Shown here: positions 1 to 64,000 of the stretch, in pieces
Layout of the letters: each line of letters opens with the position of its first letter
Numbering within the stretch: the stretch's first letter is position 1
NCBI RefSeq assembly: GCF_000225345.1
Contig: NC_015977.1
Location: forward strand, 2,773,501 to 2,837,500
DNA: 64,000 nt
Source of the DNA: Roseburia hominis A2-183
GTDB lineage: Bacteria; Bacillota; Clostridia; Lachnospirales; Lachnospiraceae
Direction of reading: 5' to 3'
Translations under genes and position numbers: made by a program
Notes under the pieces: model-generated
What the model was told of the DNA's origin: nothing
What the model saw: the letters and a program-made list of their open reading frames with translations, nothing else
The model's database searches: none

Positions 1-545
1 GGATGGCTTTGGTACGGTTCAAACAGATTTGCAAGAAACGCTTCGAGTTCTGCGCCCTCCAGCACGCCCTGCTCCACATACTCCACCAGCCCCGGACACG
101 GCAGCCGGAGAATCTCGGCATCCGACTCAAACCGCTGCATCAGGGCGTGAAACTTCTCCTCGCGCAGGGTCATCGGTGTTGCCATGACCAGAACACGCGG
201 GTGTCCGCCCGCGTGCACTGCTGGCTTTAATGCCGGCTCGATTCCGATTACCGGCATATCCGCATATTTTTCCCGAAGGATCCGGATGGCCGCGCTTGTC
301 GCCGTGTTGCATGCCACCACGAGCGCCTTTACGCCGCGTGACAGCAGATATTCGGCATCCGCACAGGTCAGCTTCTGCACTTCCTCCAGCGTCTTTGTAC
401 CGTAGGGCGCATTCTTAGAATCCCCAAAAAAGATATAATTCTCGTTCGGCATCTGTGCCACCAGTTCCCGCAGCACACTGATTCCTCCGACTCCCGAATC
501 AAACACACCAATCGGACATTCCTGTCTGTTTTCATACTTTTCCAC
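1..545 (-). CDS. murI: Glutamate racemase MurI, partial (C-terminus outside window)
   Basis: Interconverts L- and D-glutamate for peptidoglycan precursor synthesis in the cytoplasm. About 181 N-terminal residues are visible. They include the family signature GVFDSGVGG near residue 13, the FGDSKNAPYG loop, the catalytic cysteine in ACNTATSAA, and GIEPALKPA. The second catalytic cysteine lies beyond position 1. The start is taken as GTG at 543-545, preceded at about 8 bases by a GGAGGA ribosome binding site that sits inside the last codons of sbcC. The GTG lies 2 bases after the sbcC stop, so the genes are probably cotranscribed and translationally coupled. An ATG a few bases further in is in another frame. 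Confidence 0.93.
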   Translation of the reverse strand, partial: MEKYENRQECPIGVFDSGVGGISVLRELVAQMPNENYIFFGDSKNAPYGTKTLEEVQKLTCADAEYLLSRGVKALVVACNTATSAAIRILREKYADMPVIGIEPALKPAVHAGGHPRVLVMATPMTLREEKFHALMQRFESDAEILRLPCPGLVEYVEQGVLEGAELEAFLANLFEPYQSH

Positions 546-547
546 TG

Positions 548-3502
548 CTATTCCTCCCAGACTGCCTCGCTTCCGTTCTCCGTGCGCGTGACATAAAGTC
601 TGTGTTCTATCTGTTCTTTTAATTCTGTCACATGGGAGATGATTCCCACCAGGCGCTCGCTTCCCGCGAGCTGTGACAATACTTCAATCGCCTGTTTTCT
701 GGACTGCGCATCCAGCGTACCGAATCCCTCGTCGATAAACATCATGTCCAGATGCACGGCCCCAGCCTTGCGGATAGCAATATCCGAAAGTCCCAGCGCC
801 ATGGCAAGCGCTGCCAGAAACGACTCGCCGCCGGATAAGGTACGGATATCGCGCTCACTGTCCGTGACCAGACTGTACACCGACAGATCCAGACCTTCGT
901 TGGATTTGCGTCCGCTGTTTTCCGTCTCTTTCAGTTTTAGCATAAACTGATGTCCGCTCATCGTCAATAGCCGTCTGTTCGCCTCGTAGATCACCTGCCG
1001 GAAATACCGGCGCTGCACATACGTCTCAAAATCAATCTTCGCCGAGCCCGCCAGGCGCCCATCCGCCGTGCAGTACAGTCTTTTCAGCACCTGGTTTTCC
1101 GCATCGAGCCGCTCGTGTGCGGCGAAATATTCCCTGCAGCGCTCCACCACTTTCGCATCCGTCTCGTATGCGGTGTGCATTGCAAGAATCTCCTCATGAA
1201 GCTCCTGCTGGCGCTGTTTTTGCGCCTCCAGTTCCGTCTCCCATGCCAAGATCCCAATCTCCTGCTTTCCCTCGGTCAGCTTCTGCATAGTCAGAAGCCT
1301 GCCCTCACTTTCCACGCGATTCCGGACGTATGCCTCAGACTGCTGCACGAGCGTCTCCCGCCCGCTCTCTGTAAGGAATGCTTCGTGGTATGCCTCCTCC
1401 GAAGAAAATCCGGCATCACGCAGCGCCTGCCGGTATTCTTTCTCCAATTCCAGACACTCCTGCACAAGTCCGGCATTCTTCGTCTGCTCCTGCGTCAGCA
1501 TTCCCTCTTGTCTGGAAATGTCTTCCTTTTTCTTTTGCAGTGTTTCCTCTGCATCAGCAAGGCGCTTCGTACGCCGGTCTGCCTCATCCGTCAGCTGCTG
1601 CAGCGCTTCCTCTGCCCTTTCTTTCGTCTCAAATGATAACTCTGCGCGGATCCGTGCCGTTTCCCGCTGGTCTTCTTCCCAGTCGCGCTTGAGCGACTCA
1701 AGCTTCAGGCGGTCCACCGCCTCTCCCGTTTCCCCGGGATGTTTTTTCCCCTCCCGTGAAAATCGCTCCGCCTGCCGTCCACGCTCTGTCAGAGACCTCT
1801 TTTTTGCTGCAGGTTCTTCTGCCGCCTGCTGTGCGGCAAACGTATAAAGTTCTTTCTCTCTGTCACCGCACGTATCTCCCGCAAGCGCCAAGAACTGCTG
1901 CTTCGCCTGCTCCAGACGCAGTTCCTGCTCTGCCGCCGCGCTTTTCTGCCCGTCAAATTCCTGATACGCAGCATCGCGCGCCGTCTCCGCCTGCTCCCGC
2001 TGTTCCTTCGCCGCCTTTACCGCCGCTTCGCTGACCGCATTCTCAGCAAGGGACGCCGGATGCGGATGTGTCAGGGAGCCGCAGACCGGACAAGGCTCTG
2101 CCTCCCGCAGATTCTGTGCCAGAATTCCCGCCTGTTCCTTTAAAAACAGCTGGTACACGTGCTCATATTCCGCAGACGCCTCCGTGGACCGGGCGGATGC
2201 CCGCTCCCACGCTTTTGCGGCGCTGACATACTTTTCCTCGAGCAAAAGCTGCCTGTTTTTTTCCGCGAGCAGCCGGCTGGCTCCTTCCCGCACCGCACGC
2301 TCATAATACTGCTTCGCCGACTCGTACGCCTGCTTTGCCTGCTGTTCCCGCTCTACTGCCTCTCCCAGGCGCTCATACACCGGAAGCTGTTCCCGGATGC
2401 GGAGCATTTTCTCCGCGTCGGCTTCCGCCGCATCGGCGCTCTGCATCTTAAGCGTATTAAAGTCCTGCTCCTGCCTGCCATGTGCTTCCTTTTCCTCCGC
2501 GATAAGGCTCTTCATCCGCTCCACCGTCTCGTCGGACTGCCGCCGCTCATCCAGACGCTCATTGCAGCGCAATTCCTTCACATGCACCCTCTCCGCACGT
2601 ACTGCCGCCTCCAGCTGTTTTTTCCGGCGCGCTTCCACGGGCTCTTCTTCCTTTAACTTCTGTACCTGCTGTTCACAGTCTCTTAACCCTTCAAACAGTT
2701 CATTGACTTCCTTCGCCTTAGAGATTTCCGCAGTCAGCCTCCGTATCGCCTCCCGCACGGTCTCCTGTGAAGCCGTCAGCTCCCTCTCCCAGATACCGAT
2801 CTGCTCCACCGCTTCCGGAAGCGGAAGTTCTTTCAGTTCTTCGCGCGGCAGAATCACGCGCGCCCTCTCCTGCTCGGCAGCCCGCTCATTTTCCGCAAGC
2901 ACCCGGTCCATCTCCAGTGAACGCCGCTTTAAGTTCTCCTGGATTCTCCAGTATGCATCCGTGTGAAACAATTTGGAGAAAATCTTTTTCCGGTCGTCCG
3001 ACTTTGCATACAGAAGTTTTAAAAAATCGCCCTGCGCGATCATGGCAGTCTGTGTGAACTGCTCCTTTGTCAGTCCGATCAGCTCTTCGATCTTCGCATC
3101 GGTCTGGCTCCTTTTTTCCGGATACACCGTTCCGTCCGGCAGCGTCAGTTCCACAACTGCCAGAACCTTCTGCTCCCGCAGTTTTCCGTTTTTCAGTTCT
3201 TTTACGATCTTATATTCCGGATTTCTCCGCACGCGGTATGACTCGCCCGCATACAAAAAAGAGAATTCCACATAGGTCTCCGTCACACTTTTGGCATACT
3301 GGCTCCGCATCATGGCTCCGCTTCTGCCTCCGCCGCTCGCCTCCCCGTACAGCGCATAGGTGATGGCATCAAAAATTGTGGTCTTCCCGGCGCCGGTATC
3401 CCCCGTGATCAGAAATAGTCCGCCTGTCTGCACCGTAAAATCAATCTCCGTGCGTCCCGCATACGATCCGAACGCCGACAGGATGAGTTTTTCAGGCTTC
3501 AT
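548..3502 (-). CDS. sbcC: SbcC exonuclease subunit (Rad50-type SMC ATPase)
   Basis: ATPase subunit of the SbcCD (Rad50-Mre11-like) complex, which processes hairpins and protein-blocked DNA ends. The 984 residues have the expected layout: a P-loop LITGDTGAGKTT near residue 31, a long charged coiled coil, a zinc hook CPVCG near residue 455, a second coiled coil, then the ABC signature LSGGE and the Walker B LDMMFIDEGFG close to the C-terminus. ATG start with GGAGGGGG upstream. The first 4 bases overlap the sbcD end, and murI follows, so sbcD-sbcC-murI form one operon. Length is typical of the family. Confidence 0.97.
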   Translation of the reverse strand: MKPEKLILSAFGSYAGRTEIDFTVQTGGLFLITGDTGAGKTTIFDAITYALYGEASGGGRSGAMMRSQYAKSVTETYVEFSFLYAGESYRVRRNPEYKIVKELKNGKLREQKVLAVVELTLPDGTVYPEKRSQTDAKIEELIGLTKEQFTQTAMIAQGDFLKLLYAKSDDRKKIFSKLFHTDAYWRIQENLKRRSLEMDRVLAENERAAEQERARVILPREELKELPLPEAVEQIGIWERELTASQETVREAIRRLTAEISKAKEVNELFEGLRDCEQQVQKLKEEEPVEARRKKQLEAAVRAERVHVKELRCNERLDERRQSDETVERMKSLIAEEKEAHGRQEQDFNTLKMQSADAAEADAEKMLRIREQLPVYERLGEAVEREQQAKQAYESAKQYYERAVREGASRLLAEKNRQLLLEEKYVSAAKAWERASARSTEASAEYEHVYQLFLKEQAGILAQNLREAEPCPVCGSLTHPHPASLAENAVSEAAVKAAKEQREQAETARDAAYQEFDGQKSAAAEQELRLEQAKQQFLALAGDTCGDREKELYTFAAQQAAEEPAAKKRSLTERGRQAERFSREGKKHPGETGEAVDRLKLESLKRDWEEDQRETARIRAELSFETKERAEEALQQLTDEADRRTKRLADAEETLQKKKEDISRQEGMLTQEQTKNAGLVQECLELEKEYRQALRDAGFSSEEAYHEAFLTESGRETLVQQSEAYVRNRVESEGRLLTMQKLTEGKQEIGILAWETELEAQKQRQQELHEEILAMHTAYETDAKVVERCREYFAAHERLDAENQVLKRLYCTADGRLAGSAKIDFETYVQRRYFRQVIYEANRRLLTMSGHQFMLKLKETENSGRKSNEGLDLSVYSLVTDSERDIRTLSGGESFLAALAMALGLSDIAIRKAGAVHLDMMFIDEGFGTLDAQSRKQAIEVLSQLAGSERLVGIISHVTELKEQIEHRLYVTRTENGSEAVWEE

Positions 3503-4656
3503 TCGTCCCCCTCCATTTCCTGCGCAATCACCTGACGCATCAGTTCCCGCTCCTCAGGCGTCATCTCTCTCCCGTTCATCTCCGCAAAAAACATGGCAAA
3601 CGCCTCCTCCGGCCGCACTTCGGCAAGCTGCTCTTCCGTGTCCGACAACAGCTTCCTCGTCCGCGCATTGTCAATCCGTATCTCCAGGATGTGGTCGTAT
3701 TTTTCCTCCAGACGCTCCTTCGGCTGGAACGCCTCCACGTCATCCGTGAGGGTAATGCTCACAAATGCGTGGCAGACCTCCTGCCCCGCCTGCTCCAAAA
3801 TCTCATGCAGCGTCCCGGTCAGCTTTTTTACCTCCCGCACCGGCGTAAGCGGAATCTGCCGGATCACGGGCGGCTGTCCCTTGGCTCCCAGTTCCACGAC
3901 CGTCACGCTCTTCTCCTCCCCCGCCTCGCTAATGGAATACGGAAAAGGCGTCCCGCAATAGCGGTATTTTTCCGCTCCTATATGCTGTGCGCGGTGGATA
4001 TGTCCCAATGCTGCATAGTCAAACGGCGCAAGCACGCCGGCATCGACATTTTCAACGCCACCAACATAGTGGATTTCGGAGTCACAGGTCGCAGGCTCCT
4101 TTCCGCCCGCCGTATAAAACTGGTGTGACAGGATCACGCATCTCCGCGCCGGATCTATCTCCTCGCGCTCAATCAGGCGCCTTACCGCCATGTCATAGCC
4201 TTTTATTTCCTCGTCAAACAGCTTTCTCACATAACCCGGCTTCACAAACGGAAGCAGATAAAAATCCACCTCACCGTATCCGTCCGCAAGCGTCACGCGG
4301 CGGATCGTCTCCCCCTCCTGCATCGGCGGAAGTCCCGCGATATACACCTCATGTTTTGCAAGAATACTGCTGGCAAAATCAATTCTTCTTGCACTGTCAT
4401 GATTCCCCGCAATGATCATGACCGCAATCTGCGGCTCTATCTCGCATAATGCCGACAAAAACGCATCAAAGACAGACACTGCCTCCGCCGAAGGCACCGG
4501 TGTGTCGTAAATATCTCCCGCAATCAGGATGGCATCCGGGTGCTCGCTTTTTGCAAGCGCCACAATCTGCGCCAGTGTCTTGCGCTGCTCTGCCGCGAGA
4601 TTGTAGTGATGCAGCTGTTTTCCTATATGAAGATCCGACAAATGAAACAGTTTCAA
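3499..4656 (-). CDS. sbcD: SbcD exonuclease subunit (Mre11-type nuclease)
   Basis: Metal-dependent nuclease partner of SbcC. The five phosphoesterase motifs are visible in order in 385 residues: HLSDLHIG at the N-terminus, AGDIYDTP near 47, GNHDS near 84, LSHQF near 176 and GHIHRAQ near 217. A C-terminal SbcD capping domain follows. The start is TTG at 4654-4656, chosen because GGGAGG lies 7 bases upstream and the first motif begins only five residues in. It heads the sbcD-sbcC-murI run. Confidence 0.96.
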   Translation of the reverse strand: MKLFHLSDLHIGKQLHHYNLAAEQRKTLAQIVALAKSEHPDAILIAGDIYDTPVPSAEAVSVFDAFLSALCEIEPQIAVMIIAGNHDSARRIDFASSILAKHEVYIAGLPPMQEGETIRRVTLADGYGEVDFYLLPFVKPGYVRKLFDEEIKGYDMAVRRLIEREEIDPARRCVILSHQFYTAGGKEPATCDSEIHYVGGVENVDAGVLAPFDYAALGHIHRAQHIGAEKYRYCGTPFPYSISEAGEEKSVTVVELGAKGQPPVIRQIPLTPVREVKKLTGTLHEILEQAGQEVCHAFVSITLTDDVEAFQPKERLEEKYDHILEIRIDNARTRKLLSDTEEQLAEVRPEEAFAMFFAEMNGREMTPEERELMRQVIAQEMEGDE

Positions 4657-4715
4657 ATCGTTTCCTCCCCGCTAAGCTTCTGCTAAGTTTCTTTTCTTTT
4701 CTACGTGATAAAAAG

Positions 4716-4744
4716 TTTTCATTCACCGTCGTTCATGGTATAAT
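4716..4744 (+). promoter_or_regulatory. Probable sigma-A promoter for the zinc-ribbon/HTH gene
   Basis: TATAAT at 4739-4744 preceded by TGG (an extended -10 element), with a weak -35 TTTTCA at 4716-4721 and a 17-base spacer. It points toward the gene at 4838. Confidence 0.6.
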
Positions 4745-4837
4745 GAATCTATAAACAGTGAACATGGAGTAAAGACGAACGCCCATGCCTGCATGCGGCG
4801 GACGGATGTGGCAGCATACTACCGGAGGTGACAGACG

Positions 4838-5236
4838 ATGGAACAACCACAGGATTTATTTGGGAACTATAAATATTGTGAAGAATGCAAACGACCGCTT
4901 CCATTGACATATAAAGAGAATCTCTGCCCGTCGTGTATCGAGCAGAAGCTCTTCCGCGAAGTCAAAGAGTACATCCGTGAGAACGATGTAAATGAATACG
5001 ATGTCGCACAGCACTTCCACATCCCGCATATGCAGGTCAAAAAGTGGATCCGCGAGGGGCGCATTGAGTACAAGGATGACCATCTGAACACGATTACCAT
5101 GCACTGCACCAGATGCGGCGCACCGATCTCTTTCGGGACTTTATGTGCCAAATGCATGCGCCAGAAGGATGTCTCCATTCACTCCTCTGCCCGTGAGGAT
5201 ATCTCAGACAGCCGGATGCGTTTCATTGAAGACTGA
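4838..5236 (+). CDS. Zinc-ribbon/HTH protein, YvyF (flagellar operon protein)-like
   Basis: A 132-residue cytoplasmic protein. Two CxxC pairs near residues 15-33 (CEEC, CPSC) form an N-terminal zinc ribbon. A MerR-like helix-turn-helix follows around residues 50-75 (DVAQHFHIPHMQVKKWIREGRI), and a second CxxC pair (CTRC, CAKC) lies near 87-105. The arrangement resembles the TIGR03826/YvyF family found in flagellar operons. No flagellar genes are nearby, although a chemoreceptor is encoded at 14.5 kb. GGAGGTGA lies 6-7 bases before the ATG. It is monocistronic, with its own promoter and a terminator. Regulatory function is inferred only from the folds. Confidence 0.75.
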   Translation: MEQPQDLFGNYKYCEECKRPLPLTYKENLCPSCIEQKLFREVKEYIRENDVNEYDVAQHFHIPHMQVKKWIREGRIEYKDDHLNTITMHCTRCGAPISFGTLCAKCMRQKDVSIHSSAREDISDSRMRFIED

Positions 5237-5273
5237 TCCACGGATCTGTCCTGATTCATCATATATGATATAA

Positions 5274-5316
5274 AAAGGTGTCCCGATCGCTTTACCGATC
5301 CGGGCCACCTTTTTTG
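5274..5316. terminator. Intrinsic terminator shared by convergent genes
   Basis: Stem AGGTG-CCC-GATCG pairing with CGATC-GGG-CACCT, flanked by A-run on the left and T-run on the right, between two convergent genes. It can serve both strands. Confidence 0.85.
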
Positions 5317-5320
5317 TTTT

Positions 5321-5815
5321 CTACTTTATGACCGCACGCGGATACTTCACCATGACTGCGTCGAGCATCTCCTCATCCGGTTCAAATTCATAGCGGTTGA
5401 TTCCCTTCTCGCCTTTGAAAACGAGTTCGTAAATCTTCGTGCCGCTCTCGCCGGAAGTCAAATCCTTACAGGCAAGAGAATTATCATTCTCATACTTGTA
5501 TACACTCCGGTCCCCCTTCGGTGCCAGTGCAAGGACATCTTCCATCTGAACTCTTCCAAGTCCCTTTCTCTTGCGCTTCGCCTTGATTCTCGCGAAACGG
5601 AACTCTCCGTCATAATAGGTGTACTCATACTCAATATCAGAGCGGAATGCCTGAAAATACCAGATGATGGCAAAAATAATTGCCGGCACCGCAAATAAAA
5701 TCGGCACCCACATCGCAAATAAAAAGCACAGGCATGCCAACACAAACCATACCACGTTTAAAATCTTCTTCACCGTAGATTTCTTTCTCGGAACAATCAC
5801 TAATTTCTCGTGCAT
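5321..5815 (-). CDS. Two-TM membrane protein of unknown function (DUF6106-like?)
   Basis: 164 residues. A basic N-terminus is followed by two hydrophobic segments around residues 18-52 separated by a short turn. A soluble C-terminal half is rich in beta-like segments and resembles a PH-type domain. The longer reading frame starts 16 codons earlier, but AAAGAGG sits 6 bases before the ATG at 5815, which fixes the start there. It vaguely resembles the DUF6106 family of Lachnospiraceae membrane proteins, from memory only. An extended -10 (TGCTAAAAT, 5883-5890) lies upstream. Function unknown. Confidence 0.7.
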   Translation of the reverse strand: MHEKLVIVPRKKSTVKKILNVVWFVLACLCFLFAMWVPILFAVPAIIFAIIWYFQAFRSDIEYEYTYYDGEFRFARIKAKRKRKGLGRVQMEDVLALAPKGDRSVYKYENDNSLACKDLTSGESGTKIYELVFKGEKGINRYEFEPDEEMLDAVMVKYPRAVIK

Positions 5816-5963
5816 GTAAAACCTCTTTCCGCGCAGTATCCCGCCTGCGCCTCTTCCTTCCAAAAACTGCTCACTGTGCTATATTTTAGCATGTATCCCT
5901 TTTCCCGAAAAGACCTTTTGTGTTTATTTTTCAAAAATTTAAGATTCTTACAAAACTTTTTTC

Positions 5964-5992
5964 TTGACATCCTAATGGCTTTCCTGTAAAAT
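5964..5992 (+). promoter_or_regulatory. tRNA operon promoter
   Basis: TTGACA at 5964-5969, a 17-base spacer and TAAAAT at 5987-5992. The predicted start is about 8 bases before tRNA-Phe. Confidence 0.85.
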
Positions 5993-6007
5993 AAATTTCT
6001 GTGAGAC

Positions 6008-6080
<73 letters not shown>

Positions 6081-6086
6081 CTTCAT

Positions 6087-6157
6087 GCGGGTGTAGTTCA
6101 ATGGTAGAACACCAGCCTTCCAAGCTGGATACGTGGGTTCGATTCCCATCACCCGCT
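6087..6157 (+). tRNA. tRNA-Gly (TCC)
   Basis: 71-nt cloverleaf with acceptor GCGGGTG/CACCCGC, anticodon stem CCAGC/GCTGG and loop CTTCCAA (anticodon TCC), T-loop GGTTCGATTCC. It lies 6 bases after tRNA-Phe in the same transcript. Confidence 0.97.
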
Positions 6158-6181
6158 TTTCTTAATTGGAGAGCGAAAAAG

Positions 6182-6223
6182 AACAGAGCAGATGGAGAGA
6201 TTCTCTCACTGCTCTGTTTTTTT
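6182..6223 (+). terminator. Terminator of the tRNA operon
   Basis: Perfect 10-bp stem AACAGAGCAG/CTGCTCTGTT followed by a run of seven T. Confidence 0.92.
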
Positions 6224-6308
6224 ATAATTTTTTCATTCTTTTTTCCTTTTTAACCTTCCATTTCTATGTTATTCTTGTACTAGTTCATTTTAGAAACGGA
6301 GTACCATT

Positions 6309-6956
6309 ATGGAGAAAAAGGCTGATTTTCATTCACTTTCCCGCAAGGCGAAAGTGCAGTATGTCTGGGATTATTACAAGTGGCCGATCGCCGCTGCGAT
6401 CGCTGCGCTCTGCTTTGTCATTTACCTCATCTATCATTACGCGACCTACCGCGACCCGCTGTTAAACGTCATCATGATGAACTGCAACGATTCCATAACC
6501 GCCGACAGCAAGGGCTTCGATGAATTTCTCGAAGCCTGCGGCTACGACCCGAAGGAAGATTCCGTCTCCCTCACATCGTCCTTACAGTTCTCGGACGGCG
6601 AGTATTCCACGTCCTACAACGACACGCAGGTGCTGACGCTGATGCTGGCAGCCGGCGGACAGGATCTCTTCTTCGGAACCGGCGGCGAATATCTCGATTA
6701 CGCCAACCAGGGAGCTCTTATGGATCTGTCCACCGTATTATCCGACGAACTGCTGGACCGCTACCAGGATCATCTCATCTACACGACCGAGGACGGTGCC
6801 GTCGCTTCCTATCCCTGTGCGATCGAGCTCACCGACAATGCCTGGCTTCACAAGTACAACTATTATGATTCCTGCTATTTCGGCATACTCTATCAGAATC
6901 AGAACTTAGACGCCGCCTTACAGTTTGCGGACTTTCTTCTGAATTATAACGACTGA
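6309..6956 (+). CDS. Single-pass membrane protein of unknown function
   Basis: 215 residues. A cytoplasmic N-terminus of about 25 residues is followed by one transmembrane helix at roughly 28-47 (AAIAALCFVIYLIYHY) and then an acidic extracytoplasmic domain. That domain faintly resembles a periplasmic binding fold (repeated DLSTVLSDELLDRY-like segments) but lacks a lipobox. CGGAG lies 7-8 bases before the ATG. It is monocistronic, between the tRNA terminator and a convergent glycosidase gene. No family is recognised with confidence. Confidence 0.7.
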   Translation: MEKKADFHSLSRKAKVQYVWDYYKWPIAAAIAALCFVIYLIYHYATYRDPLLNVIMMNCNDSITADSKGFDEFLEACGYDPKEDSVSLTSSLQFSDGEYSTSYNDTQVLTLMLAAGGQDLFFGTGGEYLDYANQGALMDLSTVLSDELLDRYQDHLIYTTEDGAVASYPCAIELTDNAWLHKYNYYDSCYFGILYQNQNLDAALQFADFLLNYND

Positions 6957-7012
6957 TCGTTTTCTCTCCTGATGCTGCCGGCAGCAGAGCGGCTGATTGT
7001 TTTTTCAGATCT

Positions 7013-8776
7013 CTACTTCAGGATGGCAACACCGTACGCCGGAAGCGTCAGCGTTCCATCCTGCCAGGAAGCCGCACGGATTCCGGTCAGCAGTTCTCCT
7101 GCCAGCTTCAAATCCCCGCTTTCACTGTCTGCAGATATCTGTGACAGATCCACGGTGCGCTCGTCCTTCGTGCAGTTAAACACGACGATCACCGAGGAAT
7201 CCTGCCAGCTCTTGCGCAGCACGCACACTGCATCATCCGACAGATTTTCAAGGAACTCTGCCGTTCCGTGCGAGATCTCCGGATAAGCATTCCGCAGACG
7301 CAGCGCCTCCTTCACATACCAGTAGATGGAATTGCCGTCGTCCTGCTGCTCCGCAAGACTGTCATAGATCATCGTGATCGCATCCATATCCTGCGGTCCG
7401 AGACACATCCCCTCTGCACCGGCATCCTTGCTCCAGTACATCGGCGCACGCTTGTTCTCATCTTTTCCGGCGCCTTTCATTCCCAGTTCTTCTCCATAAT
7501 ATAAGAAGCTGCTTCCGGACATCAGAAGATTCATCGCCTGCGCCAGCTTGGTCTGCGCCTCCATAGTATCGCCGGAGTAATACCCTGCGCCCCTTCCCAT
7601 ATCATGGTTGGTGTAAAACGGCGCATCGATATAGCTGTCACTGTAAGTTCCCAGCGCGTCCTGCAGCCGCACGATCGCTTTTCCGTAAGAAGAGGCACCG
7701 CTCGTTCCCTTGACCGCCTTCGCAATCACACCGTCCTTGTCTGCAAACGTAAAGTCAAAGCTGCTGTCAATTCCGCTCTGGTAATACTGTGCGTATGTCT
7801 CCAGATCCGACCACACCTCTGTCACAATATACGTATCACTCTTCTTTTCTTTTACCATATTATTAAACCAGGATAGAATTTCTATGTTCGAGTCGATGCT
7901 TCCGGTCTCATACTCTTTTGCCGCATCCAGACGGAAACCATCTACGCCCTTTTCCAGCCAGAAGTCTGTAATCTCATCAAACTCCTGCCGCACCGCTTCA
8001 CTCTCCAGATTCAGATCCGGCATCTCGCTCCAGAACTGTGCCTCATAATACCAGTCCGTCCCTGCCAGCTGGCAGTATCCGCTGCCTTTCTCCCTGGAAA
8101 AATGATAATAATCCACATACGGGCATGCCTCTGTATCCGGCTCCATTCCCTCCGGCAGATCCTTCAGATACTCTGCCGCCGTCTGAAACCACGGATGCTG
8201 AGACGAAGTATGATTCATCACAAAATCAATCATGACACGGATTCCCCGCTCATGGCATGCGTTCACGAATGTCTCGAAATCCTCCATTGTGCCATACTGC
8301 TCATCGATCGCACAGTAGTCCGTCACATCATATTTGTGGTAAGTCGTCGCCGGCATCACCGGCATCAGCCAGATCCCATCACATCCCAGATCTGTATCCG
8401 TTGCCGGATTACCGTCATTGATATAGTCCAGCTTCTCCGTCAGTCCCGGAAGATCTCCGATGCCATCCCCATCGCCGTCATAGAAGCTGTAAACGAACAC
8501 CTCGTACCAGCTCCGGTAGAGATCATCCGTTCCTGCAGCTTCTGCCGGGTTTACCTCCCGCATCAGAGACAGCGCCGTCTCTTCCATGTTCTCCTGTGCT
8601 CCCGTCTGCGCATCCGTGCCCTGCCCGGCTGCCGTCTCCGTGTCCTGCCCGGCTGCCGCTTCCGCCGTACCTGTTGCCGCGTCTTTCTCCCCGGCATCCG
8701 CTCCGCACGCCGCACTTCCAGCAAGCAACGCCACTGCCAGCAGTGCCGCCAGTTCTCTCTTTCCTCTTCGTCTCAT
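7013..8776 (-). CDS. Secreted GH13 alpha-amylase-family lipoprotein
   Basis: Predicted extracellular glycosidase acting on alpha-glucans or oligosaccharides. The start at 8776 gives a basic N-terminus, a hydrophobic stretch and a lipobox LAGSAAC, and has AGAGGGG 7 bases upstream. A Thr/Ala/Gly/Glu-rich linker follows, then a GH13 barrel. Visible GH13 regions are DFVMNHTS (region I), GFRLDAAKE with the nucleophile Asp (II), VTEVWS with the acid/base Glu (III) and YTNHDMGRG (IV). 587 residues is usual for an oligo-1,6-glucosidase/neopullulanase type. Substrate cannot be assigned. An upstream in-frame extension of 37 residues is rejected because it would bury the signal peptide. Confidence 0.9.
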   Translation of the reverse strand: MRRRGKRELAALLAVALLAGSAACGADAGEKDAATGTAEAAAGQDTETAAGQGTDAQTGAQENMEETALSLMREVNPAEAAGTDDLYRSWYEVFVYSFYDGDGDGIGDLPGLTEKLDYINDGNPATDTDLGCDGIWLMPVMPATTYHKYDVTDYCAIDEQYGTMEDFETFVNACHERGIRVMIDFVMNHTSSQHPWFQTAAEYLKDLPEGMEPDTEACPYVDYYHFSREKGSGYCQLAGTDWYYEAQFWSEMPDLNLESEAVRQEFDEITDFWLEKGVDGFRLDAAKEYETGSIDSNIEILSWFNNMVKEKKSDTYIVTEVWSDLETYAQYYQSGIDSSFDFTFADKDGVIAKAVKGTSGASSYGKAIVRLQDALGTYSDSYIDAPFYTNHDMGRGAGYYSGDTMEAQTKLAQAMNLLMSGSSFLYYGEELGMKGAGKDENKRAPMYWSKDAGAEGMCLGPQDMDAITMIYDSLAEQQDDGNSIYWYVKEALRLRNAYPEISHGTAEFLENLSDDAVCVLRKSWQDSSVIVVFNCTKDERTVDLSQISADSESGDLKLAGELLTGIRAASWQDGTLTLPAYGVAILK

Positions 8777-8861
8777 CCAAACGCCCCTCTTTCTGTCAGA
8801 TTTTCTGTATCCTTTTTCCTTATCATACAGGACTGGTAACGTTTTCACAAGCTGTTTCTTC

Positions 8862-11471
8862 CTACTTTTCTCTGTCAAACACTTCACCCACCACCTTGAA
8901 GTTCTGAATCACGAACGTCGGCAGCACCGCCATCACACCGACACAGCCCAGCTGCATGCCATTCATCGTCTCCACCTCAAAAAGGGTTTTGAGTGCCGGC
9001 ACAAACAGAACGAGTGCCAAAAGCAGCACACCGAGCGCAAAGGCTCCCAGACTGTACCGGTTTCTCCGGAATCCGATTTTTACAATGGAGTGACGGCTTC
9101 TGCAGTTAAACCCGTGGAACAAGCGTGCAAGTGTCAGTGTCGCAAACGCCATGGTGCTCGCCAGCGCCGCACTCTCTTTCAATCCCACCTCAAAGGAAAT
9201 CATGGTACAGACGGCAATCAGCGCCCCCTGCCCCAGAAGCAGCGCCATAAAGCGCCTTTCCAGAATTCCGCCTTTTGGATTGCGCGGTTTTTCGCTGAGG
9301 ACATCTCTCTCCGCCGGTTCCATACCGATGGCAAGCGCTGGAAGGGAATCGGTCAGCAGATTGATAAACAAAAGATGCACCGGCTGGAACGGGACCGGAA
9401 GTGCTGCAAGCGAGGTGTAGAGCACCGCCAGTATTCCCGCCATATTTCCGGAAAGTAAAAACAGGATTGCATTTTTAATATTCTTGTAGACATTTCTTCC
9501 GTTCGCGACCGCCTTGATAATCGTGGCAAAATTGTCGTCGGTCAGGATCATGGCTGCCGCGTCTTTGGACACCTCGGTTCCGGTGATTCCCATCGCCACG
9601 CCAATGTCCGCCGCCTTCAGTGCCGGTGCATCATTGACGCCGTCTCCCGTCATGGCGACCACACTCCCCCTGCGCTGCCACGCTTCCACAATGCGGATCT
9701 TATTTTCCGGGGAGACGCGGGCAAACACGGCGATGTGTCCGATCAGATGGTCCAGCTCCTTATCCGGCATGGCGTCCAACTCGGGCCCGACCAGTGCGAT
9801 ATCCCCCTCCCCGAAAATGCCAATCTGCTTTGCGATCGCCGTCGCCGTCACTTTATGGTCCCCCGTAATCATGACCGGTCGGATTCCCGCTCTCTTCGCA
9901 TCTGCCACAGCCGCCGCAGACTCCGCGCGCGGCGGGTCGATCATCGCCACAAGTCCAAGAAAAATGTAATCACACTCCCCGGAAAGCGTCAGCTCCTCGC
10001 TCTCTTTCAGTTCCCGGTAAGCAAACGCCAGCACACGAAGCCCCTCCCCGGAAAATCTTTGATTCTGCTCTAAAATCTCCGTACGGTCTTCCTCCGTCAT
10101 CCGCCGGATGCCCTGCTTCTCCCTAAGATAGACCGCGCGCTTCAAAAGGACGTCCGGCGCCCCTTTGGTCAGCAGTGTCGGTACACCGTGCAGCGCATAG
10201 ACCGTGCTCATCAGCTTGCGGTCCGAATCAAACGGCAGTTCCTGCTGTCGTTCCATTGCTCCCCGTAAGAAATCATCATCCACGCCACATTTCCGCACCA
10301 TCTCGAGCAGTGCTGACTCCGTCGGGTCGCCAATCACTTTCCCGTCATCCATGCGCGCATCGTTATTTAAAATCGCATCATACATCAGATAACGATGAAG
10401 CTGATCGTTGATCTGCAGCGCCTCCGGCATGATCGCCGTATGATCCAGATAAATCTTCTGCACGGTCATTTTGTTCTGTGTAAGCGTGCCTGTCTTATCC
10501 GAACAGATTACCGACACACAGCCCAGACTCTCCACCGCCTTCAGATCTTTGATGATCGCATGCTCCCTCGCCATTTTCTGGGTTCCCATCGCCTGCACGA
10601 TCGTCACGATCGAACCGAGGGCTTCCGGAATCGCCGCAACTGCAAGCGCGACCGCAAACATCATCGCATCCAGAAGCGGCATATCCCGGTACATGGACAG
10701 ACCAAACACCAGCGCACAGACAGCCAGAATCAGATATGACAGCTTTTTTCCAAAATCATCCAATGCAATCTGCAGCGGCGTCTTTTTTTCCTTCGCATTG
10801 CTTAAAAGTCCTGCGATCTTACCGATCTCCGTGTTCATCGCAGTCTCCGTCACAAAAACCTCTGCCCTTCCGTAAGTCACCAGACTTCCCGAATACACCA
10901 TGTTCACGCGGTCGCCAAGCGCCGCCTCCTGTTCGATCACACCTTCTCTTTTCTCAACATTCGTCGATTCTCCCGTCAGCGAGCTCTCATCCACCTGCAG
11001 TGAATAGCTGCGCCGGATTCTGCCGTCCGCCGCCACCATGTCTCCCGCCTCCAGCAGCAGAAGGTCTCCCGGCACGACTTCCTTCGCCGGAATCTCCACC
11101 TTCACGCCGGAGCGCAGCACTTTCGCGTTCGGCGACGTCAGATCCTTCAGACTCTCCAGCGACTTCTCCGCCTTTACATACTGGACCGTTCCTAGCAGCG
11201 CATTGAGCACGATCACAACCAGAATGACAAAGGTGCTCTCCGGATTCCCCGAACAGGCGGAAATCACGGCTGCCACAATCAGAATTCCCACGAGAAGATC
11301 CGCAAACTGTCCGAAAAAAACCGCAAAAACACTCTTTTTCTTTCCCTCCACCAGCACATTCTCCCCGTATTGCGCCAGCCGTTTTGCCGCCTCCTCCGTT
11401 GTGAGTCCATGTTCTGAGGTCTCCATCTTCTTTTTCACTTCTTCCGCTGAAATCTGATACCACTCTTTCAT
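8862..11471 (-). CDS. P2A-type cation ATPase (Ca/Mn exporter), riboswitch-controlled
   Basis: Membrane pump exporting divalent cations, 869 residues. Features in order: N-terminal cytoplasmic segment, TM1-2, actuator motif TGES near 185, TM3-4, phosphorylation site CSDKTGTLT near 320, nucleotide site KGAP, hinge MTGDGVNDAPALK, and a six-helix C-terminal part with INLLTDSLPALAIG in TM6. The TM4 motif reads PEALGS where calcium pumps usually have PEGLP, so specificity may differ. The ATG at 11471 has AGGAGG 5 bases upstream. The longer frame runs into the riboswitch and is not translated. Control by the Mn2+ riboswitch at 11547-11640 argues for manganese export or detoxification. Confidence 0.92.
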   Translation of the reverse strand: MKEWYQISAEEVKKKMETSEHGLTTEEAAKRLAQYGENVLVEGKKKSVFAVFFGQFADLLVGILIVAAVISACSGNPESTFVILVVIVLNALLGTVQYVKAEKSLESLKDLTSPNAKVLRSGVKVEIPAKEVVPGDLLLLEAGDMVAADGRIRRSYSLQVDESSLTGESTNVEKREGVIEQEAALGDRVNMVYSGSLVTYGRAEVFVTETAMNTEIGKIAGLLSNAKEKKTPLQIALDDFGKKLSYLILAVCALVFGLSMYRDMPLLDAMMFAVALAVAAIPEALGSIVTIVQAMGTQKMAREHAIIKDLKAVESLGCVSVICSDKTGTLTQNKMTVQKIYLDHTAIMPEALQINDQLHRYLMYDAILNNDARMDDGKVIGDPTESALLEMVRKCGVDDDFLRGAMERQQELPFDSDRKLMSTVYALHGVPTLLTKGAPDVLLKRAVYLREKQGIRRMTEEDRTEILEQNQRFSGEGLRVLAFAYRELKESEELTLSGECDYIFLGLVAMIDPPRAESAAAVADAKRAGIRPVMITGDHKVTATAIAKQIGIFGEGDIALVGPELDAMPDKELDHLIGHIAVFARVSPENKIRIVEAWQRRGSVVAMTGDGVNDAPALKAADIGVAMGITGTEVSKDAAAMILTDDNFATIIKAVANGRNVYKNIKNAILFLLSGNMAGILAVLYTSLAALPVPFQPVHLLFINLLTDSLPALAIGMEPAERDVLSEKPRNPKGGILERRFMALLLGQGALIAVCTMISFEVGLKESAALASTMAFATLTLARLFHGFNCRSRHSIVKIGFRRNRYSLGAFALGVLLLALVLFVPALKTLFEVETMNGMQLGCVGVMAVLPTFVIQNFKVVGEVFDREK

Positions 11472-11496
11472 TTCTGCCTCCTGTTTTCTTAAAATT

Positions 11497-11555
11497 AAAA
11501 AAGAGACTTCCAGCACGAAATGTATCTCTGCGATACTTTCCGCGCTAAAAGTCTC
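11497..11555 (-). terminator. Riboswitch expression platform terminator
   Basis: On the minus strand GAGACTT (11549-11555) pairs with AAGTCTC (11503-11509), with an inner GTATC/GATAC stem, followed by six T. The 5' arm is also the 3' strand of the aptamer's closing helix, so the two folds exclude each other. Confidence 0.85.
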
Positions 11556-11640
11556 ATAACCACGGGTAATCTTCATGGTACACAGCGCCAGGTCCAAGAC
11601 CGCGTATGTTGACGCTGCAATTTAAAACTACTCCCCTTTA
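11547..11640 (-). ncRNA. yybP-ykoY manganese riboswitch
   Basis: Minus-strand leader beginning TAAAGGGGAGTAG (the family's 5' signature), then GTCAACATACG and GACCTGGCGC blocks, and ending GGTTATGAGACTTTT, which closes the aptamer on the AAAGGGG strand. It lies between a strong promoter and a P-type ATPase, a known target class for this Mn2+ sensor. Because the closing strand is also the terminator arm, ligand binding should block termination (an ON switch). Confidence 0.85.
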
Positions 11641-11667
11641 GCAGTTCTGTTATTTAAGATTGTATGG

Positions 11668-11697
11668 AGTATAACAGTCCGACGCCGCCTTTGTCAA
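11668..11697 (-). promoter_or_regulatory. Promoter of the riboswitch-ATPase transcript
   Basis: TTGACA (11692-11697), an 18-base spacer and TATACT (11668-11673). The -35 box contains the TGA stop codon of the upstream ATPase gene (11694-11696). The predicted start is about 20 bases before the aptamer. Confidence 0.85.
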
Positions 11698-14279
11698 TCC
11701 TCTCCCTGCAACCTTAACGCATCCTTTACCTCTCCCGCGCAGGAAAACAGCACCAACAGTTCATGTGCCAGCAGCGGCATTGCCGCAAGTCCAAGCAGCT
11801 TCGTCCACTCCAGAGCGGTAAGTCTGCAGGTTCCAAACAACTGTACAAAATACGGTACCTCCGTGACCATCAACTGAAGACCAATTCCCACCACAAACGC
11901 CGCCAACATCAGACGATTTTCCAGATGATTCATGCAAAACACCGAAGTCTCCACATCGCGCATGCCGACCGCATGGAATAACTGCGCCATGCCGAGCACG
12001 GTAAATGCGTAGGTCTGCGCCCGTGCTAACACCTGCACGTCTTTAAGCACCGCCTGCAGGTGTGGAAGTGTCAATGTCATCCCGGCGCCTTCGATCATAC
12101 CGACCGGCACCTGCAAAAAGGCAAGCATACTGATTCCAGCGATCAAAAGACCATAGAAACAGGTGCATCCCCAGCCGCCTCCCGCAAACAGGCTCTCATC
12201 CCTGTGTCTCGGCGGACGGTTCATGTAATCCTTCTGTTCTTCCACATCCACCCCGAGCGCCAGTGCCGGCAGCGAATCCGTAATCAGGTTGATCCATAGA
12301 ATATGGCTTGACTTTAGGGGCGATACCAGCCCCATGGCAACTGCTGCCAGCATTGTGATAATTTCTCCAAAATTGGATGACAACAAAAACAGCACCGACT
12401 TGCGGATATTTTCATAGATGCTGCGTCCCTGTGCAATCGCTCCTGCAATCGTTGCAAAATTGTCATCCGCCAGCACCATATCTGCTGCATTTCTGGCAAC
12501 GTCCGTTCCCGCCATTCCCATGGCAATTCCCACGTCCGCAGATTTTAACGACGGGGCATCATTGACTCCGTCCCCTGTCATAGCGACAATCTCCCCGTTC
12601 TTTTTGCATGCGGACACGATTCTGACCTTGTGCTCCGGGGATACATGGGCAAACACCCGGGTTCTACTGATCCGCGCCGCCAGCATCTGTTCGTCCATCC
12701 GCTCCATCTCCTCGCCCGTCACACATTCATCCCTCCGCTCGGCAATGCCGAGCTGGCGTGCAATCGCAAGCGCCGTGTCCGCCCTGTCCCCGGTAATCAT
12801 GATCGTCCGAACTCCGGCACGTGCAAACTGTTCCACCGCCTCCGCCGCCTCGGGGCGTACCGGGTCTTCCATTCCTGCCATCCCCAGAAACGTAAGCCCG
12901 CTCTCCTCCATCTGTGCCGCTTTAGGATGCATGCCAATCGCCAGCACGCGAAGTCCCGCTTCCGTCATCTCGGCAAGTCCCCGTTTTGCCTGTTCTCTCG
13001 CCGCCGCAGAAAACGCCGCCGTCTTGCCGTTGCTCCACACATACCGGCACCGCTCCAGGATTTCATCCGGCGATCCCTTCGTGAAAGAGATTCTGCCGTC
13101 CAACGTCTCATGCAGTGTCGTCATCCGTTTCCGCTCTGAATCGAAGGCAATCTCGTCGATCCGCGGCATGGTGTCCTCCAATGTCTCCCGCTGTATGCCG
13201 AACGCTGCCGCCATATCCAAGAGCGCTAATTCTGTCGGATCGCCGCGGCGTTCCCCTCCGTGGAGGGATGCGTCGTTGCAGAGAGAAAATCCCTGCAAAA
13301 AATACCGGTCGCCGGCCGGATGCAGTTCTTTTACCGCATGCACTCTGCCGTTCACGTAACATTTTTTTACAGTCATGCGGTTCTGTGTCAGTGTTCCCGT
13401 CTTATCCGAGCACACAACGCTGACACATCCCAATGTCTCCACGCTCGGCAGGCGCTTTACAATGGCATTTGCCTTCACCATCCGCGAGACGGAAAGTGCC
13501 AGCACCATCGTCACAATGGCGGGAAGTCCCTCCGGCACCGCCGCCACCGCAAGAGAGATCGCCGTAATCAGCATCTCTCCCACATCCCGTTTTTGCAGGA
13601 TTGCCATGCCAAAAAGGAGCACACATAAGAATACGGACACCGTGCCCAAAATTTTACCGAGGTCCGCCAACCGCTTCTGCAACGGTGTCAGCTCGACCTT
13701 CGCCGCCTTCAGCATCCCGGCAATTTTCCCGATCTCTGTATCCATACCGATGGCAGATACTCTCCCCACGCCGCGCCCGTAGGTCACATTTGTCGACATA
13801 TATGCCATGCGGTTCTGCGCCGTATCCTTGTTGACCGGAACAGACTCGCCGGTCAGTGCGGATTCTTCTATTTTCAGGTTCACCGCTTCTGTCAGCACAA
13901 GATCCGCCGGAACCTGACAGCCGGCTTCCAGCACCACAAGATCGCCCGGGATCAGATCGGCAGCCGGAATCTGCCGCACTTCATCCCCTTCCAGAAGCAG
14001 TGCATGCGGGCTGGTCATCTGTTTTAACACCTCCAGCGATTTTTTCGCTTTTCCCTCCTGTATCACTCCCACCGTCGCATTTAACAGCACCACAGCCAGA
14101 ATAATTGCCATATCGCCGTATTCCCGCAGCAGCAGGGAGATCGCCGCCGCCACAAACAGGATAAAGATCAGAGGATCGTTTAACTGTTCCAGAAAACTTT
14201 CCGCCCAGGATTTTTTCTCCTCATCCTCGAGCACGTTTCTCCCTCGTTCTTCCGTTTTTCCGCGATAATATTCCTGCAT
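11694..14279 (-). CDS. P2A-type calcium-transporting ATPase
   Basis: Second cation-exporting P-type ATPase, about 861 residues from the ATG at 14279. Seen are the actuator TGES, the TM4 motif PEGLPAI (canonical for calcium pumps), CSDKTGTLT, KGSPDE, MTGDGVNDAPSLK and TM6 INLITDSLPALALG. The start is uncertain: ATG 14294 and a TTG at 14312 are in frame, and none has a strong ribosome binding site. The N-terminus is unusual. The usual GLT-EEAA-RR-YG segment is missing, and the protein goes almost directly from YYRGKTEE to GRNVLEDEE, about 25 residues short. It precedes the riboswitch-controlled paralogue but has a separate transcript. Confidence 0.88.
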   Translation of the reverse strand: MQEYYRGKTEERGRNVLEDEEKKSWAESFLEQLNDPLIFILFVAAAISLLLREYGDMAIILAVVLLNATVGVIQEGKAKKSLEVLKQMTSPHALLLEGDEVRQIPAADLIPGDLVVLEAGCQVPADLVLTEAVNLKIEESALTGESVPVNKDTAQNRMAYMSTNVTYGRGVGRVSAIGMDTEIGKIAGMLKAAKVELTPLQKRLADLGKILGTVSVFLCVLLFGMAILQKRDVGEMLITAISLAVAAVPEGLPAIVTMVLALSVSRMVKANAIVKRLPSVETLGCVSVVCSDKTGTLTQNRMTVKKCYVNGRVHAVKELHPAGDRYFLQGFSLCNDASLHGGERRGDPTELALLDMAAAFGIQRETLEDTMPRIDEIAFDSERKRMTTLHETLDGRISFTKGSPDEILERCRYVWSNGKTAAFSAAAREQAKRGLAEMTEAGLRVLAIGMHPKAAQMEESGLTFLGMAGMEDPVRPEAAEAVEQFARAGVRTIMITGDRADTALAIARQLGIAERRDECVTGEEMERMDEQMLAARISRTRVFAHVSPEHKVRIVSACKKNGEIVAMTGDGVNDAPSLKSADVGIAMGMAGTDVARNAADMVLADDNFATIAGAIAQGRSIYENIRKSVLFLLSSNFGEIITMLAAVAMGLVSPLKSSHILWINLITDSLPALALGVDVEEQKDYMNRPPRHRDESLFAGGGWGCTCFYGLLIAGISMLAFLQVPVGMIEGAGMTLTLPHLQAVLKDVQVLARAQTYAFTVLGMAQLFHAVGMRDVETSVFCMNHLENRLMLAAFVVGIGLQLMVTEVPYFVQLFGTCRLTALEWTKLLGLAAMPLLAHELLVLFSCAGEVKDALRLQGED

Positions 14280-14383
14280 ATGCGCTGCCCCCATCCATCG
14301 AGTTTCCCACAAAGTAGCACGTCCACCGCTTTGCCGTTAACTCATCCTATGAAAATGTGGACGGGTTTATGCCTGTCTGCGTG

Positions 14384-14445
14384 AAAAAGGGTATGCCGAC
14401 GTGATTCCGATGCACAACATCGCTCCAACATCTGCATACCCTTTT
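14384..14445 (-). terminator. Terminator of the chemoreceptor gene
   Basis: Downstream of the chemoreceptor on the minus strand, AAAAGGGTATGC pairs with GCATACCCTTTT across a 37-base loop region that can fold internally. It ends in a T-run. Confidence 0.8.
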
Positions 14446-14465
14446 CCCTGCAAATCATATTTTAT

Positions 14466-16154
14466 TTACTGTAATACAAACTGGCTCACAATCTCACGCA
14501 GCTTCTCCACATAAGTATAACACTCTTCCACCATGTCGTGCGTGGTGCCTGTCTTCTCCACCATGTCGCTGGTCTTCTCCGCAATATCGCTGACGCCGAT
14601 CGACGACTCGCCCACTGTAGAGTTGATTCCGCTAAGTGCCTGTGCAATCGCGTCGATAGAATTGGCAAGGCCAGCCATCGCATCGCTCACGTCGTTCATA
14701 CTGGTCTTGAAAGTATCCGCATCCTCCTGGTACTGCTCGCTGACCTGCTCAAATTCCTTATACTCCGTCAGCACGGTATTCTCCAGGAATCCGGTGGTCT
14801 CTTCTAAGCATTCTGCCATATTGGAAACTGCTGCGTTGACAGCATCCACAATCGTGCCGATATCCTTGATCGCCTTGGACGTCTGATCCGCAAGGCTTCC
14901 GATCTCCGTTGCAACCACCGCAAATCCACGTCCTGCCTCCCCGGCTCTTGCCGCTTCGATGGAAGCATTGAGTGCAAGCAGTCCGGTCTGGGATGAGATC
15001 TCCATGATCGTGCCGGTCAGTTCGTTGATCTTATCGACCGCCTTCGATCCCTCGATGGCTTCCTGAGCCTTTGTCTTGACGTTGTTGTACATCGTCATTG
15101 TCTTGGTGCTTGCCTCAACTGTCTTGGTGCGTAGATCATTTGCCCGCATCATGATCGCTTCCGAGGTCCGTGCGCCCTCCGTCGCCATACTGTTAATATC
15201 ATCCGCTCCGCTCTTGATAACCTCGATATTTTCGTTGATTGTTACTGTGGTTGCCGCCGTCTCCTCCATGCCTGCCGCAAGCTGCTGGCTTGTCGCGGAG
15301 TTGTCGGAACACATGTGATCCACCGTGGTGGTAATCTCCTGCAGACCATCCACATTCTGTGTGATCTGGTTACTTGCGGTATCAATATCGCCAATCATGG
15401 AACGCAGGTTCCTGCGCATCACATGTACCGCATTTGCCATCTCTCCCGTCTCATCCCGGCGGCTGCGCAGCTTTGCGCCGTTCGGATTTGATCTGAAATC
15501 CAACTGTGCGGTATCGACAATAATCGTTGTAATCTGCTGAATCGGTCTGCAGATAAACTGGCTTACTACGTATGCCAGAACAATCGCTGCAGCCAGTATC
15601 CCCAATGACAGCAGCATAATCTTACTTACTATCTGATTCAGCGGCTTCATGATCTCGTCTTCATCCGCCGTCACCACAACAATCTGACGGTTCGCCGTGA
15701 TCGCGTAAGCCGCATATTTGGTAACGCCCTTAAAATCATACGTCACTGTCTCATTCACCGGTACCTGTCCCTTGGCAAGCTCTGCAACGACGCCAAGCAC
15801 GACAGCATTCTCCACCGGCTGTCCGATCTTTTCCGCGGTCGGGTGATATAACATGGTGCCGTCCGTGTCAACAAGATAGGCGTAGGAAGAATCAATTCCC
15901 TCCATACTGATATCCGCTAAGGCATTCTCATATGCTCCTGCATCCGCCTCCTGTGGAAGATTGTTCACAATCTCCACTCCCATCTCCGCCATGCTTAAAA
16001 TATAATCTGCACTGACGTCTCCGACAACCTTCTTTGCTCCCGCTTCCGCCCGGAATGCGACGATCAACACCGACATAACCACTGCAAGCACGGTCAGCAG
16101 CATGATCTTTGCTGAAATTGAGTGAATAAATGATACTTTCTGCTCCTCTTTCAT
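14466..16154 (-). CDS. Methyl-accepting chemotaxis protein
   Basis: Transmembrane chemoreceptor of 562 residues. TM1 lies at about 12-30, then an extracellular Cache-type sensor ([18 protein letters not shown]), TM2 at about 180-205, a HAMP linker starting at the RPIQQIT segment, and a methyl-accepting signalling domain with the highly conserved hairpin [20 protein letters not shown]. It signals to CheA/CheW. The start is placed at ATG 16154 (GGAGAG about 8 bases upstream); an ATG five codons earlier has its ribosome binding site too close. No other chemotaxis genes are in the window. Confidence 0.95.
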
Positions 16155-16257
16155 GGTACTTCTCTCCATTCCCCTTCGTAATTGCCGGGAAATTTTACTC
16201 CCAGCTTATATCTGTTATTTTACCACAACATACAGCCGAAAGAAACTCTTCTTCTAC

Positions 16258-16910
16258 AAAATATTGCAAAAGAAATTGTTGCAATCAGCATAGACCGCTT
16301 TGGGATGATAAGTAATATTATTAGAAGACCAGAGAACAAAAAAGTTCCAGAATAAACAGACGGCGGGAAATTCTTTGAAGCAAAATTCACGTATTTCTTC
16401 CATGCCGTGGCTGGCATCCCATTCCGTGTCTCTTCCACGTTTGGACACTCACGGAGTGTGTCCGACAAGCCGCAGACAATGAGCGGACTTTCTGGTGTCC
16501 CTAATGGCACCTCTTCACAGACAATATAAAAACCGCGCGAACCGAAACTCGTTGCCATCTGCTATTAAAAATATGGCAGATGGCAATTCAAACATCAGCT
16601 TCGCGCGGTTATGTTTTGTTCGACATAAAGATGGCATTTATGCCATCTGTTGTCTGGTGCCGCAAGGGACACACACAAAAGTTCTAAAATTGTCTGCTGG
16701 CTTGCGGACACAGTCCGTGGAGTGCTCCAAACTTGGAAAGACACGGATCATCGAGGATGCCAGCTGCGGCATGGTTAGAAATACCGGATTTTGCGGTCAG
16801 AATTTGCCGCCGCATGTTTATCTGGAACTTTTAAGTATCTATTGTTCGTAATATTACTTATCGACACAAAACACAATATGCTGATTTCGACAATTCTTTC
16901 CTCTATTTGC
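16258..16910. repeat. ~650-bp imperfect inverted repeat (two ~300-bp arms)
   Basis: The two halves match when one is reverse-complemented. Shared blocks, in order from the outside, are ATCAGCATA, GATAAGTAATATTA, AAAAGTTCCAGA, CCATGCCG-GCTGGCATCC, CCGTGTCT, GTTTGGA, TGTGTCCG, GCAGACAAT, ACCGCGCGAA and a perfect central TTGCCATCTGC...GCAGATGGCAA at 16552-16586. Each arm carries an ORF that starts near the centre (minus 16558-16220, plus 16495-16851), and the two predicted peptides align (VP-GT, ..EC, NLPPHVY versus NFPPSVY). This is either a diverged inverted duplication of a mobile unit or a very large hairpin. It fills the whole gap between the chemoreceptor and metQ, and the right arm ends at the metQ stop. 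I do not believe either ORF is a proven gene. Confidence 0.8.
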
Positions 16911-17832
16911 TTAGTCCTCAAACGGGATAACAGCTCCGTCATAGGTGTCGTTGATGTACTGCTTGATCTCATCAGACTTTAATACTTTTACAAGTGCCTG
17001 GATGCCAGGGTCATTCTCATGTCCCTCTTTTACTGCAATGATGTTCACGTAGGTCTTCGCTGCCTCGGAATCGGATGCCTCGTAAGCCAATGCATCTTTT
17101 GCAACGGAGAAGCCCTGCCTGTAATGCATAGTTACCGTTTAATACGACGAATGCAACCTCCGGAGCCACTCTTGCAACCTGCTCTGCTGCCAGCTCCTCG
17201 ATCTTGACGTTGTGCGGGTTCTCTGCGATATCATTAACAGTTGCCTCTAATCCGGCGCCTTCCTTTAAGGTAATGATGCCGTTATCCTGTAACAGAAGAA
17301 GTGCTCTCGCCTCGTTTGTGGTATCGTTCGGCACTGCGATGGTGTCGCCGTCAGCCAGCTCGGAGAGATCGGACTTTGTTCCCGGATAAATGCCGAACGG
17401 CTCATAGTGGATGCCGCCTGCATTGACCAGATGGGTTCCCTTCTCTTCGTTAAAGCTCTCAAGGTACGGAATGTGCTGGAAGTAGTTTGCGTCAAACTCG
17501 CCGCTTTCTACCACTTCGTTCGGCATTACATAGTCGTCGAAAATCTTGATCTCCAGATTCCATCCCTCATCGGCAAGAATCTTCTTTGCTTCCTCAAGAA
17601 TCTCTGCGTGCGGTGTTGCGGATGCAGCCACTTTGATGGTGCCGCCTTCTGCTGCGGTATCGGTGCTCTCTGTGTTCTCAGCACTCACAGCCTCCTCCGT
17701 TGCAGCTACGGGCGTCTCTTCCTTTGTTGCTGCACTGGTGTCTGTGCTCTCCTCCGTGCTGCTTCCGCATCCTGCGAATGCGGATAATGCGAGCACGCCT
17801 GCCAGAATCGTTGACAATACTTTCTTTTTCAT
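16911..17832 (-). pseudogene. metQ: Methionine-binding lipoprotein MetQ, frameshifted
   Basis: Substrate-binding lipoprotein of the MetNIQ D/L-methionine ABC importer (NlpA family). From ATG 17832 (AGGAGG upstream) the frame shows a signal peptide and lipobox FAGCG, a Thr/Glu-rich linker, then the NlpA fold with ATPHAEIL and GIHYEPFGIYPG. The frame breaks near 17113-17115, where GGCAGGGCTTC has one G more than needed. The rest (FSVAKDALAYE to the end IPFED) continues in the next frame to 16911, and the total length is 3n+1. Either a real inactivating insertion in a G-run or a sequencing error. Joined, the protein would be about 306 residues, normal for MetQ. Confidence 0.88.
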
Positions 17833-17879
17833 AATAGTGTCCTCCTTAAAACTTAAAAATATATGCAAATTTGTTATTG

Positions 17880-18539
17880 CTACTTTCTGCGATCCAGCCG
17901 ATTCGCAATCTTCATTCCGATCGTCTGGAAAATCTGGAATAAAATTACCAGAAGCACCACTGTGACAACCATGATATCGGTCTGCCATCTGGTGTAACCA
18001 TAGCGGATGGCAATATCTCCCAGTCCGCCTCCGCCGACGGTTCCTGCCATCGCGGAATATCCTAAAATCGTGCCAAGGGAAATCGTTGCTCCGACAATCA
18101 GAGACGTTCTCGCCTCCACCAGCATGACCTTGGTCACAATCTGAAAATCGGATGCTCCCATGGAGCGCGCTGCCTCGATGACGCCTGCATCCACCTCTTT
18201 TAATGAGGATTCTACCATTCTGGCAATGTAAGGTGCCGCCGCAATCGTCAGCGGGACGATCGTCGCCGTCGATCCGTAGCTTCTTCCCACCACAAATCTG
18301 GTGAACGGAATCAGCACAATCAGCAAAATAATAAACGGAATACTGCGCAGCAGGTTGGAAATCACATCCAGCACCTTGTAGACTGCCGCATTCGGACGGA
18401 TGCCGTCCTTGTCCGTGACAGTCAGCACAATTCCCATCGGAAGTCCGATGATATATCCAAACAATGTGGACGCTAAGGTCATATACAGGGTGTCCCGGAT
18501 TCCCTCCAAAAGCATGATGATTACCTGACTATTCCACAT
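17880..18539 (-). CDS. metI: Methionine ABC transporter permease MetI
   Basis: 219-residue inner-membrane permease of MetNIQ with five or six helices. The cytoplasmic coupling (EAA-type) loop is seen in the ARSMGASDFQIVTKVMLVEAR segment near residues 134-156. It overlaps the metN end by 11 bases and is followed at 47 bases by metQ, the standard metNIQ order. Expression depends on the leader at 19814-20000. Confidence 0.95.
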   Translation of the reverse strand: MWNSQVIIMLLEGIRDTLYMTLASTLFGYIIGLPMGIVLTVTDKDGIRPNAAVYKVLDVISNLLRSIPFIILLIVLIPFTRFVVGRSYGSTATIVPLTIAAAPYIARMVESSLKEVDAGVIEAARSMGASDFQIVTKVMLVEARTSLIVGATISLGTILGYSAMAGTVGGGGLGDIAIRYGYTRWQTDIMVVTVVLLVILFQIFQTIGMKIANRLDRRK

Positions 18540-19617
18540 CTCCGGTCACCTCCTCAATCTCAAGTCCCTTTTCCACCAGATAAGCCTCCATCTGCTCCTG
18601 CAGCCCGGCGTCTGACGGAAGTCCCAGAATCATCTCACCCTTTGCCACTCCGCCGACATTCTTGGTATCTGCGCGGAGGATGTTCACCGGCGTACCGAAC
18701 TTTAACACCATATTGGCAATGACGGGCTCAAATGCGGAATTCTCTGAGAATACAATACGAAGCTTCTTATCGTCGCCGATGCGGTCCCGCTGTCTGCTCT
18801 CACCGCTCCATCCGGTCAGCTCCGCTCCATCCGCAGTATCACCTTCCGCCCCGGAATATGACGCGGCATCCGCAGCACGGTCGCTCAAGATCAGGCTTCT
18901 CGCCACACGGGATTTCGGATGGTTGAAAATCTCCTCGACCAGGCCGACTTCCACGATGCTTCCTTTTTCCACAATCGCCACATGGCTGCAGATTTCCCGG
19001 ATCACGGACATCTGATGCGTGATAATCACAATCGTGATGCCGAATTTCCGGTTGATCTCCTTTAAGAGTGCCAGAATGGACTGCGTTGTCTGCGGATCTA
19101 AGGCACTGGTTGCCTCGTCGCAGAGCAGAATCTTCGGATCCGTCGCAAGAGCTCTGGCGATCGCCACTCTCTGCTTCTGTCCGCCGGAAAGCTGTGCCGG
19201 ATAAGCGTCCGCCTTGTCGGCAAGTCCGACAGTCTCGAGCAGCTCAAGCGCTCTTTTCTTCGCCTCATCCTTCTTTTTCTTCGCAATCTGCATCGGGAAA
19301 CATACATTGTCCAGCACACTCTTTTGCATGAGAAGGTTGAAATGCTGGAAAATCATTGCGATGTCGCTCCGCTGCTCCCGCAGTTCTTTCTCGGTCAGCG
19401 TTCCCAGATCTCTACCACCGATGATGACCTCACCGCCCGTCGGCCTCTCCAGATAATTCAGGCACCGCACCAGAGTACTTTTCCCGGCACCGGACATTCC
19501 GATAATTCCGTAGATGTCTCCCTCCTCAATGTCGAGCGAGATATCCCGCAACGCTTCCACACTGTTTCCCTTCTGCTCGAAGGTCTTTGATAAATGACGT
19601 ATCGCAATTGCTGGCAT
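18529..19617 (-). CDS. metN: Methionine ABC transporter ATP-binding protein MetN
   Basis: 362-residue ATPase driving methionine import. Walker A GMSGAGKSTLVR near residue 38, the LSGGQKQR signature near 143, Walker B LLCDEATSALD near 163, and a C-terminal ACT-like NIL domain (about 265-355) that in E. coli MetN binds methionine for trans-inhibition. The ATG at 19617 has AGGAGG upstream. First structural gene of the operon. The CTD linker is long and acidic. Transport activity is uncertain while metQ is broken. Confidence 0.95.
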   Translation of the reverse strand: MPAIAIRHLSKTFEQKGNSVEALRDISLDIEEGDIYGIIGMSGAGKSTLVRCLNYLERPTGGEVIIGGRDLGTLTEKELREQRSDIAMIFQHFNLLMQKSVLDNVCFPMQIAKKKKDEAKKRALELLETVGLADKADAYPAQLSGGQKQRVAIARALATDPKILLCDEATSALDPQTTQSILALLKEINRKFGITIVIITHQMSVIREICSHVAIVEKGSIVEVGLVEEIFNHPKSRVARSLILSDRAADAASYSGAEGDTADGAELTGWSGESRQRDRIGDDKKLRIVFSENSAFEPVIANMVLKFGTPVNILRADTKNVGGVAKGEMILGLPSDAGLQEQMEAYLVEKGLEIEEVTGDVE

Positions 19618-19659
19618 GCACTGCCACCTCCTAAAATGTTATTTCAAAAACATAGAATT

Positions 19660-19822
19660 AAAAAGAATCTCGCTTGCGAGATTCTCCGCGCGCGAGCGGT
19701 TCGCAAAGCAATATTTTCCTTACCGCGAGCTGCGCATCCTCGCGGAGCGTTTTTTATTTCATAGGAAAGTTCCACTTTCACACATGAATGTATCACGGTA
19801 TTTCCTATGAAATAAAAAAAAG
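19660..19822. repeat. Palindromic (REP/MITE-like) element in the metN leader
   Basis: Several nested inverted repeats: a perfect 18-bp pair TTTTTATTTCATAGGAAA (19751-19768) / its complement (19801-19818), CGCGAG...CTCGCG near 19722-19746, and a 9-bp hairpin AGAATCTCG/CGAGATTCT (19664-19685) followed on the minus strand by T's, which could act as a second terminator. A related ATAGGAA/TTCCTAT palindrome occurs at 27501-27528. Probably a dispersed repeat that landed between attenuator and metN. Confidence 0.65.
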
Positions 19823-19837
19823 CAGCCCTGCGGCTGC
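19814..19837 (-). terminator. Attenuator terminator upstream of metN
   Basis: Minus-strand stem GCAGCC/GGCTGC with a GCAG loop followed by eight T, 29 bases after the leader-peptide stop. Its ascending arm contains AGCCGCA (19829-19835), which is exactly complementary to TGCGGCT inside the leader ORF (19903-19909), giving a possible antiterminator. Confidence 0.85.
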
Positions 19838-19865
19838 CCCAACCTGCGCTCCATAGCGCCGGTAT

Positions 19866-20000
19866 CTATCTGTTCTTCCAAAGGTCTGAAGAATCCGGGA
19901 AAAGCCGCACAACATTCACATCCATGCCACCATACATGGACATCCGACACATCCTGTCACACATCATCGCTGTTCTCATCTGCCACGCTGTGTCTCTCAT
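19866..20000 (-). CDS. Methionine-rich leader peptide of the metNIQ operon
   Basis: 44-codon ORF between the promoter and the attenuator, with a strong AGGAGG 9 bases before its ATG at 20000. Eight of the first 26 residues are Met (positions 1, 8, 12, 13, 17, 20, 22, 26), with two Cys. It begins MRDTAWQMRTAMMCDRMCRM. After residue 26 there is no further Met. This codon bias, the position, the terminator just downstream and a 7-nt perfect antiterminator pairing fit transcription attenuation by ribosome stalling when charged Met-tRNA is scarce. No S-box or T-box motif is present in this leader. The ORF is not long enough to be a normal protein-coding gene and is interpreted from context. Confidence 0.75.
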   Translation of the reverse strand: MRDTAWQMRTAMMCDRMCRMSMYGGMDVNVVRLFPDSSDLWKNR

Positions 20001-20072
20001 ACCCGTTTCCTCCTTCCTGCTTTTTGCTCCATGCCATCTGTTATCTGCATGTTTTTTTTGATTACATTGCCT

Positions 20073-20102
20073 ATTATAACAGGCAGTTTGGGAAAGTGTT
20101 AA
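20073..20102 (-). promoter_or_regulatory. Promoter of the met leader/metNIQ
   Basis: Extended -10 TGTTATAAT with TATAAT at 20073-20078 and -35 TTAACA at 20097-20102, spacer 18. Predicted start near 20066. Confidence 0.8.
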
Positions 20103-20117
20103 TACAGGAAGCCGATA

Positions 20118-20146
20118 GTTGGCTATAGGTGAAACCTATAGCCAAC
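20118..20146. promoter_or_regulatory. Perfect 13-bp palindrome, probable LysR operator
   Basis: GTTGGCTATAGGT-gaa-ACCTATAGCCAAC, centred at 20132, about 66 bases upstream of the predicted met-leader start, which is the classic recognition-site position for LysR regulators. It lies 2 bases after the stop of a lysR gene. No T-run follows on either strand, so a terminator role is less likely. Confidence 0.6.
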
Positions 20147-20148
20147 CA

Positions 20149-21054
20149 CTACATAATTTTCTCTTTATATTTTTTCAATTCTTCGATATAGATCTGTCCG
20201 ATGTGACTGATTGATGCCCCTTTGCGCTTCACATAGCCAATCCGCATCTTTTCCGTCTCCTTGAGTGGAATTGCCATGTAATCGCTGCCGTTTAGCTCCT
20301 CGCAGATAATTCCCGAGCACAGCGTGTACGCGTTCAGCCCAATCATAAAGTTTAGCAGTGTTGCCCGGTCGTTCGCCTTAATCAGCCGCTTATAATCGTA
20401 GGTGCTCTTCATCTCTTCCGCGAGGTAGAGCGAGCTGTTCCGTCCCTGGTCAAAGGACAGGCACGGATACTCGTCCAGTTCTTCCATGGAGATCACGCTC
20501 TGCCCTGCAAGCGGATGTCCCGACCACAGATAGACATAGGTATCGCAGGCAAACAGTTCCTCGAACTCCAACCCCTTCTCCCGGATGATCTTCATCAGCA
20601 CCTGCTCATTAAAATCGTTCAGATACAGAACGCCGATCTCGCTCTTAAAATTGCGTACATTCTCCATAACGTCGTATGTGGTCGTCTCGTTCGCCGCGAA
20701 TTCATAGCTGTCCATCCCTGCTTTCTTTACAGTCTCCACAAACGCTTTGACTGCAAACGTATAGTGCTGCATGGACACACTGAACTTTTCCTTGCGCTGC
20801 TTCTCCACATAGCGCGCCTTAAGGATTCCGTACTGGTCGATCACCTGTCTGGCGTACCCCAGAAACTCCTCACCCTCCGGTGTGATGATGATTCCCCGGT
20901 TCGAGCGCATAAAAATCTGCAGCCCGATCTCCTGCTCCAGTTCCTTTACCGTCTCGGACAGACTGGGCTGCGATAAAAACAGACGCTTTGCCGCCTCATT
21001 CATCGATCCGCAGCCGGCTATCGTCAGTGCATATCTCAGTTGCTGTAATGTCAT
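20149..21054 (-). CDS. LysR-family transcriptional regulator
   Basis: 301-residue DNA-binding regulator. Winged HTH in residues 1-60 (LRYALTIAGCGSMNEAAKRLFLSQPSLS pattern) and a LysR effector-binding domain after residue 90. It overlaps the upstream YitT gene by 4 bases (ATGA). Its stop is immediately followed by a perfect palindrome and then the met operon promoter, so control of metNIQ (sulfur amino-acid uptake) is a reasonable inference. The effector is unknown. Confidence 0.9.
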   Translation of the reverse strand: MTLQQLRYALTIAGCGSMNEAAKRLFLSQPSLSETVKELEQEIGLQIFMRSNRGIIITPEGEEFLGYARQVIDQYGILKARYVEKQRKEKFSVSMQHYTFAVKAFVETVKKAGMDSYEFAANETTTYDVMENVRNFKSEIGVLYLNDFNEQVLMKIIREKGLEFEELFACDTYVYLWSGHPLAGQSVISMEELDEYPCLSFDQGRNSSLYLAEEMKSTYDYKRLIKANDRATLLNFMIGLNAYTLCSGIICEELNGSDYMAIPLKETEKMRIGYVKRKGASISHIGQIYIEELKKYKEKIM

Positions 21055-21926
21055 GAATTCTCCTTTTCCAGATAACGCTTTTTACTTGAAAAACCGCGGC
21101 CGGAAACCTCACTGACACGATTGATCACAACAAATGCATCCTCATCCACCGAATGGATCAGCTTCTCCGTCTTCGCCAGTTCCTGTATTGACACCACCGT
21201 AAGCAGCATCTCTGTCTCCCGCTCCATGTATCCGGTCTCACTTTTTAACATTGTAACACCGCGGTCGATATCTGTTAAGACTGCTTTTCTGATCTCATCG
21301 ATTTTCTCACTGACTACTTTGATCTGCATCTTTGCAGTTCCAAGCATCAGGCACTTATCCAGCACCACGCTGTAGACAATCACCAGCAGAATACCATAGA
21401 GAAGCTGTTCTCCTGTACTGTCAAACGCCTGGAGCAGCAAAATCAGCATATCGAATACATAAATGGACTTTGACACCGGTATCTTAAAATAACGGTTCAA
21501 CACAAGCGGCGGTATATCCATGCCGCCAGTCGATGCGCCCGCACGGATCACAACGCCGATGGCTCCTCCGATACAGATTCCTCCAAAGATCATGCAGAGA
21601 ATCATATCGTCCGTGATCGCATAGCCGTGCAGAAGCCGTGTAAACAGCTCCAGCGCTACCGGATAGCTGAAGGTGCTGACCAGTGTGTTTGCTGCAAATT
21701 TTTTCCCGAATACCGCAAATCCGATCAGAAACATAACCGTATTGAACAGCAGTACAAACACGGAGACGGAACAACCCATCATGTGGTGCACAAACAGCGC
21801 AATTCCCGTCGTTCCGCCGGTAATCAGTCCTCCCGGCACAATGAACATTGCCACACCGAATGCATACAGGCAGTTCCCCAGAATCACCACGCACGTCTCG
21901 AGCACTCTTTTCCAAAATTCATTCAT
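21051..21926 (-). CDS. YitT-family membrane protein (DUF2179)
   Basis: 291-residue integral membrane protein. About five helices occupy residues 10-175, including the family's GG-TGIA and GASTGGMDIPPLVLNRYF segments. A C-terminal cytoplasmic DUF2179 domain follows (YMERETEMLLTVVS...). Function is not established. It overlaps the preceding gene by 8 bases and the following lysR by 4, a tightly coupled operon. Confidence 0.9.
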   Translation of the reverse strand: MNEFWKRVLETCVVILGNCLYAFGVAMFIVPGGLITGGTTGIALFVHHMMGCSVSVFVLLFNTVMFLIGFAVFGKKFAANTLVSTFSYPVALELFTRLLHGYAITDDMILCMIFGGICIGGAIGVVIRAGASTGGMDIPPLVLNRYFKIPVSKSIYVFDMLILLLQAFDSTGEQLLYGILLVIVYSVVLDKCLMLGTAKMQIKVVSEKIDEIRKAVLTDIDRGVTMLKSETGYMERETEMLLTVVSIQELAKTEKLIHSVDEDAFVVINRVSEVSGRGFSSKKRYLEKENS

Positions 21927-22326
21927 CTTTCCTGTCTCCTCTGATCAGATTTCTTATCAGCTTATAAATACCCCGCACAACCGAGAACACAAGGAACATT
22001 ACAATGAATCCGAATACACCCATCACAATGTCTGCAAATTCCATATTGCCGGTGCCTGTTACTTTCTGCCCGATCTCTATGGCAAACGTGATCACGATAA
22101 TCAGTGTCAGCACATAAATCCACGCAATTACCATGACATGATCATGCTTTGCCAGCCATTTAAAAACAGGATACACGACAAAAATGAATCCCATTCCCAT
22201 CATACCAATGACGAGAAAATGCAGTTCTTTATCTGTAAAATTGTATTCATACGCATCATTCAGACGAAGAATGTGGCTGTGAATCTTCGCAATCCATTCC
22301 ACAATCCAGTACAGCAGCTCTTTCAT
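21919..22326 (-). CDS. Small integral membrane protein of unknown function
   Basis: 135 residues with three hydrophobic helices (about 37-55, 66-86, 100-120) and a basic C-terminus (RGDRKDE). AGGAGG lies about 6 bases before the ATG. First gene of the operon with the YitT-family protein and LysR. I do not recognise a named family. Confidence 0.75.
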   Translation of the reverse strand: MKELLYWIVEWIAKIHSHILRLNDAYEYNFTDKELHFLVIGMMGMGFIFVVYPVFKWLAKHDHVMVIAWIYVLTLIIVITFAIEIGQKVTGTGNMEFADIVMGVFGFIVMFLVFSVVRGIYKLIRNLIRGDRKDE

Positions 22327-22410
22327 AATTACCTCCTGCTTCTAGTTTTTGGAATAAGATTACTACGAATCTCAGCCACATGCAAGTCAGCGTATTAGCG
22401 GAATAAAATC

Positions 22411-23655
22411 TCAGCACAGTGTATTTTTGTACACCGTTCCCCCTTTCATAATCAGGCGCAGATGATCGGTGTCTGCAAGAACCGATACACTTTTTGTCGG
22501 ATCTCCATCCACCAGAAGCAGATCTGCATAGGATCCCGCCTCCAGCACACCGATCTTTCCCTTCGGGTAAGGATTCTGGTAGGTCGTAAGTGCAAACACC
22601 TCGTTTGCAGTGCCCGTCAAAGCCCTCAGCGCCCGCATTGTGCCGAAGCGCTTTTCGTAATACCGGATATCCTCGCTCTGCTCCACCTGATAATCCGGTC
22701 CCGTGATCATCATATCCGTTCCGAACAAAAGCCTGATATCCTCATGCCGGTTTAAGATCTCGGTAGCCGTCGCCTCCGCACAGCACACCATCTCGTCTTT
22801 CGGCGGCATGTTCTCTACACCGAGCATGTCCTCATACTTTTTAAACTGAGGCATGGGATTTAAAAATGCTCCTGCCGCCGCCACCTGCTCTGCCGCCGTC
22901 TCGTCGATGAGATGTGCGTGCTCGAGACTCCGCACGCCCGCTCCCAGCGCGCGCAGGATCGCCTTCGGCGTATACAGATGCGCCATGACGTAGGTTCCGT
23001 AATCTGCTGCCACATCGCAGGCGGCTTTCATCTCCTCCGCTGTAAACTGTACGGTCTCAATCGGGTCACAGCTGGACATGCAGCCGCCGCCCGCCATCAG
23101 TTTGATGTGGGATGCACCGCGGTAGAACTGCTCGCGCACTGCCCGGATGATCTCCGGCACCCCGTCCGCCAAAACGGTGCTGGACGGATGCCTGTACTGG
23201 ATGTCGCGATAGGTATGCGCATACTCCGAATCCCCATGCCCGCACGTCTGGCTGATGTAGGCACCGCAGGGATAGATGCGCGGACCTGGAAGCACACCCT
23301 CGTCAAACGCCAGCTTTAATCCCTCGCTCACACTTCCCGCATCACGGAACGTGGTAAACCCGGCCATCAGCGCATCCTTACATTTTGCGACGGTCAGCAC
23401 CGTAGCGTAATCCACCGGGAATTCTCCCTTTGCGAACAGACAGCCCATGTGAACATGCGCGTCCGTCATTCCCGGCATCGCCACCATGCCCGTGCCGTCA
23501 AATACCTCGTCAAAATTTTCTTCCGATACTTCATCCCCGGTAATCTCTGTGACAAGATCGTCTTCAATGACAATCTTTTTCCCATGCGCCAGCCCACTGC
23601 TGTGCCCGTCGAATACCGCTGCGTTTTTGATCAGTTTTTTTCTGTGTTTTTCCAT
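22411..23655 (-). CDS. Metal-dependent amidohydrolase (imidazolonepropionase/prolidase-like)
   Basis: 414-residue TIM-barrel amidohydrolase. The N-terminal beta domain is followed by the metal motif HVHMG near residue 67, a KLMAGGG segment with the likely bridging Lys near 180, YVMAHLYTP and SLEHAHLID with metal His, and LFGTDMMITG with the catalytic Asp near 327. The C-terminal part rebuilds the beta domain (KGKIGVLEAGSYADLLLVDGDP). It resembles Xaa-Pro dipeptidase-type or related hydrolases; the substrate is not assignable. Monocistronic. Confidence 0.9.
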   Translation of the reverse strand: MEKHRKKLIKNAAVFDGHSSGLAHGKKIVIEDDLVTEITGDEVSEENFDEVFDGTGMVAMPGMTDAHVHMGCLFAKGEFPVDYATVLTVAKCKDALMAGFTTFRDAGSVSEGLKLAFDEGVLPGPRIYPCGAYISQTCGHGDSEYAHTYRDIQYRHPSSTVLADGVPEIIRAVREQFYRGASHIKLMAGGGCMSSCDPIETVQFTAEEMKAACDVAADYGTYVMAHLYTPKAILRALGAGVRSLEHAHLIDETAAEQVAAAGAFLNPMPQFKKYEDMLGVENMPPKDEMVCCAEATATEILNRHEDIRLLFGTDMMITGPDYQVEQSEDIRYYEKRFGTMRALRALTGTANEVFALTTYQNPYPKGKIGVLEAGSYADLLLVDGDPTKSVSVLADTDHLRLIMKGGTVYKNTLC

Positions 23656-23701
23656 GCCTTATCCTCTGTGGCACTGTGCAGTCTTACGCACACTGCCCGT
23701 C

Positions 23702-24289
23702 TTATGAAAATTTATCACGCACCACTTCCGCCAACAGTCTCGCTGTCATATCGACTCCCAGAGTTGCGCTGTTGACCATCAGATCCATATGGTTCATATC
23801 GTTCGGCAGATACCCCGCATACCGCATATGGTAGGCATCTCTCGCCTTGTCCACATCACGGATCATCCGCTTCGCCGCCTTTGTGTCCATGCCGAGATCA
23901 TTGACACAGTTGACAATGCGGTCTTCGTACGGCGCATAGATAAAAATTCTGATCAGATGATCGCAATCCTCCAGAATTGCGTCCGCGCATCTGCCGACAA
24001 TGATGCAGGATTCCTTCACGGCAAGTTTTTTTATCATCTCGCTCTCCGTCTTAAACAGGGCATCCTGCGTCGCCGTGGTTCCGCTGCCGAGTGGGAAACT
24101 CATGAACAGATACTTTGCCGACTCCTCCAGATTGCTCGCTTCCTTTAACGGAATGTTGTGAACTTTGGATGCCTCCTCCACAATATCCCTGTCATAGTAT
24201 TCAATTTCCAGAAGTTCTGCCAGTTTCTTTGCAATCGGTCTTCCCAGACTTCCGAATTGTCTTGAAATCGAAATCACATATTTCTGCAT
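23702..24289 (-). CDS. Cytidylate kinase-like protein
   Basis: 195 residues related to the cytidylate-kinase-like family (PF13189) common in Clostridia. N-terminal VISISRQFGSLGRPIAKKLA is a variant P-loop, followed by YYDRDIVEEAS and, later, CIIVGRCADAIL and RIFIYAPYEDRI. The usual GKS of true CMP kinases is absent. Start at 24289 by a GGAG 8 bases upstream; the longer frame adds only nine basic residues. It sits 31 bases after an amino-acid ABC ATPase gene. Confidence 0.87.
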   Translation of the reverse strand: MQKYVISISRQFGSLGRPIAKKLAELLEIEYYDRDIVEEASKVHNIPLKEASNLEESAKYLFMSFPLGSGTTATQDALFKTESEMIKKLAVKESCIIVGRCADAILEDCDHLIRIFIYAPYEDRIVNCVNDLGMDTKAAKRMIRDVDKARDAYHMRYAGYLPNDMNHMDLMVNSATLGVDMTARLLAEVVRDKFS

Positions 24290-24320
24290 ATCTTTCTCTC
24301 CTCTCCGTCTTCGCACACAG

Positions 24321-25070
24321 CTATGACTCTTCCTTTAAAATACGTTTTAAGAATTTTCTGGTTGCCTCCTCCTTCGGATGGTCAAAGATCTCCTCCGGCG
24401 TTCCTTTTTCCACAACCACACCGTCTGCCATGAAAATAACCTGGCTTGCCACTTCTCTTGCAAACTGCATCTCATGTGTTACCACAATCATTGTGACTCC
24501 CTGTTTTGCGAACTGTTTCATGACATTTAACACCTCACCCACCAGCTCCGGATCGAGTGCGGACGTCGGCTCGTCGAAAAGAATGACCTCCGGATTCGCC
24601 GCCATTGCCCGTGCAATTCCGACACGCTGCTGCATGCCGCCGGATAGCTGTGCCGGGTAATAATCGTACTTTCCTGCAAGACCAACCTTGTCTAACAGTT
24701 CTTTTCCGATCTTCTCCGCCTCTTCCTTTTTCATATGGCGTCCCACGGTAAGCCCCAGCGTCACATTAGAAAGAACCGTCTTGTTCACGAAGAGATTGTA
24801 ATTCTGAAAAACGAAGGAAGTATTTCTCCGAATCTCCAGCTTTTCTTTATTTTTTACATTTTTTAAGTTATATTCTCTTCCGTTTAAGACCATCGAGCCT
24901 TCATCCGGTTTTTCCAGAAGATTCAGGCAGCGCAAAAAGGTGGTCTTACCGGAACCGCTCGGTCCGAGTATGACGATGACGTTCCCTTTCTGTACATCAA
25001 GATCGATTCCTCTTAAAATCACGTTATCTCCAAAAACCTTTTTTACATTTCTCACTTCTAATACTGCCAT
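24321..25070 (-). CDS. Polar amino-acid ABC transporter ATP-binding protein
   Basis: 249-residue ABC ATPase of the GlnQ/HisP type. Walker [13 protein letters not shown] near residue 34, signature LSGGMQQR near 142, Walker [14 protein letters not shown] near 162, switch His in VTHEM. It lies downstream of a truncated permease, so the complete importer is no longer encoded here. It may still work with another membrane part or be left over from the deletion. Confidence 0.93.
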
Positions 25071-25118
25071 AGCCCTGTTTCCTTCCTATTATAATAATGT
25101 ACGATGCCGTACCGCATC

Positions 25119-25465
25119 TCAGCCTGCCAGTGTCTTAACGCTTTTTGAAAATTTCCGCTCCACATAGTGGCTTAGCCGCTCTAACACAATTCCGATGCCC
25201 CAGAATACCAGGGCTGCCGCCACATACGCCTCCAGGTAAGAGTACGCCGCGCTTGCCGCATTGATGGAATCCGTCAGAATATCCGACACTCCGATGACCG
25301 ACACTAACGCCGTTCCCTTTACCAGGGAGAGAATATCGTTCGTGAGCGGCGGAATGACCGCCCGCACCGCCTGCGGCACAATCACATGGAAAAAGGTCTG
25401 TGCTTTTGTCAGTCCCGAGGCATATCCCGCTTCATACTGTCCCTCTATTTTTAACGCCGCTGCTA
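25119..25465 (-). pseudogene. Amino-acid ABC transporter permease, C-terminal remnant
   Basis: About 115 C-terminal residues of a HisM/GlnP-type permease, including the coupling-loop segment EGQYEAGYASGLTK and HVIVPQAVRAVIPPL, ending KSVKTLAG. The N-terminal half and start codon are missing. Reading upstream (rightward), permease-like codons continue to about 25465 and then run into the reverse complement of a MATE gene. The two genes would have been divergent, so a deletion removed both 5' ends. Confidence 0.85.
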
Positions 25466-26545
25466 AAACTGATGGGCGCCTCCGGCAATCTGCTCACCGC
25501 TGCGGAACAGTACGGCAGAATCATGATTGCAGGCGGCGTCATCCAGGTTTTATCCTGCGGACTTGCACCTATATTAAGGAATGAGAACCGGCAGGTCGGT
25601 GCCATGACCATCATGGTCCTGGGGTTCCTCTTTAATCTCACGATGGATTTCGTACTGCTTTACTTTTTCCATCTGGGAATCGGAGGCGCCGCTCTGGCCT
25701 CTTTGGGCGCGCAGCTGCTGACCACCGCCCTCTGTTTTCTCACACTTTTCGGTGTCACAGACCGCCTCCGCGCGCGGCTCGGCCTTCCGGGCTCTGCCGG
25801 CACATCTCTCTGCCCCCTGCACAGGGAGCAGTTCGTCTTTGAGAAAGACTGCTGGAAGCGCATTTTTTCCATCGGAATCTCTCCTTTCGGAATATCACTG
25901 ACGCCGTCGCTTTTAATTCTCTATCACAACATCGCCTGCCTGAATTACGGGGATCTTGCCGTGAGCGCATATGCGCTGATCTCCTCAACCATCGGCTCGT
26001 ACCGGATTCTGCTGATCGGCGTTGCGGAGGGAATGCAGCCGCTTGCCAGCAAAGCCTACGGCGCATCGCAGAACGGAAATGCCACTCCCGCAGAGCGGAT
26101 CGCCGCCTACGACGAGATCCGGCATATCCGTAACAAAGCCATCCGGACTGCGATTGCCGCCAGCGTTCTTCTGTTTTTGTTCACCATCGCCACCGCCTCC
26201 TTCTATCCGGCTCTGTACGGCTATCAGGGAGACGCTGCTGCTGCCGGCTATCACGCGGTTATGCTTACCGCTGCCCAGCTCATCTTTACCGGCATCGTGA
26301 GAGTAACCAACAGCTTCTTCTATGCCGTAGGAAAGAACCGCTATTCTTTATTTATGATCTATTTTGATCCACTCTGTCTGACTCCTGCAGCATTGGCAGT
26401 GCTGCCGCATTTCTTCGGGACGGACGGAATCTGGCTGACTGCCGTGATTACACAGTTTCTATTAAACCTTGTCGCCGCCGGCATGTTTGTGCGGCACAAT
26501 GCGCAGATGAAACGTGAGCAGGCAGCTCTGACAAAAGGAGTATAA
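25466..26545 (+). pseudogene. MATE efflux protein, 5'-truncated
   Basis: About 360 residues from the middle to C-terminus of a MATE pump: LMGASGNLL, GGVIQVLSCGLAPILRN, FFHLGIGGAALASL, and a C-terminal repeat. The first ~100 residues are gone. The open frame extends left to a GTG at 25400, but that stretch is antisense to the permease remnant and does not look like MATE. The stop is 2 bases before a lysR start. Confidence 0.85.
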
Positions 26546-26547
26546 CC

Positions 26548-27471
26548 ATGACACTACAACAAATGAGATATGTGATTACAACCGCAGAATGTTATTCCAT
26601 CACAAGTGCTGCTGAGAAATTCCAGCTGTCACAGCCCAATCTGTCGAACGCGATCAAAGATCTGGAGCAGGAACTCGGCATCCAGATCTTCGAGCGGAAA
26701 AAAAGTGGCGTCTCTTTAACCCCCGACGGCGCCGAGCTGGTTCGCTCGATCCAGCCGATCTTAAACCAGGTGCAGCGCCTTGAGGACACCTACAAACAGC
26801 CGAGCAGCCACAGGATCTCTTTTAGCGTTGCCACACAGCACATTTCCATTGTGACAGAGGTCATGATTGCCTTCATGAAGGAGCAGGACCCGCACTTTAA
26901 CGAATACAATTTCCAGTATCTCCAGCTGCGCACCAAGGAGATCTTAGATTACGTCGCATCGGAATTCTGTGAGATCGGCGTTCTGTTGAAAAACCGTGAG
27001 AACCGCGTTCTCGACTGGGAGATGGAGCAGCAGGAACTTGATTTTCATCTGCTGGCAACCATGCGCCCCAAAGTCTATGTTCCCAAGCAGCATCCGCTCG
27101 CCGGCAGGACGAAGGTATCGATGGAAGACCTGGCTCCCTATGTCTACAGCCACTATTTTCAGGGAATCGACAGTTCCAGAGACCGCTTCTTCTCCGAGGA
27201 GCTTGTGGAGAATACCGTCGCAAAAAAAACAATCACCCTCACGGACGAGATGGCAGATGCCAGCATCGGCATGGAGATGAACACCTATACCATCGGTTCC
27301 GGCATGTCCGGTGAAAATCTGCTGGAAAAAGATTACGCCGTCATGAATCTGGACACGCATCAACGGATCGAACTTGGCTGGATCTCCCGCAGGGATCACG
27401 AACTAAGTAATTTCGGCAAGCGCTTTCTGGATCTGCTGGCAGAAAAACTCAACTCCATGCAGTTGGATTAG
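26548..27471 (+). CDS. LysR-family transcriptional regulator
   Basis: 307 residues, paralogous to the LysR at 20.1-21.1 kb (both begin MTLQQ-RY). HTH at 1-60 (ITSAAEKFQLSQPNLSNAIKDLE), effector domain after residue 90. AAGGAG lies inside the end of the MATE remnant, 7 bases before the ATG, so it was once cotranscribed with the MATE gene. With the MATE promoter deleted its expression is unclear. Confidence 0.9.
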   Translation: MTLQQMRYVITTAECYSITSAAEKFQLSQPNLSNAIKDLEQELGIQIFERKKSGVSLTPDGAELVRSIQPILNQVQRLEDTYKQPSSHRISFSVATQHISIVTEVMIAFMKEQDPHFNEYNFQYLQLRTKEILDYVASEFCEIGVLLKNRENRVLDWEMEQQELDFHLLATMRPKVYVPKQHPLAGRTKVSMEDLAPYVYSHYFQGIDSSRDRFFSEELVENTVAKKTITLTDEMADASIGMEMNTYTIGSGMSGENLLEKDYAVMNLDTHQRIELGWISRRDHELSNFGKRFLDLLAEKLNSMQLD

Positions 27472-27500
27472 CGAATAGGTAATCTTTGGACACGTTTTTG

Positions 27501-27528
27501 TGTAATAGGAACGAAGTTTCCTATTACA
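27501..27528. repeat. TAGGAA/TTCCTA palindrome
   Basis: TGTAATAGGAA-(6 bases)-TTCCTATTACA, perfect arms. It shares the ATAGGAA core with the 18-bp inverted pair in the met leader, suggesting one dispersed repeat family. Confidence 0.6.
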
Positions 27529-27686
27529 GTCGCCGCCACCCTTAAAAAGGGTGGCTCGGGACGCTGGGTGTAACCCCTTGGTACCCGACAGCGTCTCAAG
27601 GCGCCCTAGACTTTCTCTTCGTTCAAGTCACTATTGCACTTGACGCGTTGCTTATGCCCATGAATGGGCGTTTGTACTACTTCGAC

Positions 27687-28142
27687 TTAACCCTTAAAAG
27701 GGTCTTCGTACTCCTTCACACTTAATTTATCTTGCATGATATCGTACTTTTCTTGATCTTGAATATACTTTTTTATTGTCGCTTCATTTAATCCTACGGT
27801 GCTGACATAATATCCCTCTGACCAGAAATGTCTGTTTCCAAATTTATATTTGAGATTTGCATGTCTGTCAAAAATCATAAGCGCTGACTTTCCCTTTAAA
27901 TATCCCATAAAACTCGACACGCTCATCTTTGGCGGAATACTTACTAGCATATGAATATGGTCAGGCATGAGATGCCCTTCAATAATCTCCACGCCCTTAT
28001 ATGCACATAACTGTTTCAGAATATCACGTATATCCTCTTTTAATTGATTATAAATAATTTTTCGTCTATACTTAGGAGTAAATACAATATGGTATTTACA
28101 CATCCATTTTGTATGGGCGAGATCATTAGACTTATTCGCCAT
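27687..28142 (-). CDS. tnpA: IS200-type Y1 transposase TnpA
   Basis: 151-residue HUH/Y1 single-strand transposase. The HUH motif is in MPDHIHMLVSIPP near residue 62, and the catalytic Tyr is in ATIKKYIQDQ near 127. It also has KWMCKYHIVFTPKYRRK at the N-terminus. Length is typical and the gene looks intact. Its ribosome binding site (AAAGG) is inside a 12-bp hairpin (28144-28155 with 28192-28203) that would limit translation, as known for IS200. Confidence 0.95.
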   Translation of the reverse strand: MANKSNDLAHTKWMCKYHIVFTPKYRRKIIYNQLKEDIRDILKQLCAYKGVEIIEGHLMPDHIHMLVSIPPKMSVSSFMGYLKGKSALMIFDRHANLKYKFGNRHFWSEGYYVSTVGLNEATIKKYIQDQEKYDIMQDKLSVKEYEDPFKG

Positions 28143-28143
28143 A

Positions 28144-28203
28144 AAACACCTTTCCTTTCTTGCAATAGTGACTGAACAACTCTATTGTAACGGAAAGGTG
28201 TTT
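28144..28203 (-). promoter_or_regulatory. Hairpin sequestering the tnpA start region
   Basis: AAACACCTTTCC (28144-28155) and GGAAAGGTGTTT (28192-28203) form a perfect 12-bp stem. The distal arm on the minus-strand RNA contains the tnpA ribosome binding site. On the plus strand it is followed by T's and can stop incoming transcription. Confidence 0.75.
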
Positions 28204-28320
28204 TTCTGTATAACGATTTGACTCCACCCGCATAGCAGGTGGGTTTTTGCTTTATGCGTACTTCGTTTCTCTGTTGAGAAACTCGTAAACACGCATTCAG
28301 CAGGCTAAAGCCTAATGACG

Positions 28321-28374
28321 AAAAAGGGACAGGGGCGCACAGCACTTCGTGCTGTGCAGCTCCCTGTCCCTTTT
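28321..28374. terminator. Strong bidirectional terminator downstream of hsp20
   Basis: Long stem AAAAAGGGACAGGG...CCCTGTCCCTTTT with an inner CACAGCAC/GTGCTGTG stem, A-run on one side and T-run on the other. It ends the hsp20 transcript on the minus strand. Confidence 0.85.
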
Positions 28375-28399
28375 CTCCTGTCATCTGCAGGCGTATCGC

Positions 28400-28532
28400 T
28401 TAGTAAACATGCTTTTTCGACTTGTGGGCTTCTCTCGCTTCCTCGACCGCCTCATGGTCTGCCATATTCACCTTTGCTGCTACTTTTTTTCTTCTTCAAC
28501 GGATGTTTTGGATTCTTATCTGACATGATCAT
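28400..28532 (-). pseudogene. Small basic protein gene with a frameshift at an A7 run
   Basis: Starting at ATG 28532 (AAAGGAA upstream) a frame reads MIMSDKNPKHPLKKKK. At seven consecutive A's (28484-28490 as T's on the plus strand) the frame must shift by one base to continue VAAKVNMADHEAVEEAREAH and end KSKKHVY at 28400. Unshifted, it stops after 26 codons. It lies between hsp20 and its terminator. Either a homopolymer error, a decayed gene, or a frameshifted small protein of about 43 residues. Function unknown. Confidence 0.5.
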
Positions 28533-28556
28533 ACGCTTCCTTTCTCTCTGTCATCC

Positions 28557-29021
28557 TTATCCTTCAATCGCAATGTATTTCTTCTGCTCTACTGCAGGCT
28601 TTGCTTCCTTCTTCGGAACAACCAGCGTTAAGATACCGTGCTTGAACTCAGCCTTGATATCCTCCTCGGTTACGCCCTCGCCCACATAGAAGCTCCGGCT
28701 GCAGGCACCTGCATAACGCTCTCTGCGGATGTAACGTCCGGATTCTTTCTCCTTCTCGTCCTGATCCAGTCCCTTGGCGGCACTGATGGTCAGATATCCG
28801 TCATCCAGCTCTACGGTAATCTCATCCTTCTTGAAGCCCGGAAGATCAACTTCCATCTTGTAGCCATCCTTCATCTCCTGAATATCTGTCTTCATCAGGT
28901 TACCGGCTCTTCTGCCGTACAGCTTCTTGTCAACCTTGCGCAAATCTCTGTCATCGAAAAATGGAAAATCATCAAACCAGTCATCAAATAAGTTCTCTCC
29001 AAAAATACTAGGTGTTAACAT
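28557..29021 (-). CDS. Hsp20/alpha-crystallin small heat-shock protein
   Basis: 154-residue holdase chaperone that prevents aggregation of unfolded proteins. A short N-terminal arm (DDWFDDFPFFD) is followed by an alpha-crystallin domain from about residue 43 (YKMEVDLPGFKKDEITVELDDGYLTI) to the C-terminal GILTLVVPKKE. The ribosome binding site AAGGAG lies inside the last codons of a 33-codon upstream ORF, whose stop is 3 bases before this ATG. Regulated by a CIRCE element over the promoter. Confidence 0.95.
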   Translation of the reverse strand: MLTPSIFGENLFDDWFDDFPFFDDRDLRKVDKKLYGRRAGNLMKTDIQEMKDGYKMEVDLPGFKKDEITVELDDGYLTISAAKGLDQDEKEKESGRYIRRERYAGACSRSFYVGEGVTEEDIKAEFKHGILTLVVPKKEAKPAVEQKKYIAIEG

Positions 29022-29024
29022 AAG

Positions 29025-29126
29025 TCATCTCTCCTTTTCTACTTCGTACCTGCCTTCGGCAGATACACTCATGCTGTTTCCTTGTTTCTTTGGAACCGGG
29101 ATGTTCTGGGAACTCATAGAACTCAT
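29025..29126 (-). CDS. 33-residue ORF upstream of hsp20
   Basis: Starts at ATG 29126, 8 bases after AGGAG, and ends with TGA at 29025-29027, just before hsp20. The peptide begins MSSMSSQNIPVPKKQGN and is polar with no membrane segment. The hsp20 ribosome binding site is inside it, so translation of the two is probably coupled. It may be a true small protein or a regulatory uORF. No homologue is recognised. Confidence 0.5.
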   Translation of the reverse strand: MSSMSSQNIPVPKKQGNSMSVSAEGRYEVEKER

Positions 29127-29166
29127 TTCCTGTTCTCCTTTTGTTCCTCTCCTTTGTTCTGACTAT

Positions 29167-29195
29167 GTTATAACACCGTTTATTAGCACTGTCAA
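29167..29195 (-). promoter_or_regulatory. hsp20 promoter
   Basis: TTGACA (29190-29195), a 17-base spacer and TATAAC (29167-29172) on the minus strand, overlapping the CIRCE operator. Confidence 0.88.
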
Positions 29196-29209
29196 GTGTT
29201 GAGTGCTAA
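29183..29209. promoter_or_regulatory. CIRCE operator (HrcA binding site)
   Basis: TTAGCACTG-N9-GAGTGCTAA, one mismatch from the consensus TTAGCACTC-N9-GAGTGCTAA. It covers the -35 box, so HrcA should repress hsp20 and its upstream ORF until heat shock. Confidence 0.93.
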
Positions 29210-29288
29210 TTTTCTGTGAACTTTTTGTGAAATCCTGTAATTGCTTGATTTTACAGCATTTCAAGCGTTGTTATCGTCCAACTACGCA

Positions 29289-30638
29289 TCATTTTCCTTG
29301 ATTTCCCATGTTTTCTTCCCAAAGTACCGGCATCCGGAAGATCTGCACGACGAGCGGAATTACCATGATAAACCACACGAGCGGCTCCGCCACAATGACA
29401 CCGGTGTAGCCTAACATCGGCACAAGCGTGGCGGCGATCACGATTTTCCCGACCATCTCAAGCGAACTCGAAATGAGCGGCGTGATATGATCGCCCAGTC
29501 CCTGCATGGCGTTTCGGAGCACGCAGATCACCGCCGTCACATAGTAGAACAGCGTGTCGAATTTCAGGTAGTTGGTCGCATTTAAGATCACAACCTCATT
29601 CGTGCTTCCCGTCACAAGATATACCAGCCATCTGCCAATCGTGTAGCTCGCCACCGCGGAAAGCGTACACCAGATGCAGGTGTAGAAAATGCCGAGCCGG
29701 ATGCCTTTTTTGACCCGGTCGATCCTGCCCGCGCCCAGATTCTGTCCGCAGTAGGTCGCCATCGTCTGTCCGAAGACGCTGAACATCGTCATAAAAATCT
29801 CGGAAATTTTCCGCGCCGCCGTGTGCGCCACGATGATGTCCTGCCCCAGCTTATTGATCGCCGTCTGGAGTGTCAGCGAGCCGATATTGACCAGCGAGCT
29901 CATAAAGCCCATCGACAGCCCCGATCCGAGCATGTTTTTCACCATCGCCGTATCCGCATCCCGGAAATCCTCCTGTGCAAGACGGAGCATTTCATACCGT
30001 CTTAGCATGTAGATCCAGCAGATCACAAACGCCAGAATCTGTGCCAGAACCGTGGCGGCGGCAGCTCCGCGCACACCCGCCTTTAACACCAGCACGAACA
30101 GAAGATCTCCCGCGATATTTAACGCCACCGACACTGCCAGAATCACGAGCGGCGTGACGGTATCCCCGAGCGCCCGAAGTGCTGCGGCACACGCGTCATA
30201 GAGGAATGTCGCAAGAAGTCCCGCTATGATGATAAATATGTAAGGTCCTGCCACCGGAATCAGATGCTCCGGCACATTTAAAAACCGCAGGATCGGCTGT
30301 AAAAACACCAGTCCTAGCACCGTCAGCACGACCGAGATCACCGTTCCGAGCACCAGGGAAGCGGCAAACGATTTTTTCACGCCCCGGATATCCTTCGCGC
30401 CGAACCGCTGCGCCGTGATGATGGCAAACCCGTTCGCCAGTCCGAGCAAAAAGCCGATGATGAGATTGCTGAGTGTCGTCGTTGCACCGACTGCAGCGAG
30501 CGCATCCTCCCCGAGAAAAGAGCCGACAATTCTCGTGTCGGTCACACTGTAGGTCAGCTGCAGCAGATTCCCCAGAAATATCGGCAGTGCAAACGCAAGA
30601 ATCAGCGTTGACGGTTTTCCTTTTGTAAGATCTTTCAT
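29289..30638 (-). CDS. MATE-family efflux transporter
   Basis: 449-residue multidrug/toxin antiporter with 12 predicted helices in two halves. The N-terminal motif LILAFALPIFLGNLLQLTYSV and GATTTLSNLIIGFLLG are typical of the NorM/DinF group. It overlaps the SDR gene by 4 bases and is the last gene of the run pepD to MATE. Substrate unknown. Confidence 0.93.
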   Translation of the reverse strand: MKDLTKGKPSTLILAFALPIFLGNLLQLTYSVTDTRIVGSFLGEDALAAVGATTTLSNLIIGFLLGLANGFAIITAQRFGAKDIRGVKKSFAASLVLGTVISVVLTVLGLVFLQPILRFLNVPEHLIPVAGPYIFIIIAGLLATFLYDACAAALRALGDTVTPLVILAVSVALNIAGDLLFVLVLKAGVRGAAAATVLAQILAFVICWIYMLRRYEMLRLAQEDFRDADTAMVKNMLGSGLSMGFMSSLVNIGSLTLQTAINKLGQDIIVAHTAARKISEIFMTMFSVFGQTMATYCGQNLGAGRIDRVKKGIRLGIFYTCIWCTLSAVASYTIGRWLVYLVTGSTNEVVILNATNYLKFDTLFYYVTAVICVLRNAMQGLGDHITPLISSSLEMVGKIVIAATLVPMLGYTGVIVAEPLVWFIMVIPLVVQIFRMPVLWEENMGNQGK

Positions 30639-31396
30639 TCGACCGGTCTCTCCTTTTTCGCTACCGGCTTGCGCCGGATTCTGTGATACTGCGGGCGGAG
30701 CGTCACCTCCGACACCGCCACGCCCTCTCTCTGCCCCACGATATACGCCACCGCCTCCGCGACGTCCTGCGGCAGAAGATAGCTCTCCGTCTCCTCCCCC
30801 ACCGTAAAGTCTGCATTGCGATACAATTCCGTCTTCGTCATATCCGGGGATACCGTCGCCACGCGCACACCGTATTTTCGCGCCTCGTCAAAGAGGCTGC
30901 ACGAAAAGCTCGCAAGTCCTGCCTTTACCGCGCCGTAGGCACAGCCGTGCGGATTCGACTGCTGCGCCGTCACGGATGCGATATTGACGATGCAGCCCTT
31001 GTTTTTCTTAAACCCGCGCAGCAGCTGCTGGCTTAAAATCATCGGCACTTCCAGATCTGTGCGCACCATCTCCTGAATCTTCTTCGGGCTTAGTTCCTCG
31101 TGCAGTCCGTAGTACGCGCTGCCGGCATTGTTGACGAGCAGCGTTACCCCGGCTTCCGCCACAATCCCCCGCACCAGCTTCAACATTTTTTCCGTGTCCA
31201 GAAGATCGCAGACCACCGCATGAAACAGCGGATTATCTGCAACGTCCGGAAACTGTTCCGCGAAACTGCTGCCGAACGAGCGTCCGATGCCAAACACTTC
31301 ATATCCCATTTTGCACAGTCTGGCACTGATCGCCGCCCCGATCCCGGAGGACGCCCCCGTGACAATCGCCGCCTCGTTTTCTCTACACTGCTCCAT
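30635..31396 (-). CDS. Short-chain dehydrogenase/reductase (SDR)
   Basis: 253-residue NAD(P)-dependent oxidoreductase. Nucleotide motif TGASSGIG near residue 14, NNAGSAYYG near 87, and the catalytic Ser-Tyr-Lys in ...YGAVKAG near 150. Start at ATG 31396, 7 bases after AAGGAG; a GTG eight codons upstream lacks a ribosome binding site. It lies 11 bases after the radical SAM gene and overlaps the MATE gene by 4. Substrate not assignable. Confidence 0.9.
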   Translation of the reverse strand: MEQCRENEAAIVTGASSGIGAAISARLCKMGYEVFGIGRSFGSSFAEQFPDVADNPLFHAVVCDLLDTEKMLKLVRGIVAEAGVTLLVNNAGSAYYGLHEELSPKKIQEMVRTDLEVPMILSQQLLRGFKKNKGCIVNIASVTAQQSNPHGCAYGAVKAGLASFSCSLFDEARKYGVRVATVSPDMTKTELYRNADFTVGEETESYLLPQDVAEAVAYIVGQREGVAVSEVTLRPQYHRIRRKPVAKKERPVE

Positions 31397-31407
31397 GTAT
31401 TCTCTCC

Positions 31408-32439
31408 TTATTCCTTCCACTGGAAAATCCGCTCTGCCGGAAGATAAGCGGCAAGTTTTTCCGTCATATACTGCTCCATCTCCTCCATGAGCGCCGTCGG
31501 GTAATGGTACACCCCGCCGTCATTCTGGTAGGGGAACTGCACCACCGCCGAGTCCGGCTCATTTTTCCGCATCTTCTTCAGATAATCCTGGGAGATGCGG
31601 AAGGTTCCGACGCTGACATCCGCCAGTTTTTCCAGGTCCAGCGTCCCGCAGACCTGCGCAAACATCGCGTCATAGTGCTTCTTCCAGTCGCTGCAATAGA
31701 TCATCGGGTCAAAGCAGAGACGCACCGAAAAGCCTTGTTCCATCGCCGCTTCCGCTCCTGCCAGCCGCCCGGCGAGCGAAGCCGTACCGTGCTCATATGC
31801 ATCAATCACCTGCTGCGGTGAGATGGTAAACGCACAGATGACACCTGCCTCCGGCCGGACCGTCTGCCACAGGCTGCCTCCGGTTCCCTTGGTTCTAAGC
31901 TCGATGCGCAGCCGCTGCCCGCCGGTGTTCATCCTGCGCACAAACTCAATCCAGCGTGCCGCATAACCGGTCAGATGCTCTAACGCCAGCAGATCCGTGT
32001 CGTAGGACACGCACAGGTAGACCGGGTGCGCGTCAAGTCTCTTTTCCACTTCCGCAAAAATATCCTCAAGATTGACGAACACCACCAGGTTGGCGGACGG
32101 ATACATTCCCTTCAGATAGCAGTATTCACAGTCAAACACGCAGTTCATCACACAGGAGGTGTAGTAAAAATGCTCATTTCCAAAGTTCTGGCAGACCGGC
32201 GCGCCGGGGTAGAGCAGCTCACCGTGCTTCGCCGCCAGAATCAGATTCTGCGCCGCATGCTGCCTGACATAGTCCTGCCTGCTCCGGCAGAAAACATCCT
32301 TATAGTGGTCGATGTCAATCACTTCCGCCTGCGGAAACTGCGCAAGCATCCGCTTAGTCTCCGGATCTTCCGCCACTTCCCGCTCCACATAAATATGGGA
32401 AAACGGCGGATTATAATAAGACCTGTTTAAGTTCTTCAA
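31408..32439 (-). CDS. Radical SAM protein, spore-photoproduct-lyase-like
   Basis: About 343 residues. SPL-type N-terminal FSHIYVEREV is followed by the radical SAM cysteine cluster CVFDCEYCYLKG (CxxxCxxC) near residue 93 and a C-terminal FPYQNDGGVYHYP. SPL repairs the thymine dimer (spore photoproduct) in germinating spores using a 4Fe-4S cluster and SAM. The start is uncertain: a TTG at 32439 with AAGGTG 5 bases upstream is preferred, ATG 32490 is possible. The first codons overlap the nucleosidase gene, so the pair is coupled. Confidence 0.85.
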   Translation of the reverse strand: MKNLNRSYYNPPFSHIYVEREVAEDPETKRMLAQFPQAEVIDIDHYKDVFCRSRQDYVRQHAAQNLILAAKHGELLYPGAPVCQNFGNEHFYYTSCVMNCVFDCEYCYLKGMYPSANLVVFVNLEDIFAEVEKRLDAHPVYLCVSYDTDLLALEHLTGYAARWIEFVRRMNTGGQRLRIELRTKGTGGSLWQTVRPEAGVICAFTISPQQVIDAYEHGTASLAGRLAGAEAAMEQGFSVRLCFDPMIYCSDWKKHYDAMFAQVCGTLDLEKLADVSVGTFRISQDYLKKMRKNEPDSAVVQFPYQNDGGVYHYPTALMEEMEQYMTEKLAAYLPAERIFQWKE

Positions 32440-33325
32440 GCCGCACCTTCCCTTCCCGCCTGTCTTTGCACGGGAGCAGCCCCCGCGCATACCATTCTTC
32501 CAGTTCCGCTTTCCAGTCGTATCCGGTAAGCGCCGCATACGTGATATACTGCCGCGCCGACGCCCGCATCGTCTGCGAGCAGTGCAGCGCCGCAAAAAGC
32601 CGCTCCAGCACCGTCTCGTCTTCCTGCAAAATACCGTCGTTTCGCAGCGTCTCCTCCTCGTCTGCCGCCTCCCGCAGATTTGTAAGAAATGCCACGACCT
32701 CCTTTACATGCTGCTCCAGCAGCCCCGTGAGCGCCTCCGCCGTCATTCTCTCCTGCCCTGCAATTCCGAAATCCGATACCACCTTCAAAAAAAGCATCCG
32801 GTCCGGAGAAAAAAAGCGGATGCCTGCCTGATAGACGGCCGCCGCTTCCATATCATATAAAGCTCCGTGTGCCGCTGCTCTTTGCAGCGGCTGCATCCCG
32901 GTCACAAGTTCACGTTCCTTCCACGGGTGCCGGTACAGAATATCCGGATAGAACGTTTTCCCGGTCGCCTGCTCCGTGATCTTGTGACACACGTACAGGT
33001 CTCCGATCTGTGCGGCGTGTGCCGCCCCGTATCCGCTGTCCATGCCACTGTCTACAGTTTCACAGCCACTGTCCGCGCCAGCGTTTGCTGCCGCGCAGCA
33101 GCCGATATTGATGAGAAAGTCTGCCGCATCAGCTCCATCCTGCGCACAGACTGCGGCGACCACCGCGGCCGCCGCAATCTCCCCCACACCGGTCACAACC
33201 AGCCGGATGCCGGCGTTCTCATTGTCAAACACCTCAAATGGCGCATACGCCGTGTTCTTTTTTAATTCCAGTTCCCGGATGAATCCGTGTGCCTCCTGAT
33301 AGAGCGCCGTCACCACATAAATCAT
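32411..33325 (-). CDS. MTA/SAH nucleosidase-like phosphorylase
   Basis: 304 residues. The first ~230 have the purine nucleosidase (PNP/MTAN) fold: YVVTALYQEAHGFI at the N-terminus, VVTGVGEIAAAA, FLINIGCCAA, YDMEAAAVYQAG with the specificity Met-Glu, and VVSDFG near 185 with the catalytic Asp. A C-terminal extension of about 85 residues is helical. A Ser/Gly/Asp-rich insertion lies at about 97-112. Placed directly before an SPL-like radical SAM gene, so it may remove 5'-deoxyadenosine or SAH products; this is inference. Confidence 0.82.
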   Translation of the reverse strand: MIYVVTALYQEAHGFIRELELKKNTAYAPFEVFDNENAGIRLVVTGVGEIAAAAVVAAVCAQDGADAADFLINIGCCAAANAGADSGCETVDSGMDSGYGAAHAAQIGDLYVCHKITEQATGKTFYPDILYRHPWKERELVTGMQPLQRAAAHGALYDMEAAAVYQAGIRFFSPDRMLFLKVVSDFGIAGQERMTAEALTGLLEQHVKEVVAFLTNLREAADEEETLRNDGILQEDETVLERLFAALHCSQTMRASARQYITYAALTGYDWKAELEEWYARGLLPCKDRREGKVRLEELKQVLL

Positions 33326-33334
33326 CGTCTGTCT

Positions 33335-34270
33335 CTAACCTTTCCAATACGCCCGGATGGCGTCTTCCACAAGCTTCTCTCCGATCACAATCAGAACGTC
33401 CTGCCCGTTTGCAATCGGCTTTCGCGTGATCTCCTGCTGTGTTGCATTGATCTCCAGCCATGTGCCGTCCGAATTCTGCAAAAATCCCTTCACACGGAAA
33501 ATATGTCCGCACGACGGATCTTTCAGCATCTTCTTCACCGCCGCCGTAACCGCATCCCCGTCCAGGTGCATATCCAGAAAATACAGCGATTCAAACGACT
33601 GTCCCTTCGCAAAGTCCGGCTTCTCATAGCTTGCGATGTGATAACCGCAGGAGAGAATTGTGGCAAAATCCTGATCCGGGAGCGGTTCTGCGCCCTCGCA
33701 CAAAACCTTCTGATCCGCCCGCTGCTTGCAGCCGAGTGCTGTAAGCGACCGCTTCAGATGCGCGATTGTATTCCGCCGCTGCTCCTCTGTCGCCGTGTCG
33801 CACTTGCTTAAAATCATACAGCCGGCATTTGCCGCCTGCGATGCCAGCAGGTACTCCGCCTCCGGCGAAAGCGCGTCCTCCAGCCGCGCGTCCACCACAG
33901 CGATCACATTGCCGATCTCATACCACCGATCCAGCGGCTCCTCGTGCAGCACGTCAAAGAACTCGTCCATGTCGTAGATTCCCGACGGCTCCACGAGCAC
34001 GCGGTCATACCCGCACATTCCCATGGCGATCAGCTTGGTGCGGAACCTTCTGCGGTGCGTCTCGGGGTCGCAGCCACCGGAGATCATCTCCAGCTCGCAC
34101 TGCTCCCCCTCTAACTCCTGCAGCAGCATCATATCGACATTGACCGCGCCGAAATCATTTTCCAGGATTCCGATATTCTGCCCCTGCTCCATCAGGCGTT
34201 TCGCATATTTTTTCAAAAACGTCGTCTTCCCAGATCCGAGGAAACCCGTGATCAGATCAATTTTTACCAT
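33335..34270 (-). CDS. G3E-family GTPase (CobW/YjiA-like)
   Basis: 311-residue P-loop GTPase of the metallochaperone family. Walker [14 protein letters not shown] near residue 9, LVEPSGI switch near 95, and SKCD in place of NKxD. The metal-binding CxCC motif of COG0523 proteins is not present; the corresponding place reads ISGGCDPETHRR. A C-terminal CobW_C-like domain follows. It lies 9 bases upstream of the nucleosidase and 11 downstream of pepD. Client metal enzyme unknown. Confidence 0.85.
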   Translation of the reverse strand: MVKIDLITGFLGSGKTTFLKKYAKRLMEQGQNIGILENDFGAVNVDMMLLQELEGEQCELEMISGGCDPETHRRRFRTKLIAMGMCGYDRVLVEPSGIYDMDEFFDVLHEEPLDRWYEIGNVIAVVDARLEDALSPEAEYLLASQAANAGCMILSKCDTATEEQRRNTIAHLKRSLTALGCKQRADQKVLCEGAEPLPDQDFATILSCGYHIASYEKPDFAKGQSFESLYFLDMHLDGDAVTAAVKKMLKDPSCGHIFRVKGFLQNSDGTWLEINATQQEITRKPIANGQDVLIVIGEKLVEDAIRAYWKG

Positions 34271-34281
34271 GGCAGTCCTCC

Positions 34282-35766
34282 CTATGCATCCGATCTGGAA
34301 TATGCATTCTTCATCTGGCCGCTAAGTTCATATAAAACCTTGTCCAGGGTATCTGCCGTCTCCTTCTGCAGCATCTTCGCAATACTGCGGTTTGCCTCCT
34401 CGCGAAGTCTTCTGCGCATCACGGCATCCGTCTCCTTGGAGAGGAGCGCGTCGTAGTGATGGATCAGCTCGTGTCCCTTCGCCATCACATGCTCCTGATA
34501 GCGCTCGATATGGAACACCGAGCTCCGGTAGGATGCGTCTGCCATCGCCGCAATCAGCCGGCTCGACCAGTAAAAGTTCTCCGTGGACACCTCGCCCGTC
34601 GTGTTCGCCAGATATTCCGGTGTCTCCTCCACATCGGCATAGAACGGCACCAACACGTTAAATGCGTTCGACGCAAATGCCAGCCATTCAATCACGCCGT
34701 TCTCCTGCTCCATCTGCGGGCGCATCTGGATCACTGCGAGAAAATCGTTCCGGTTGATGCCGATCGAGCGGTATGCACCGCGCAGGGACTTATCCCCGTA
34801 AGCGGCATACGGATCATACGGCGTTCCCTGGAAATGGGAGGACAAGACGTATTTGACGTCCTCCACCGTCACCTTTTTCTCCGGCACCATGCACCACGGA
34901 AGATCATCCGAAACCGGTGTGAAATCCGCATGCGGTCCGTCCCACACCTTCGTGTGCGGATTCAGATAGCGCTCCATGAACCACGCACGCGGCGTGTTGT
35001 ATACATGATCCGCATCGTCATGGCTGCCGAACGCGTCGCGCGGATGAAACTCGCCATCCTGTGAGAGATCCAGATGATACGTCTTTACGAATTCTTCCAG
35101 ATCCGCCGAGCACATATATTCCTTCTGCTCCCCGAGGGCATCGGAAAAATCAAACCGGTCGATTCCAAGCTGGTTCGGCATGACCACATAGACATCATCC
35201 GGCACTCTGCGCGCCATCCAGTGATGTCCGCCGATTGTCTCCAGCCACCAGATCTCATCCTGATCCTGAAATGCAATGCCGTTCATCTCATAGGTGCCGT
35301 ACTGCTCCAGCAGGCTTCCCAGACGTCTGACACCCTCTCTGGCGCTGCGGATATACGGAAGTACAAGACACACAAGATCTTCCTCGCCGATCCCTCCACA
35401 TATCTCCGGCTGACCATCCTCTGCCTTCTGGTATACCACCAGCGGATCTACGCCGAGCACGCGCGGATTCGAGGTGATCGTCTCCGTCGCCGTCATGGCA
35501 ACATGCGCCTCATTCACGCCGCTTGCCGCCCAGATACCTTTCCCGTCGACCGCATTCGGCACCGCCGTGTAGCGCATCGGCTGCTCCGGCAGCTCGATCT
35601 TCACATGTGAAATCACAGACTCGTAGTGTCGCGGCTGCTCCTGGGGCTGCACGACCACAAATTTCTTCGGTGTAAAATGTCCCGAACCCGAATCGTCGTT
35701 GCGCGCAATCATCGTTGATCCATCATATGATGCTTTTTTTCCCACTAAAATCGTTGTACAAGCCAT
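34282..35766 (-). CDS. C69-family dipeptidase (PepD-like)
   Basis: 494-residue Ntn-hydrolase peptidase. Start at ATG 35766 (AAGGAGG 8 bases upstream) places Cys at position 3, the expected nucleophile, in MACTTILVGKKASYDGSTM. Other family segments: ARNDDSGSGH, NEAHVAMTATET, and IWWLETIGGHHW. A longer frame to 35847 would bury the nucleophile and is rejected. It heads a run of close genes toward the MATE gene at 29.3 kb. Cytoplasmic, no signal peptide. Confidence 0.92.
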   Translation of the reverse strand: MACTTILVGKKASYDGSTMIARNDDSGSGHFTPKKFVVVQPQEQPRHYESVISHVKIELPEQPMRYTAVPNAVDGKGIWAASGVNEAHVAMTATETITSNPRVLGVDPLVVYQKAEDGQPEICGGIGEEDLVCLVLPYIRSAREGVRRLGSLLEQYGTYEMNGIAFQDQDEIWWLETIGGHHWMARRVPDDVYVVMPNQLGIDRFDFSDALGEQKEYMCSADLEEFVKTYHLDLSQDGEFHPRDAFGSHDDADHVYNTPRAWFMERYLNPHTKVWDGPHADFTPVSDDLPWCMVPEKKVTVEDVKYVLSSHFQGTPYDPYAAYGDKSLRGAYRSIGINRNDFLAVIQMRPQMEQENGVIEWLAFASNAFNVLVPFYADVEETPEYLANTTGEVSTENFYWSSRLIAAMADASYRSSVFHIERYQEHVMAKGHELIHHYDALLSKETDAVMRRRLREEANRSIAKMLQKETADTLDKVLYELSGQMKNAYSRSDA

Positions 35767-35893
35767 TGTCCATTCCTCCTTGGTATGTCTATCTGATTTT
35801 CCTGCCTCTTCGCCGGAAGCAGAAATTCCTGAAAGCATATTCCACATTGCATAAGAATCATAGCACTTTTCGCTTGTCTTCTACAAGTCCCAT

Positions 35894-37129
35894 CTAGGAA
35901 CCGGACGGAATCCGCACGAGAATCCGCTTCCCGCCGCGCTCCGCCATGGCAAGCACCGGCACGTGCTTTTTCCGGAGCAGATGCACCACCGGATATGCCG
36001 CAAATACATCCCCCTCGACGTAAACGGCCTCCGGACGGCACTGCAGGATCTGTTTCACATAATCCTTGTTCCGAAGCTTCCAGTCGGCTTTTTCCATCGC
36101 CACTTCACCGTAACTGCCGTCCTGTTCCAGTTCCGGCAGCTCTGGCAGCGGCATGTGATAGATCTGCGCTTCCGCCATCCCCGGCAGTTCTCTTAAAAGT
36201 TCATCCGCTGTCTCTCCGCCGCCCACGTTTACAAGCGCCTTCTCCTCCTTAAAGCTGTCCAGACTGATCCGGCATGCCTCCACTGCATCGGAAAGTTCCC
36301 CGACCGTCATGAGAAAACCGCCCTTATGGCAGAAAACGGCGCTCTCTAAACCTGATGCCTCCGCCAGTTCTTCCTTTTCCAGTCCGAGCCAGCATTCCGG
36401 GAAGCTGCACTTATAATGGAGAGAATACTCCCGCTTCTGCGGCTGGATACAGTATCCGCCCCGGTTCGACGGGAAAATCACAAACGCAATCCCGGTCTCC
36501 GACAGGCGTTTCTGGCACGGGATAAAATAGGGCAATATGAGAATCGCGGCATCGCGCTCCGCCGTCTCCCCGGACACTACGGCACGCTCATGCGCCGCCA
36601 GCACTTCCTCGATCTGACGGTCGGCGCGCTCATTTCCGCGATAGCGCTCAAATTTATTTTCAAGAATCATGCCTGCCACGCTGACCGCCTGAAAAAAGGC
36701 GGCATCGCTTCCGCCCTGCGCATCCCATGCCGGGTTAAAATTGCCAATGAGCGTCGCCAGCTCGTTTTTCTCCCCGGTGTTGTCGTTATTATCCAACGGC
36801 TGTACAAACGCCTCGTCAAATTCCGCCGCCAGCTCCTCCCCGAGGATTGCTCCCCCGAGTTCCTCCCACAGCAGTCCGAACGCCGCATAGGGCACACCGT
36901 TCTCCCGCACCCGGCTGTCTTTCTGATGATGGTCGTACCGTCCTCTTCCGATGTCAAACACGATCCCGGCAAAATTCTCCGGCACCCTGTTGCCGCGCGT
37001 AATTACAATCTCCGGATTCAGGTAAAGCAGCAGCGCCGCGGAAAACACATCGTCTGCATGAAATTTCCCTCCGTGTGTAAACGCCGCCGCGTCTTTTCTC
37101 TGAATCTGTTCCAGTAAGTCTTCCGTCAT
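35894..37129 (-). CDS. MYG1-family (UPF0160) predicted DHH-type hydrolase
   Basis: 411 residues. The N-terminal half has the MYG1/DHH-like metal site: FHADDVFSAALL near residue 22, FDIGRGRYDHHQ near 53 and VQPLDNNDN near 110. MYG1 of eukaryotes is a 3'-5' RNA exonuclease; bacterial members are uncharacterised. The last ~120 residues (QYH to the end) are an added domain. It overlaps the transglutaminase gene by 4 bases. Confidence 0.85.
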   Translation of the reverse strand: MTEDLLEQIQRKDAAAFTHGGKFHADDVFSAALLLYLNPEIVITRGNRVPENFAGIVFDIGRGRYDHHQKDSRVRENGVPYAAFGLLWEELGGAILGEELAAEFDEAFVQPLDNNDNTGEKNELATLIGNFNPAWDAQGGSDAAFFQAVSVAGMILENKFERYRGNERADRQIEEVLAAHERAVVSGETAERDAAILILPYFIPCQKRLSETGIAFVIFPSNRGGYCIQPQKREYSLHYKCSFPECWLGLEKEELAEASGLESAVFCHKGGFLMTVGELSDAVEACRISLDSFKEEKALVNVGGGETADELLRELPGMAEAQIYHMPLPELPELEQDGSYGEVAMEKADWKLRNKDYVKQILQCRPEAVYVEGDVFAAYPVVHLLRKKHVPVLAMAERGGKRILVRIPSGS

Positions 37130-38148
37130 TCTTTTTCTCCCTCATTTGCTTCTTCCATCACAACACTCGCCTCCGGCGCGCTGCCCGCCTCCACATAATC
37201 GAACCGGAGCACCGCCTGCTGCCAGTTCACACTGACTCTGGCGCTTTTTTCTCGCTCCCTGCCGGCCGCGGAAATCTGTTCTAACAGTTCCCCCAAGACC
37301 TCCCTGGTGAGATACCCGCCCCTCCAGTGAAAGGTAAACGTTTTTCCTTTTTTTGCTGTCTGAAGCGCACGTTTATAGACATCCTCCATCTTCGTGAAGG
37401 AAAGCTTTTTCTCCCGATAATAAAAATGCTGTGCATCCGTACATTCCGGCGCAGGCGCGATCAGGGGCTGATGATCCCGGAATACGCTCTTGTCGCAGAG
37501 ATTGAAATAATCGTACCGGATCTGTGCTCCCGCACCGAGCGTGTTGTCAAATGTGGCATCCAGATGATAATACTGCCCGCCGATTTTTACAATGTTCCAC
37601 GTATGGCGGTATTTGATCCCCTTCTCTGGGCAGTTTCCGCACAGAGCAATCACGCACCAAACGCCAAGCGCATCGCAAAGCACCTTTACTGACTTTGCGA
37701 TTCCCTCACAGACGCCCACACCCTGTCCGAGAGGACCTATGATCTCATGGGAATACGGCTTTTTCAGCTTATCGTAGTGCACGTTTTCGCAGATAAAGTC
37801 ATGGACGTATTTTTCTTTCTCCCACTCGGAGAGATTCTGCGCCGCGCGCGCCAGTTTTTCCACCCGCGCCTTCATCGCCTTCTGGTGCTCTCTGATCTTG
37901 CCTTTTTCAAAGAGGTATTCCGGCAGGAACACAAGGTTCGCCGACTCCGGATAATACCGGTACTTGTAGCCGGTCGCCCAGAAAATCTCCGGATGATCCA
38001 GCCGCAGCAGGAAAAATACCTGATAGAGATCCTCCGCCTCAAGGCGCGGCATCGGAATGGCATCCTCCAACGCCAATAGTCCCTGCAGCATCGCATGATA
38101 TGCCGCCTGCTTTGTTTTGTCCATTTTGCTGTAATAATATGCTTCCAT
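37126..38148 (-). CDS. Transglutaminase-like domain protein
   Basis: 340 residues without a signal peptide. The transglutaminase/protease fold shows the catalytic Cys in GQGVGVCEGIAKSVK near residue 152, His in YRHTWNIVKI near 187, and Asp in YYHLDATFDN near 202. The N-terminal ~110 residues are helical. Probable cysteine peptidase or a cytoplasmic structural homologue; role unknown. Coupled by overlap to the MYG1-like gene. Confidence 0.88.
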   Translation of the reverse strand: MEAYYYSKMDKTKQAAYHAMLQGLLALEDAIPMPRLEAEDLYQVFFLLRLDHPEIFWATGYKYRYYPESANLVFLPEYLFEKGKIREHQKAMKARVEKLARAAQNLSEWEKEKYVHDFICENVHYDKLKKPYSHEIIGPLGQGVGVCEGIAKSVKVLCDALGVWCVIALCGNCPEKGIKYRHTWNIVKIGGQYYHLDATFDNTLGAGAQIRYDYFNLCDKSVFRDHQPLIAPAPECTDAQHFYYREKKLSFTKMEDVYKRALQTAKKGKTFTFHWRGGYLTREVLGELLEQISAAGREREKSARVSVNWQQAVLRFDYVEAGSAPEASVVMEEANEGEKE

Positions 38149-38289
38149 CGTTGTCTCCGTGTAGTTATATGAGCTGGACTATGAGCTGGGGTTCCTGTCG
38201 GATTCTGGGATTGGGCTTTTGCCTCGATCCGGCAGAGTTCCGACAGATGACCTGTCACTTTCCACTGGGTTTCCTGGCTGATTGAGGAA

Positions 38290-39678
38290 TCAGGCTTCCT
38301 GTCCGGCGAGCGCCTGACTTCTCCGGTGCACTCTCCGTCTCACAAAGTAAAAACAGATTACCTGCAGGACAATCGTGATAATCCACGACGCTGGATAAGA
38401 TATAAACAGAATCGCCAGTGATCTGTGGTATGGAAAAATGCCAAAAATCCACACCACTCTCGTACCAACCGTTCCGATGACCGACAACACCATCGGCACC
38501 GCGGAATATCCCATGCCGCGCAGCGCCCCCGGGAACAAATCCATCCAGCCGCAAAGAAAATAGGTGATCGTCGTGTATGCAAGGATCTCCATACCGCACG
38601 CAATTACCTCGGCATCCTCCGTGTAGATCTGTAAAATTTCCGGTCCGAACCCATAGCAGATGCATCCCAAAACCACAGCGACCACGACCGATAAGATCAT
38701 GCAGTCTGCCAGCACACGATCCATGCGCTTTAATTTTCCAACGCCGTAATTCTGGCTGGTAAAGCTCATGCACGCCTGTGTGATGGAGTTCACCGAGACA
38801 TACAAGAAGCCGAGCAGATTGTTTGCCGCCGTGTAGCCTGCCATCGCCGTCGATCCGAACGAATTGACCGAGGACTGCAGGAGCACATTGGAAAAGTTAA
38901 TGACCGTACTCTGGATTCCTGCCGGAACGCCGACCGAAAAGATCTGCTTCAAGTAGTACCCTTTCATGCCAAGCTCGGAAAACCGCAGCCGGTAACTGCT
39001 CTCCGACCGACAGAGGCACCGCAGCACCAGCACGCAGGAAATCATCTGCGAGATGACCGTGGCGATCGCCACACCGGCAACGCCGAGCTTGAATACAATG
39101 ACAAGCACCATATTCAAGCACGCGTTGATAACTCCCGCAATCATCAAAAACAGCAGCGGACGTTTTGTGTCCCCGACGGCGCGCAGAATCGCCGCGCCAT
39201 AATTGTAGAGCATGAAAAACGGCATTCCCAGAAAATAAATCCGCATATAAAGTGCCGACAGTCCGATGACGTCGTCCGGTGTCCCCATCAGCGCCAGCGC
39301 TCCCTTGGAAAAAACAAGTCCCACCAGCGCCATGATAATTCCACTGACCAGTGCCAGGGTTATCGCGGTATGTACGGTCTCAGACACCTCTTTCTCACGC
39401 CCCGCCGCATAGAAACGCGCCGTCAGTACATTTGCCCCCAGCGAAATTCCGATAAACAGATTCGTGAACACGTTGATGAGCGCACTGGTCGATCCCACCG
39501 CTGCCAGCGCCTGGCTGCCGGAAAACCTGCCCACCACGATAATATCTACCGCATTGAACATCAGCTGTAAAATGCCCGACAGCATGAGCGGCAGCGAGAA
39601 GGAAATCAATTTGTCCATAATCGTTCCATTGCACATATCAATCTCATATTTATTCTTTTTTGCCGTTGTCTGTTCCAT
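38290..39678 (-). CDS. MATE-family efflux transporter
   Basis: 462-residue MATE pump with 12 helices. Typical segments are MDKLISFSLPLMLSGILQLMF at the N-terminus, VVGRFSGSQALAAVGS, and TSQNYGVGKLKRMDR. The start is uncertain: ATG 39678 with AGGAG 11 bases upstream, or ATG 39717. A basic tail (RRRVHRRSQ) ends the protein. Third MATE gene in the window counting the 5'-truncated one. Confidence 0.93.
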   Translation of the reverse strand: MEQTTAKKNKYEIDMCNGTIMDKLISFSLPLMLSGILQLMFNAVDIIVVGRFSGSQALAAVGSTSALINVFTNLFIGISLGANVLTARFYAAGREKEVSETVHTAITLALVSGIIMALVGLVFSKGALALMGTPDDVIGLSALYMRIYFLGMPFFMLYNYGAAILRAVGDTKRPLLFLMIAGVINACLNMVLVIVFKLGVAGVAIATVISQMISCVLVLRCLCRSESSYRLRFSELGMKGYYLKQIFSVGVPAGIQSTVINFSNVLLQSSVNSFGSTAMAGYTAANNLLGFLYVSVNSITQACMSFTSQNYGVGKLKRMDRVLADCMILSVVVAVVLGCICYGFGPEILQIYTEDAEVIACGMEILAYTTITYFLCGWMDLFPGALRGMGYSAVPMVLSVIGTVGTRVVWIFGIFPYHRSLAILFISYPASWIITIVLQVICFYFVRRRVHRRSQALAGQEA

Positions 39679-39739
39679 CTCTGTCACCGCTCCTGTTCTG
39701 TGTCTTATCTGTTTCATCCACTTCCCGTTCTATCTTTTC

Positions 39740-40009
39740 TTAAATCCAGTTAAAGTCTCCGCCGGTAATCGCAAGACTTAAGAGCGCATCCATTTTCGCC
39801 ACTTCCTCCTCGCCCTCGATTTTCTGCAGAAGCACTGCCGTATCTGTCACGTCCGCAAGCGTTTCATCCGGCCCGATCTCATAATCAACCTCCGATGCAC
39901 AATCCGGACAGGGAATCCGCGTCATCGTCTGCAAGGACAGAAACCGATTCCCGCACTTTTTACATTCATAATATCCGCACTGCTTTGTGCCATCCGGTAC
40001 ATAATACAT
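39740..40009 (-). CDS. Small zinc-ribbon protein
   Basis: 89 residues. Two CxxC knuckles, CKKC near residue 17 and CPDC near 34, form a zinc ribbon. An acidic C-terminal half follows (GPDETLADVTD...). Probable nucleic-acid or protein binding, otherwise unknown. Own promoter at 40045-40073. Last core-like gene before the AT-rich region. Confidence 0.75.
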   Translation of the reverse strand: MYYVPDGTKQCGYYECKKCGNRFLSLQTMTRIPCPDCASEVDYEIGPDETLADVTDTAVLLQKIEGEEEVAKMDALLSLAITGGDFNWI

Positions 40010-40044
40010 GGTAAAACCTCCTTTTGCCTGTCACTATGTATCCC

Positions 40045-40073
40045 ATTTTAGCATGATAGCTTTTAAAACACAA
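40045..40073 (-). promoter_or_regulatory. Promoter of the zinc-ribbon gene
   Basis: Extended -10 TGCTAAAAT with TAAAAT at 40045-40050, and TTGTGT at 40068-40073 after a 17-base spacer. Confidence 0.65.
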
Positions 40074-40111
40074 ATGCAGGGTATGTCTTGAGGGCAAGAC
40101 ATACCCTGCAT
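40074..40111. repeat. Perfect 17-bp inverted repeat
   Basis: ATGCAGGGTATGTCTTG-aggg-CAAGACATACCCTGCAT. No T-run on either side. It adjoins the -35 of the zinc-ribbon promoter and marks the change from core-like to AT-rich sequence. An operator, a terminator-like hairpin or a recombination site are all possible. Confidence 0.75.
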
Positions 40112-40180
40112 GGGAGAGTCGAAAGATGACGGCAAATGACAGGGCAATGGTCTATCCTTACCAAATTGATTTTATTTGAA

Positions 40181-41443
40181 TTACAATTTCTTCTCCACCT
40201 TCTCCAATTCATCCAACAATGCCGGTTTTCTTGGATATCTCTGCTTCAATTCCTCAATTAAAGACTTAGCGGTATCATTACCCTTCCATTTTATAAGCTG
40301 TGCCATATTCTTCGTTATCTTCTTATATTCTCGTCTATCCTTTGCCTGAGCACAGCTTTCACTTATTTCCTTATAACACAACTCATATATCTGCTCTGGA
40401 TATTCCTTCACCAAATATTTTCCATAATAAAACAAATCATACGGATTCTCCATTACATCTTCAAGTAATCTCTTCTTTTCATTTTCTGAAATAAGAACAC
40501 TGCGGTAGCAAACAGTTCGCTTGCTATCCTTTAATTCATCCAATAGACTCTTGTAATTCTCATTCCATGCACCACACTCTCTGTAAATCTGTTTCAAAAC
40601 ACCCCAGAACTTCTCATTTCCCATTAATAACAGCTTTTTTGCCTGTGCGATTTGCTTTTCCCTGTTGTTTGCTGTCTTATATATGTCATATAGCACATTA
40701 TTCCAATCTTCCGGATCACCACTACGATAATGCCATGTATTTTCTGCATTTGCCTTCTCTAAACAAAGCTTCTCTGCTTCATCATAATTCTTCTCTTCCA
40801 TAGCATCCTTAATCGCTATAATACAGAGTTAATTTATCAGAATATTCTGATATAACTCCTTCTGCGTATTCTCTTTGCCATATAAATGTCTATGTAAAAG
40901 ATATCTTACAATCAAATCTTCTTTTTTCGTGTATTCTGGAAAATAATCCTCCCGCGAAATTTCCAACAAAGTATCCAAAACTTTTTCAAGTTTCTTTGCA
41001 CTCTTTTCATCACACAGGCAAATCCCACTTTTCAGCAGGTTATAGCGCCAGTCAGTCCAACCATCAAACACACTCTTTTTTGCCTCTTTTATAATTAATG
41101 CAAGTGCTTGATCCCGCATTTGTTTGTCTTCTTTTTCGATTTCTTTTGTGCATTTGTCTATCAGTTCGTATGTACACATGATAACATCTGTAAGCATTCC
41201 CGAACTACTATCCGCATGAGATGCTAACTTAACGCTAGATACCAAAATGTATGCAGCCGCCTCAAGTGCAGCCATATAGCCACGCATTTCTAAGGTCTCA
41301 GCACACATATCAAGGCATGCATGCATATCCATACAAATATTATCACAGCTGCTCCAACCAATGTATCCCCGATGGGTGTTACATTTAATTGATGCAGCAA
41401 TCGTTTTTTTCACTATCGGCATAATATCTTCTGTGGGTATCAT
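40181..41443 (-). pseudogene. SWIM-protein C-terminal-like gene split by an in-frame stop
   Basis: Two ORFs (41443-40829 and 40801-40181) lie in the same reading frame, separated by one TAA at 40829-40831 after QNILIN. Codons between them continue sensibly (LCIIAIKDA-MEEKNYDEAEKL). Without the stop the protein would be about 420 residues of helical, TPR-like repeats, similar to the region following the zinc finger in SWIM-domain proteins. The SWIM finger itself is not found upstream. Best explained as a nonsense-mutated, possibly 5'-truncated gene. Confidence 0.7.
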
Positions 41444-41458
41444 AGCAGCTCTTTTCTT

Positions 41459-41637
41459 TTATTCAACAATATCAATCTTATGCCTTTCACACCATTGCCT
41501 TGCGATTTTTTTATAAGCTTCATCACGACGTATTTTTTTCATCGTGTCAGGCGCAATTTCTGCCTTTTACGCAAATCAGATTTGCTCATTTTTTTATCCA
41601 CTAATAATTTTCATAATTTGTTATATGACACAGCCAT
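41459..41637 (-). pseudogene. XRE-type HTH remnant
   Basis: From ATG 41637 (GGAG upstream) the frame reads MAVSYNKL, then a TGA where family members have Trp (KLWKLL), then VDKKMSKSDLRK, a one-base deletion, and AEIAPDTMKKIRRDEAYKK to a stop at 41459. This matches small Cro/CI-type regulators with one nonsense and one frameshift mutation. Confidence 0.6.
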
Positions 41638-41675
41638 AGCAATATCTCCTACTCCCACTCCATATCGTCTATTTT

Positions 41676-44600
41676 TTACACATTTATTATATCAATGAAA
41701 CTCGGAATAAACTCTCTGAAGTACCTTCTATTTTTCCAATCATTTATATTACCAATAAATGCTATTCTATATTTTGCTCTGGTGCATGCAACATTAAGTA
41801 TATTAGCTTTCTTTACCACCCAATTCATTGCACCTGCACTTTTATTTGAACAACCTAATACCAAAAGTACCTCATTCGCATCTTTCCCTTGAAAAGTATG
41901 TACTGTACCAACACAATTTTTCGTCCACTTTGACAAAATTTGCTTATCATATCCTTTTACTGAAAAGTAGCTAATGATAAACTTACGCATTGATTCTGCA
42001 ACTGTTCTAAAAGGTGTAATTATAAAAATCTTATCATCTGTCTCAAACAAATCTGAATATATATGTACTGCATCTTCCATTAATTGGCATACTCTCTCTG
42101 CTTGATTTTTCACAAAATGATCCTTACCACCATTTTCTTCCCCTTCCACATTAATCCATCCAGATTTTTTTATCAAAAATAGATTTTCCGGTTTCAAATA
42201 TTCTTCCTTCTTATTTGTTTTATTAAACATTCTATTGTCATATGAAATCAAATTTGAAATAGAAAACATTGGTTCTATGCACCTTCTGTGAACAACCAAC
42301 GGGCAACCAACCTGGCGTTCCCCGATCATACCATTAAACTCATTTATATTATCAGAAAAAGTCTGAACTGAATTTTCGATCACCTTATATGCATTTGCTA
42401 CGCAAGTACTATCAGCTAGTATATCAATTAACACTTTAGGAATTGTTACAACAGGTTCTACTTGCAACGGATCTCCCACAACAACAGCCCGCCTTGTTCT
42501 ATAAATTGCTCCTAAAGCAGACTGTGGAACTGCCTGTCCGGATTCGTCAATGATAAGCATACCTAAACTCATATTCCCAGCATGTTTTAAAAATCTTCCC
42601 ACCGAAGCAAAAGTAGAAGACAACACAGGTATCACTACTGACAATGAATTAAACAAATGTGGAAACATCTGTTGTTTTTCTGCTATTGTGTATTTTCCAT
42701 TGTTATATGCTTCATATACAAACAGATTTCTTTTTATATATGGCGATTCTAAAATAAACGCTTTTCGCACTTGTAATGAAGCATAAAACAATGCCTCCCT
42801 CGCCATATCATATTCCTCAAATGTCCATGGACACGCATTCTGCGAATCCTCAGATTCCTTAATATTTTTATAGAAATTCCTATCCGCAAAATTATTTTTG
42901 TATTTGTTTTTTAAAGACTCCTTATCTCCATATATTTTTTCTTCAAGTATCTGTACCTGCTTTTCTAAAGTAGAGATTATACTATATTGCTTTTCAATTT
43001 TTGTACATACTTCTTCTGTATTTTTCACAGCCAAACTATATCTATGTTTAATATCTTCGTGCTTAATTATTAACCCATCAATATATTTTTGTTTTTCAGC
43101 AATATGCCTGCCTATTTTCCCTATTCCAAAAAGGATAAGTAGTTTCTTAAAAATAGAGCTATGTTCCTTAATATACTTAATTTCCTCTTCCTGCTCTAAA
43201 GTCAACTGTTCATTACTTTCTAATTCCGTTCTTACCTCATTTAACTTTACATTTAACTGCTCCTTTTCTATGAGCAACTGTTTTAAATCCAATTTACTCT
43301 TCGCAAAACTCTCTCCTTCTTTATAAAAATCATCCAAGAGTTTTTGGTCCTTTTTTATGCCTTCTCTTAATAACAAAACCTTTCCTTTAGCTACATTAAA
43401 CTTATCAACAGCTTCCTCCCACGAAATACTATCTTCTCTTGCAAGATCTAATGTTACTTTATCCGAAGCATCATTTTTTTTAGCGAATACACAAGATTCT
43501 AAAACTTCTGTAACATAGGATTTTCTACCCATACGAGCTGATATTAATCCCCATGCACCGCCCTCTTTACCTAAAAGATTATCTGCTACCGCTGAAAAAT
43601 ACACTTCTTTATTTATTTCTCTGTCAAAGTAATCTGTCCTAGTTTTATCCTTTCCCATATCGCAAGATTTCGGTAAATCGAGTGTGACATTTTCTACAGC
43701 TCCATTATTATTTGATACCACAAGAATTCCATATTTAGAAATTTCTTCTGGTATTTCATAATATTTTTCTGTATAACTAGCATTTGATGCAGATTCAACT
43801 TTCCTAGGAACAAAATTACTACCACCTATTCCTTTTTTAATTAAAACTTCTGCTAGTTGGACAACATTTGAAGCTATTATTTCTTTCAAAAGAGTTGTTT
43901 TTCCCGTTCCTGGTGGTCCATTTACTGAAAATATTTTTTCTTTTCTATCCTTTTCTGATATAGCTATGTTTATAGCTATTTGCTGCATTAATGTCGGAGA
44001 AAACTTTGATGGATATTTTCCCATTGGAAATCTATCTACTTCCAACCATTTTTTCATGGAACAAACATCGCTATCTATCATTATCCTTTTTTGTTTTTCT
44101 TCCAATAATGAAGTGGTATATTTTATCAAATTCTCATTATTCTCATAGTTTTTCTGAACATTTTCTATTTCGTCCAAATAAAAACTGGTAAAGTCACTTG
44201 TTTCATCTTCTTTTTTCAAACCTTTGCACGCATATACTTTATCCGAAGCACTTTTTAGCCCAATTTCATTTTCAGACTTAATTCTCAGTTTATCAAATAT
44301 AATATTTTTTACTATTGTTACATCTTCAAACTCCAATATTCGTACATTATTTTGTTTAAGTATTTCATTTACTTCTTCATCTAGCTTCCATATATTTTCT
44401 TGCATAATATTAACATTTATGCCCTCGGCTTTTATCATGCAAAGTACAGCGTAAAAGAACGGGCTGACTTGCAAACCCTCTTCTGTAATTTTCCCATCTA
44501 AATCTATCTGAACAGAAAAAGCATAAAACCGTCCTGTCAATTCATTTATCTCCGCATATTTTTCCCTATCCAATTTGCATTTTTCAGCCATTTTTTCAAC

Positions 44601-44882
44601 AAAATCTTTAGTTCTATAACAGCCACAATAAATATTTGCTCGATTATATAAACTCTCATCAGATTTGTTCTTCTGTCTCAAATACTCATTATGAGCCTTG
44701 TATCTTTTTAATGGCAAACTTCTGATACTGTGATCATTGTAATACGCATCAAACGGAATATTCTGTTTTCCCTCTTTTATTGTTAAAACCAATGCCGGAT
44801 AATCTGATGGTGTAAAATATTCTTCTAATTTCCAAAAATTAAATATCTTATTACATTCCGCTGTTAAAGAGCTGTTTATCAT
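41676..44882 (-). CDS. Superfamily 1 DNA/RNA helicase (Dna2/Upf1-like) with coiled-coil insert
   Basis: About 1068 residues. Walker A NGPPGTGKTTLLKEI near residue 330, motif II LIIDESGQAVPQSAL near 795, GDPLQVEPVV, motif IV-V IITPFRTVAESM, FQGKDANEVLLVLGCS, and motif VI NVACTRAKYRIAF near the C-terminus. Between motifs Ia and II lies a ~200-residue coiled coil (about 500-680). ATG at 44882; the upstream GTG in frame overlaps the acetyltransferase gene. AT-rich codon use unlike the core genes. Similar single helicases occur in defence islands, but no partner is evident. Confidence 0.85.
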   Translation of the reverse strand: MINSSLTAECNKIFNFWKLEEYFTPSDYPALVLTIKEGKQNIPFDAYYNDHSIRSLPLKRYKAHNEYLRQKNKSDESLYNRANIYCGCYRTKDFVEKMAEKCKLDREKYAEINELTGRFYAFSVQIDLDGKITEEGLQVSPFFYAVLCMIKAEGINVNIMQENIWKLDEEVNEILKQNNVRILEFEDVTIVKNIIFDKLRIKSENEIGLKSASDKVYACKGLKKEDETSDFTSFYLDEIENVQKNYENNENLIKYTTSLLEEKQKRIMIDSDVCSMKKWLEVDRFPMGKYPSKFSPTLMQQIAINIAISEKDRKEKIFSVNGPPGTGKTTLLKEIIASNVVQLAEVLIKKGIGGSNFVPRKVESASNASYTEKYYEIPEEISKYGILVVSNNNGAVENVTLDLPKSCDMGKDKTRTDYFDREINKEVYFSAVADNLLGKEGGAWGLISARMGRKSYVTEVLESCVFAKKNDASDKVTLDLAREDSISWEEAVDKFNVAKGKVLLLREGIKKDQKLLDDFYKEGESFAKSKLDLKQLLIEKEQLNVKLNEVRTELESNEQLTLEQEEEIKYIKEHSSIFKKLLILFGIGKIGRHIAEKQKYIDGLIIKHEDIKHRYSLAVKNTEEVCTKIEKQYSIISTLEKQVQILEEKIYGDKESLKNKYKNNFADRNFYKNIKESEDSQNACPWTFEEYDMAREALFYASLQVRKAFILESPYIKRNLFVYEAYNNGKYTIAEKQQMFPHLFNSLSVVIPVLSSTFASVGRFLKHAGNMSLGMLIIDESGQAVPQSALGAIYRTRRAVVVGDPLQVEPVVTIPKVLIDILADSTCVANAYKVIENSVQTFSDNINEFNGMIGERQVGCPLVVHRRCIEPMFSISNLISYDNRMFNKTNKKEEYLKPENLFLIKKSGWINVEGEENGGKDHFVKNQAERVCQLMEDAVHIYSDLFETDDKIFIITPFRTVAESMRKFIISYFSVKGYDKQILSKWTKNCVGTVHTFQGKDANEVLLVLGCSNKSAGAMNWVVKKANILNVACTRAKYRIAFIGNINDWKNRRYFREFIPSFIDIINV

Positions 44883-44896
44883 TATATACCTACTTT

Positions 44897-45391
44897 CTAA
44901 TTGGAACACACATAGCTATGCTTCAGCTTCAGCTCCATTTCATCTTCCATTTTTACAAATCCATACTTTTCATATAACGGTCGTCCCATCTCTGTCGCCT
45001 CTAAAGCAATCTGTGATACGCCCTGTTTCCTTACATCCTTTACAAGTAAATCTAATGTATGAAATGCAATCCCCTGTCTCCGATATTCTGATGCCGTATA
45101 CATATTCATAATGTACGCCTTTTTACCAGTTGGATTATGATATGTTGGCATAACCTGATAAAAGCTGACACCGCCGGCACCAATAAAAGTTTCGTTATCA
45201 TACACAAGATATGCAATATGCTCACCATTTTCTAATGTTCGCTTATAATACTCATAGGATTCTTTTTCCACCAATGACATATCCACATCATCCGACAGTT
45301 TATTGGCAGCACGAAGGACAATGATTCTTGTTCTTACCAGTTCATTGATATCTTCTATCGTTGCTTTTTTGTATTCATAGATTTCTTTCAT
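44897..45391 (-). CDS. GNAT-family N-acetyltransferase
   Basis: 164-residue acetyl-CoA-dependent transferase. The GNAT motif A is in MYTASEYRRQGIAFHTLDLLVKD (R/Q-x-x-G-x-A) near residues 97-119. Substrate unknown. It lies 14 bases before the helicase start, same strand. Confidence 0.9.
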   Translation of the reverse strand: MKEIYEYKKATIEDINELVRTRIIVLRAANKLSDDVDMSLVEKESYEYYKRTLENGEHIAYLVYDNETFIGAGGVSFYQVMPTYHNPTGKKAYIMNMYTASEYRRQGIAFHTLDLLVKDVRKQGVSQIALEATEMGRPLYEKYGFVKMEDEMELKLKHSYVCSN

Positions 45392-45499
45392 CCTACACCT
45401 CTACCAGCAAAGACTCTCCCTCAGAATAATCTCCGCTAGTCCATTTCCATTTCTCCGAAAGTTCCATTTTCCCTTTCTCTAACACCATTGGTACACTAT

Positions 45500-46018
45500 G
45501 ACACTTACGTTCCAGATAAACTTTCATGCTGCGGTAACCAGCGACTCCCTTGTGCGAGTGGTAGATCTTCTTTTATTTGATTCTGTACTTCTGATTTACG
45601 GGTATAACAATCAGCTTTCCTGCGTTTTAGGTAGTTATAGTAAGCATTTGGACAGATTTCCAGCCTTCTGAGAAACCAGCGCCGGCCAAATTCAATATGA
45701 TGTTGTTCTGTGAATCGATAAGCCTCTAATCGATTTCCTTTGCAAAGAATGCCGCTGTTTTTTTAGGAATAGATTCTCTTTTTTGCTTCTTCCAGTTCTT
45801 TTCGTAACCGGAGATTCTCCTTCATGAGTTCCATTTCATTTGGTAAATCAGGATCTTCGTGAGCTTTAGCTTGACATTCTTTGCTTAATTCGCTGCACCA
45901 CTTGGAAATGCTGGCTTTGGATAGCCCATACTCAGCAGTGATGCTTTTGCAGGTACATCCTCTTCCGTATGAAGGCGTACAATTTTCTTCCTAAATTCAG
46001 GAGTGTAACTTTGTGGCA
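45500..46018 (-). pseudogene. IS3-family transposase relic (orfA and start of orfB)
   Basis: OrfA starts at the ATG near 46018 (MPQSYTPEFRKKIVRLHTEE), then indels break the frame near 45960 and 45785. Recognisable pieces continue in other frames: TAEYGLSKASISKWCSELS, MELMKENLRLRKELEEA, then orfB pieces EAYRFTEQHHIEFG, NAYYNYLKRRKAD and HKGVAGYRSMKVYLERK. The rest of orfB is gone. A 31-codon open tail (VLEKGKMELSEKWKWTSGDY) continues to just before the acetyltransferase and may be the end of the interrupted gene. Confidence 0.8.
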
Positions 46019-46080
46019 TAATATAACCTCTTTCCTCTGTTGAATTTATTATATCATCTTTTCTGCGCTGTTTTCTGCGC

Positions 46081-46127
46081 ATTCGAAGTTCCGCAGGAAC
46101 TTCGAATATGAACTCGTCAGAGTTCAT
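46081..46127. repeat. Two adjacent perfect palindromes
   Basis: ATTCGAAGTTCC-gca-GGAACTTCGAAT (46081-46107) and ATGAACTC-gtca-GAGTTCAT (46108-46127), directly joined, upstream of the IS3 relic. Role unknown. Confidence 0.7.
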
Positions 46128-46215
46128 TATATCTTATCAGCCACTCCTGTTACAACATTAGTATAGCACAATATATCAAAATAAAATTTTATACCCAATC
46201 GTACCCAACGCCATC

Positions 46216-46261
46216 AAAAAATCCCTACAAAGCCCATAAAAACAGGCTTTGTAGGGATTTA
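46216..46261 (-). terminator. Terminator at the left island edge (guaA-terminator-like)
   Basis: AAATCCCTACAAAGCC...GGCTTTGTAGGGATTT with a T-run on the minus strand, 6 bases beyond the left copy of the guaA 3' end. It shares the AAAGCCTGT-TTTATG-GG-TTT core with the hairpin behind the intact guaA. Confidence 0.85.
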
Positions 46262-46266
46262 CCTAT

Positions 46267-46278
46267 TTATTCAAACTC
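46267..46278. other. Left attachment-site copy (guaA 3'-end repeat)
   Basis: 12-bp TTATTCAAACTC, direct repeat of 62672-62683. It is not part of any intact gene here. Confidence 0.65.
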
Positions 46279-46295
46279 GCAGAATCTAGTTTGAT

Positions 46296-46562
46296 TTAGG
46301 TTATTTCAATATGGTTATCTATACTGTTTTGTATTGATATCCTATGCCTTTTCCACACATTATTTTTCGTTTCACATATTTTTAGTACCAATCCAGTACC
46401 ATTGCATTTTTTCATTATTGTGTGTAGTTCCGGTGGCTTGCAGGTTTGTTTACTATTCACAAAATAATATTCTGTCGGTTTGCTTGTCCACCTATTGAAA
46501 TTATAATCTCCAAGCGATATTTCAGCAAGAAAATATTTTGTGGTACTAATCGTTAGTACCAC
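46296..46562 (-). CDS. Hypothetical 88-residue protein
   Basis: Small basic protein from a GTG at 46562, overlapping the end of the preceding DUF6933 gene by 17 bases. There is no clear ribosome binding site. The sequence (TSKPTEYYFVNSKQTCKPPE) matches nothing I recognise. The GTG lies in a palindrome. It may not be expressed. Confidence 0.4.
   Translation of the reverse strand: MVLTISTTKYFLAEISLGDYNFNRWTSKPTEYYFVNSKQTCKPPELHTIMKKCNGTGLVLKICETKNNVWKRHRISIQNSIDNHIEIT
46540..46562. repeat. 10-bp palindrome at a stop/start junction
   Basis: GTGGTACTAA-tcg-TTAGTACCAC. It contains the stop codon of the DUF6933-like gene and the GTG of the following ORF. A hairpin or binding site. Confidence 0.6.
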
Positions 46563-47130
46563 GATTGTTTTCTATGTACTGAGCAAAATCAATTACCTTT
46601 GCTGGCTCTCTCTTAGCAGCAATCCCTAATCGTTCCATGTCTAATTTAAAAAGTTCACTCGGATATCCATACGCATCAAATCCCTCTGGCTGGCAAATAT
46701 CTCTGTTCAGATACTCACTAAGTTCCCATTGATACTTTGCTTCTTTCTCCAGCTTCTTACCAAAATACTGTGCATCCATTACCATTCTGTTAATGCCACC
46801 AACCGATTTCCTACCATGAGTTTTTGTTACAGTTGTATCGTCTGACATTTTAAAATACTGACCTATCTGATCCTCGGAGTATCCCATTTCCTGCATCACG
46901 CCATGAATCACACTGCGGATAAACATTGTATAGTAATTCCAGTTTCTTGGTTCAATATCTGTCATTGCTATTGTATAACGATTACTGGCATTCACAATAA
47001 ACAAGACATTTCTTCCTTTTATTTTCGTCAAATGTGTGTCCCAGCAGAACACAAGTGAAGCACCTTTGCTTTCTTCAATTTTTGTTGTTTTTAGTCTATC
47101 TTGAACTGCTTTTGTTGCACCAATCTCCAT
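46546..47130 (-). CDS. DUF6933-like protein
   Basis: 194 residues. The N-terminus (MEIGATKAVQDRL, LVFCWDTHL, NVLFIVNASNRYTIAM) resembles the DUF6933 pattern of a CTKKL-like start and an N-RY strand. The remainder is specific. ATG 47130 has AGGTGA 6 bases upstream. The previous gene stops at 47136, within 6 bases, so the two are cotranscribed. Possibly a defence or toxin-type two-gene pair, but nothing in the sequence proves it. Confidence 0.65.
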   Translation of the reverse strand: MEIGATKAVQDRLKTTKIEESKGASLVFCWDTHLTKIKGRNVLFIVNASNRYTIAMTDIEPRNWNYYTMFIRSVIHGVMQEMGYSEDQIGQYFKMSDDTTVTKTHGRKSVGGINRMVMDAQYFGKKLEKEAKYQWELSEYLNRDICQPEGFDAYGYPSELFKLDMERLGIAAKREPAKVIDFAQYIENNRGTND

Positions 47131-47135
47131 ATGTA

Positions 47136-47459
47136 TCACCTGCTCATCTCAAGTATTCTTTTTACTTCATTCTGTAATTCATCACTAAAGTCTGATAAAT
47201 CATCATATGTAGTTACTTTCAGTCTAATGAGACGAACGATATCCCATATTACCTCTGATTTTTTCAGTTCCATGACAACTCCCGGATGACGTTTATCTTC
47301 TTTTATCCGTTTTTCAAGTTCCCAGAATTTCTCTGATGCAGGCTTTTTATCATCATTCAGAAAATTTGCATACTCTTTAACAAGACCTTCCATATAATTT
47401 TCCTGCCAGCCTGATAATCTTTCTCGAAATAGCTTCCAATCTTTTTTACTTATGTCCAT
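47136..47459 (-). CDS. Small helical protein paired with the DUF6933-like gene
   Basis: 107 residues, charged and helical (WKLFRERLSGWQENYMEGLVKEY, ASEKFWELEKRIKEDKRHPG). No membrane segment. ATG 47459 has GAGGAGG 9 bases upstream. The longer frame upstream is not supported. Proteins like this are widely found in Clostridia next to DUF6933-type genes as far as I recall. Function unknown. Confidence 0.7.
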   Translation of the reverse strand: MDISKKDWKLFRERLSGWQENYMEGLVKEYANFLNDDKKPASEKFWELEKRIKEDKRHPGVVMELKKSEVIWDIVRLIRLKVTTYDDLSDFSDELQNEVKRILEMSR

Positions 47460-47665
47460 GATTTTGAACCTCCTCAGTCTCATGTTAGTCTCAACAAACA
47501 GTGTCAAAAATAAGACCGATTTGAAATTGTACTCATACGAATCAGCCATAAATTCCGATTTTATCGCATTTTTGCCATATTATGTATTCTCTCCAAATCT
47601 TAAATCTCATTGAAAGCAATATCACTCTTTTAACGAGACTTTAATTTTTTGTAATATTAAAAATC

Positions 47666-49939
47666 CTATAGATTGGGGGTAATTTCTTCTGTTTCTACAT
47701 CCACACATTCGTTTTTCTCAACTATTTCCTCTCCGTCATTCGTTTGTAAATACTTCATATCATTAAGCTGTAAAATCACTGGTTGTTTTAGCCCGATACC
47801 TTTTCCAATAGCAATTGCGTGTCTTTCTTCCAATGTCGGCAAAGTATCCGAATAATCCCTACCAATATAGTTTTCCAAGAAAGATTTTCCTGTATCGTCA
47901 AATACTCTTAATGCAAAAATTGTATTGCATTGGTTCAATATACTCTTGGTTACATTTGCCGTACGCTGCGTAACTATAATGCAACCAAGTCCGTACTTTC
48001 TACCTTGCAAAATAACTTTTGCAGTGCCATTCGCATGAGAGTTATCATCTTTTACTACAACTGAATTAAACTCTGGAGTCAATGAATGCGCTTCTTCATA
48101 AACAACACAACATCTCGCCCTATCTATTTGTCCCAAATCCATACACTTTTTAAGAACTATTTCAGAAATAATTTGAACCTTTTCAACCAAAGATACATCC
48201 TTCAGCTCTGTAATTCTAAAATCAGTTGCAGCTTGTCTAACAATATATTTTTCAGGATTAAGTACCATCACAGATTTGTTGTTAGCATCCATAAATCCAG
48301 ACACTGCCGATTCCATCAGCTTTTTAAAATTCTCAACATTTCCCCACGAAGATTTTGAATCACTTGTACCTGTACGCATTGATTGTGACTCAAGTTCATC
48401 TATTTTCTCCTGCAGCAAATCACTTACTATTTGTGCTTCAGGAATATATTTGTACAAACCATTATCACTTGCATATTGATTTGTAATATCTAAACATATA
48501 ACTTTTATTCCAGCAGCAACAATTTTTTTAATCAACTCGAACGTTAAACAAGATTTTCCAACTCCCAATATTCCTAATACTGCTGTATTATGAGTTACAA
48601 GAGCATTAATATTCTTTATAGGTATACTCATATCAGATCCCGGTAACCGACCAATAGAAGTTTTTGCTATTTCTTGCAAATCAATATCTCGATTTACTTT
48701 GCAAAGGTATACAGGCTCATAAACTTTCGGTGTCCAATTAACATGTTTTATCTCATGATGTTCGGCATCATAATGCCCCAATTTTCTTGCTACTGCACAC
48801 ATATATCCATACTCGCTATCCGCACTGTTACTAGCTATCTTTGTAATGCCATTGATTACTTGGTAAAGGACTTCACTTCCTGCAATATGTGTTTTAACTA
48901 TTGTTCCTTCTGTTAATCGCATTTCATCTATTTTGCACGTATTAAACCTGATAGTACTAACATTCGATTCAGGAAGAACAAATCCTATAAAATCATCGCG
49001 TTCCATAAAAATAGTTGATGATTTCAACTGTTCAAGAATTGATTGTTTTATTTTTCCTTCATTCAAAACATGTGCAGCTCCTAAATTTTCCGTATAATTA
49101 ATGTTAATTCCTATATCTTCCAAATCACTTAGTGTAATTTCCAGCTCTGCATTATCCAATAACATTATGCTTATCCAAATTGAATCAATAAGGTTCTTTC
49201 TTTGTGTTTCTATCCCCAAACAATAAGAATCAGAGTCTACCTTTACAGCATACACAGAGTTTCTACTTGAAGATACAAGTTTTTCTTTTTCATCTGTTTT
49301 AGGAACTGAAATTGTATATAAGTTTGACTCTGAATTTTTTATAGCTACTCCAATACACGAATCAATATCTTTTTCTTTTATTATCCCCATCAACTGACTA
49401 AATTGGGCAATAATACTTTCTACAAGTCCAATTGGTACCATACATATCCATAAAGCAATCGCTGCGAATAACATAGGTGTATTATCTCTAAAAAACGAAA
49501 ATGCCGAGACAAGATACACCACAGAAAACATCGTTTTAGAACTTCCTAAATGCTTTAAACACCAAAAACTAATCCTCTTTGCCTTTTCATTATAATTTTT
49601 TACAATCATATGAAAAATACTCAATATAAACATACAAACTGCATAAACAAGTAATTCAACGTAACCATTCAATTCCTGCCGATTTGTTATAGCTAGTAAA
49701 ACCAATATCAACGAAATACTATTAGATAATGTGTCTGTTGGCGACGAAAAATATGGTTCAGTTACATACATTCCCATTATAATCAATAAAATCCCAGAGA
49801 AAAACCAAACTGATGCAGCCTCCGACTGATTCAATATATCCGCTATTCCCCCATTTAGCAATCCATCTATCATAACAATTATAAAAATATATATTCCCGC
49901 CACAAGTAATCTCTGCAATTGTGACAATTGTCTCTTCAT
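47666..49939 (-). CDS. Membrane-anchored HerA-like P-loop ATPase
   Basis: 757 residues. About five or six hydrophobic helices lie within residues 11-180. A linker follows, then a HerA/FtsK-type motor domain: Walker A GILGVGKS at 456-463 and Walker B VVYEEAH near 612, with LLQGRKYGLGCIIVTQR-type sensor region near 660. HerA ATPases are hexameric DNA translocases that usually act with a nuclease such as NurA. Here the nucleases would be those of the same operon, which is unusual, as is the membrane anchor. Last gene of the eight-gene run. Confidence 0.82.
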   Translation of the reverse strand: MKRQLSQLQRLLVAGIYIFIIVMIDGLLNGGIADILNQSEAASVWFFSGILLIIMGMYVTEPYFSSPTDTLSNSISLILVLLAITNRQELNGYVELLVYAVCMFILSIFHMIVKNYNEKAKRISFWCLKHLGSSKTMFSVVYLVSAFSFFRDNTPMLFAAIALWICMVPIGLVESIIAQFSQLMGIIKEKDIDSCIGVAIKNSESNLYTISVPKTDEKEKLVSSSRNSVYAVKVDSDSYCLGIETQRKNLIDSIWISIMLLDNAELEITLSDLEDIGININYTENLGAAHVLNEGKIKQSILEQLKSSTIFMERDDFIGFVLPESNVSTIRFNTCKIDEMRLTEGTIVKTHIAGSEVLYQVINGITKIASNSADSEYGYMCAVARKLGHYDAEHHEIKHVNWTPKVYEPVYLCKVNRDIDLQEIAKTSIGRLPGSDMSIPIKNINALVTHNTAVLGILGVGKSCLTFELIKKIVAAGIKVICLDITNQYASDNGLYKYIPEAQIVSDLLQEKIDELESQSMRTGTSDSKSSWGNVENFKKLMESAVSGFMDANNKSVMVLNPEKYIVRQAATDFRITELKDVSLVEKVQIISEIVLKKCMDLGQIDRARCCVVYEEAHSLTPEFNSVVVKDDNSHANGTAKVILQGRKYGLGCIIVTQRTANVTKSILNQCNTIFALRVFDDTGKSFLENYIGRDYSDTLPTLEERHAIAIGKGIGLKQPVILQLNDMKYLQTNDGEEIVEKNECVDVETEEITPNL

Positions 49940-50020
49940 TTATCATTCTCCTTTTTTAATTTTGTGATAACTTATCTGAACTATTATCACATTGGATTCT
50001 TTGCCATAAAATATGCCTGC

Positions 50021-51436
50021 TTAGTCCCCTTTAATCTCCCAGTGCCCACTATACCCACTTCCAACATATACAATATTCGTCATTTGCTTAATTCTTCTCT
50101 TCACAGTCCTTACACCAACACCTAACTTTGCTGCGATTTCTGATGTGGAAATTTGAGGATTTTCTTCTATCATATCAAAGATTTGTTTCTGCAATTTGTC
50201 TTGAGTGCCATCTTGGGTGCCACCTTGAGTGCCACCTTGAGTGCCATTCCTAGTATCATTAACATTCATCACATAATCATGTCCATAATTCAAATTATAC
50301 AAAGTCAATGTAAAATCATCATTATCTGCATCAAAGACAGGCATCTTGGACTCATCAAATTCAACCTGACCCTCATAGTCTGCCAATATCTTCTTAAATC
50401 CACTGCCTCTACGCTCCATGTATTTCAAACGGCTGAATATATCAGCTAATATCGGATTTCTTCGCTTTGATGGGATTTTCAATAAATCTTTTCCCTCTAA
50501 AGATATTCCACTTACCATTCCACCCGGTGAATATATTTCAATTCTGTCATCAAACATATCTATATGAACTTCGCTGCCTATCTCTATATAATTTCTATGA
50601 ATCAATGCATTTACTACCCCTTCAAGCACTGCACGATCCGGATAATCAGGCATTTCAATTCTGCCGTCACCTACCTTACGCCATGCTTTCTTGGAATTAT
50701 TTCTGACAAAATCTGTTCCTGCCTGTAATAGTGTGACAAGACTTCCCGTATATTCCTTATCATCAAGTGCATCTACAATTCCAGATGCCTTCGTAAGTCC
50801 ATTCCATCTTGTACAAAATAATCTGGAATGACGAACCGGAGATTCATCTGCCAGAAGTGCTCCTGCATTCGTCAGATTGCCTTTCTCATCAATCAAACCA
50901 AAAGATTCATAATCTGTATCTTCAAATGCATTTCCTGTTCTTTGCTTATATACCGATTTTAATTTTGTGAAAGACATATTGCTAAAATCATATCTTGACT
51001 TCAGACTATCATAACTTTCACCACTTCCACGAAGTACCAACTCTCTTAACTGTGAAGGTGTTGCTGGAACACTTTCATTTCCAATACGCATAAACGCAAT
51101 AAGTTGTCCATCGCCTTCATAATAGTATGGTGTCTGCTGCCCTTTCATAACTTCCACAATAACAAACGTCTTGTCTTTATCTTTTTCAAATGAAAGCTCA
51201 AACTCTGGTATTGGATTAAGGTGTGTTTTAATTATCTCACTAATTTTTTCTGCATCTCCTTCAGCATCCGAAAGACCAACCAACGCATCATCATTTGCCA
51301 CACCAAATACCAGCTTACCACCATAGCAATTTGCAAATGCACTTATACTCTTGCACCAGCTTTTGGGTTTCTTTATCTCAAGTGCAACCTTTTTATCGTA
51401 ATCTGTGGTTTCGCCGATTAGCTGCTTTATATCCAT
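50021..51436 (-). CDS. AlbA_2/HATPase_c_4 domain regulator with winged helix
   Basis: 471 residues. An N-terminal AlbA_2 (Schlafen-AlbA, divergent AAA-4) domain shows ALEIKKPKSWCKSISAFANC and GGKLVFGVAND. A HATPase_c_4 part includes NALIHRNY and MFDDRIEIYSPGG near residue 290-310. A Gly-Thr-Gln repeat linker (about 395-410) precedes a C-terminal winged HTH (ISTSEIAAKLGVGVRTVKRR). Proteins of this kind are regulators or nucleic-acid-binding ATPases, often in mobile DNA. The start is ATG 51436; an ATG four codons earlier is possible. Confidence 0.82.
   Translation of the reverse strand: MDIKQLIGETTDYDKKVALEIKKPKSWCKSISAFANCYGGKLVFGVANDDALVGLSDAEGDAEKISEIIKTHLNPIPEFELSFEKDKDKTFVIVEVMKGQQTPYYYEGDGQLIAFMRIGNESVPATPSQLRELVLRGSGESYDSLKSRYDFSNMSFTKLKSVYKQRTGNAFEDTDYESFGLIDEKGNLTNAGALLADESPVRHSRLFCTRWNGLTKASGIVDALDDKEYTGSLVTLLQAGTDFVRNNSKKAWRKVGDGRIEMPDYPDRAVLEGVVNALIHRNYIEIGSEVHIDMFDDRIEIYSPGGMVSGISLEGKDLLKIPSKRRNPILADIFSRLKYMERRGSGFKKILADYEGQVEFDESKMPVFDADNDDFTLTLYNLNYGHDYVMNVNDTRNGTQGGTQGGTQDGTQDKLQKQIFDMIEENPQISTSEIAAKLGVGVRTVKRRIKQMTNIVYVGSGYSGHWEIKGD
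50205..50248 (-). repeat. 12-bp in-gene tandem repeat (GTQG)
   Basis: Four near-identical units of GGNACTCAAGGT type encode GTQ-GGTQ-GGTQ-DGTQ in the linker of the AlbA_2 protein. Likely to vary in copy number between strains. Confidence 0.85.
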
Positions 51437-51478
51437 AGTTCTCACCATCCTTCTACATTAAACAAGTGCCTATTTACA

Positions 51479-52339
51479 TCACATGGGTAACAAAGCTTCT
51501 TTTGTAATTCCCTTTTCTTCCAATTGTTTCATTATCACATTTTTTAATCTTGCAGGAATGACCACCTTTACCAAAAAATTACCTCCGTCCAATTCTTTAG
51601 GCGCTTCCGGCTCATGCGGGCACAATATATTATTCCCCGCATTAACACTTGTTCTCATTTTATCAATCGGAGTTTCAAATTTCACACCACAAACATATAA
51701 ACACCCTTTTTGTCTTTGTATTCTCATATTTTCCAAATACGGATTGCGTGGTTGCATAATCATAAAACCATGATCCAAATAAGAAACTAAATCAGTATAG
51801 AAATCCTTTTTATAAGTACAATTGTCTTTCAATCCCGGATATTTCTGCAAAAGTATCTCTGCATATTCACTTACACTTATGCGTTGCTTTTTAACATTAA
51901 CAAGTTCACACTGTATCTTTATTCTTGTCCATTTAGGATCATACGGAGAATATGACCATATAAATATAGCCGCATCTTTTTCAATATTTTCACAACAAGC
52001 AAAAAACAATGCTACATTTATATCCATTGTAAAGTCAATTAATCTTGTAGCATGTATATAATGCTGATTATATGCCATTACTTCAAATAGTAAATCTCCA
52101 GATTCCAGTATACTCTCATCCACAGATGTATCTCTGCATATACTTGGAGTGATTTTCCAAGAAGAATCGCTTTGTCCTCTATAAAATGCCTGTAAGTAAG
52201 TTCGTTCATCACCTGGGTCACCTCTACCTGATCTTGGTAAATCATAGAACGAATTATAATCATTTGCAATTTGATATATCTGCGAAATATCTTCTACCAT
52301 AATTTCCTGATAATCATATTTTTCTTCAAAATCTGACAT
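51479..52339 (-). CDS. FRG-domain protein
   Basis: 286 residues with the FRG domain in the first half (YRGQSDSSWKITPSICR near 53, then YNQHYIHATRLIDFTMDINVALFFAC near 90-115, typical of FRG). FRG domains are found in predicted toxin/effector proteins. It lies 23 bases after the DUF2971 gene. Its catalytic activity, if any, is not established. Confidence 0.88.
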   Translation of the reverse strand: MSDFEEKYDYQEIMVEDISQIYQIANDYNSFYDLPRSGRGDPGDERTYLQAFYRGQSDSSWKITPSICRDTSVDESILESGDLLFEVMAYNQHYIHATRLIDFTMDINVALFFACCENIEKDAAIFIWSYSPYDPKWTRIKIQCELVNVKKQRISVSEYAEILLQKYPGLKDNCTYKKDFYTDLVSYLDHGFMIMQPRNPYLENMRIQRQKGCLYVCGVKFETPIDKMRTSVNAGNNILCPHEPEAPKELDGGNFLVKVVIPARLKNVIMKQLEEKGITKEALLPM

Positions 52340-52362
52340 ATAGCCACCTCTGCTAAAACTTG

Positions 52363-53196
52363 CTAAATCAATCGTAACGCTCTATCCATCATTTTATATT
52401 CTTTTCTAGTTATTATTGGCATATATACATCAATATAGTTATTCTCCGCCCATTTAAGTATCTCATCTAGATCAGCATACATCTCATTCTCTTTTTTATT
52501 ATGTAACATACGATTATTGTTATTCTCAGCGACTGTTTCCTGCTGTCTACATCCAATATATATTTCTCGTGGCAAAACAAAATCTTTTATTATCCCTGAT
52601 TTTCCCATATTAATATCATCTTTAATTACTATCCGCCATTCCTTTTCATGAATCCACTCATCTGACTTGGTTAATGTATTAGCCAATATGTTTTTTTCAG
52701 AACTATCTTCTCTGTAAAATATTAATTTATCGCTATAGATTACCGGCATACATTTGTATTTCTTAACAAGCTCATAAAGGTTATATCCTAAACATATTCC
52801 CTTGTGATCTGCCGCATAATATCCCCACATAGGAAATGAATTATTAACTTCAGAAAAACAAGCAACAAATAATGAACTTCTCAATGCTTCTGTTTTCCTA
52901 TTTTCAGTTTTCTGTCTCATATAGGTTTCCATAGCTTCTTTTCTCTGGCTCTTCGGATAACTGGCTTTCAATCCGCAATCAACTGTAACTAAACAATCAT
53001 ATGGATCGTTGAAATTAAATGCACTACTTAACCATAATTGATGATTTTCCAAATTTCGCAAATCCCTATTCAAACCTCTGCTATACCGATAAATCATTTG
53101 AGTCTTATCAATATTATCTAATATCACATTTCTTGCTTCTTGCATATTATTTAATGAAATCTGCTCTTTATAATCTGAAAACCATTCTTTGTTCAT
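52363..53196 (-). CDS. DUF2971-family protein
   Basis: 277 residues with the DUF2971 pattern: YRYSRGLNRDLRNLENHQLWLSSAFNFNDPYDC near residue 36, CFSEVNNSFPMWGYYAADHKGICLGY near 105-130, and EWRIVIKDD. Members occur as single genes near phage-defence and toxin genes. Biochemical role unknown. Between res and the FRG gene in the same direction (82 and 23 bases). Confidence 0.88.
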   Translation of the reverse strand: MNKEWFSDYKEQISLNNMQEARNVILDNIDKTQMIYRYSRGLNRDLRNLENHQLWLSSAFNFNDPYDCLVTVDCGLKASYPKSQRKEAMETYMRQKTENRKTEALRSSLFVACFSEVNNSFPMWGYYAADHKGICLGYNLYELVKKYKCMPVIYSDKLIFYREDSSEKNILANTLTKSDEWIHEKEWRIVIKDDINMGKSGIIKDFVLPREIYIGCRQQETVAENNNNRMLHNKKENEMYADLDEILKWAENNYIDVYMPIITRKEYKMMDRALRLI

Positions 53197-53278
53197 ACAC
53201 TTAGTTTCCTTTCACAATCTGGCTCATCCAACCATCATAAAATCTTTTGCAATTCAGGTTGAATGAGACCCGTTTTAA

Positions 53279-55876
53279 CTAAATCTTTGCTTTCCCTTCC
53301 ATAATGTCTGTTCCTTTAAGCATTTCGTATTTCATTGAACTCTCTACTGCAACCTCCTCAGCCGCTGCTCCTTTCGCCTTTACTACCGGATCGTCTATCA
53401 TATTGTCACCTTTTACTTCCAAAATCAAATAACTTCCATCATCCATTTTTACTAAGAAATCTGGATAATACTTCCTTAACCTATTCGATTCCGGATCAAT
53501 ATATGGAACATAAAAATCAGTCTGGTCAGCAGTAAACATTCCCGTGAAATAGGCTTTTTTTACGTGCTCATTTGCAAGCAACTGTAAAAATAATTGTAAC
53601 TCAGGCTTCGAATCAAAAACATAGGTATCTGCGTGAAAACTCTTGTCTTTATTTTTCACAACAACAGAATCCTCTGAATTCTGCATTATAATCAAATCCT
53701 CATTTCCACTAAACTCATAATATCCACCTTCTTTAGGCTTCTTAAGTAATTTAACATCAACATTTTCTTTTACAATCTCTTTGTTAACCCGGTATAATGC
53801 CTCAAATATGGTTGGCACAATTTTATCATAAATAATATCATTATGTTCATTGACAGCTACTAATATTTTATCAATACCTTCTTCTGATTCCCTCAGTATC
53901 CTAGCAACTTCTGTGCATCTGATATCAGGAAAATATTTTGCTACTTCTGCCACCAACGTTATCTCAGTATACGCTAATTTACTAACCATATAGTTAACAT
54001 TGCTTTCACACACAACAGACGAAGTTGTAAGTCCTTCTTTAACATACATTGTCGCATCATAATTTTCTGTTTCTATTTCTTTCAAACCAAACGATAATCT
54101 ACTATCATAATGCTTAGTTTCCAAAGAATATTTATAATGCAATCTGTTCATGCGCAATGTTCTAGGTGGTTCTTTCACACGTACAGGAACTTTCTTACGT
54201 TTTTTATCCTTCTTAACTACAAGTTCCTCTATGCTAGTTCTAAAATTCTTTTTAAGCTCATCATCCAATATATCCATATTCTCTTTTGACAAGTACACTG
54301 TGGCCATTAGTTGTTCATCTGTAATTTTTCTCAAGCATCTCATTGTTGCTTGAAGCACAAAAACTTTTGACTTTGGACTTCTAAAAAGAGCCACGCTAAA
54401 TAATGATCTACAGTTCCACCCCTCTCTACCTTTATTAACAAGCAATATAAACTGCTTCTTACTGCCTGCTGTTCCAACTATATCAAGATTGTTAAAATCT
54501 CTTATGTCTTCAGATTTAGTAATCTTTTCGTCTCCAACATTAACTAAAATTTTATCAAGAGGTATTCCCAATTCAGATAGTACTTCTTCAACAACTGGCC
54601 TGATTTCATCACGAACTTCTGCTATCTCTGCACCAAAAATAGCCATTTTAGGTGCTAATCCTTCATATTCTTTTCCACCATACTTTGCCCAGAAATCGGC
54701 AATAACAGCTTTTAGGAATTCTTTGCTTTTTACGTTACTATAACCAATAACACTAGTATCTTTTAAGAAATTATTTCTAATTGCCGCCTGCAATCCATAA
54801 GCATATATAACTTCCGGAAGAATCTTATTATTGACGTATGGTGTTCCTGTAAAATTATAACAAGCAATCACTTTACTTCCATGCTTAGATAATTCCTTAG
54901 ACAATTCATTTATAGTATTACGCAGGCTAGTGCCCTTACCATTTTCGTGCAAAGCCTTCTCCAAGTCTGCTCCAAACATATGATGTGCTTCATCTACATA
55001 AATACCCATTTGTGAAAGCCTGGTAAGTTTCTCAAAACGTTGATTTGACATCAAATCATCGTTGTTACTGATTTCCTGTAATATTCCAAGAACATCATCC
55101 AAAACGGATTGTCCTGGTATCTGATCACTAAACAACTTATCTACAGAACTTTTTTCTTTATGCTGAGCCTTTAATATGATTTTCTGTGTATTAGAAATAA
55201 TTATATTATACTTGGAACCATCTAATGTATTTAATGTGGTTCCACTATCTTCAAGAAAATGCACCTTAATATTTGTATCTAATACACCAATATATTCCTG
55301 AGGTACAACCTTACTCTTATCAAAAATTACTATTTCTTTTAACGATTGTAATACTGTTTTGTCCGGCGCAAAAACCAATGCATTATGACAATACCTATCA
55401 TCACGAGGCCATTTTGATGCAAGAAGAAACTCATAAAAAATACATGTAGCCATGAGAATTGTCTTACCTAGTCCCATAGTTAATGCAAAAATATAATTTG
55501 GATAATCTTCCGCATATTTCTTTATCTGCAAAAAATAATCATGATACTGCTTTGGAGAATAAACATCATATAATGTCATCTGCCCAGCTTCATCATAGAA
55601 TCGTCTATCTGCAAACACACCATTTCTCTTTGACCAGTCATCAAACATCTGATACATCTGCTGATTATTCATAAATTCTTTTACAAACACATACATTTCT
55701 AAGGCTTCAAACTGTGGGGTTCGTAAAAATGCGTCTGGGTTCTTTTCCTTGTCATTGTAATCCAGATATTTCTTAGTTATTTCACGATACCTATTTCTTA
55801 TAATTCCTCTATTATCTACATAGAATGAACGAAGGAACTCAAAAAAGGCAAATTCCATTCCAACTTCTTTTGCCAT
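53279..55876 (-). CDS. res: Type III restriction enzyme Res subunit (DEAH helicase-nuclease)
   Basis: 865 residues. SF2 motor: Q-motif region, Walker A MGLGKTILMAT near residue 134, DEAH in YVDEAHHMFG near 297, TGTPYVN, and motif VI with VLQATMRCLRK near 520. C-terminal PD-(D/E)XK nuclease with YPDFLV...LILEVKG near 805-823. In type III systems Res translocates/slides on DNA and cuts only with Mod. It starts 2 bases after the mod stop, the standard mod-res order. Confidence 0.93.
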   Translation of the reverse strand: MAKEVGMEFAFFEFLRSFYVDNRGIIRNRYREITKKYLDYNDKEKNPDAFLRTPQFEALEMYVFVKEFMNNQQMYQMFDDWSKRNGVFADRRFYDEAGQMTLYDVYSPKQYHDYFLQIKKYAEDYPNYIFALTMGLGKTILMATCIFYEFLLASKWPRDDRYCHNALVFAPDKTVLQSLKEIVIFDKSKVVPQEYIGVLDTNIKVHFLEDSGTTLNTLDGSKYNIIISNTQKIILKAQHKEKSSVDKLFSDQIPGQSVLDDVLGILQEISNNDDLMSNQRFEKLTRLSQMGIYVDEAHHMFGADLEKALHENGKGTSLRNTINELSKELSKHGSKVIACYNFTGTPYVNNKILPEVIYAYGLQAAIRNNFLKDTSVIGYSNVKSKEFLKAVIADFWAKYGGKEYEGLAPKMAIFGAEIAEVRDEIRPVVEEVLSELGIPLDKILVNVGDEKITKSEDIRDFNNLDIVGTAGSKKQFILLVNKGREGWNCRSLFSVALFRSPKSKVFVLQATMRCLRKITDEQLMATVYLSKENMDILDDELKKNFRTSIEELVVKKDKKRKKVPVRVKEPPRTLRMNRLHYKYSLETKHYDSRLSFGLKEIETENYDATMYVKEGLTTSSVVCESNVNYMVSKLAYTEITLVAEVAKYFPDIRCTEVARILRESEEGIDKILVAVNEHNDIIYDKIVPTIFEALYRVNKEIVKENVDVKLLKKPKEGGYYEFSGNEDLIIMQNSEDSVVVKNKDKSFHADTYVFDSKPELQLFLQLLANEHVKKAYFTGMFTADQTDFYVPYIDPESNRLRKYYPDFLVKMDDGSYLILEVKGDNMIDDPVVKAKGAAAEEVAVESSMKYEMLKGTDIMEGKAKI

Positions 55877-55878
55877 AT

Positions 55879-57564
55879 CTATACCTCCAGCTCAAGTGAC
55901 TCAGATAACAAATCTGTTATCTTTATTTTAATTTTACCTGCTGAAGCTGGAATTTTATATATACCAGATACCAACTCATCTTTTGCAGGAATATCACAAA
56001 TTGTCGGCCTCATTGTCTGTCCATCATAATTCCAGTCAATATAGATAGATTCTACCAACTGCCTCCAATCTTCAACTGATTCTTTCTGCATGCTTAATTT
56101 CTGTAAAAGGTTCATCGGATAAAATTCTTTTATTATAATCTGATCGTTTTCTTTAACAACATTGGCATCTGCTTCTCTCTTAAATTGTAAATCTTTCTTA
56201 TCCCTAAGGATATCAACTATCTCTATCTCCAAATTATACGAAGAAAGTTCCTGTTCCAACGATGCCTTTAAATCAGCCTCATGTCCCATGCAAATAATCT
56301 TAATTTTTTCCACCACGCCATTCGGATTTTCTTCCTTACGCTTTTCAAATGTATGGTATGGTAAATTAGCCTTGAGTTCTTCTAAATCAGCCTTAGTTGC
56401 AATACGATTTGTAGGCATTATTTTAACCATCCAACCATCTAATTCGCCGTCATATACTGTTGATGAATCAAATTTTTGGATACCTAATGCATCAATAATT
56501 AATTCTTTGGCTTCTACTGGATTTCTAAAGAAATCATAATTATTTACATTATAAACTTCAAATCCTGAATAACATTTATCATCAAGTTTTTTCATTGCAG
56601 AAATCAAACGCTTAGTTGTAGTTTGAATTGCACCTAAATTAATATCTGCGCCAATAAACTTACGTCCTAATTTCATAGCTACCGTTTGTGTTGTTCCTGA
56701 CCCCATAAAACAATCAAATACCAAATCCCCCTCATTTGTAAGTGTACTTATTATTCTTTCAAGTAGTTTCTCAGGTTTCTGTGTCGGATATCCATTTTTT
56801 TCTTGATTCATCGGACCTGTTGGTACTTTTATATCTGTCCACCAATCAGTAACTGGAGTTCCTCTATCTACATCTACCATAACTCCTTTATGTATACTTC
56901 TCATTCTTAATGCTGTCTGTTCATTATATGGTCTATACTCAGTATTAAATGTCCAACCTGTATTAGATTTTACATACCGTAATAAATTATCATGTTTTCT
57001 CGGCCAATCTTTCGGTGGTAAGGCTCCACCATTATATGTCCATATTATTTCGTTTCTAAAATTATCCTGTCCAAAAACCTCATCCATAATCAATCGTATA
57101 TGATGGCATTTATGATAATCCAAATGAACTATAATTTGACCGGTATCTGACAATAATTCCTTTAAAAGCACGAATCTCTCATACATAAATTGTAAATACT
57201 CATCATTTGTCCAAATATCACTATACTGTTTTTCTTCGAATGATGTATTATCATTGTAGACAACTACTCCTTTTTTCTTAATTTTTTTCTTATAATCAGC
57301 CTTACTATCAAACGGTGGATCAATATAAATTAGATCTATCTTTCCTCTATAATCCTTTAACATGTGGCTCATCACCTGAAGATTATCTCCCCAAAATATC
57401 TTATTCATCCAACCATCCTTAGGTTCTCCATATGATTCCTTAAGCTGTGCAGGATAATACTGTGTCGATGTATATGGCCTTTTCCCTGTCCAGTGTAACT
57501 CCGGATATCCTTTTATTGGTTGTCTTTGTTCAAATGTAAATGAAATCTGTCCATCCATTAGCAA
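55879..57564 (-). CDS. mod: Type III restriction-modification methyltransferase Mod
   Basis: 561 residues, beta-class N6-adenine (or N4-cytosine) DNA methyltransferase. Catalytic motif IV DPPF at 82-85, SAM-binding FMGSG at 286-290, and the order DPPF before FMGSG typical of beta class and of Mod. The segment between them is the target recognition region. The C-terminal part would bind Res. It overlaps the upstream helicase gene by 7 bases. Target sequence cannot be read from the protein. Confidence 0.93.
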   Translation of the reverse strand: MLMDGQISFTFEQRQPIKGYPELHWTGKRPYTSTQYYPAQLKESYGEPKDGWMNKIFWGDNLQVMSHMLKDYRGKIDLIYIDPPFDSKADYKKKIKKKGVVVYNDNTSFEEKQYSDIWTNDEYLQFMYERFVLLKELLSDTGQIIVHLDYHKCHHIRLIMDEVFGQDNFRNEIIWTYNGGALPPKDWPRKHDNLLRYVKSNTGWTFNTEYRPYNEQTALRMRSIHKGVMVDVDRGTPVTDWWTDIKVPTGPMNQEKNGYPTQKPEKLLERIISTLTNEGDLVFDCFMGSGTTQTVAMKLGRKFIGADINLGAIQTTTKRLISAMKKLDDKCYSGFEVYNVNNYDFFRNPVEAKELIIDALGIQKFDSSTVYDGELDGWMVKIMPTNRIATKADLEELKANLPYHTFEKRKEENPNGVVEKIKIICMGHEADLKASLEQELSSYNLEIEIVDILRDKKDLQFKREADANVVKENDQIIIKEFYPMNLLQKLSMQKESVEDWRQLVESIYIDWNYDGQTMRPTICDIPAKDELVSGIYKIPASAGKIKIKITDLLSESLELEV

Positions 57565-60446
57565 TCTCCTTTTCTTCTACAGTAATGTCTCATATCACAG
57601 TTGGCACAAAGATTTTTATCTTTGGCTCTACCACTAAAATCTTTACTTTGTATTTTTTCAACCACTGCATCAAATTCTTTTATTGTTTTATCAATCATTT
57701 CCGTTGACTTATTAAATGTTACTGTTGGTACACCATTATCCTCACCTGTATAATACAAATGCATTTTACTTACCTTTTTACCTGTCTTTTCCTCAATAAG
57801 ATGAGCATACACTTCAAGCTGTCTCCTATAACGATTCATCTCCGCTGTTTCAATTAAAACATCTGGTTTCTTCTCGGATTTAAAGTCAACAATCTCTACT
57901 GTATCACCTTCGCCCCTGATAAGGTCAACCTTTCCAAGCAATATATAATCAGGCTTTACTAAACTTACTTCCACCTCTGCATCTTGAATTCGACTCCAGT
58001 CACTCTGATTTCTCTCAACATACCTCAAAACCTGTTTATACGCAGCTTCTATCTGCGGTTGTCCTAAATAAGAATGCTCACTTTTCGATAATGTCATATA
58101 ATTTGTATCAAACCACTCTCGTATTGTTTCCGGCACTATTGTCTGTTCTTCATGACGCATAGCTGCACGATGAATGTCTTCTATTGTCTCATGCACTAAT
58201 GTTCCAAAGAGTGTTGCACCTACTCTTACCTGCGTAAATCCAAGTTCTTTGAAAAATTTATACTGTAGTGCACAATTCTCATACAGAGCAATGTGCGAAG
58301 TAAAAGAATATGTATCCTTTATATTTACAGGCTTTACCTTTTCTAACTTTATTTCAGAAAGATTTACATCTTCATAAGCAGGTAGCTTCTCATAGCACTC
58401 TTCAAAATATTTGCTTGGTGTGGCTCCATGACCTTTCTTTTCACAACAAGAGAGTACCAATAAATTTTGTGCTCTTGAAAATGCCGTATAATATAATCGC
58501 CAAAAATCAAAAAATTTTATATCTTCCCTCGTCTCAAAAACTTTTCTATGGAAATATTTATTTTCTATTTCTTCTAGCAAATGATTTCCACTACTTCTCG
58601 GTGTTCCATTTAATGAATCAACAATCACTATTGGAAACTCCATTCCTTTTGACTGATGTATAGTCATAAATGAAACGCACCCACTCGGAGCATACTCCGA
58701 ATCATCTTCATACTCTGTAATTCCTCCATCAAATAAAAAGCGAAAATACATATTAAAAAAACGTTCTACCGACTCTATAATATTGTTTTCCGTGAAGACA
58801 TCTATCCGATGTAGATATTCGTACTTTCCCAAAATTGACGATAAAATTGATAAGTTTCTTGCAGGTCTTTCATCTATCACCCCTGATTTCATATCTATCC
58901 CTAAGTATGTACTAAATGGTTCAAACTGCAATAACTGATACAGTAATCCTGTAAATGCGTAATCTGCATTATCCTTTTTTAGATTAGCGTGTTTATGCAT
59001 CTTCTCTGCAATCCATTTACCCAATGTATCTCTATACTGTAAAATGAGCTCTCTTGCAGCAGCTATACATTGAGTATCGTAATATTTATAGAGATTTTCA
59101 AAATCATACGAAAAATCTCTTTGTTGTAACTTACGAACATACTCTGGGAAACATAAGATCATACACCCTATTACCTGTTTTATCTCTTTTCTTTCAAAGA
59201 ACATTTCCGAACGAGGTGAATAAACTTTAATACCATGTTCCTCAAGATATTCAACCATACCTATGATTTTATCCCCTTTAACAGACTTGCAAAGAACTGC
59301 AATCTGATTGTAATCAGTTAGTACACCACTACTTTTTAATTGTGTAATAAATGAATACACTTGTTCATACCAATCATCTAACAAATCTTTTCCCGAACAT
59401 TTAATAACGCCTACTTTAGCAGCCTTTTTCCCTTCCGGCGGAACAATCTTCTTCTCAAACCTAAAATTCTTCCACATAAAATCATATGCTCTACCATCTG
59501 TTGTGCTCATCCACTTATTGTAAAAATCAATAATTTGTCTCTCTGAACGATAATTTGTAACAAGTTTAACCTGCTTACATTCTCCTTCTGCAAAATGGCC
59601 TGGAAATTCCAATATATTTCTTATTGTTGCTCCTCGAAAACGATACAAACCTTGATCATCGTCTCCCACAACACATATATTTTTATTTTTTCCGGCAATC
59701 AAAAACACAAGTAATTCCTGTATGTAATTTGTATCCTGATATTCATCCACCATCACATATTTAATTTTCTGCTGTATTTCTTCCAATATACTTGGTTCTT
59801 CGATTAATAATTTATATGCTTCTGTTTGAATACTTGAAAAATCAATTAAATTCTCATCTTCCATCAAGATATTGTACTGTTTCATAATATTTGCAACAGC
59901 TACAATATGTTCATCCGCGTCTCCCTGCATTTCATCAATATCAACCAATTCTTCAGCAAGATTATTAACATACTTAACTATTTCTCCGGCTTGTCTCCAA
60001 GCTCCTTGCTTTTTATCAAATATAACATCAAAATAAGGTAAGTTCCTAAATCTATTAATCTTTTGAAACACCATATACTGTTGATCAAAATTATCCAGCA
60101 TCCTATAATTTTTCTTAATCCTTGTATATTCAAGATGATCTTTAAGAATTCTCAGACAAATTGAATGAAAAGTACCAATATACATTTCATTCAGATTTAC
60201 GGATACTCCTATTGCATACAATTCATTTGTGATACGTGTAATCAGTTCTTTCGCAGCCTTTTCTGTAAATGTAGCAATCATTATTTCCTCAGGAAGCACA
60301 TCTTTTTCAGTTATAAGATAAACAATTCTCTTTACTAATGTATATGTTTTCCCTGTACCAGGGCCTGCAATAATCAACAACGGACCATCTGTTGTTGAAA
60401 TAGCACTTCTCTGTGCTTCATTTGCGTTTTCAAAATCAAATGCCAT
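57558..60446 (-). CDS. UvrD-family helicase with C-terminal Fe-S PD-(D/E)XK nuclease
   Basis: 962 residues. SF1A helicase: AGPGTGKT at 27-34, VDEYQDT near 234, VVGDDDQGLYRFRGA, NYRSERQIIDFYN, MTIHQSKGMEFP and YTAFSRAQNLLVL. The C-terminal nuclease resembles AddB/Cas4: GKVDLIRGEGDTVEIVDFKS near 860-880, a QLEVYAHLI motif, and four Cys (ENCALQYKF, CANCDMRHYC) placed as a 4Fe-4S cluster. This is not a standard part of type III R-M. It overlaps mod by 7 bases, which argues for a functional link. Confidence 0.9.
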   Translation of the reverse strand: MAFDFENANEAQRSAISTTDGPLLIIAGPGTGKTYTLVKRIVYLITEKDVLPEEIMIATFTEKAAKELITRITNELYAIGVSVNLNEMYIGTFHSICLRILKDHLEYTRIKKNYRMLDNFDQQYMVFQKINRFRNLPYFDVIFDKKQGAWRQAGEIVKYVNNLAEELVDIDEMQGDADEHIVAVANIMKQYNILMEDENLIDFSSIQTEAYKLLIEEPSILEEIQQKIKYVMVDEYQDTNYIQELLVFLIAGKNKNICVVGDDDQGLYRFRGATIRNILEFPGHFAEGECKQVKLVTNYRSERQIIDFYNKWMSTTDGRAYDFMWKNFRFEKKIVPPEGKKAAKVGVIKCSGKDLLDDWYEQVYSFITQLKSSGVLTDYNQIAVLCKSVKGDKIIGMVEYLEEHGIKVYSPRSEMFFERKEIKQVIGCMILCFPEYVRKLQQRDFSYDFENLYKYYDTQCIAAARELILQYRDTLGKWIAEKMHKHANLKKDNADYAFTGLLYQLLQFEPFSTYLGIDMKSGVIDERPARNLSILSSILGKYEYLHRIDVFTENNIIESVERFFNMYFRFLFDGGITEYEDDSEYAPSGCVSFMTIHQSKGMEFPIVIVDSLNGTPRSSGNHLLEEIENKYFHRKVFETREDIKFFDFWRLYYTAFSRAQNLLVLSCCEKKGHGATPSKYFEECYEKLPAYEDVNLSEIKLEKVKPVNIKDTYSFTSHIALYENCALQYKFFKELGFTQVRVGATLFGTLVHETIEDIHRAAMRHEEQTIVPETIREWFDTNYMTLSKSEHSYLGQPQIEAAYKQVLRYVERNQSDWSRIQDAEVEVSLVKPDYILLGKVDLIRGEGDTVEIVDFKSEKKPDVLIETAEMNRYRRQLEVYAHLIEEKTGKKVSKMHLYYTGEDNGVPTVTFNKSTEMIDKTIKEFDAVVEKIQSKDFSGRAKDKNLCANCDMRHYCRRKGDC

Positions 60447-60513
60447 ATCAGTACCCCCTCTGCATTTAATTATATATTCTCATATATTTATAAATTCTAT
60501 TTCGTATTACATC

Positions 60514-60693
60514 TTACTTTTCTGACTTCTTCTTGTATCGTCCATCAGCAGGCTTTATTGCATCTGAAGGAATTAACCATGTTTTTCCTTTTTTTATTGC
60601 ACCTTCAATTCTTCCTTCTGCACATAAAACACCTATTCGACGTGAAGTGATATTCCACCTTTCTGATAATTCCACAGTCGTTAAATACTCCAT
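60514..60693 (-). CDS. Small HTH regulator at the head of the defence operon
   Basis: 59 residues, ATG 60693 with AAGAGGTAAG upstream, stop TAA at 60514-60516. An excisionase/MerR-like helix-turn-helix covers residues 3-45 (TVELSERWNITSRRIGVLCAEG, KGKTWLIPSDAI). The tail is basic. It is first in the operon, 67 bases ahead of the UvrD gene, with a possible operator (AAACTAGTTT) next to its own promoter. Probably an autoregulatory control protein, by analogy with C proteins of R-M systems. Confidence 0.75.
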   Translation of the reverse strand: MEYLTTVELSERWNITSRRIGVLCAEGRIEGAIKKGKTWLIPSDAIKPADGRYKKKSEK

Positions 60694-60733
60694 AATCTTA
60701 CCTCTTCAAAATCATACATAAGTAGAAACATAA

Positions 60734-60743
60734 AACTAGTTTG
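60734..60743. promoter_or_regulatory. Possible operator AAACTAGTTT
   Basis: A 10-bp palindrome directly downstream of the -10 box of the defence-operon promoter. It sits where a small HTH autorepressor could act. Confidence 0.45.
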
Positions 60744-60772
60744 ATTATACATCGTTTATCGGAATAATACAA
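60744..60772 (-). promoter_or_regulatory. Promoter of the defence operon
   Basis: TATAAT at 60744-60749, a 17-base spacer and TTGTAT at 60767-60772, on the minus strand, about 45 bases before the HTH gene start. Confidence 0.7.
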
Positions 60773-60773
60773 A

Positions 60774-60797
60774 CAAAAAAGAGAAGGATCTCTCCCC
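60774..60797 (-). terminator. Terminator separating the PIN-toxin remnant from the defence operon
   Basis: AGAGA-tcct-TCTCT followed by six T on the minus strand. It is directly upstream of the operon promoter. Confidence 0.6.
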
Positions 60798-60806
60798 TCT
60801 AATTCA

Positions 60807-61190
60807 TTACTCCAATACCTCATCTAACATATCATTAAGTTTCATATACTCTATACCTAATGATTCACATACCATTGGAATTCCATTATTCTTGTTTCCT
60901 TCATCAGTTACTATAATCCCATCTTCTAAAATAGCTGTTGCAATCAAAAATGGATCTCCATTTGAGCTTCCCTTTGTTTGAATTTTTATTATTTGTGGAA
61001 ATTGTTGTAATATTTCTGTAGTCTTTAACTGTACTTCCTTTGATAAAGGCAAAAAAGCATCTTTGTGTTCCTTTGCCCATTTTACAATATCATCATCTTT
61101 TAATTCTTCAAATATTTCCGAACTTGAAATAAGTTGTCCATTTTCTACAAGTTCATTAAAAGCCTGCCATATATGTGAAAATGAATGTCC
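60807..61190 (-). pseudogene. DUF4411 (PIN-like toxin) gene, 5'-truncated
   Basis: About 128 residues of a DUF4411/PIN-type protein: EELKDDDIVKWAKEHKD, then QTKGSSNGDPFLIATA with the conserved Asp, and IIVTDEG. The usual N-terminal LIDSS with the first catalytic Asp is missing. Upstream the frame runs into a TAA at 61191-61193 inside the palindrome TGTCCTTAAGGACA (61186-61199). An internal ATG could give only 81 residues. Probably inactive; no antitoxin gene is adjacent. Confidence 0.72.
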
Positions 61191-61199
61191 TTAAGGACA

Positions 61200-61240
61200 C
61201 CGCCTATCCTGTTCGCAGAGAGGATAGGCATTTTTATTTT
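61200..61240 (+). terminator. Hairpin at the toxin 3' end
   Basis: GCCTATCCT...AGGATAGGC, followed on the plus strand by TTTTTATTTT. It overlaps the end of the holin-like toxin mRNA and could end a convergent antisense RNA. Confidence 0.6.
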
Positions 61241-61368
61241 CGCCTGCTCTTCCTCGAAAAGTTTTTCTCTTTATCGAGAAAGGCAAGCAACGCTATAATC
61301 AAGCTACCAAAGGACATCAACAATGCTAATATCCCAATGAAAATCGAAATGATCTCATAAGCCGTCAT
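61234..61368 (-). CDS. Holin-like type I toxin (Hol_Tox family)
   Basis: 44 residues: a polar start MTAYEII, a single hydrophobic helix of about 23 residues (SIFIGILALLMSFGSLIIAL), then a basic tail DKEKNFSRKSRRK. This is the architecture of type I membrane-depolarising toxins. The 5' leader has a hairpin GGGTACT/AGTACCC (61411-61435). A strong hairpin at the 3' end (61201-61240) is followed by T's on the plus strand, so a convergent antisense RNA with a shared terminator is possible. Start codon ATG at 61368; a good ribosome binding site is not obvious (GGGGGTG is distant). Confidence 0.72.
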   Translation of the reverse strand: MTAYEIISIFIGILALLMSFGSLIIALLAFLDKEKNFSRKSRRK

Positions 61369-61494
61369 CGGCGCTAAGCAAGCACCCCCAGACACTTAAC
61401 GCCCTGTCATGGGTACTTTCCTTAAAGAGTACCCTAACATATATCATATGTTCTGCAATATTGTAATTTGAATCTTATTTTATAGACTCATCCC

Positions 61495-62118
61495 CTATAA
61501 ATATTTTAATACATCAGATAAGTTATTAATTTCCATATCAGCTTTTTCACTCTCATCTGTTATATTCCACAAACTTCCAAATCCCTGTTTTACCCATATA
61601 GTTTTCATACCCAACTGTTTTGCGGGTACAATATCATTATCAATACGGTCACCAATCATGACTGCATTCTCTGTCTTACAACTGCTTCTTTCCAATGCAA
61701 TTTCAAATATGCACCTATCTGGTTTTGAAACGCCTTCTTCTGCTGATGCGATAATCAAATCAAGATATTTTCGTACTCCAAGATTTTCTAATCTCTCAGA
61801 AGTTCCTAATGATTGGTTTGCAATTACACCAATTTTATAAATTCTACTTAACTTTTTCAAACAATCTTTAGTATCTGTATACAGCCTCTCGTATTGCGAT
61901 TCCCATTTAGGTAATTTCACCCCCAATTGCCTTGCTACCTCTAAATCTCCTTTTTTGTTTTCTTTATAAAACGACATGGCATATTTATAAATTTGCTCGT
62001 AAGTTAAACCTGATAAATCCGCTATCCTTTTCATCCTGTCTTCATAAACTTTGCTTTCATCAACCAATGTCGATCCAACATCAAAAAATAGCCATTTTAT
62101 TTCGTCCTTTTTGGGCAA
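61495..62118 (-). CDS. HAD-superfamily hydrolase
   Basis: About 207 residues. HAD motif I FFDVGSTLVDE (the first Asp retained, the second replaced by Ser-Thr-type variation), motif II IANQSL, motif III-IV VSKPDRCIFEIAL and MIGDRIDNDI. Probable phosphatase. Start uncertain: the frame overlaps the NUDIX gene end by up to 79 bases and only TTG codons are available; TTG 62118 with AGAGG upstream is preferred. Confidence 0.82.
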   Translation of the reverse strand: MPKKDEIKWLFFDVGSTLVDESKVYEDRMKRIADLSGLTYEQIYKYAMSFYKENKKGDLEVARQLGVKLPKWESQYERLYTDTKDCLKKLSRIYKIGVIANQSLGTSERLENLGVRKYLDLIIASAEEGVSKPDRCIFEIALERSSCKTENAVMIGDRIDNDIVPAKQLGMKTIWVKQGFGSLWNITDESEKADMEINNLSDVLKYL

Positions 62119-62540
62119 AATCCTCTTTTCCTTGCTTCTTCCAGCAGTTTGGGTTGAATTTCTGGGTAAGTCCAATTAATCGGTAGTTCATCCATAATTA
62201 CTATTTTTTCAATTTCACTGTGAAGCTCTTTTTCAAATGTATGTATATCTGAGAAGAATAATTTTCCAAAAGTCTCCATTCCATCGAAATTATCTGGTGC
62301 AGTCACAGAATATATACAAATTGGAGTAATATCAAAAGTTATTGCCCCTGTTTCTTCATATAGTTCTCGTTTGGCTGTTTCAAGAATATCCTCACCATCT
62401 TCTCTATGTCCCCCCGGTGCCTCCCATGTATTTCTTTCCTTGTGCTTGCAAAATACCCATTTACCATTATGTCTGGCAATAATAACTGCAAACTTCAGCA
62501 TTGAATCATTAACACTATCATAAAAATTCACTTTCGTCAT
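62097..62540 (-). CDS. NUDIX hydrolase
   Basis: 147 residues with the NUDIX box GGHREDGEDILETAKRELYEE (G-x5-E-x7-R-E-x2-E-E pattern) near residues 41-63. Probable nucleoside diphosphate-X or oxidised-nucleotide hydrolase. ATG 62540 has AAGGAG 6 bases upstream; the longer frame is not supported. Its end overlaps the HAD gene, so the two may be cotranscribed and function together. Confidence 0.9.
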   Translation of the reverse strand: MTKVNFYDSVNDSMLKFAVIIARHNGKWVFCKHKERNTWEAPGGHREDGEDILETAKRELYEETGAITFDITPICIYSVTAPDNFDGMETFGKLFFSDIHTFEKELHSEIEKIVIMDELPINWTYPEIQPKLLEEARKRGFCPKRTK

Positions 62541-62624
62541 ATAATGCTCCTTATTAGATTTCATATATTTTCTTGCCATTATTGCGCCCACAAATAGAGC
62601 CAAACTAGAGCCATTTGATAAAAC

Positions 62625-62668
62625 AAATGCCGGAAACCCGCATAAATACAGGCTTTCGGCATTTTAGT
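62625..62668 (-). terminator. Terminator of guaA
   Basis: AAAATGCCG-AAA-GCC...GGTTTCCGGCATTT on the minus strand right after the guaA stop. It shares a core with the hairpin at 46216-46261. Confidence 0.8.
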
Positions 62669-62671
62669 CCG

Positions 62672-62683
62672 TTATTCAAACTC
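62672..62683. other. Right attachment-site copy (guaA stop region)
   Basis: TTATTCAAACTC, the reverse complement of the last four codons of guaA including its stop; repeats 46267-46278. Confidence 0.65.
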
Positions 62684-64000
62684 AATCGTTCCCGGTGGCT
62701 TACTGGTCAGATCATAGAATACTCTATTCACCCCGCGCACCTCATTGATAATCCGGCTCATCACCGTCTGCAGCACCTCGAACGGGATCTCCGCCGCCTC
62801 CGCGGTCATGAAATCCACCGTATTCACAGCACGCAGTGCAACTGCATAATCATAGGTTCTCTCGTCTCCCATGACGCCGACGCTTCTCATATTGGTGAGC
62901 GCCGCAAAATACTGACCGATCGAACGGTCCAGTCCGGCTTTTGCAATCTCCTCGCGGTAGATGGCATCAGCGTCCTGCACAATGCGGACTTTGTCTGCCG
63001 TCACCTCGCCGATGATGCGGATGCCGAGTCCCGGTCCCGGGAAAGGCTGGCGGAATACCAGGTTCTCCGGAATGCCAAGCTCAAGACCTGCCTTGCGCAC
63101 CTCATCCTTGAACAGATTGCGCAACGGCTCGATGATCTCCTTGAAATCAACATAGTCCGGCAGACCTCCGACATTGTGGTGCGACTTGATGACTGCGGAT
63201 TCCCCGCCAAGTCCACTCTCCACGACGTCCGGATAGATGGTTCCCTGCGCCAGGAAATCCACTGCACCGATCTTCTTCGCCTCTTCCTCAAAGACACGGA
63301 TGAACTCCTCACCGATGATCTTGCGCTTCTGCTCCGGCTCTGTCACTCCTGCCAGCTTCGCATAGTAGCGCTCCTGTGCGTTGACGCGGATAAAATTCAG
63401 GTCGAACTGACCGTCCGGGCCAAATACGCTCTCCACCTCATCGCCCTCATTCTTGCGCAGAAGACCATGATCCACGAACACGCAGGTGAGCTGCTTGCCG
63501 ATCGCTCTGGATAAAAGTCCTGCTGCGACTGAGGAATCCACACCGCCGGACAGCGCAAGAAGCACCTTGCCGTCACCGACCTTCTCGCGGATCGCCTCGA
63601 TCGTGTGCTCCACAAAATGATCCATGCGCCAGGTTCCGGCACAGCCGCAGACACCGCGCACGAAATTGTGCAGCATCTTAGTGCCCTCTTGGGTGTGAAG
63701 CACTTCCGGATGGAACTGGATTGCAAAAAGCTTCTTCTCCCGGTTCTCCGCTGCCGCCACCGGACAGTCTGCCGTGTGCGCCGCAATGGAAAATCCCGGA
63801 GCAACTTTTGAAATATAATCAAAATGGCTCATCCAGCAGATCGTCTTCTCAGACACATCGCCAAAAAGTGGCGATGTCGTATCGACAAACACCTCTGTCT
63901 TGCCATACTCACGCACCGGTGCCTTCTCAACCTTTCCGCCCAGCACATGCATCATAAGCTGTGCGCCGTAGCAGAGTCCCAAAACCGGAATTCCAAGTTC
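62672..64000 (-). CDS. guaA: GMP synthase (glutamine-hydrolysing) GuaA, partial (N-terminus outside window)
   Basis: Converts XMP to GMP. Visible are the end of the glutamine amidotransferase domain (catalytic Cys in GLCYGAQLM near the window edge, FHPEV), the PP-loop ATP pyrophosphatase [16 protein letters not shown], and the C-terminal dimerisation domain ending KPPGTIEFE. The N-terminal part of the amidotransferase is cut by the window edge. Its stop overlaps the proposed attachment site. Confidence 0.96.

Follow-up and report, generated by a model that had tools for sequence, protein, structure and literature searches.

The stretch of Roseburia hominis A2-183 DNA analysed here (64,000 nucleotides, hereafter the window, from a genome assembled as a single contig of 3,592,125 bases) carries a short methionine-rich open reading frame and a terminator in front of the methionine importer operon metNIQ, which raises the question of how transcription into this operon is controlled. 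SAM-I (S-box) and T-box RNAs are known controls of methionine genes in Firmicutes. The preliminary description of the locus had seen neither and had proposed instead that ribosomes stalling on Met codons leave an RNA segment free to block the terminator. Our analysis of sequence patterns suggests that the element is very probably a ribosome-mediated transcription attenuator of the trp/his type, in which a Met/Cys-rich leader peptide would control read-through into metNIQ.

On the minus strand the locus contains, in this order, a LysR-type gene, a palindrome, a promoter-like element, a Shine-Dalgarno sequence, the leader ORF, the terminator, a repeat element, metN, metI and metQ. The leader does stand in front of metNIQ as first described: the downstream genes, all on the minus strand, encode the ATPase of the methionine importer (metN, 18529-19617; TIGR02314 with E 1.4e-107, under the cut-off), a permease (metI, 17880-18539; NF008049, over the cut-off) and a metQ-like substrate-binding lipoprotein (17017-17988; profile matches). 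Near the 3' end of metQ, at about 17090-17110, the frame shifts and the conserved C-terminal part carries on in another frame, reflecting either a strain lesion or a sequencing error. The predicted leader ORF (19866-20000, minus strand; MRDTAWQMRTAMMCDRMCRMSMYGGMDVNVVRLFPDSSDLWKNR), taken from the ORF list and backed by homologues, comprises 44 codons and TAG, and is preceded by the Shine-Dalgarno sequence AGGAGG (20009-20014, minus strand), in agreement with the 44-codon frame and strong ribosome binding site (RBS) reported before. Its eight Met codons (1, 8, 12, 13, 17, 20, 22 and 26) all fall within the first 26 codons, again as reported, and Cys codons are present at positions 14 and 18. 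The U-run terminator that had been placed after the ORF was recovered at 19814-19840 (minus strand) as GGGCAGCC/GCAG/GGCTGC followed by eight T, and the hairpin by itself folds at -13.9 kcal/mol. The claimed exact complementarity of TGCGGCT (19903-19909) to AGCCGCA (19829-19835) is also correct; TGCGGCT begins 13 nt after Met codon 26 and lies 34 nt from the stop codon, close to the earlier figure of about 35. Between the terminator U-run and metN a repeat element spans about 155 bp (19657-19812); it contains inverted repeats and contributes extra hairpins with U-runs ahead of metN. The genome has 19 matches to this element, of which 12, the present copy included, are nearly full length with 90-100% identity. 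The features that go beyond the preliminary description are the Cys codons 14 and 18, a pairing between the RBS and the ORF end, and the LysR gene and palindrome upstream.

Known RNA switches were searched for with Rfam. At gathering scores the whole 64,000-nt window yielded two tRNAs only and the leader locus had no match, which bears out the earlier remark that no S-box or T-box is visible. A SAM-I riboswitch (RF00162) and a T-box (RF00230) at the locus were both rejected, as neither covariance model matched there. Both types are present elsewhere in the same genome, with one SAM-I match before a gene that by eye resembles metK and 13 T-box matches, all away from the leader locus. The signal at the metN leader would differ from theirs in being codon-specific ribosome stalling.

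We then asked where comparable leaders occur (L numbers below denote loci or their leaders, P numbers homologues of the window peptide, G numbers genomes and f numbers families). A leader was defined as a Shine-Dalgarno sequence, a short Met/Cys-rich ORF and a hairpin with a U-run, so that these features are present by selection. A genus search with the LysR protein gave a match in 48 of 62 genomes at E<=1e-60, and the 30 loci listed were examined. In 16 of these 30, metN lies directly downstream of the LysR gene in the same direction; a leader is present in eight of the 16 (L031, which is the window, L032, L033, L039, L041, L042, L044 and L050) and absent in the other eight (L034, L037, L038, L045, L046, L047, L049 and L051). 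A ninth genus leader, L059, stands before a metN gene oriented divergently from the LysR gene. At L045 the gap between the LysR gene and metN is short and holds pieces like the end of the L044 leader and its terminator, the Met/Cys run being gone; judged by its sequence it looks like the remnant of a decayed attenuator. At L037 the LysR gene and metN are separated by 438 bp with long inverted repeats and no leader, and this stretch looks like an insert.

A scan with fixed criteria over both strands of loci L001-L170 (951,583 bases) returned 22 matches, 21 of which lie directly upstream of metN; the remaining one, L143, is not before metN and was set aside as unrelated. Five of the 21 are duplicates of the same leader, which leaves 16 distinct leaders, including those of Galacturonibacter, Lachnotalea glycerini, Lachnoclostridium phytofermentans, Clostridium sp. 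UBA3947 and Clostridium sp. N3C. These loci had been picked via metN, the LysR protein or a DNA pattern, so the scan tests the place of leaders within loci and not in random genomes. For a census of the class, 391 genomes were searched with a metN profile (match in 166 at E<=1e-85) and the regions upstream of the 110 best-listed matches (30 and 80 loci) were taken, 40 further listed ones being left out. Twelve regions matched, namely the window, L203, L217 and nine others, and a relaxed scan added L189 and L252. L217 lies far upstream of metN and was set aside as unrelated, and L203 is a doubtful leader that was dropped before the swap and composition tests described below. An accepted leader was thus counted in 12 of the 110 class regions, window included, from the window's family and from f26, f31, f66, f72, f74 and f99. 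With stricter settings 11 sense-strand regions matched, L203 and L217 among them, and no antisense region did. For the window's family, that profile, applied to 299 genomes (match in 152 at E<=1e-95), gave 88 upstream regions among the matches listed (28 and 60 loci), of which 20 matched, two being leaders already known, with no antisense match. The antisense strands of all 198 metN upstream regions were thus free of leaders; four of the upstream regions (L200, L240, L280 and L311) have under 400 nt before the contig end. By rough tally, fuzzy core motifs numbered 11 for S-boxes and 11 for T-boxes among the 110 class regions and none and one, respectively, among the 88 family regions, and Rfam run on 40 of the 110 class loci gave, as an equally rough tally, no SAM-I and four T-boxes.

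In all, 46 leaders upstream of metN were gathered (16, 12 and 18, hereafter the first, second and third sets), or 45 after removal of the doubtful L203; similar leaders in relatives, for which the preliminary description had suggested looking, therefore exist in number. They were found in the window's genus, in other members of its family, in Clostridium and in six more families within the class. In genome G618 metN is present twice, and the two copies are preceded by different Met/Cys-rich leaders (L208 and L214). A strict scan was also made of 60 genus loci that surround the best metY and metA-like matches (235,234 bases on each strand; the metA-like matches fall below the family cut-off), and it found neither a leader nor a SAM-I-like core. 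A profile of 16 leader peptides hit seven of the 299 family genomes at E<=0.1 and missed the window's own leader, so that the method is too insensitive; the match in G212, the only one of the seven that was placed, is before metN. A DNA pattern for Met-Cys-Met-Cys had 88 matches in the window's own genome with at most one mismatch, and none of the first 30 loci scanned had the combination of Shine-Dalgarno sequence, ORF and terminator.

The leader peptides are alike in composition and not in sequence. In an alignment of 16 of them the start Met is the only invariant column, the order and spacing of Met and Cys are not kept, and runs resembling MCMC recur. Over the 1598 codons after the start in the 45 leaders, Met makes up 20.4% and Cys 9.9%, values inflated by the selection on Met and on Met plus Cys. 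All 45 have at least one Cys and 41 at least two, which suggests from the sequences that Cys codons belong to the leader pattern alongside Met. Closer to the window, 15 homologues of its peptide exist as predicted proteins. In 14 of these, all seven internal Met columns between codons 2 and 30 are invariant whereas 15 of the 22 other columns vary (Fisher exact 0.002); the fifteenth, P0009, lacks M13 and M26 and was excluded from the count because of an indel. The preliminary description had made its proposal depend on conservation of the Met codons in relatives, and they are conserved in 14 of the 15 homologues. Cys is less well kept than Met in this group, C14 being changed in two of 14 and C18 in nine of 14, so Met is the firmer signal there. 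The amino acid read by the leader would be Met, and probably Met plus Cys.

These data bear on the possibility that the element is a general translation-stress or antibiotic-sensing leader with no specificity for Met. There is a precedent in the hflX uORFs of Bacillales, thought in the accessible text of PMC8632094 to act via antibiotic-stalled ribosomes and RNA structure. Such a leader would not be expected to show conservation specific to Met codons, nor enrichment of Met and Cys in 45 of 45 accepted leaders (in part a product of selection), and no leader of the kind was found around metY or metA-like genes in the 60 genus loci. We regard this explanation as very improbable.

An attenuator would require alternative RNA structures, and four segments with the pairings 1:2, 2:3 and 3:4 (the terminator), of which 2:3 competes with the other two, are supported by sequence-based tests. 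In the window, all on the minus strand, segment 1 is the RBS/start region (19992-20013), which can pair with the ORF end; segment 2 (19887-19910) contains TGCGGCT and has either segment 1 or the terminator 5' arm as its partner; segment 3 (GGGGCAGCCGCA, 19829-19840) is the terminator 5' arm with most of the loop; and segment 4 (GGCTGC and eight T, 19814-19827) is the 3' arm with the U-run. For 2:3, the terminator 5' arm together with the loop was matched against the RNA running from codon 5 as far as the terminator, and the best duplex was compared with 500 dinucleotide shuffles. The window duplex scores -19.5 kcal/mol, with p=0.038, modest by itself. In the first set eight of 16 leaders reach p<0.05 (Fisher 9e-8), and the duplex ends no more than 29 nt from the stop codon in 14 of 16. 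L032 and L033 are the two exceptions; they are the leaders most closely related to that of the window, and their best duplex is not homologous to the window's. In the second set five of 12 are significant (Fisher 1e-5; four of 11 and 6e-5 without L203); three of the five (L210, L215 and L224) are close relatives and another is L203, and keeping one of the three and omitting L203 gives Fisher 0.0024. The third set has six of 18 (Fisher 4e-7), and the best duplex is situated farther upstream in L360 and in some leaders of this set that fall short of significance. Taken singly, 19 of the 46 leaders are at p<0.05 and 27 above, and in L191, L208 and L295 the pairing is worse than the mean of their own shuffles.

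We had considered that a terminating ribosome masks segment 2 in every leader. This was contradicted by the window, where a ribosome terminating at the distant stop codon would be too far away to cover segment 2, and by some relatives, and so the 1:2 helix was tested, as pairing of positions -14 to +8, which span the RBS and start codon, with the end of the ORF or the RNA just past it. The window again gives a value that is modest by itself (p=0.036 against dinucleotide shuffles). Nine of 16 leaders in the first set are at p<0.05 (Fisher 5e-10), two of 12 in the second (Fisher 0.004, both from related leaders) and 11 of 18 in the third (Fisher 5e-12); singly, 22 of the 46 are below this level and 24 above it. 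Since related leaders are not independent, partners were also swapped between species with one leader per cluster. A leader's own partner pairs better than foreign partners do on average in 24 of 31 clusters for 2:3 (Wilcoxon 1e-5) and in the same number for 1:2 (Wilcoxon 3e-5); an earlier run with 28 leaders in 21 clusters gave 1e-4 and 0.02, respectively. Segments 1 and 3 are rivals for segment 2, as in L039, where AUCAGAUAU in the start region and CAGAUGUUUCC in the terminator arm compete for it. Recurrence, Met conservation and the 2:3 pairing, which is supported across species even though the paired sequences are not the same, together support the earlier proposal that stalling at Met codons would free a segment able to block the terminator.

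Long-range pairings conserved at the RNA level could also belong to an undescribed riboswitch or a protein-binding RNA, the ORF being a by-product of RNA constraints. Such constraints would leave no reason for Met codons lying between the paired segments to be invariant while their neighbours vary; Rfam has no match, and by eye we noticed no common aptamer-like core. This alternative seems to us very unlikely too.

A further reading is that the ORF encodes a small Met/Cys-rich peptide with a function of its own, such as binding metals or thiols, and that the terminator merely ends its short mRNA. Cys and Met are good metal ligands, the MCMC-like runs recur and homologues are known as predicted proteins. 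A functional peptide should, however, keep more than its Met and Cys content, and here neither order nor spacing is kept and the peptide ends differ in homologues P0007, P0008 and P0012-P0015. In L119 the frame stops before segment 2, yet 1:2 and 2:3 are both retained, which argues for selection on the RNA; and a location directly before metN, as in 21 of the 22 matches of the first scan, also speaks against it. We therefore give the peptide reading a slightly smaller chance still than the two preceding ones.

For the attenuator we propose a working model. When charged tRNA-Met (or tRNA-Cys) is scarce, a ribosome would stall in the Met/Cys run; stalled and queued ribosomes would prevent segment 1 from pairing, 2:3 would form as the RNA emerges, no terminator would form and metNIQ would be transcribed. 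When a stalled ribosome was mimicked by folding without the RNA behind it, segment 3 paired more with upstream RNA in 39 of the 43 leaders tested (of 45), the value for the window going from 0.56 to 0.80, although part of this rise is expected since removing upstream RNA takes out competitors. For the window RNA ahead of a ribosome stalled at codon 26, up to the terminator loop, the minimum-energy structure contains the 2:3 helix (-31.7 kcal/mol). The helix also forms partly in naked window RNA up to the loop, so the off-state must need a moving ribosome, the 1:2 helix or the speed of events. When Met is ample the ribosome would run on and the terminator would form, by one of two routes. In several relatives a ribosome at a stop codon in or beside segment 2 would cover that segment; this classic arrangement, with the stop codon inside segment 2 or at its end, is seen in L039, L042, L044, L107, L110 and L116. 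For the window the proposed route is renewed pairing of segment 2 with segment 1 once the ribosome has passed, and with the stop codon 34 nt past TGCGGCT, a 1:2 helix could let the terminator win. In the window 1:2 is thus likely a protector helix, which offers an answer to the puzzle of the distant stop codon raised by the preliminary description. The full-length fold of the window leader has 1:2 and the terminator present together. A point against the model is that Met shortage should slow initiation on the leader as well.

Upstream of the leader, protein-mediated control is probably a second layer. The LysR-type regulator gene (301 aa, 20149-21054, minus strand; NCBIfam LysR-type matches, all below cut-off) lies directly upstream and ends 148 bp before the leader ORF; a LysR gene 92% identical to it is present in a Roseburia hominis MAG. 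In the window the LysR gene is followed by the palindrome TTGGCTATAGG-TTTCA-CCTATAGCCAA (20119-20145), a candidate LysR-type operator by inference, with similar palindromes in relatives, and by a promoter-like TTAACA-18-TATAAT (20073-20102, minus strand) with comparable elements in relatives; the palindrome centre is about 66 bp ahead of the predicted transcription start. That the hairpin is a mere end terminator of the LysR gene, which stops those 148 bp ahead, and the ORF a chance frame has next to no probability, in view of the promoter-like sequence between gene and ORF, the recurrence, the invariant Met codons and the pairing tests. We think that the LysR-type protein probably controls initiation of metNIQ transcription. 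In streptococci, LysR regulation of the MtaR type acts through the MET-box, a palindrome resembling TATAG...CTATA, on transcription initiation. A LysR-type protein and a palindrome similar to this motif before a methionine-importer operon make the present locus a candidate parallel, with the difference that the metN leader would act on termination. Methionine regulation in Gram-positives has reportedly been compared by Rodionov and co-workers in 2004. At L058 a related LysR gene (65% identical) and a similar palindrome precede a gene that by eye resembles an O-acetylhomoserine sulfhydrylase, with no leader ORF, so several sulfur amino-acid genes may be under regulators of this family. The window holds a second LysR-type gene (26548-27471, plus strand) close to another ABC-transporter ATPase gene (24321-25070, minus strand).

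The mechanism type is already known; what would be new is the specificity, the host group and the helix that closes the start codon. Like the trp, his, ilv and leu attenuators, the metN leader has a short codon-rich ORF and exclusive antiterminator and terminator structures upstream of an operon supplying the same amino acid; unlike them it uses Met and Cys codons, has its own RBS/start region as segment 1 and serves an importer operon, in Clostridia. In Firmicutes, the accessible text of PMC2965389 states that its authors, with the exception of ermC, had been aware of leader-peptide systems only in Proteobacteria and Actinobacteria until their own His leader in bacilli; excerpts of PMC9413887 describe His attenuators in some Eubacteriales and Erysipelotrichales, and those of PMC5794164 a Leu-rich ilv leader of Staphylococcus aureus combined with the protein regulator CodY. 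As far as the accessible parts of these papers go, the shared trait is a leader peptide in Gram-positives where a T-box or riboswitch is the usual alternative, and, for the S. aureus leader, a protein regulator alongside, as with LysR beside the metN leader; the amino acids and operons differ, and those parts describe no Met leader. Cys codons in a leader ORF are shared with Cys leaders before cys operons of Mycobacterium, which lack an obvious terminator (PMC1262725), and with a Cys uORF before cysS in Rhodobacterales (PMC8632094); these belong to other phyla and the portions available describe no Met run. The same portion of PMC1262725 reports that methionine operons in Actinobacteria are not preceded by a conserved RNA structure. 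We found no earlier report of a Met leader-peptide attenuator in the literature searched, subscription papers being mostly beyond its reach.

Leader-peptide attenuation is known for several amino acids. Met is special among them: its shortage should strike initiation and elongation together, and a Met attenuator thus tests the balance of both. This leads us to speculate, as a tentative possibility rather than an expectation, that the metN leaders form a widespread and unreported class of clostridial attenuators reading Met and Cys jointly, in which shortage of either would stall the leader ribosome and the helix closing the start codon would add a dependence on continued initiation, so that one RNA would weigh elongator against initiator Met-tRNA; such leaders may repeatedly have been gained or lost, or have changed places with control of metNIQ by LysR alone, an S-box or a T-box. 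If the attenuator is real, it would provide a simple annotation rule for short ORFs of this kind, the window leader matching no Rfam family, and methionine uptake in anaerobes of the gut and the environment would have one more point of control at the RNA level.
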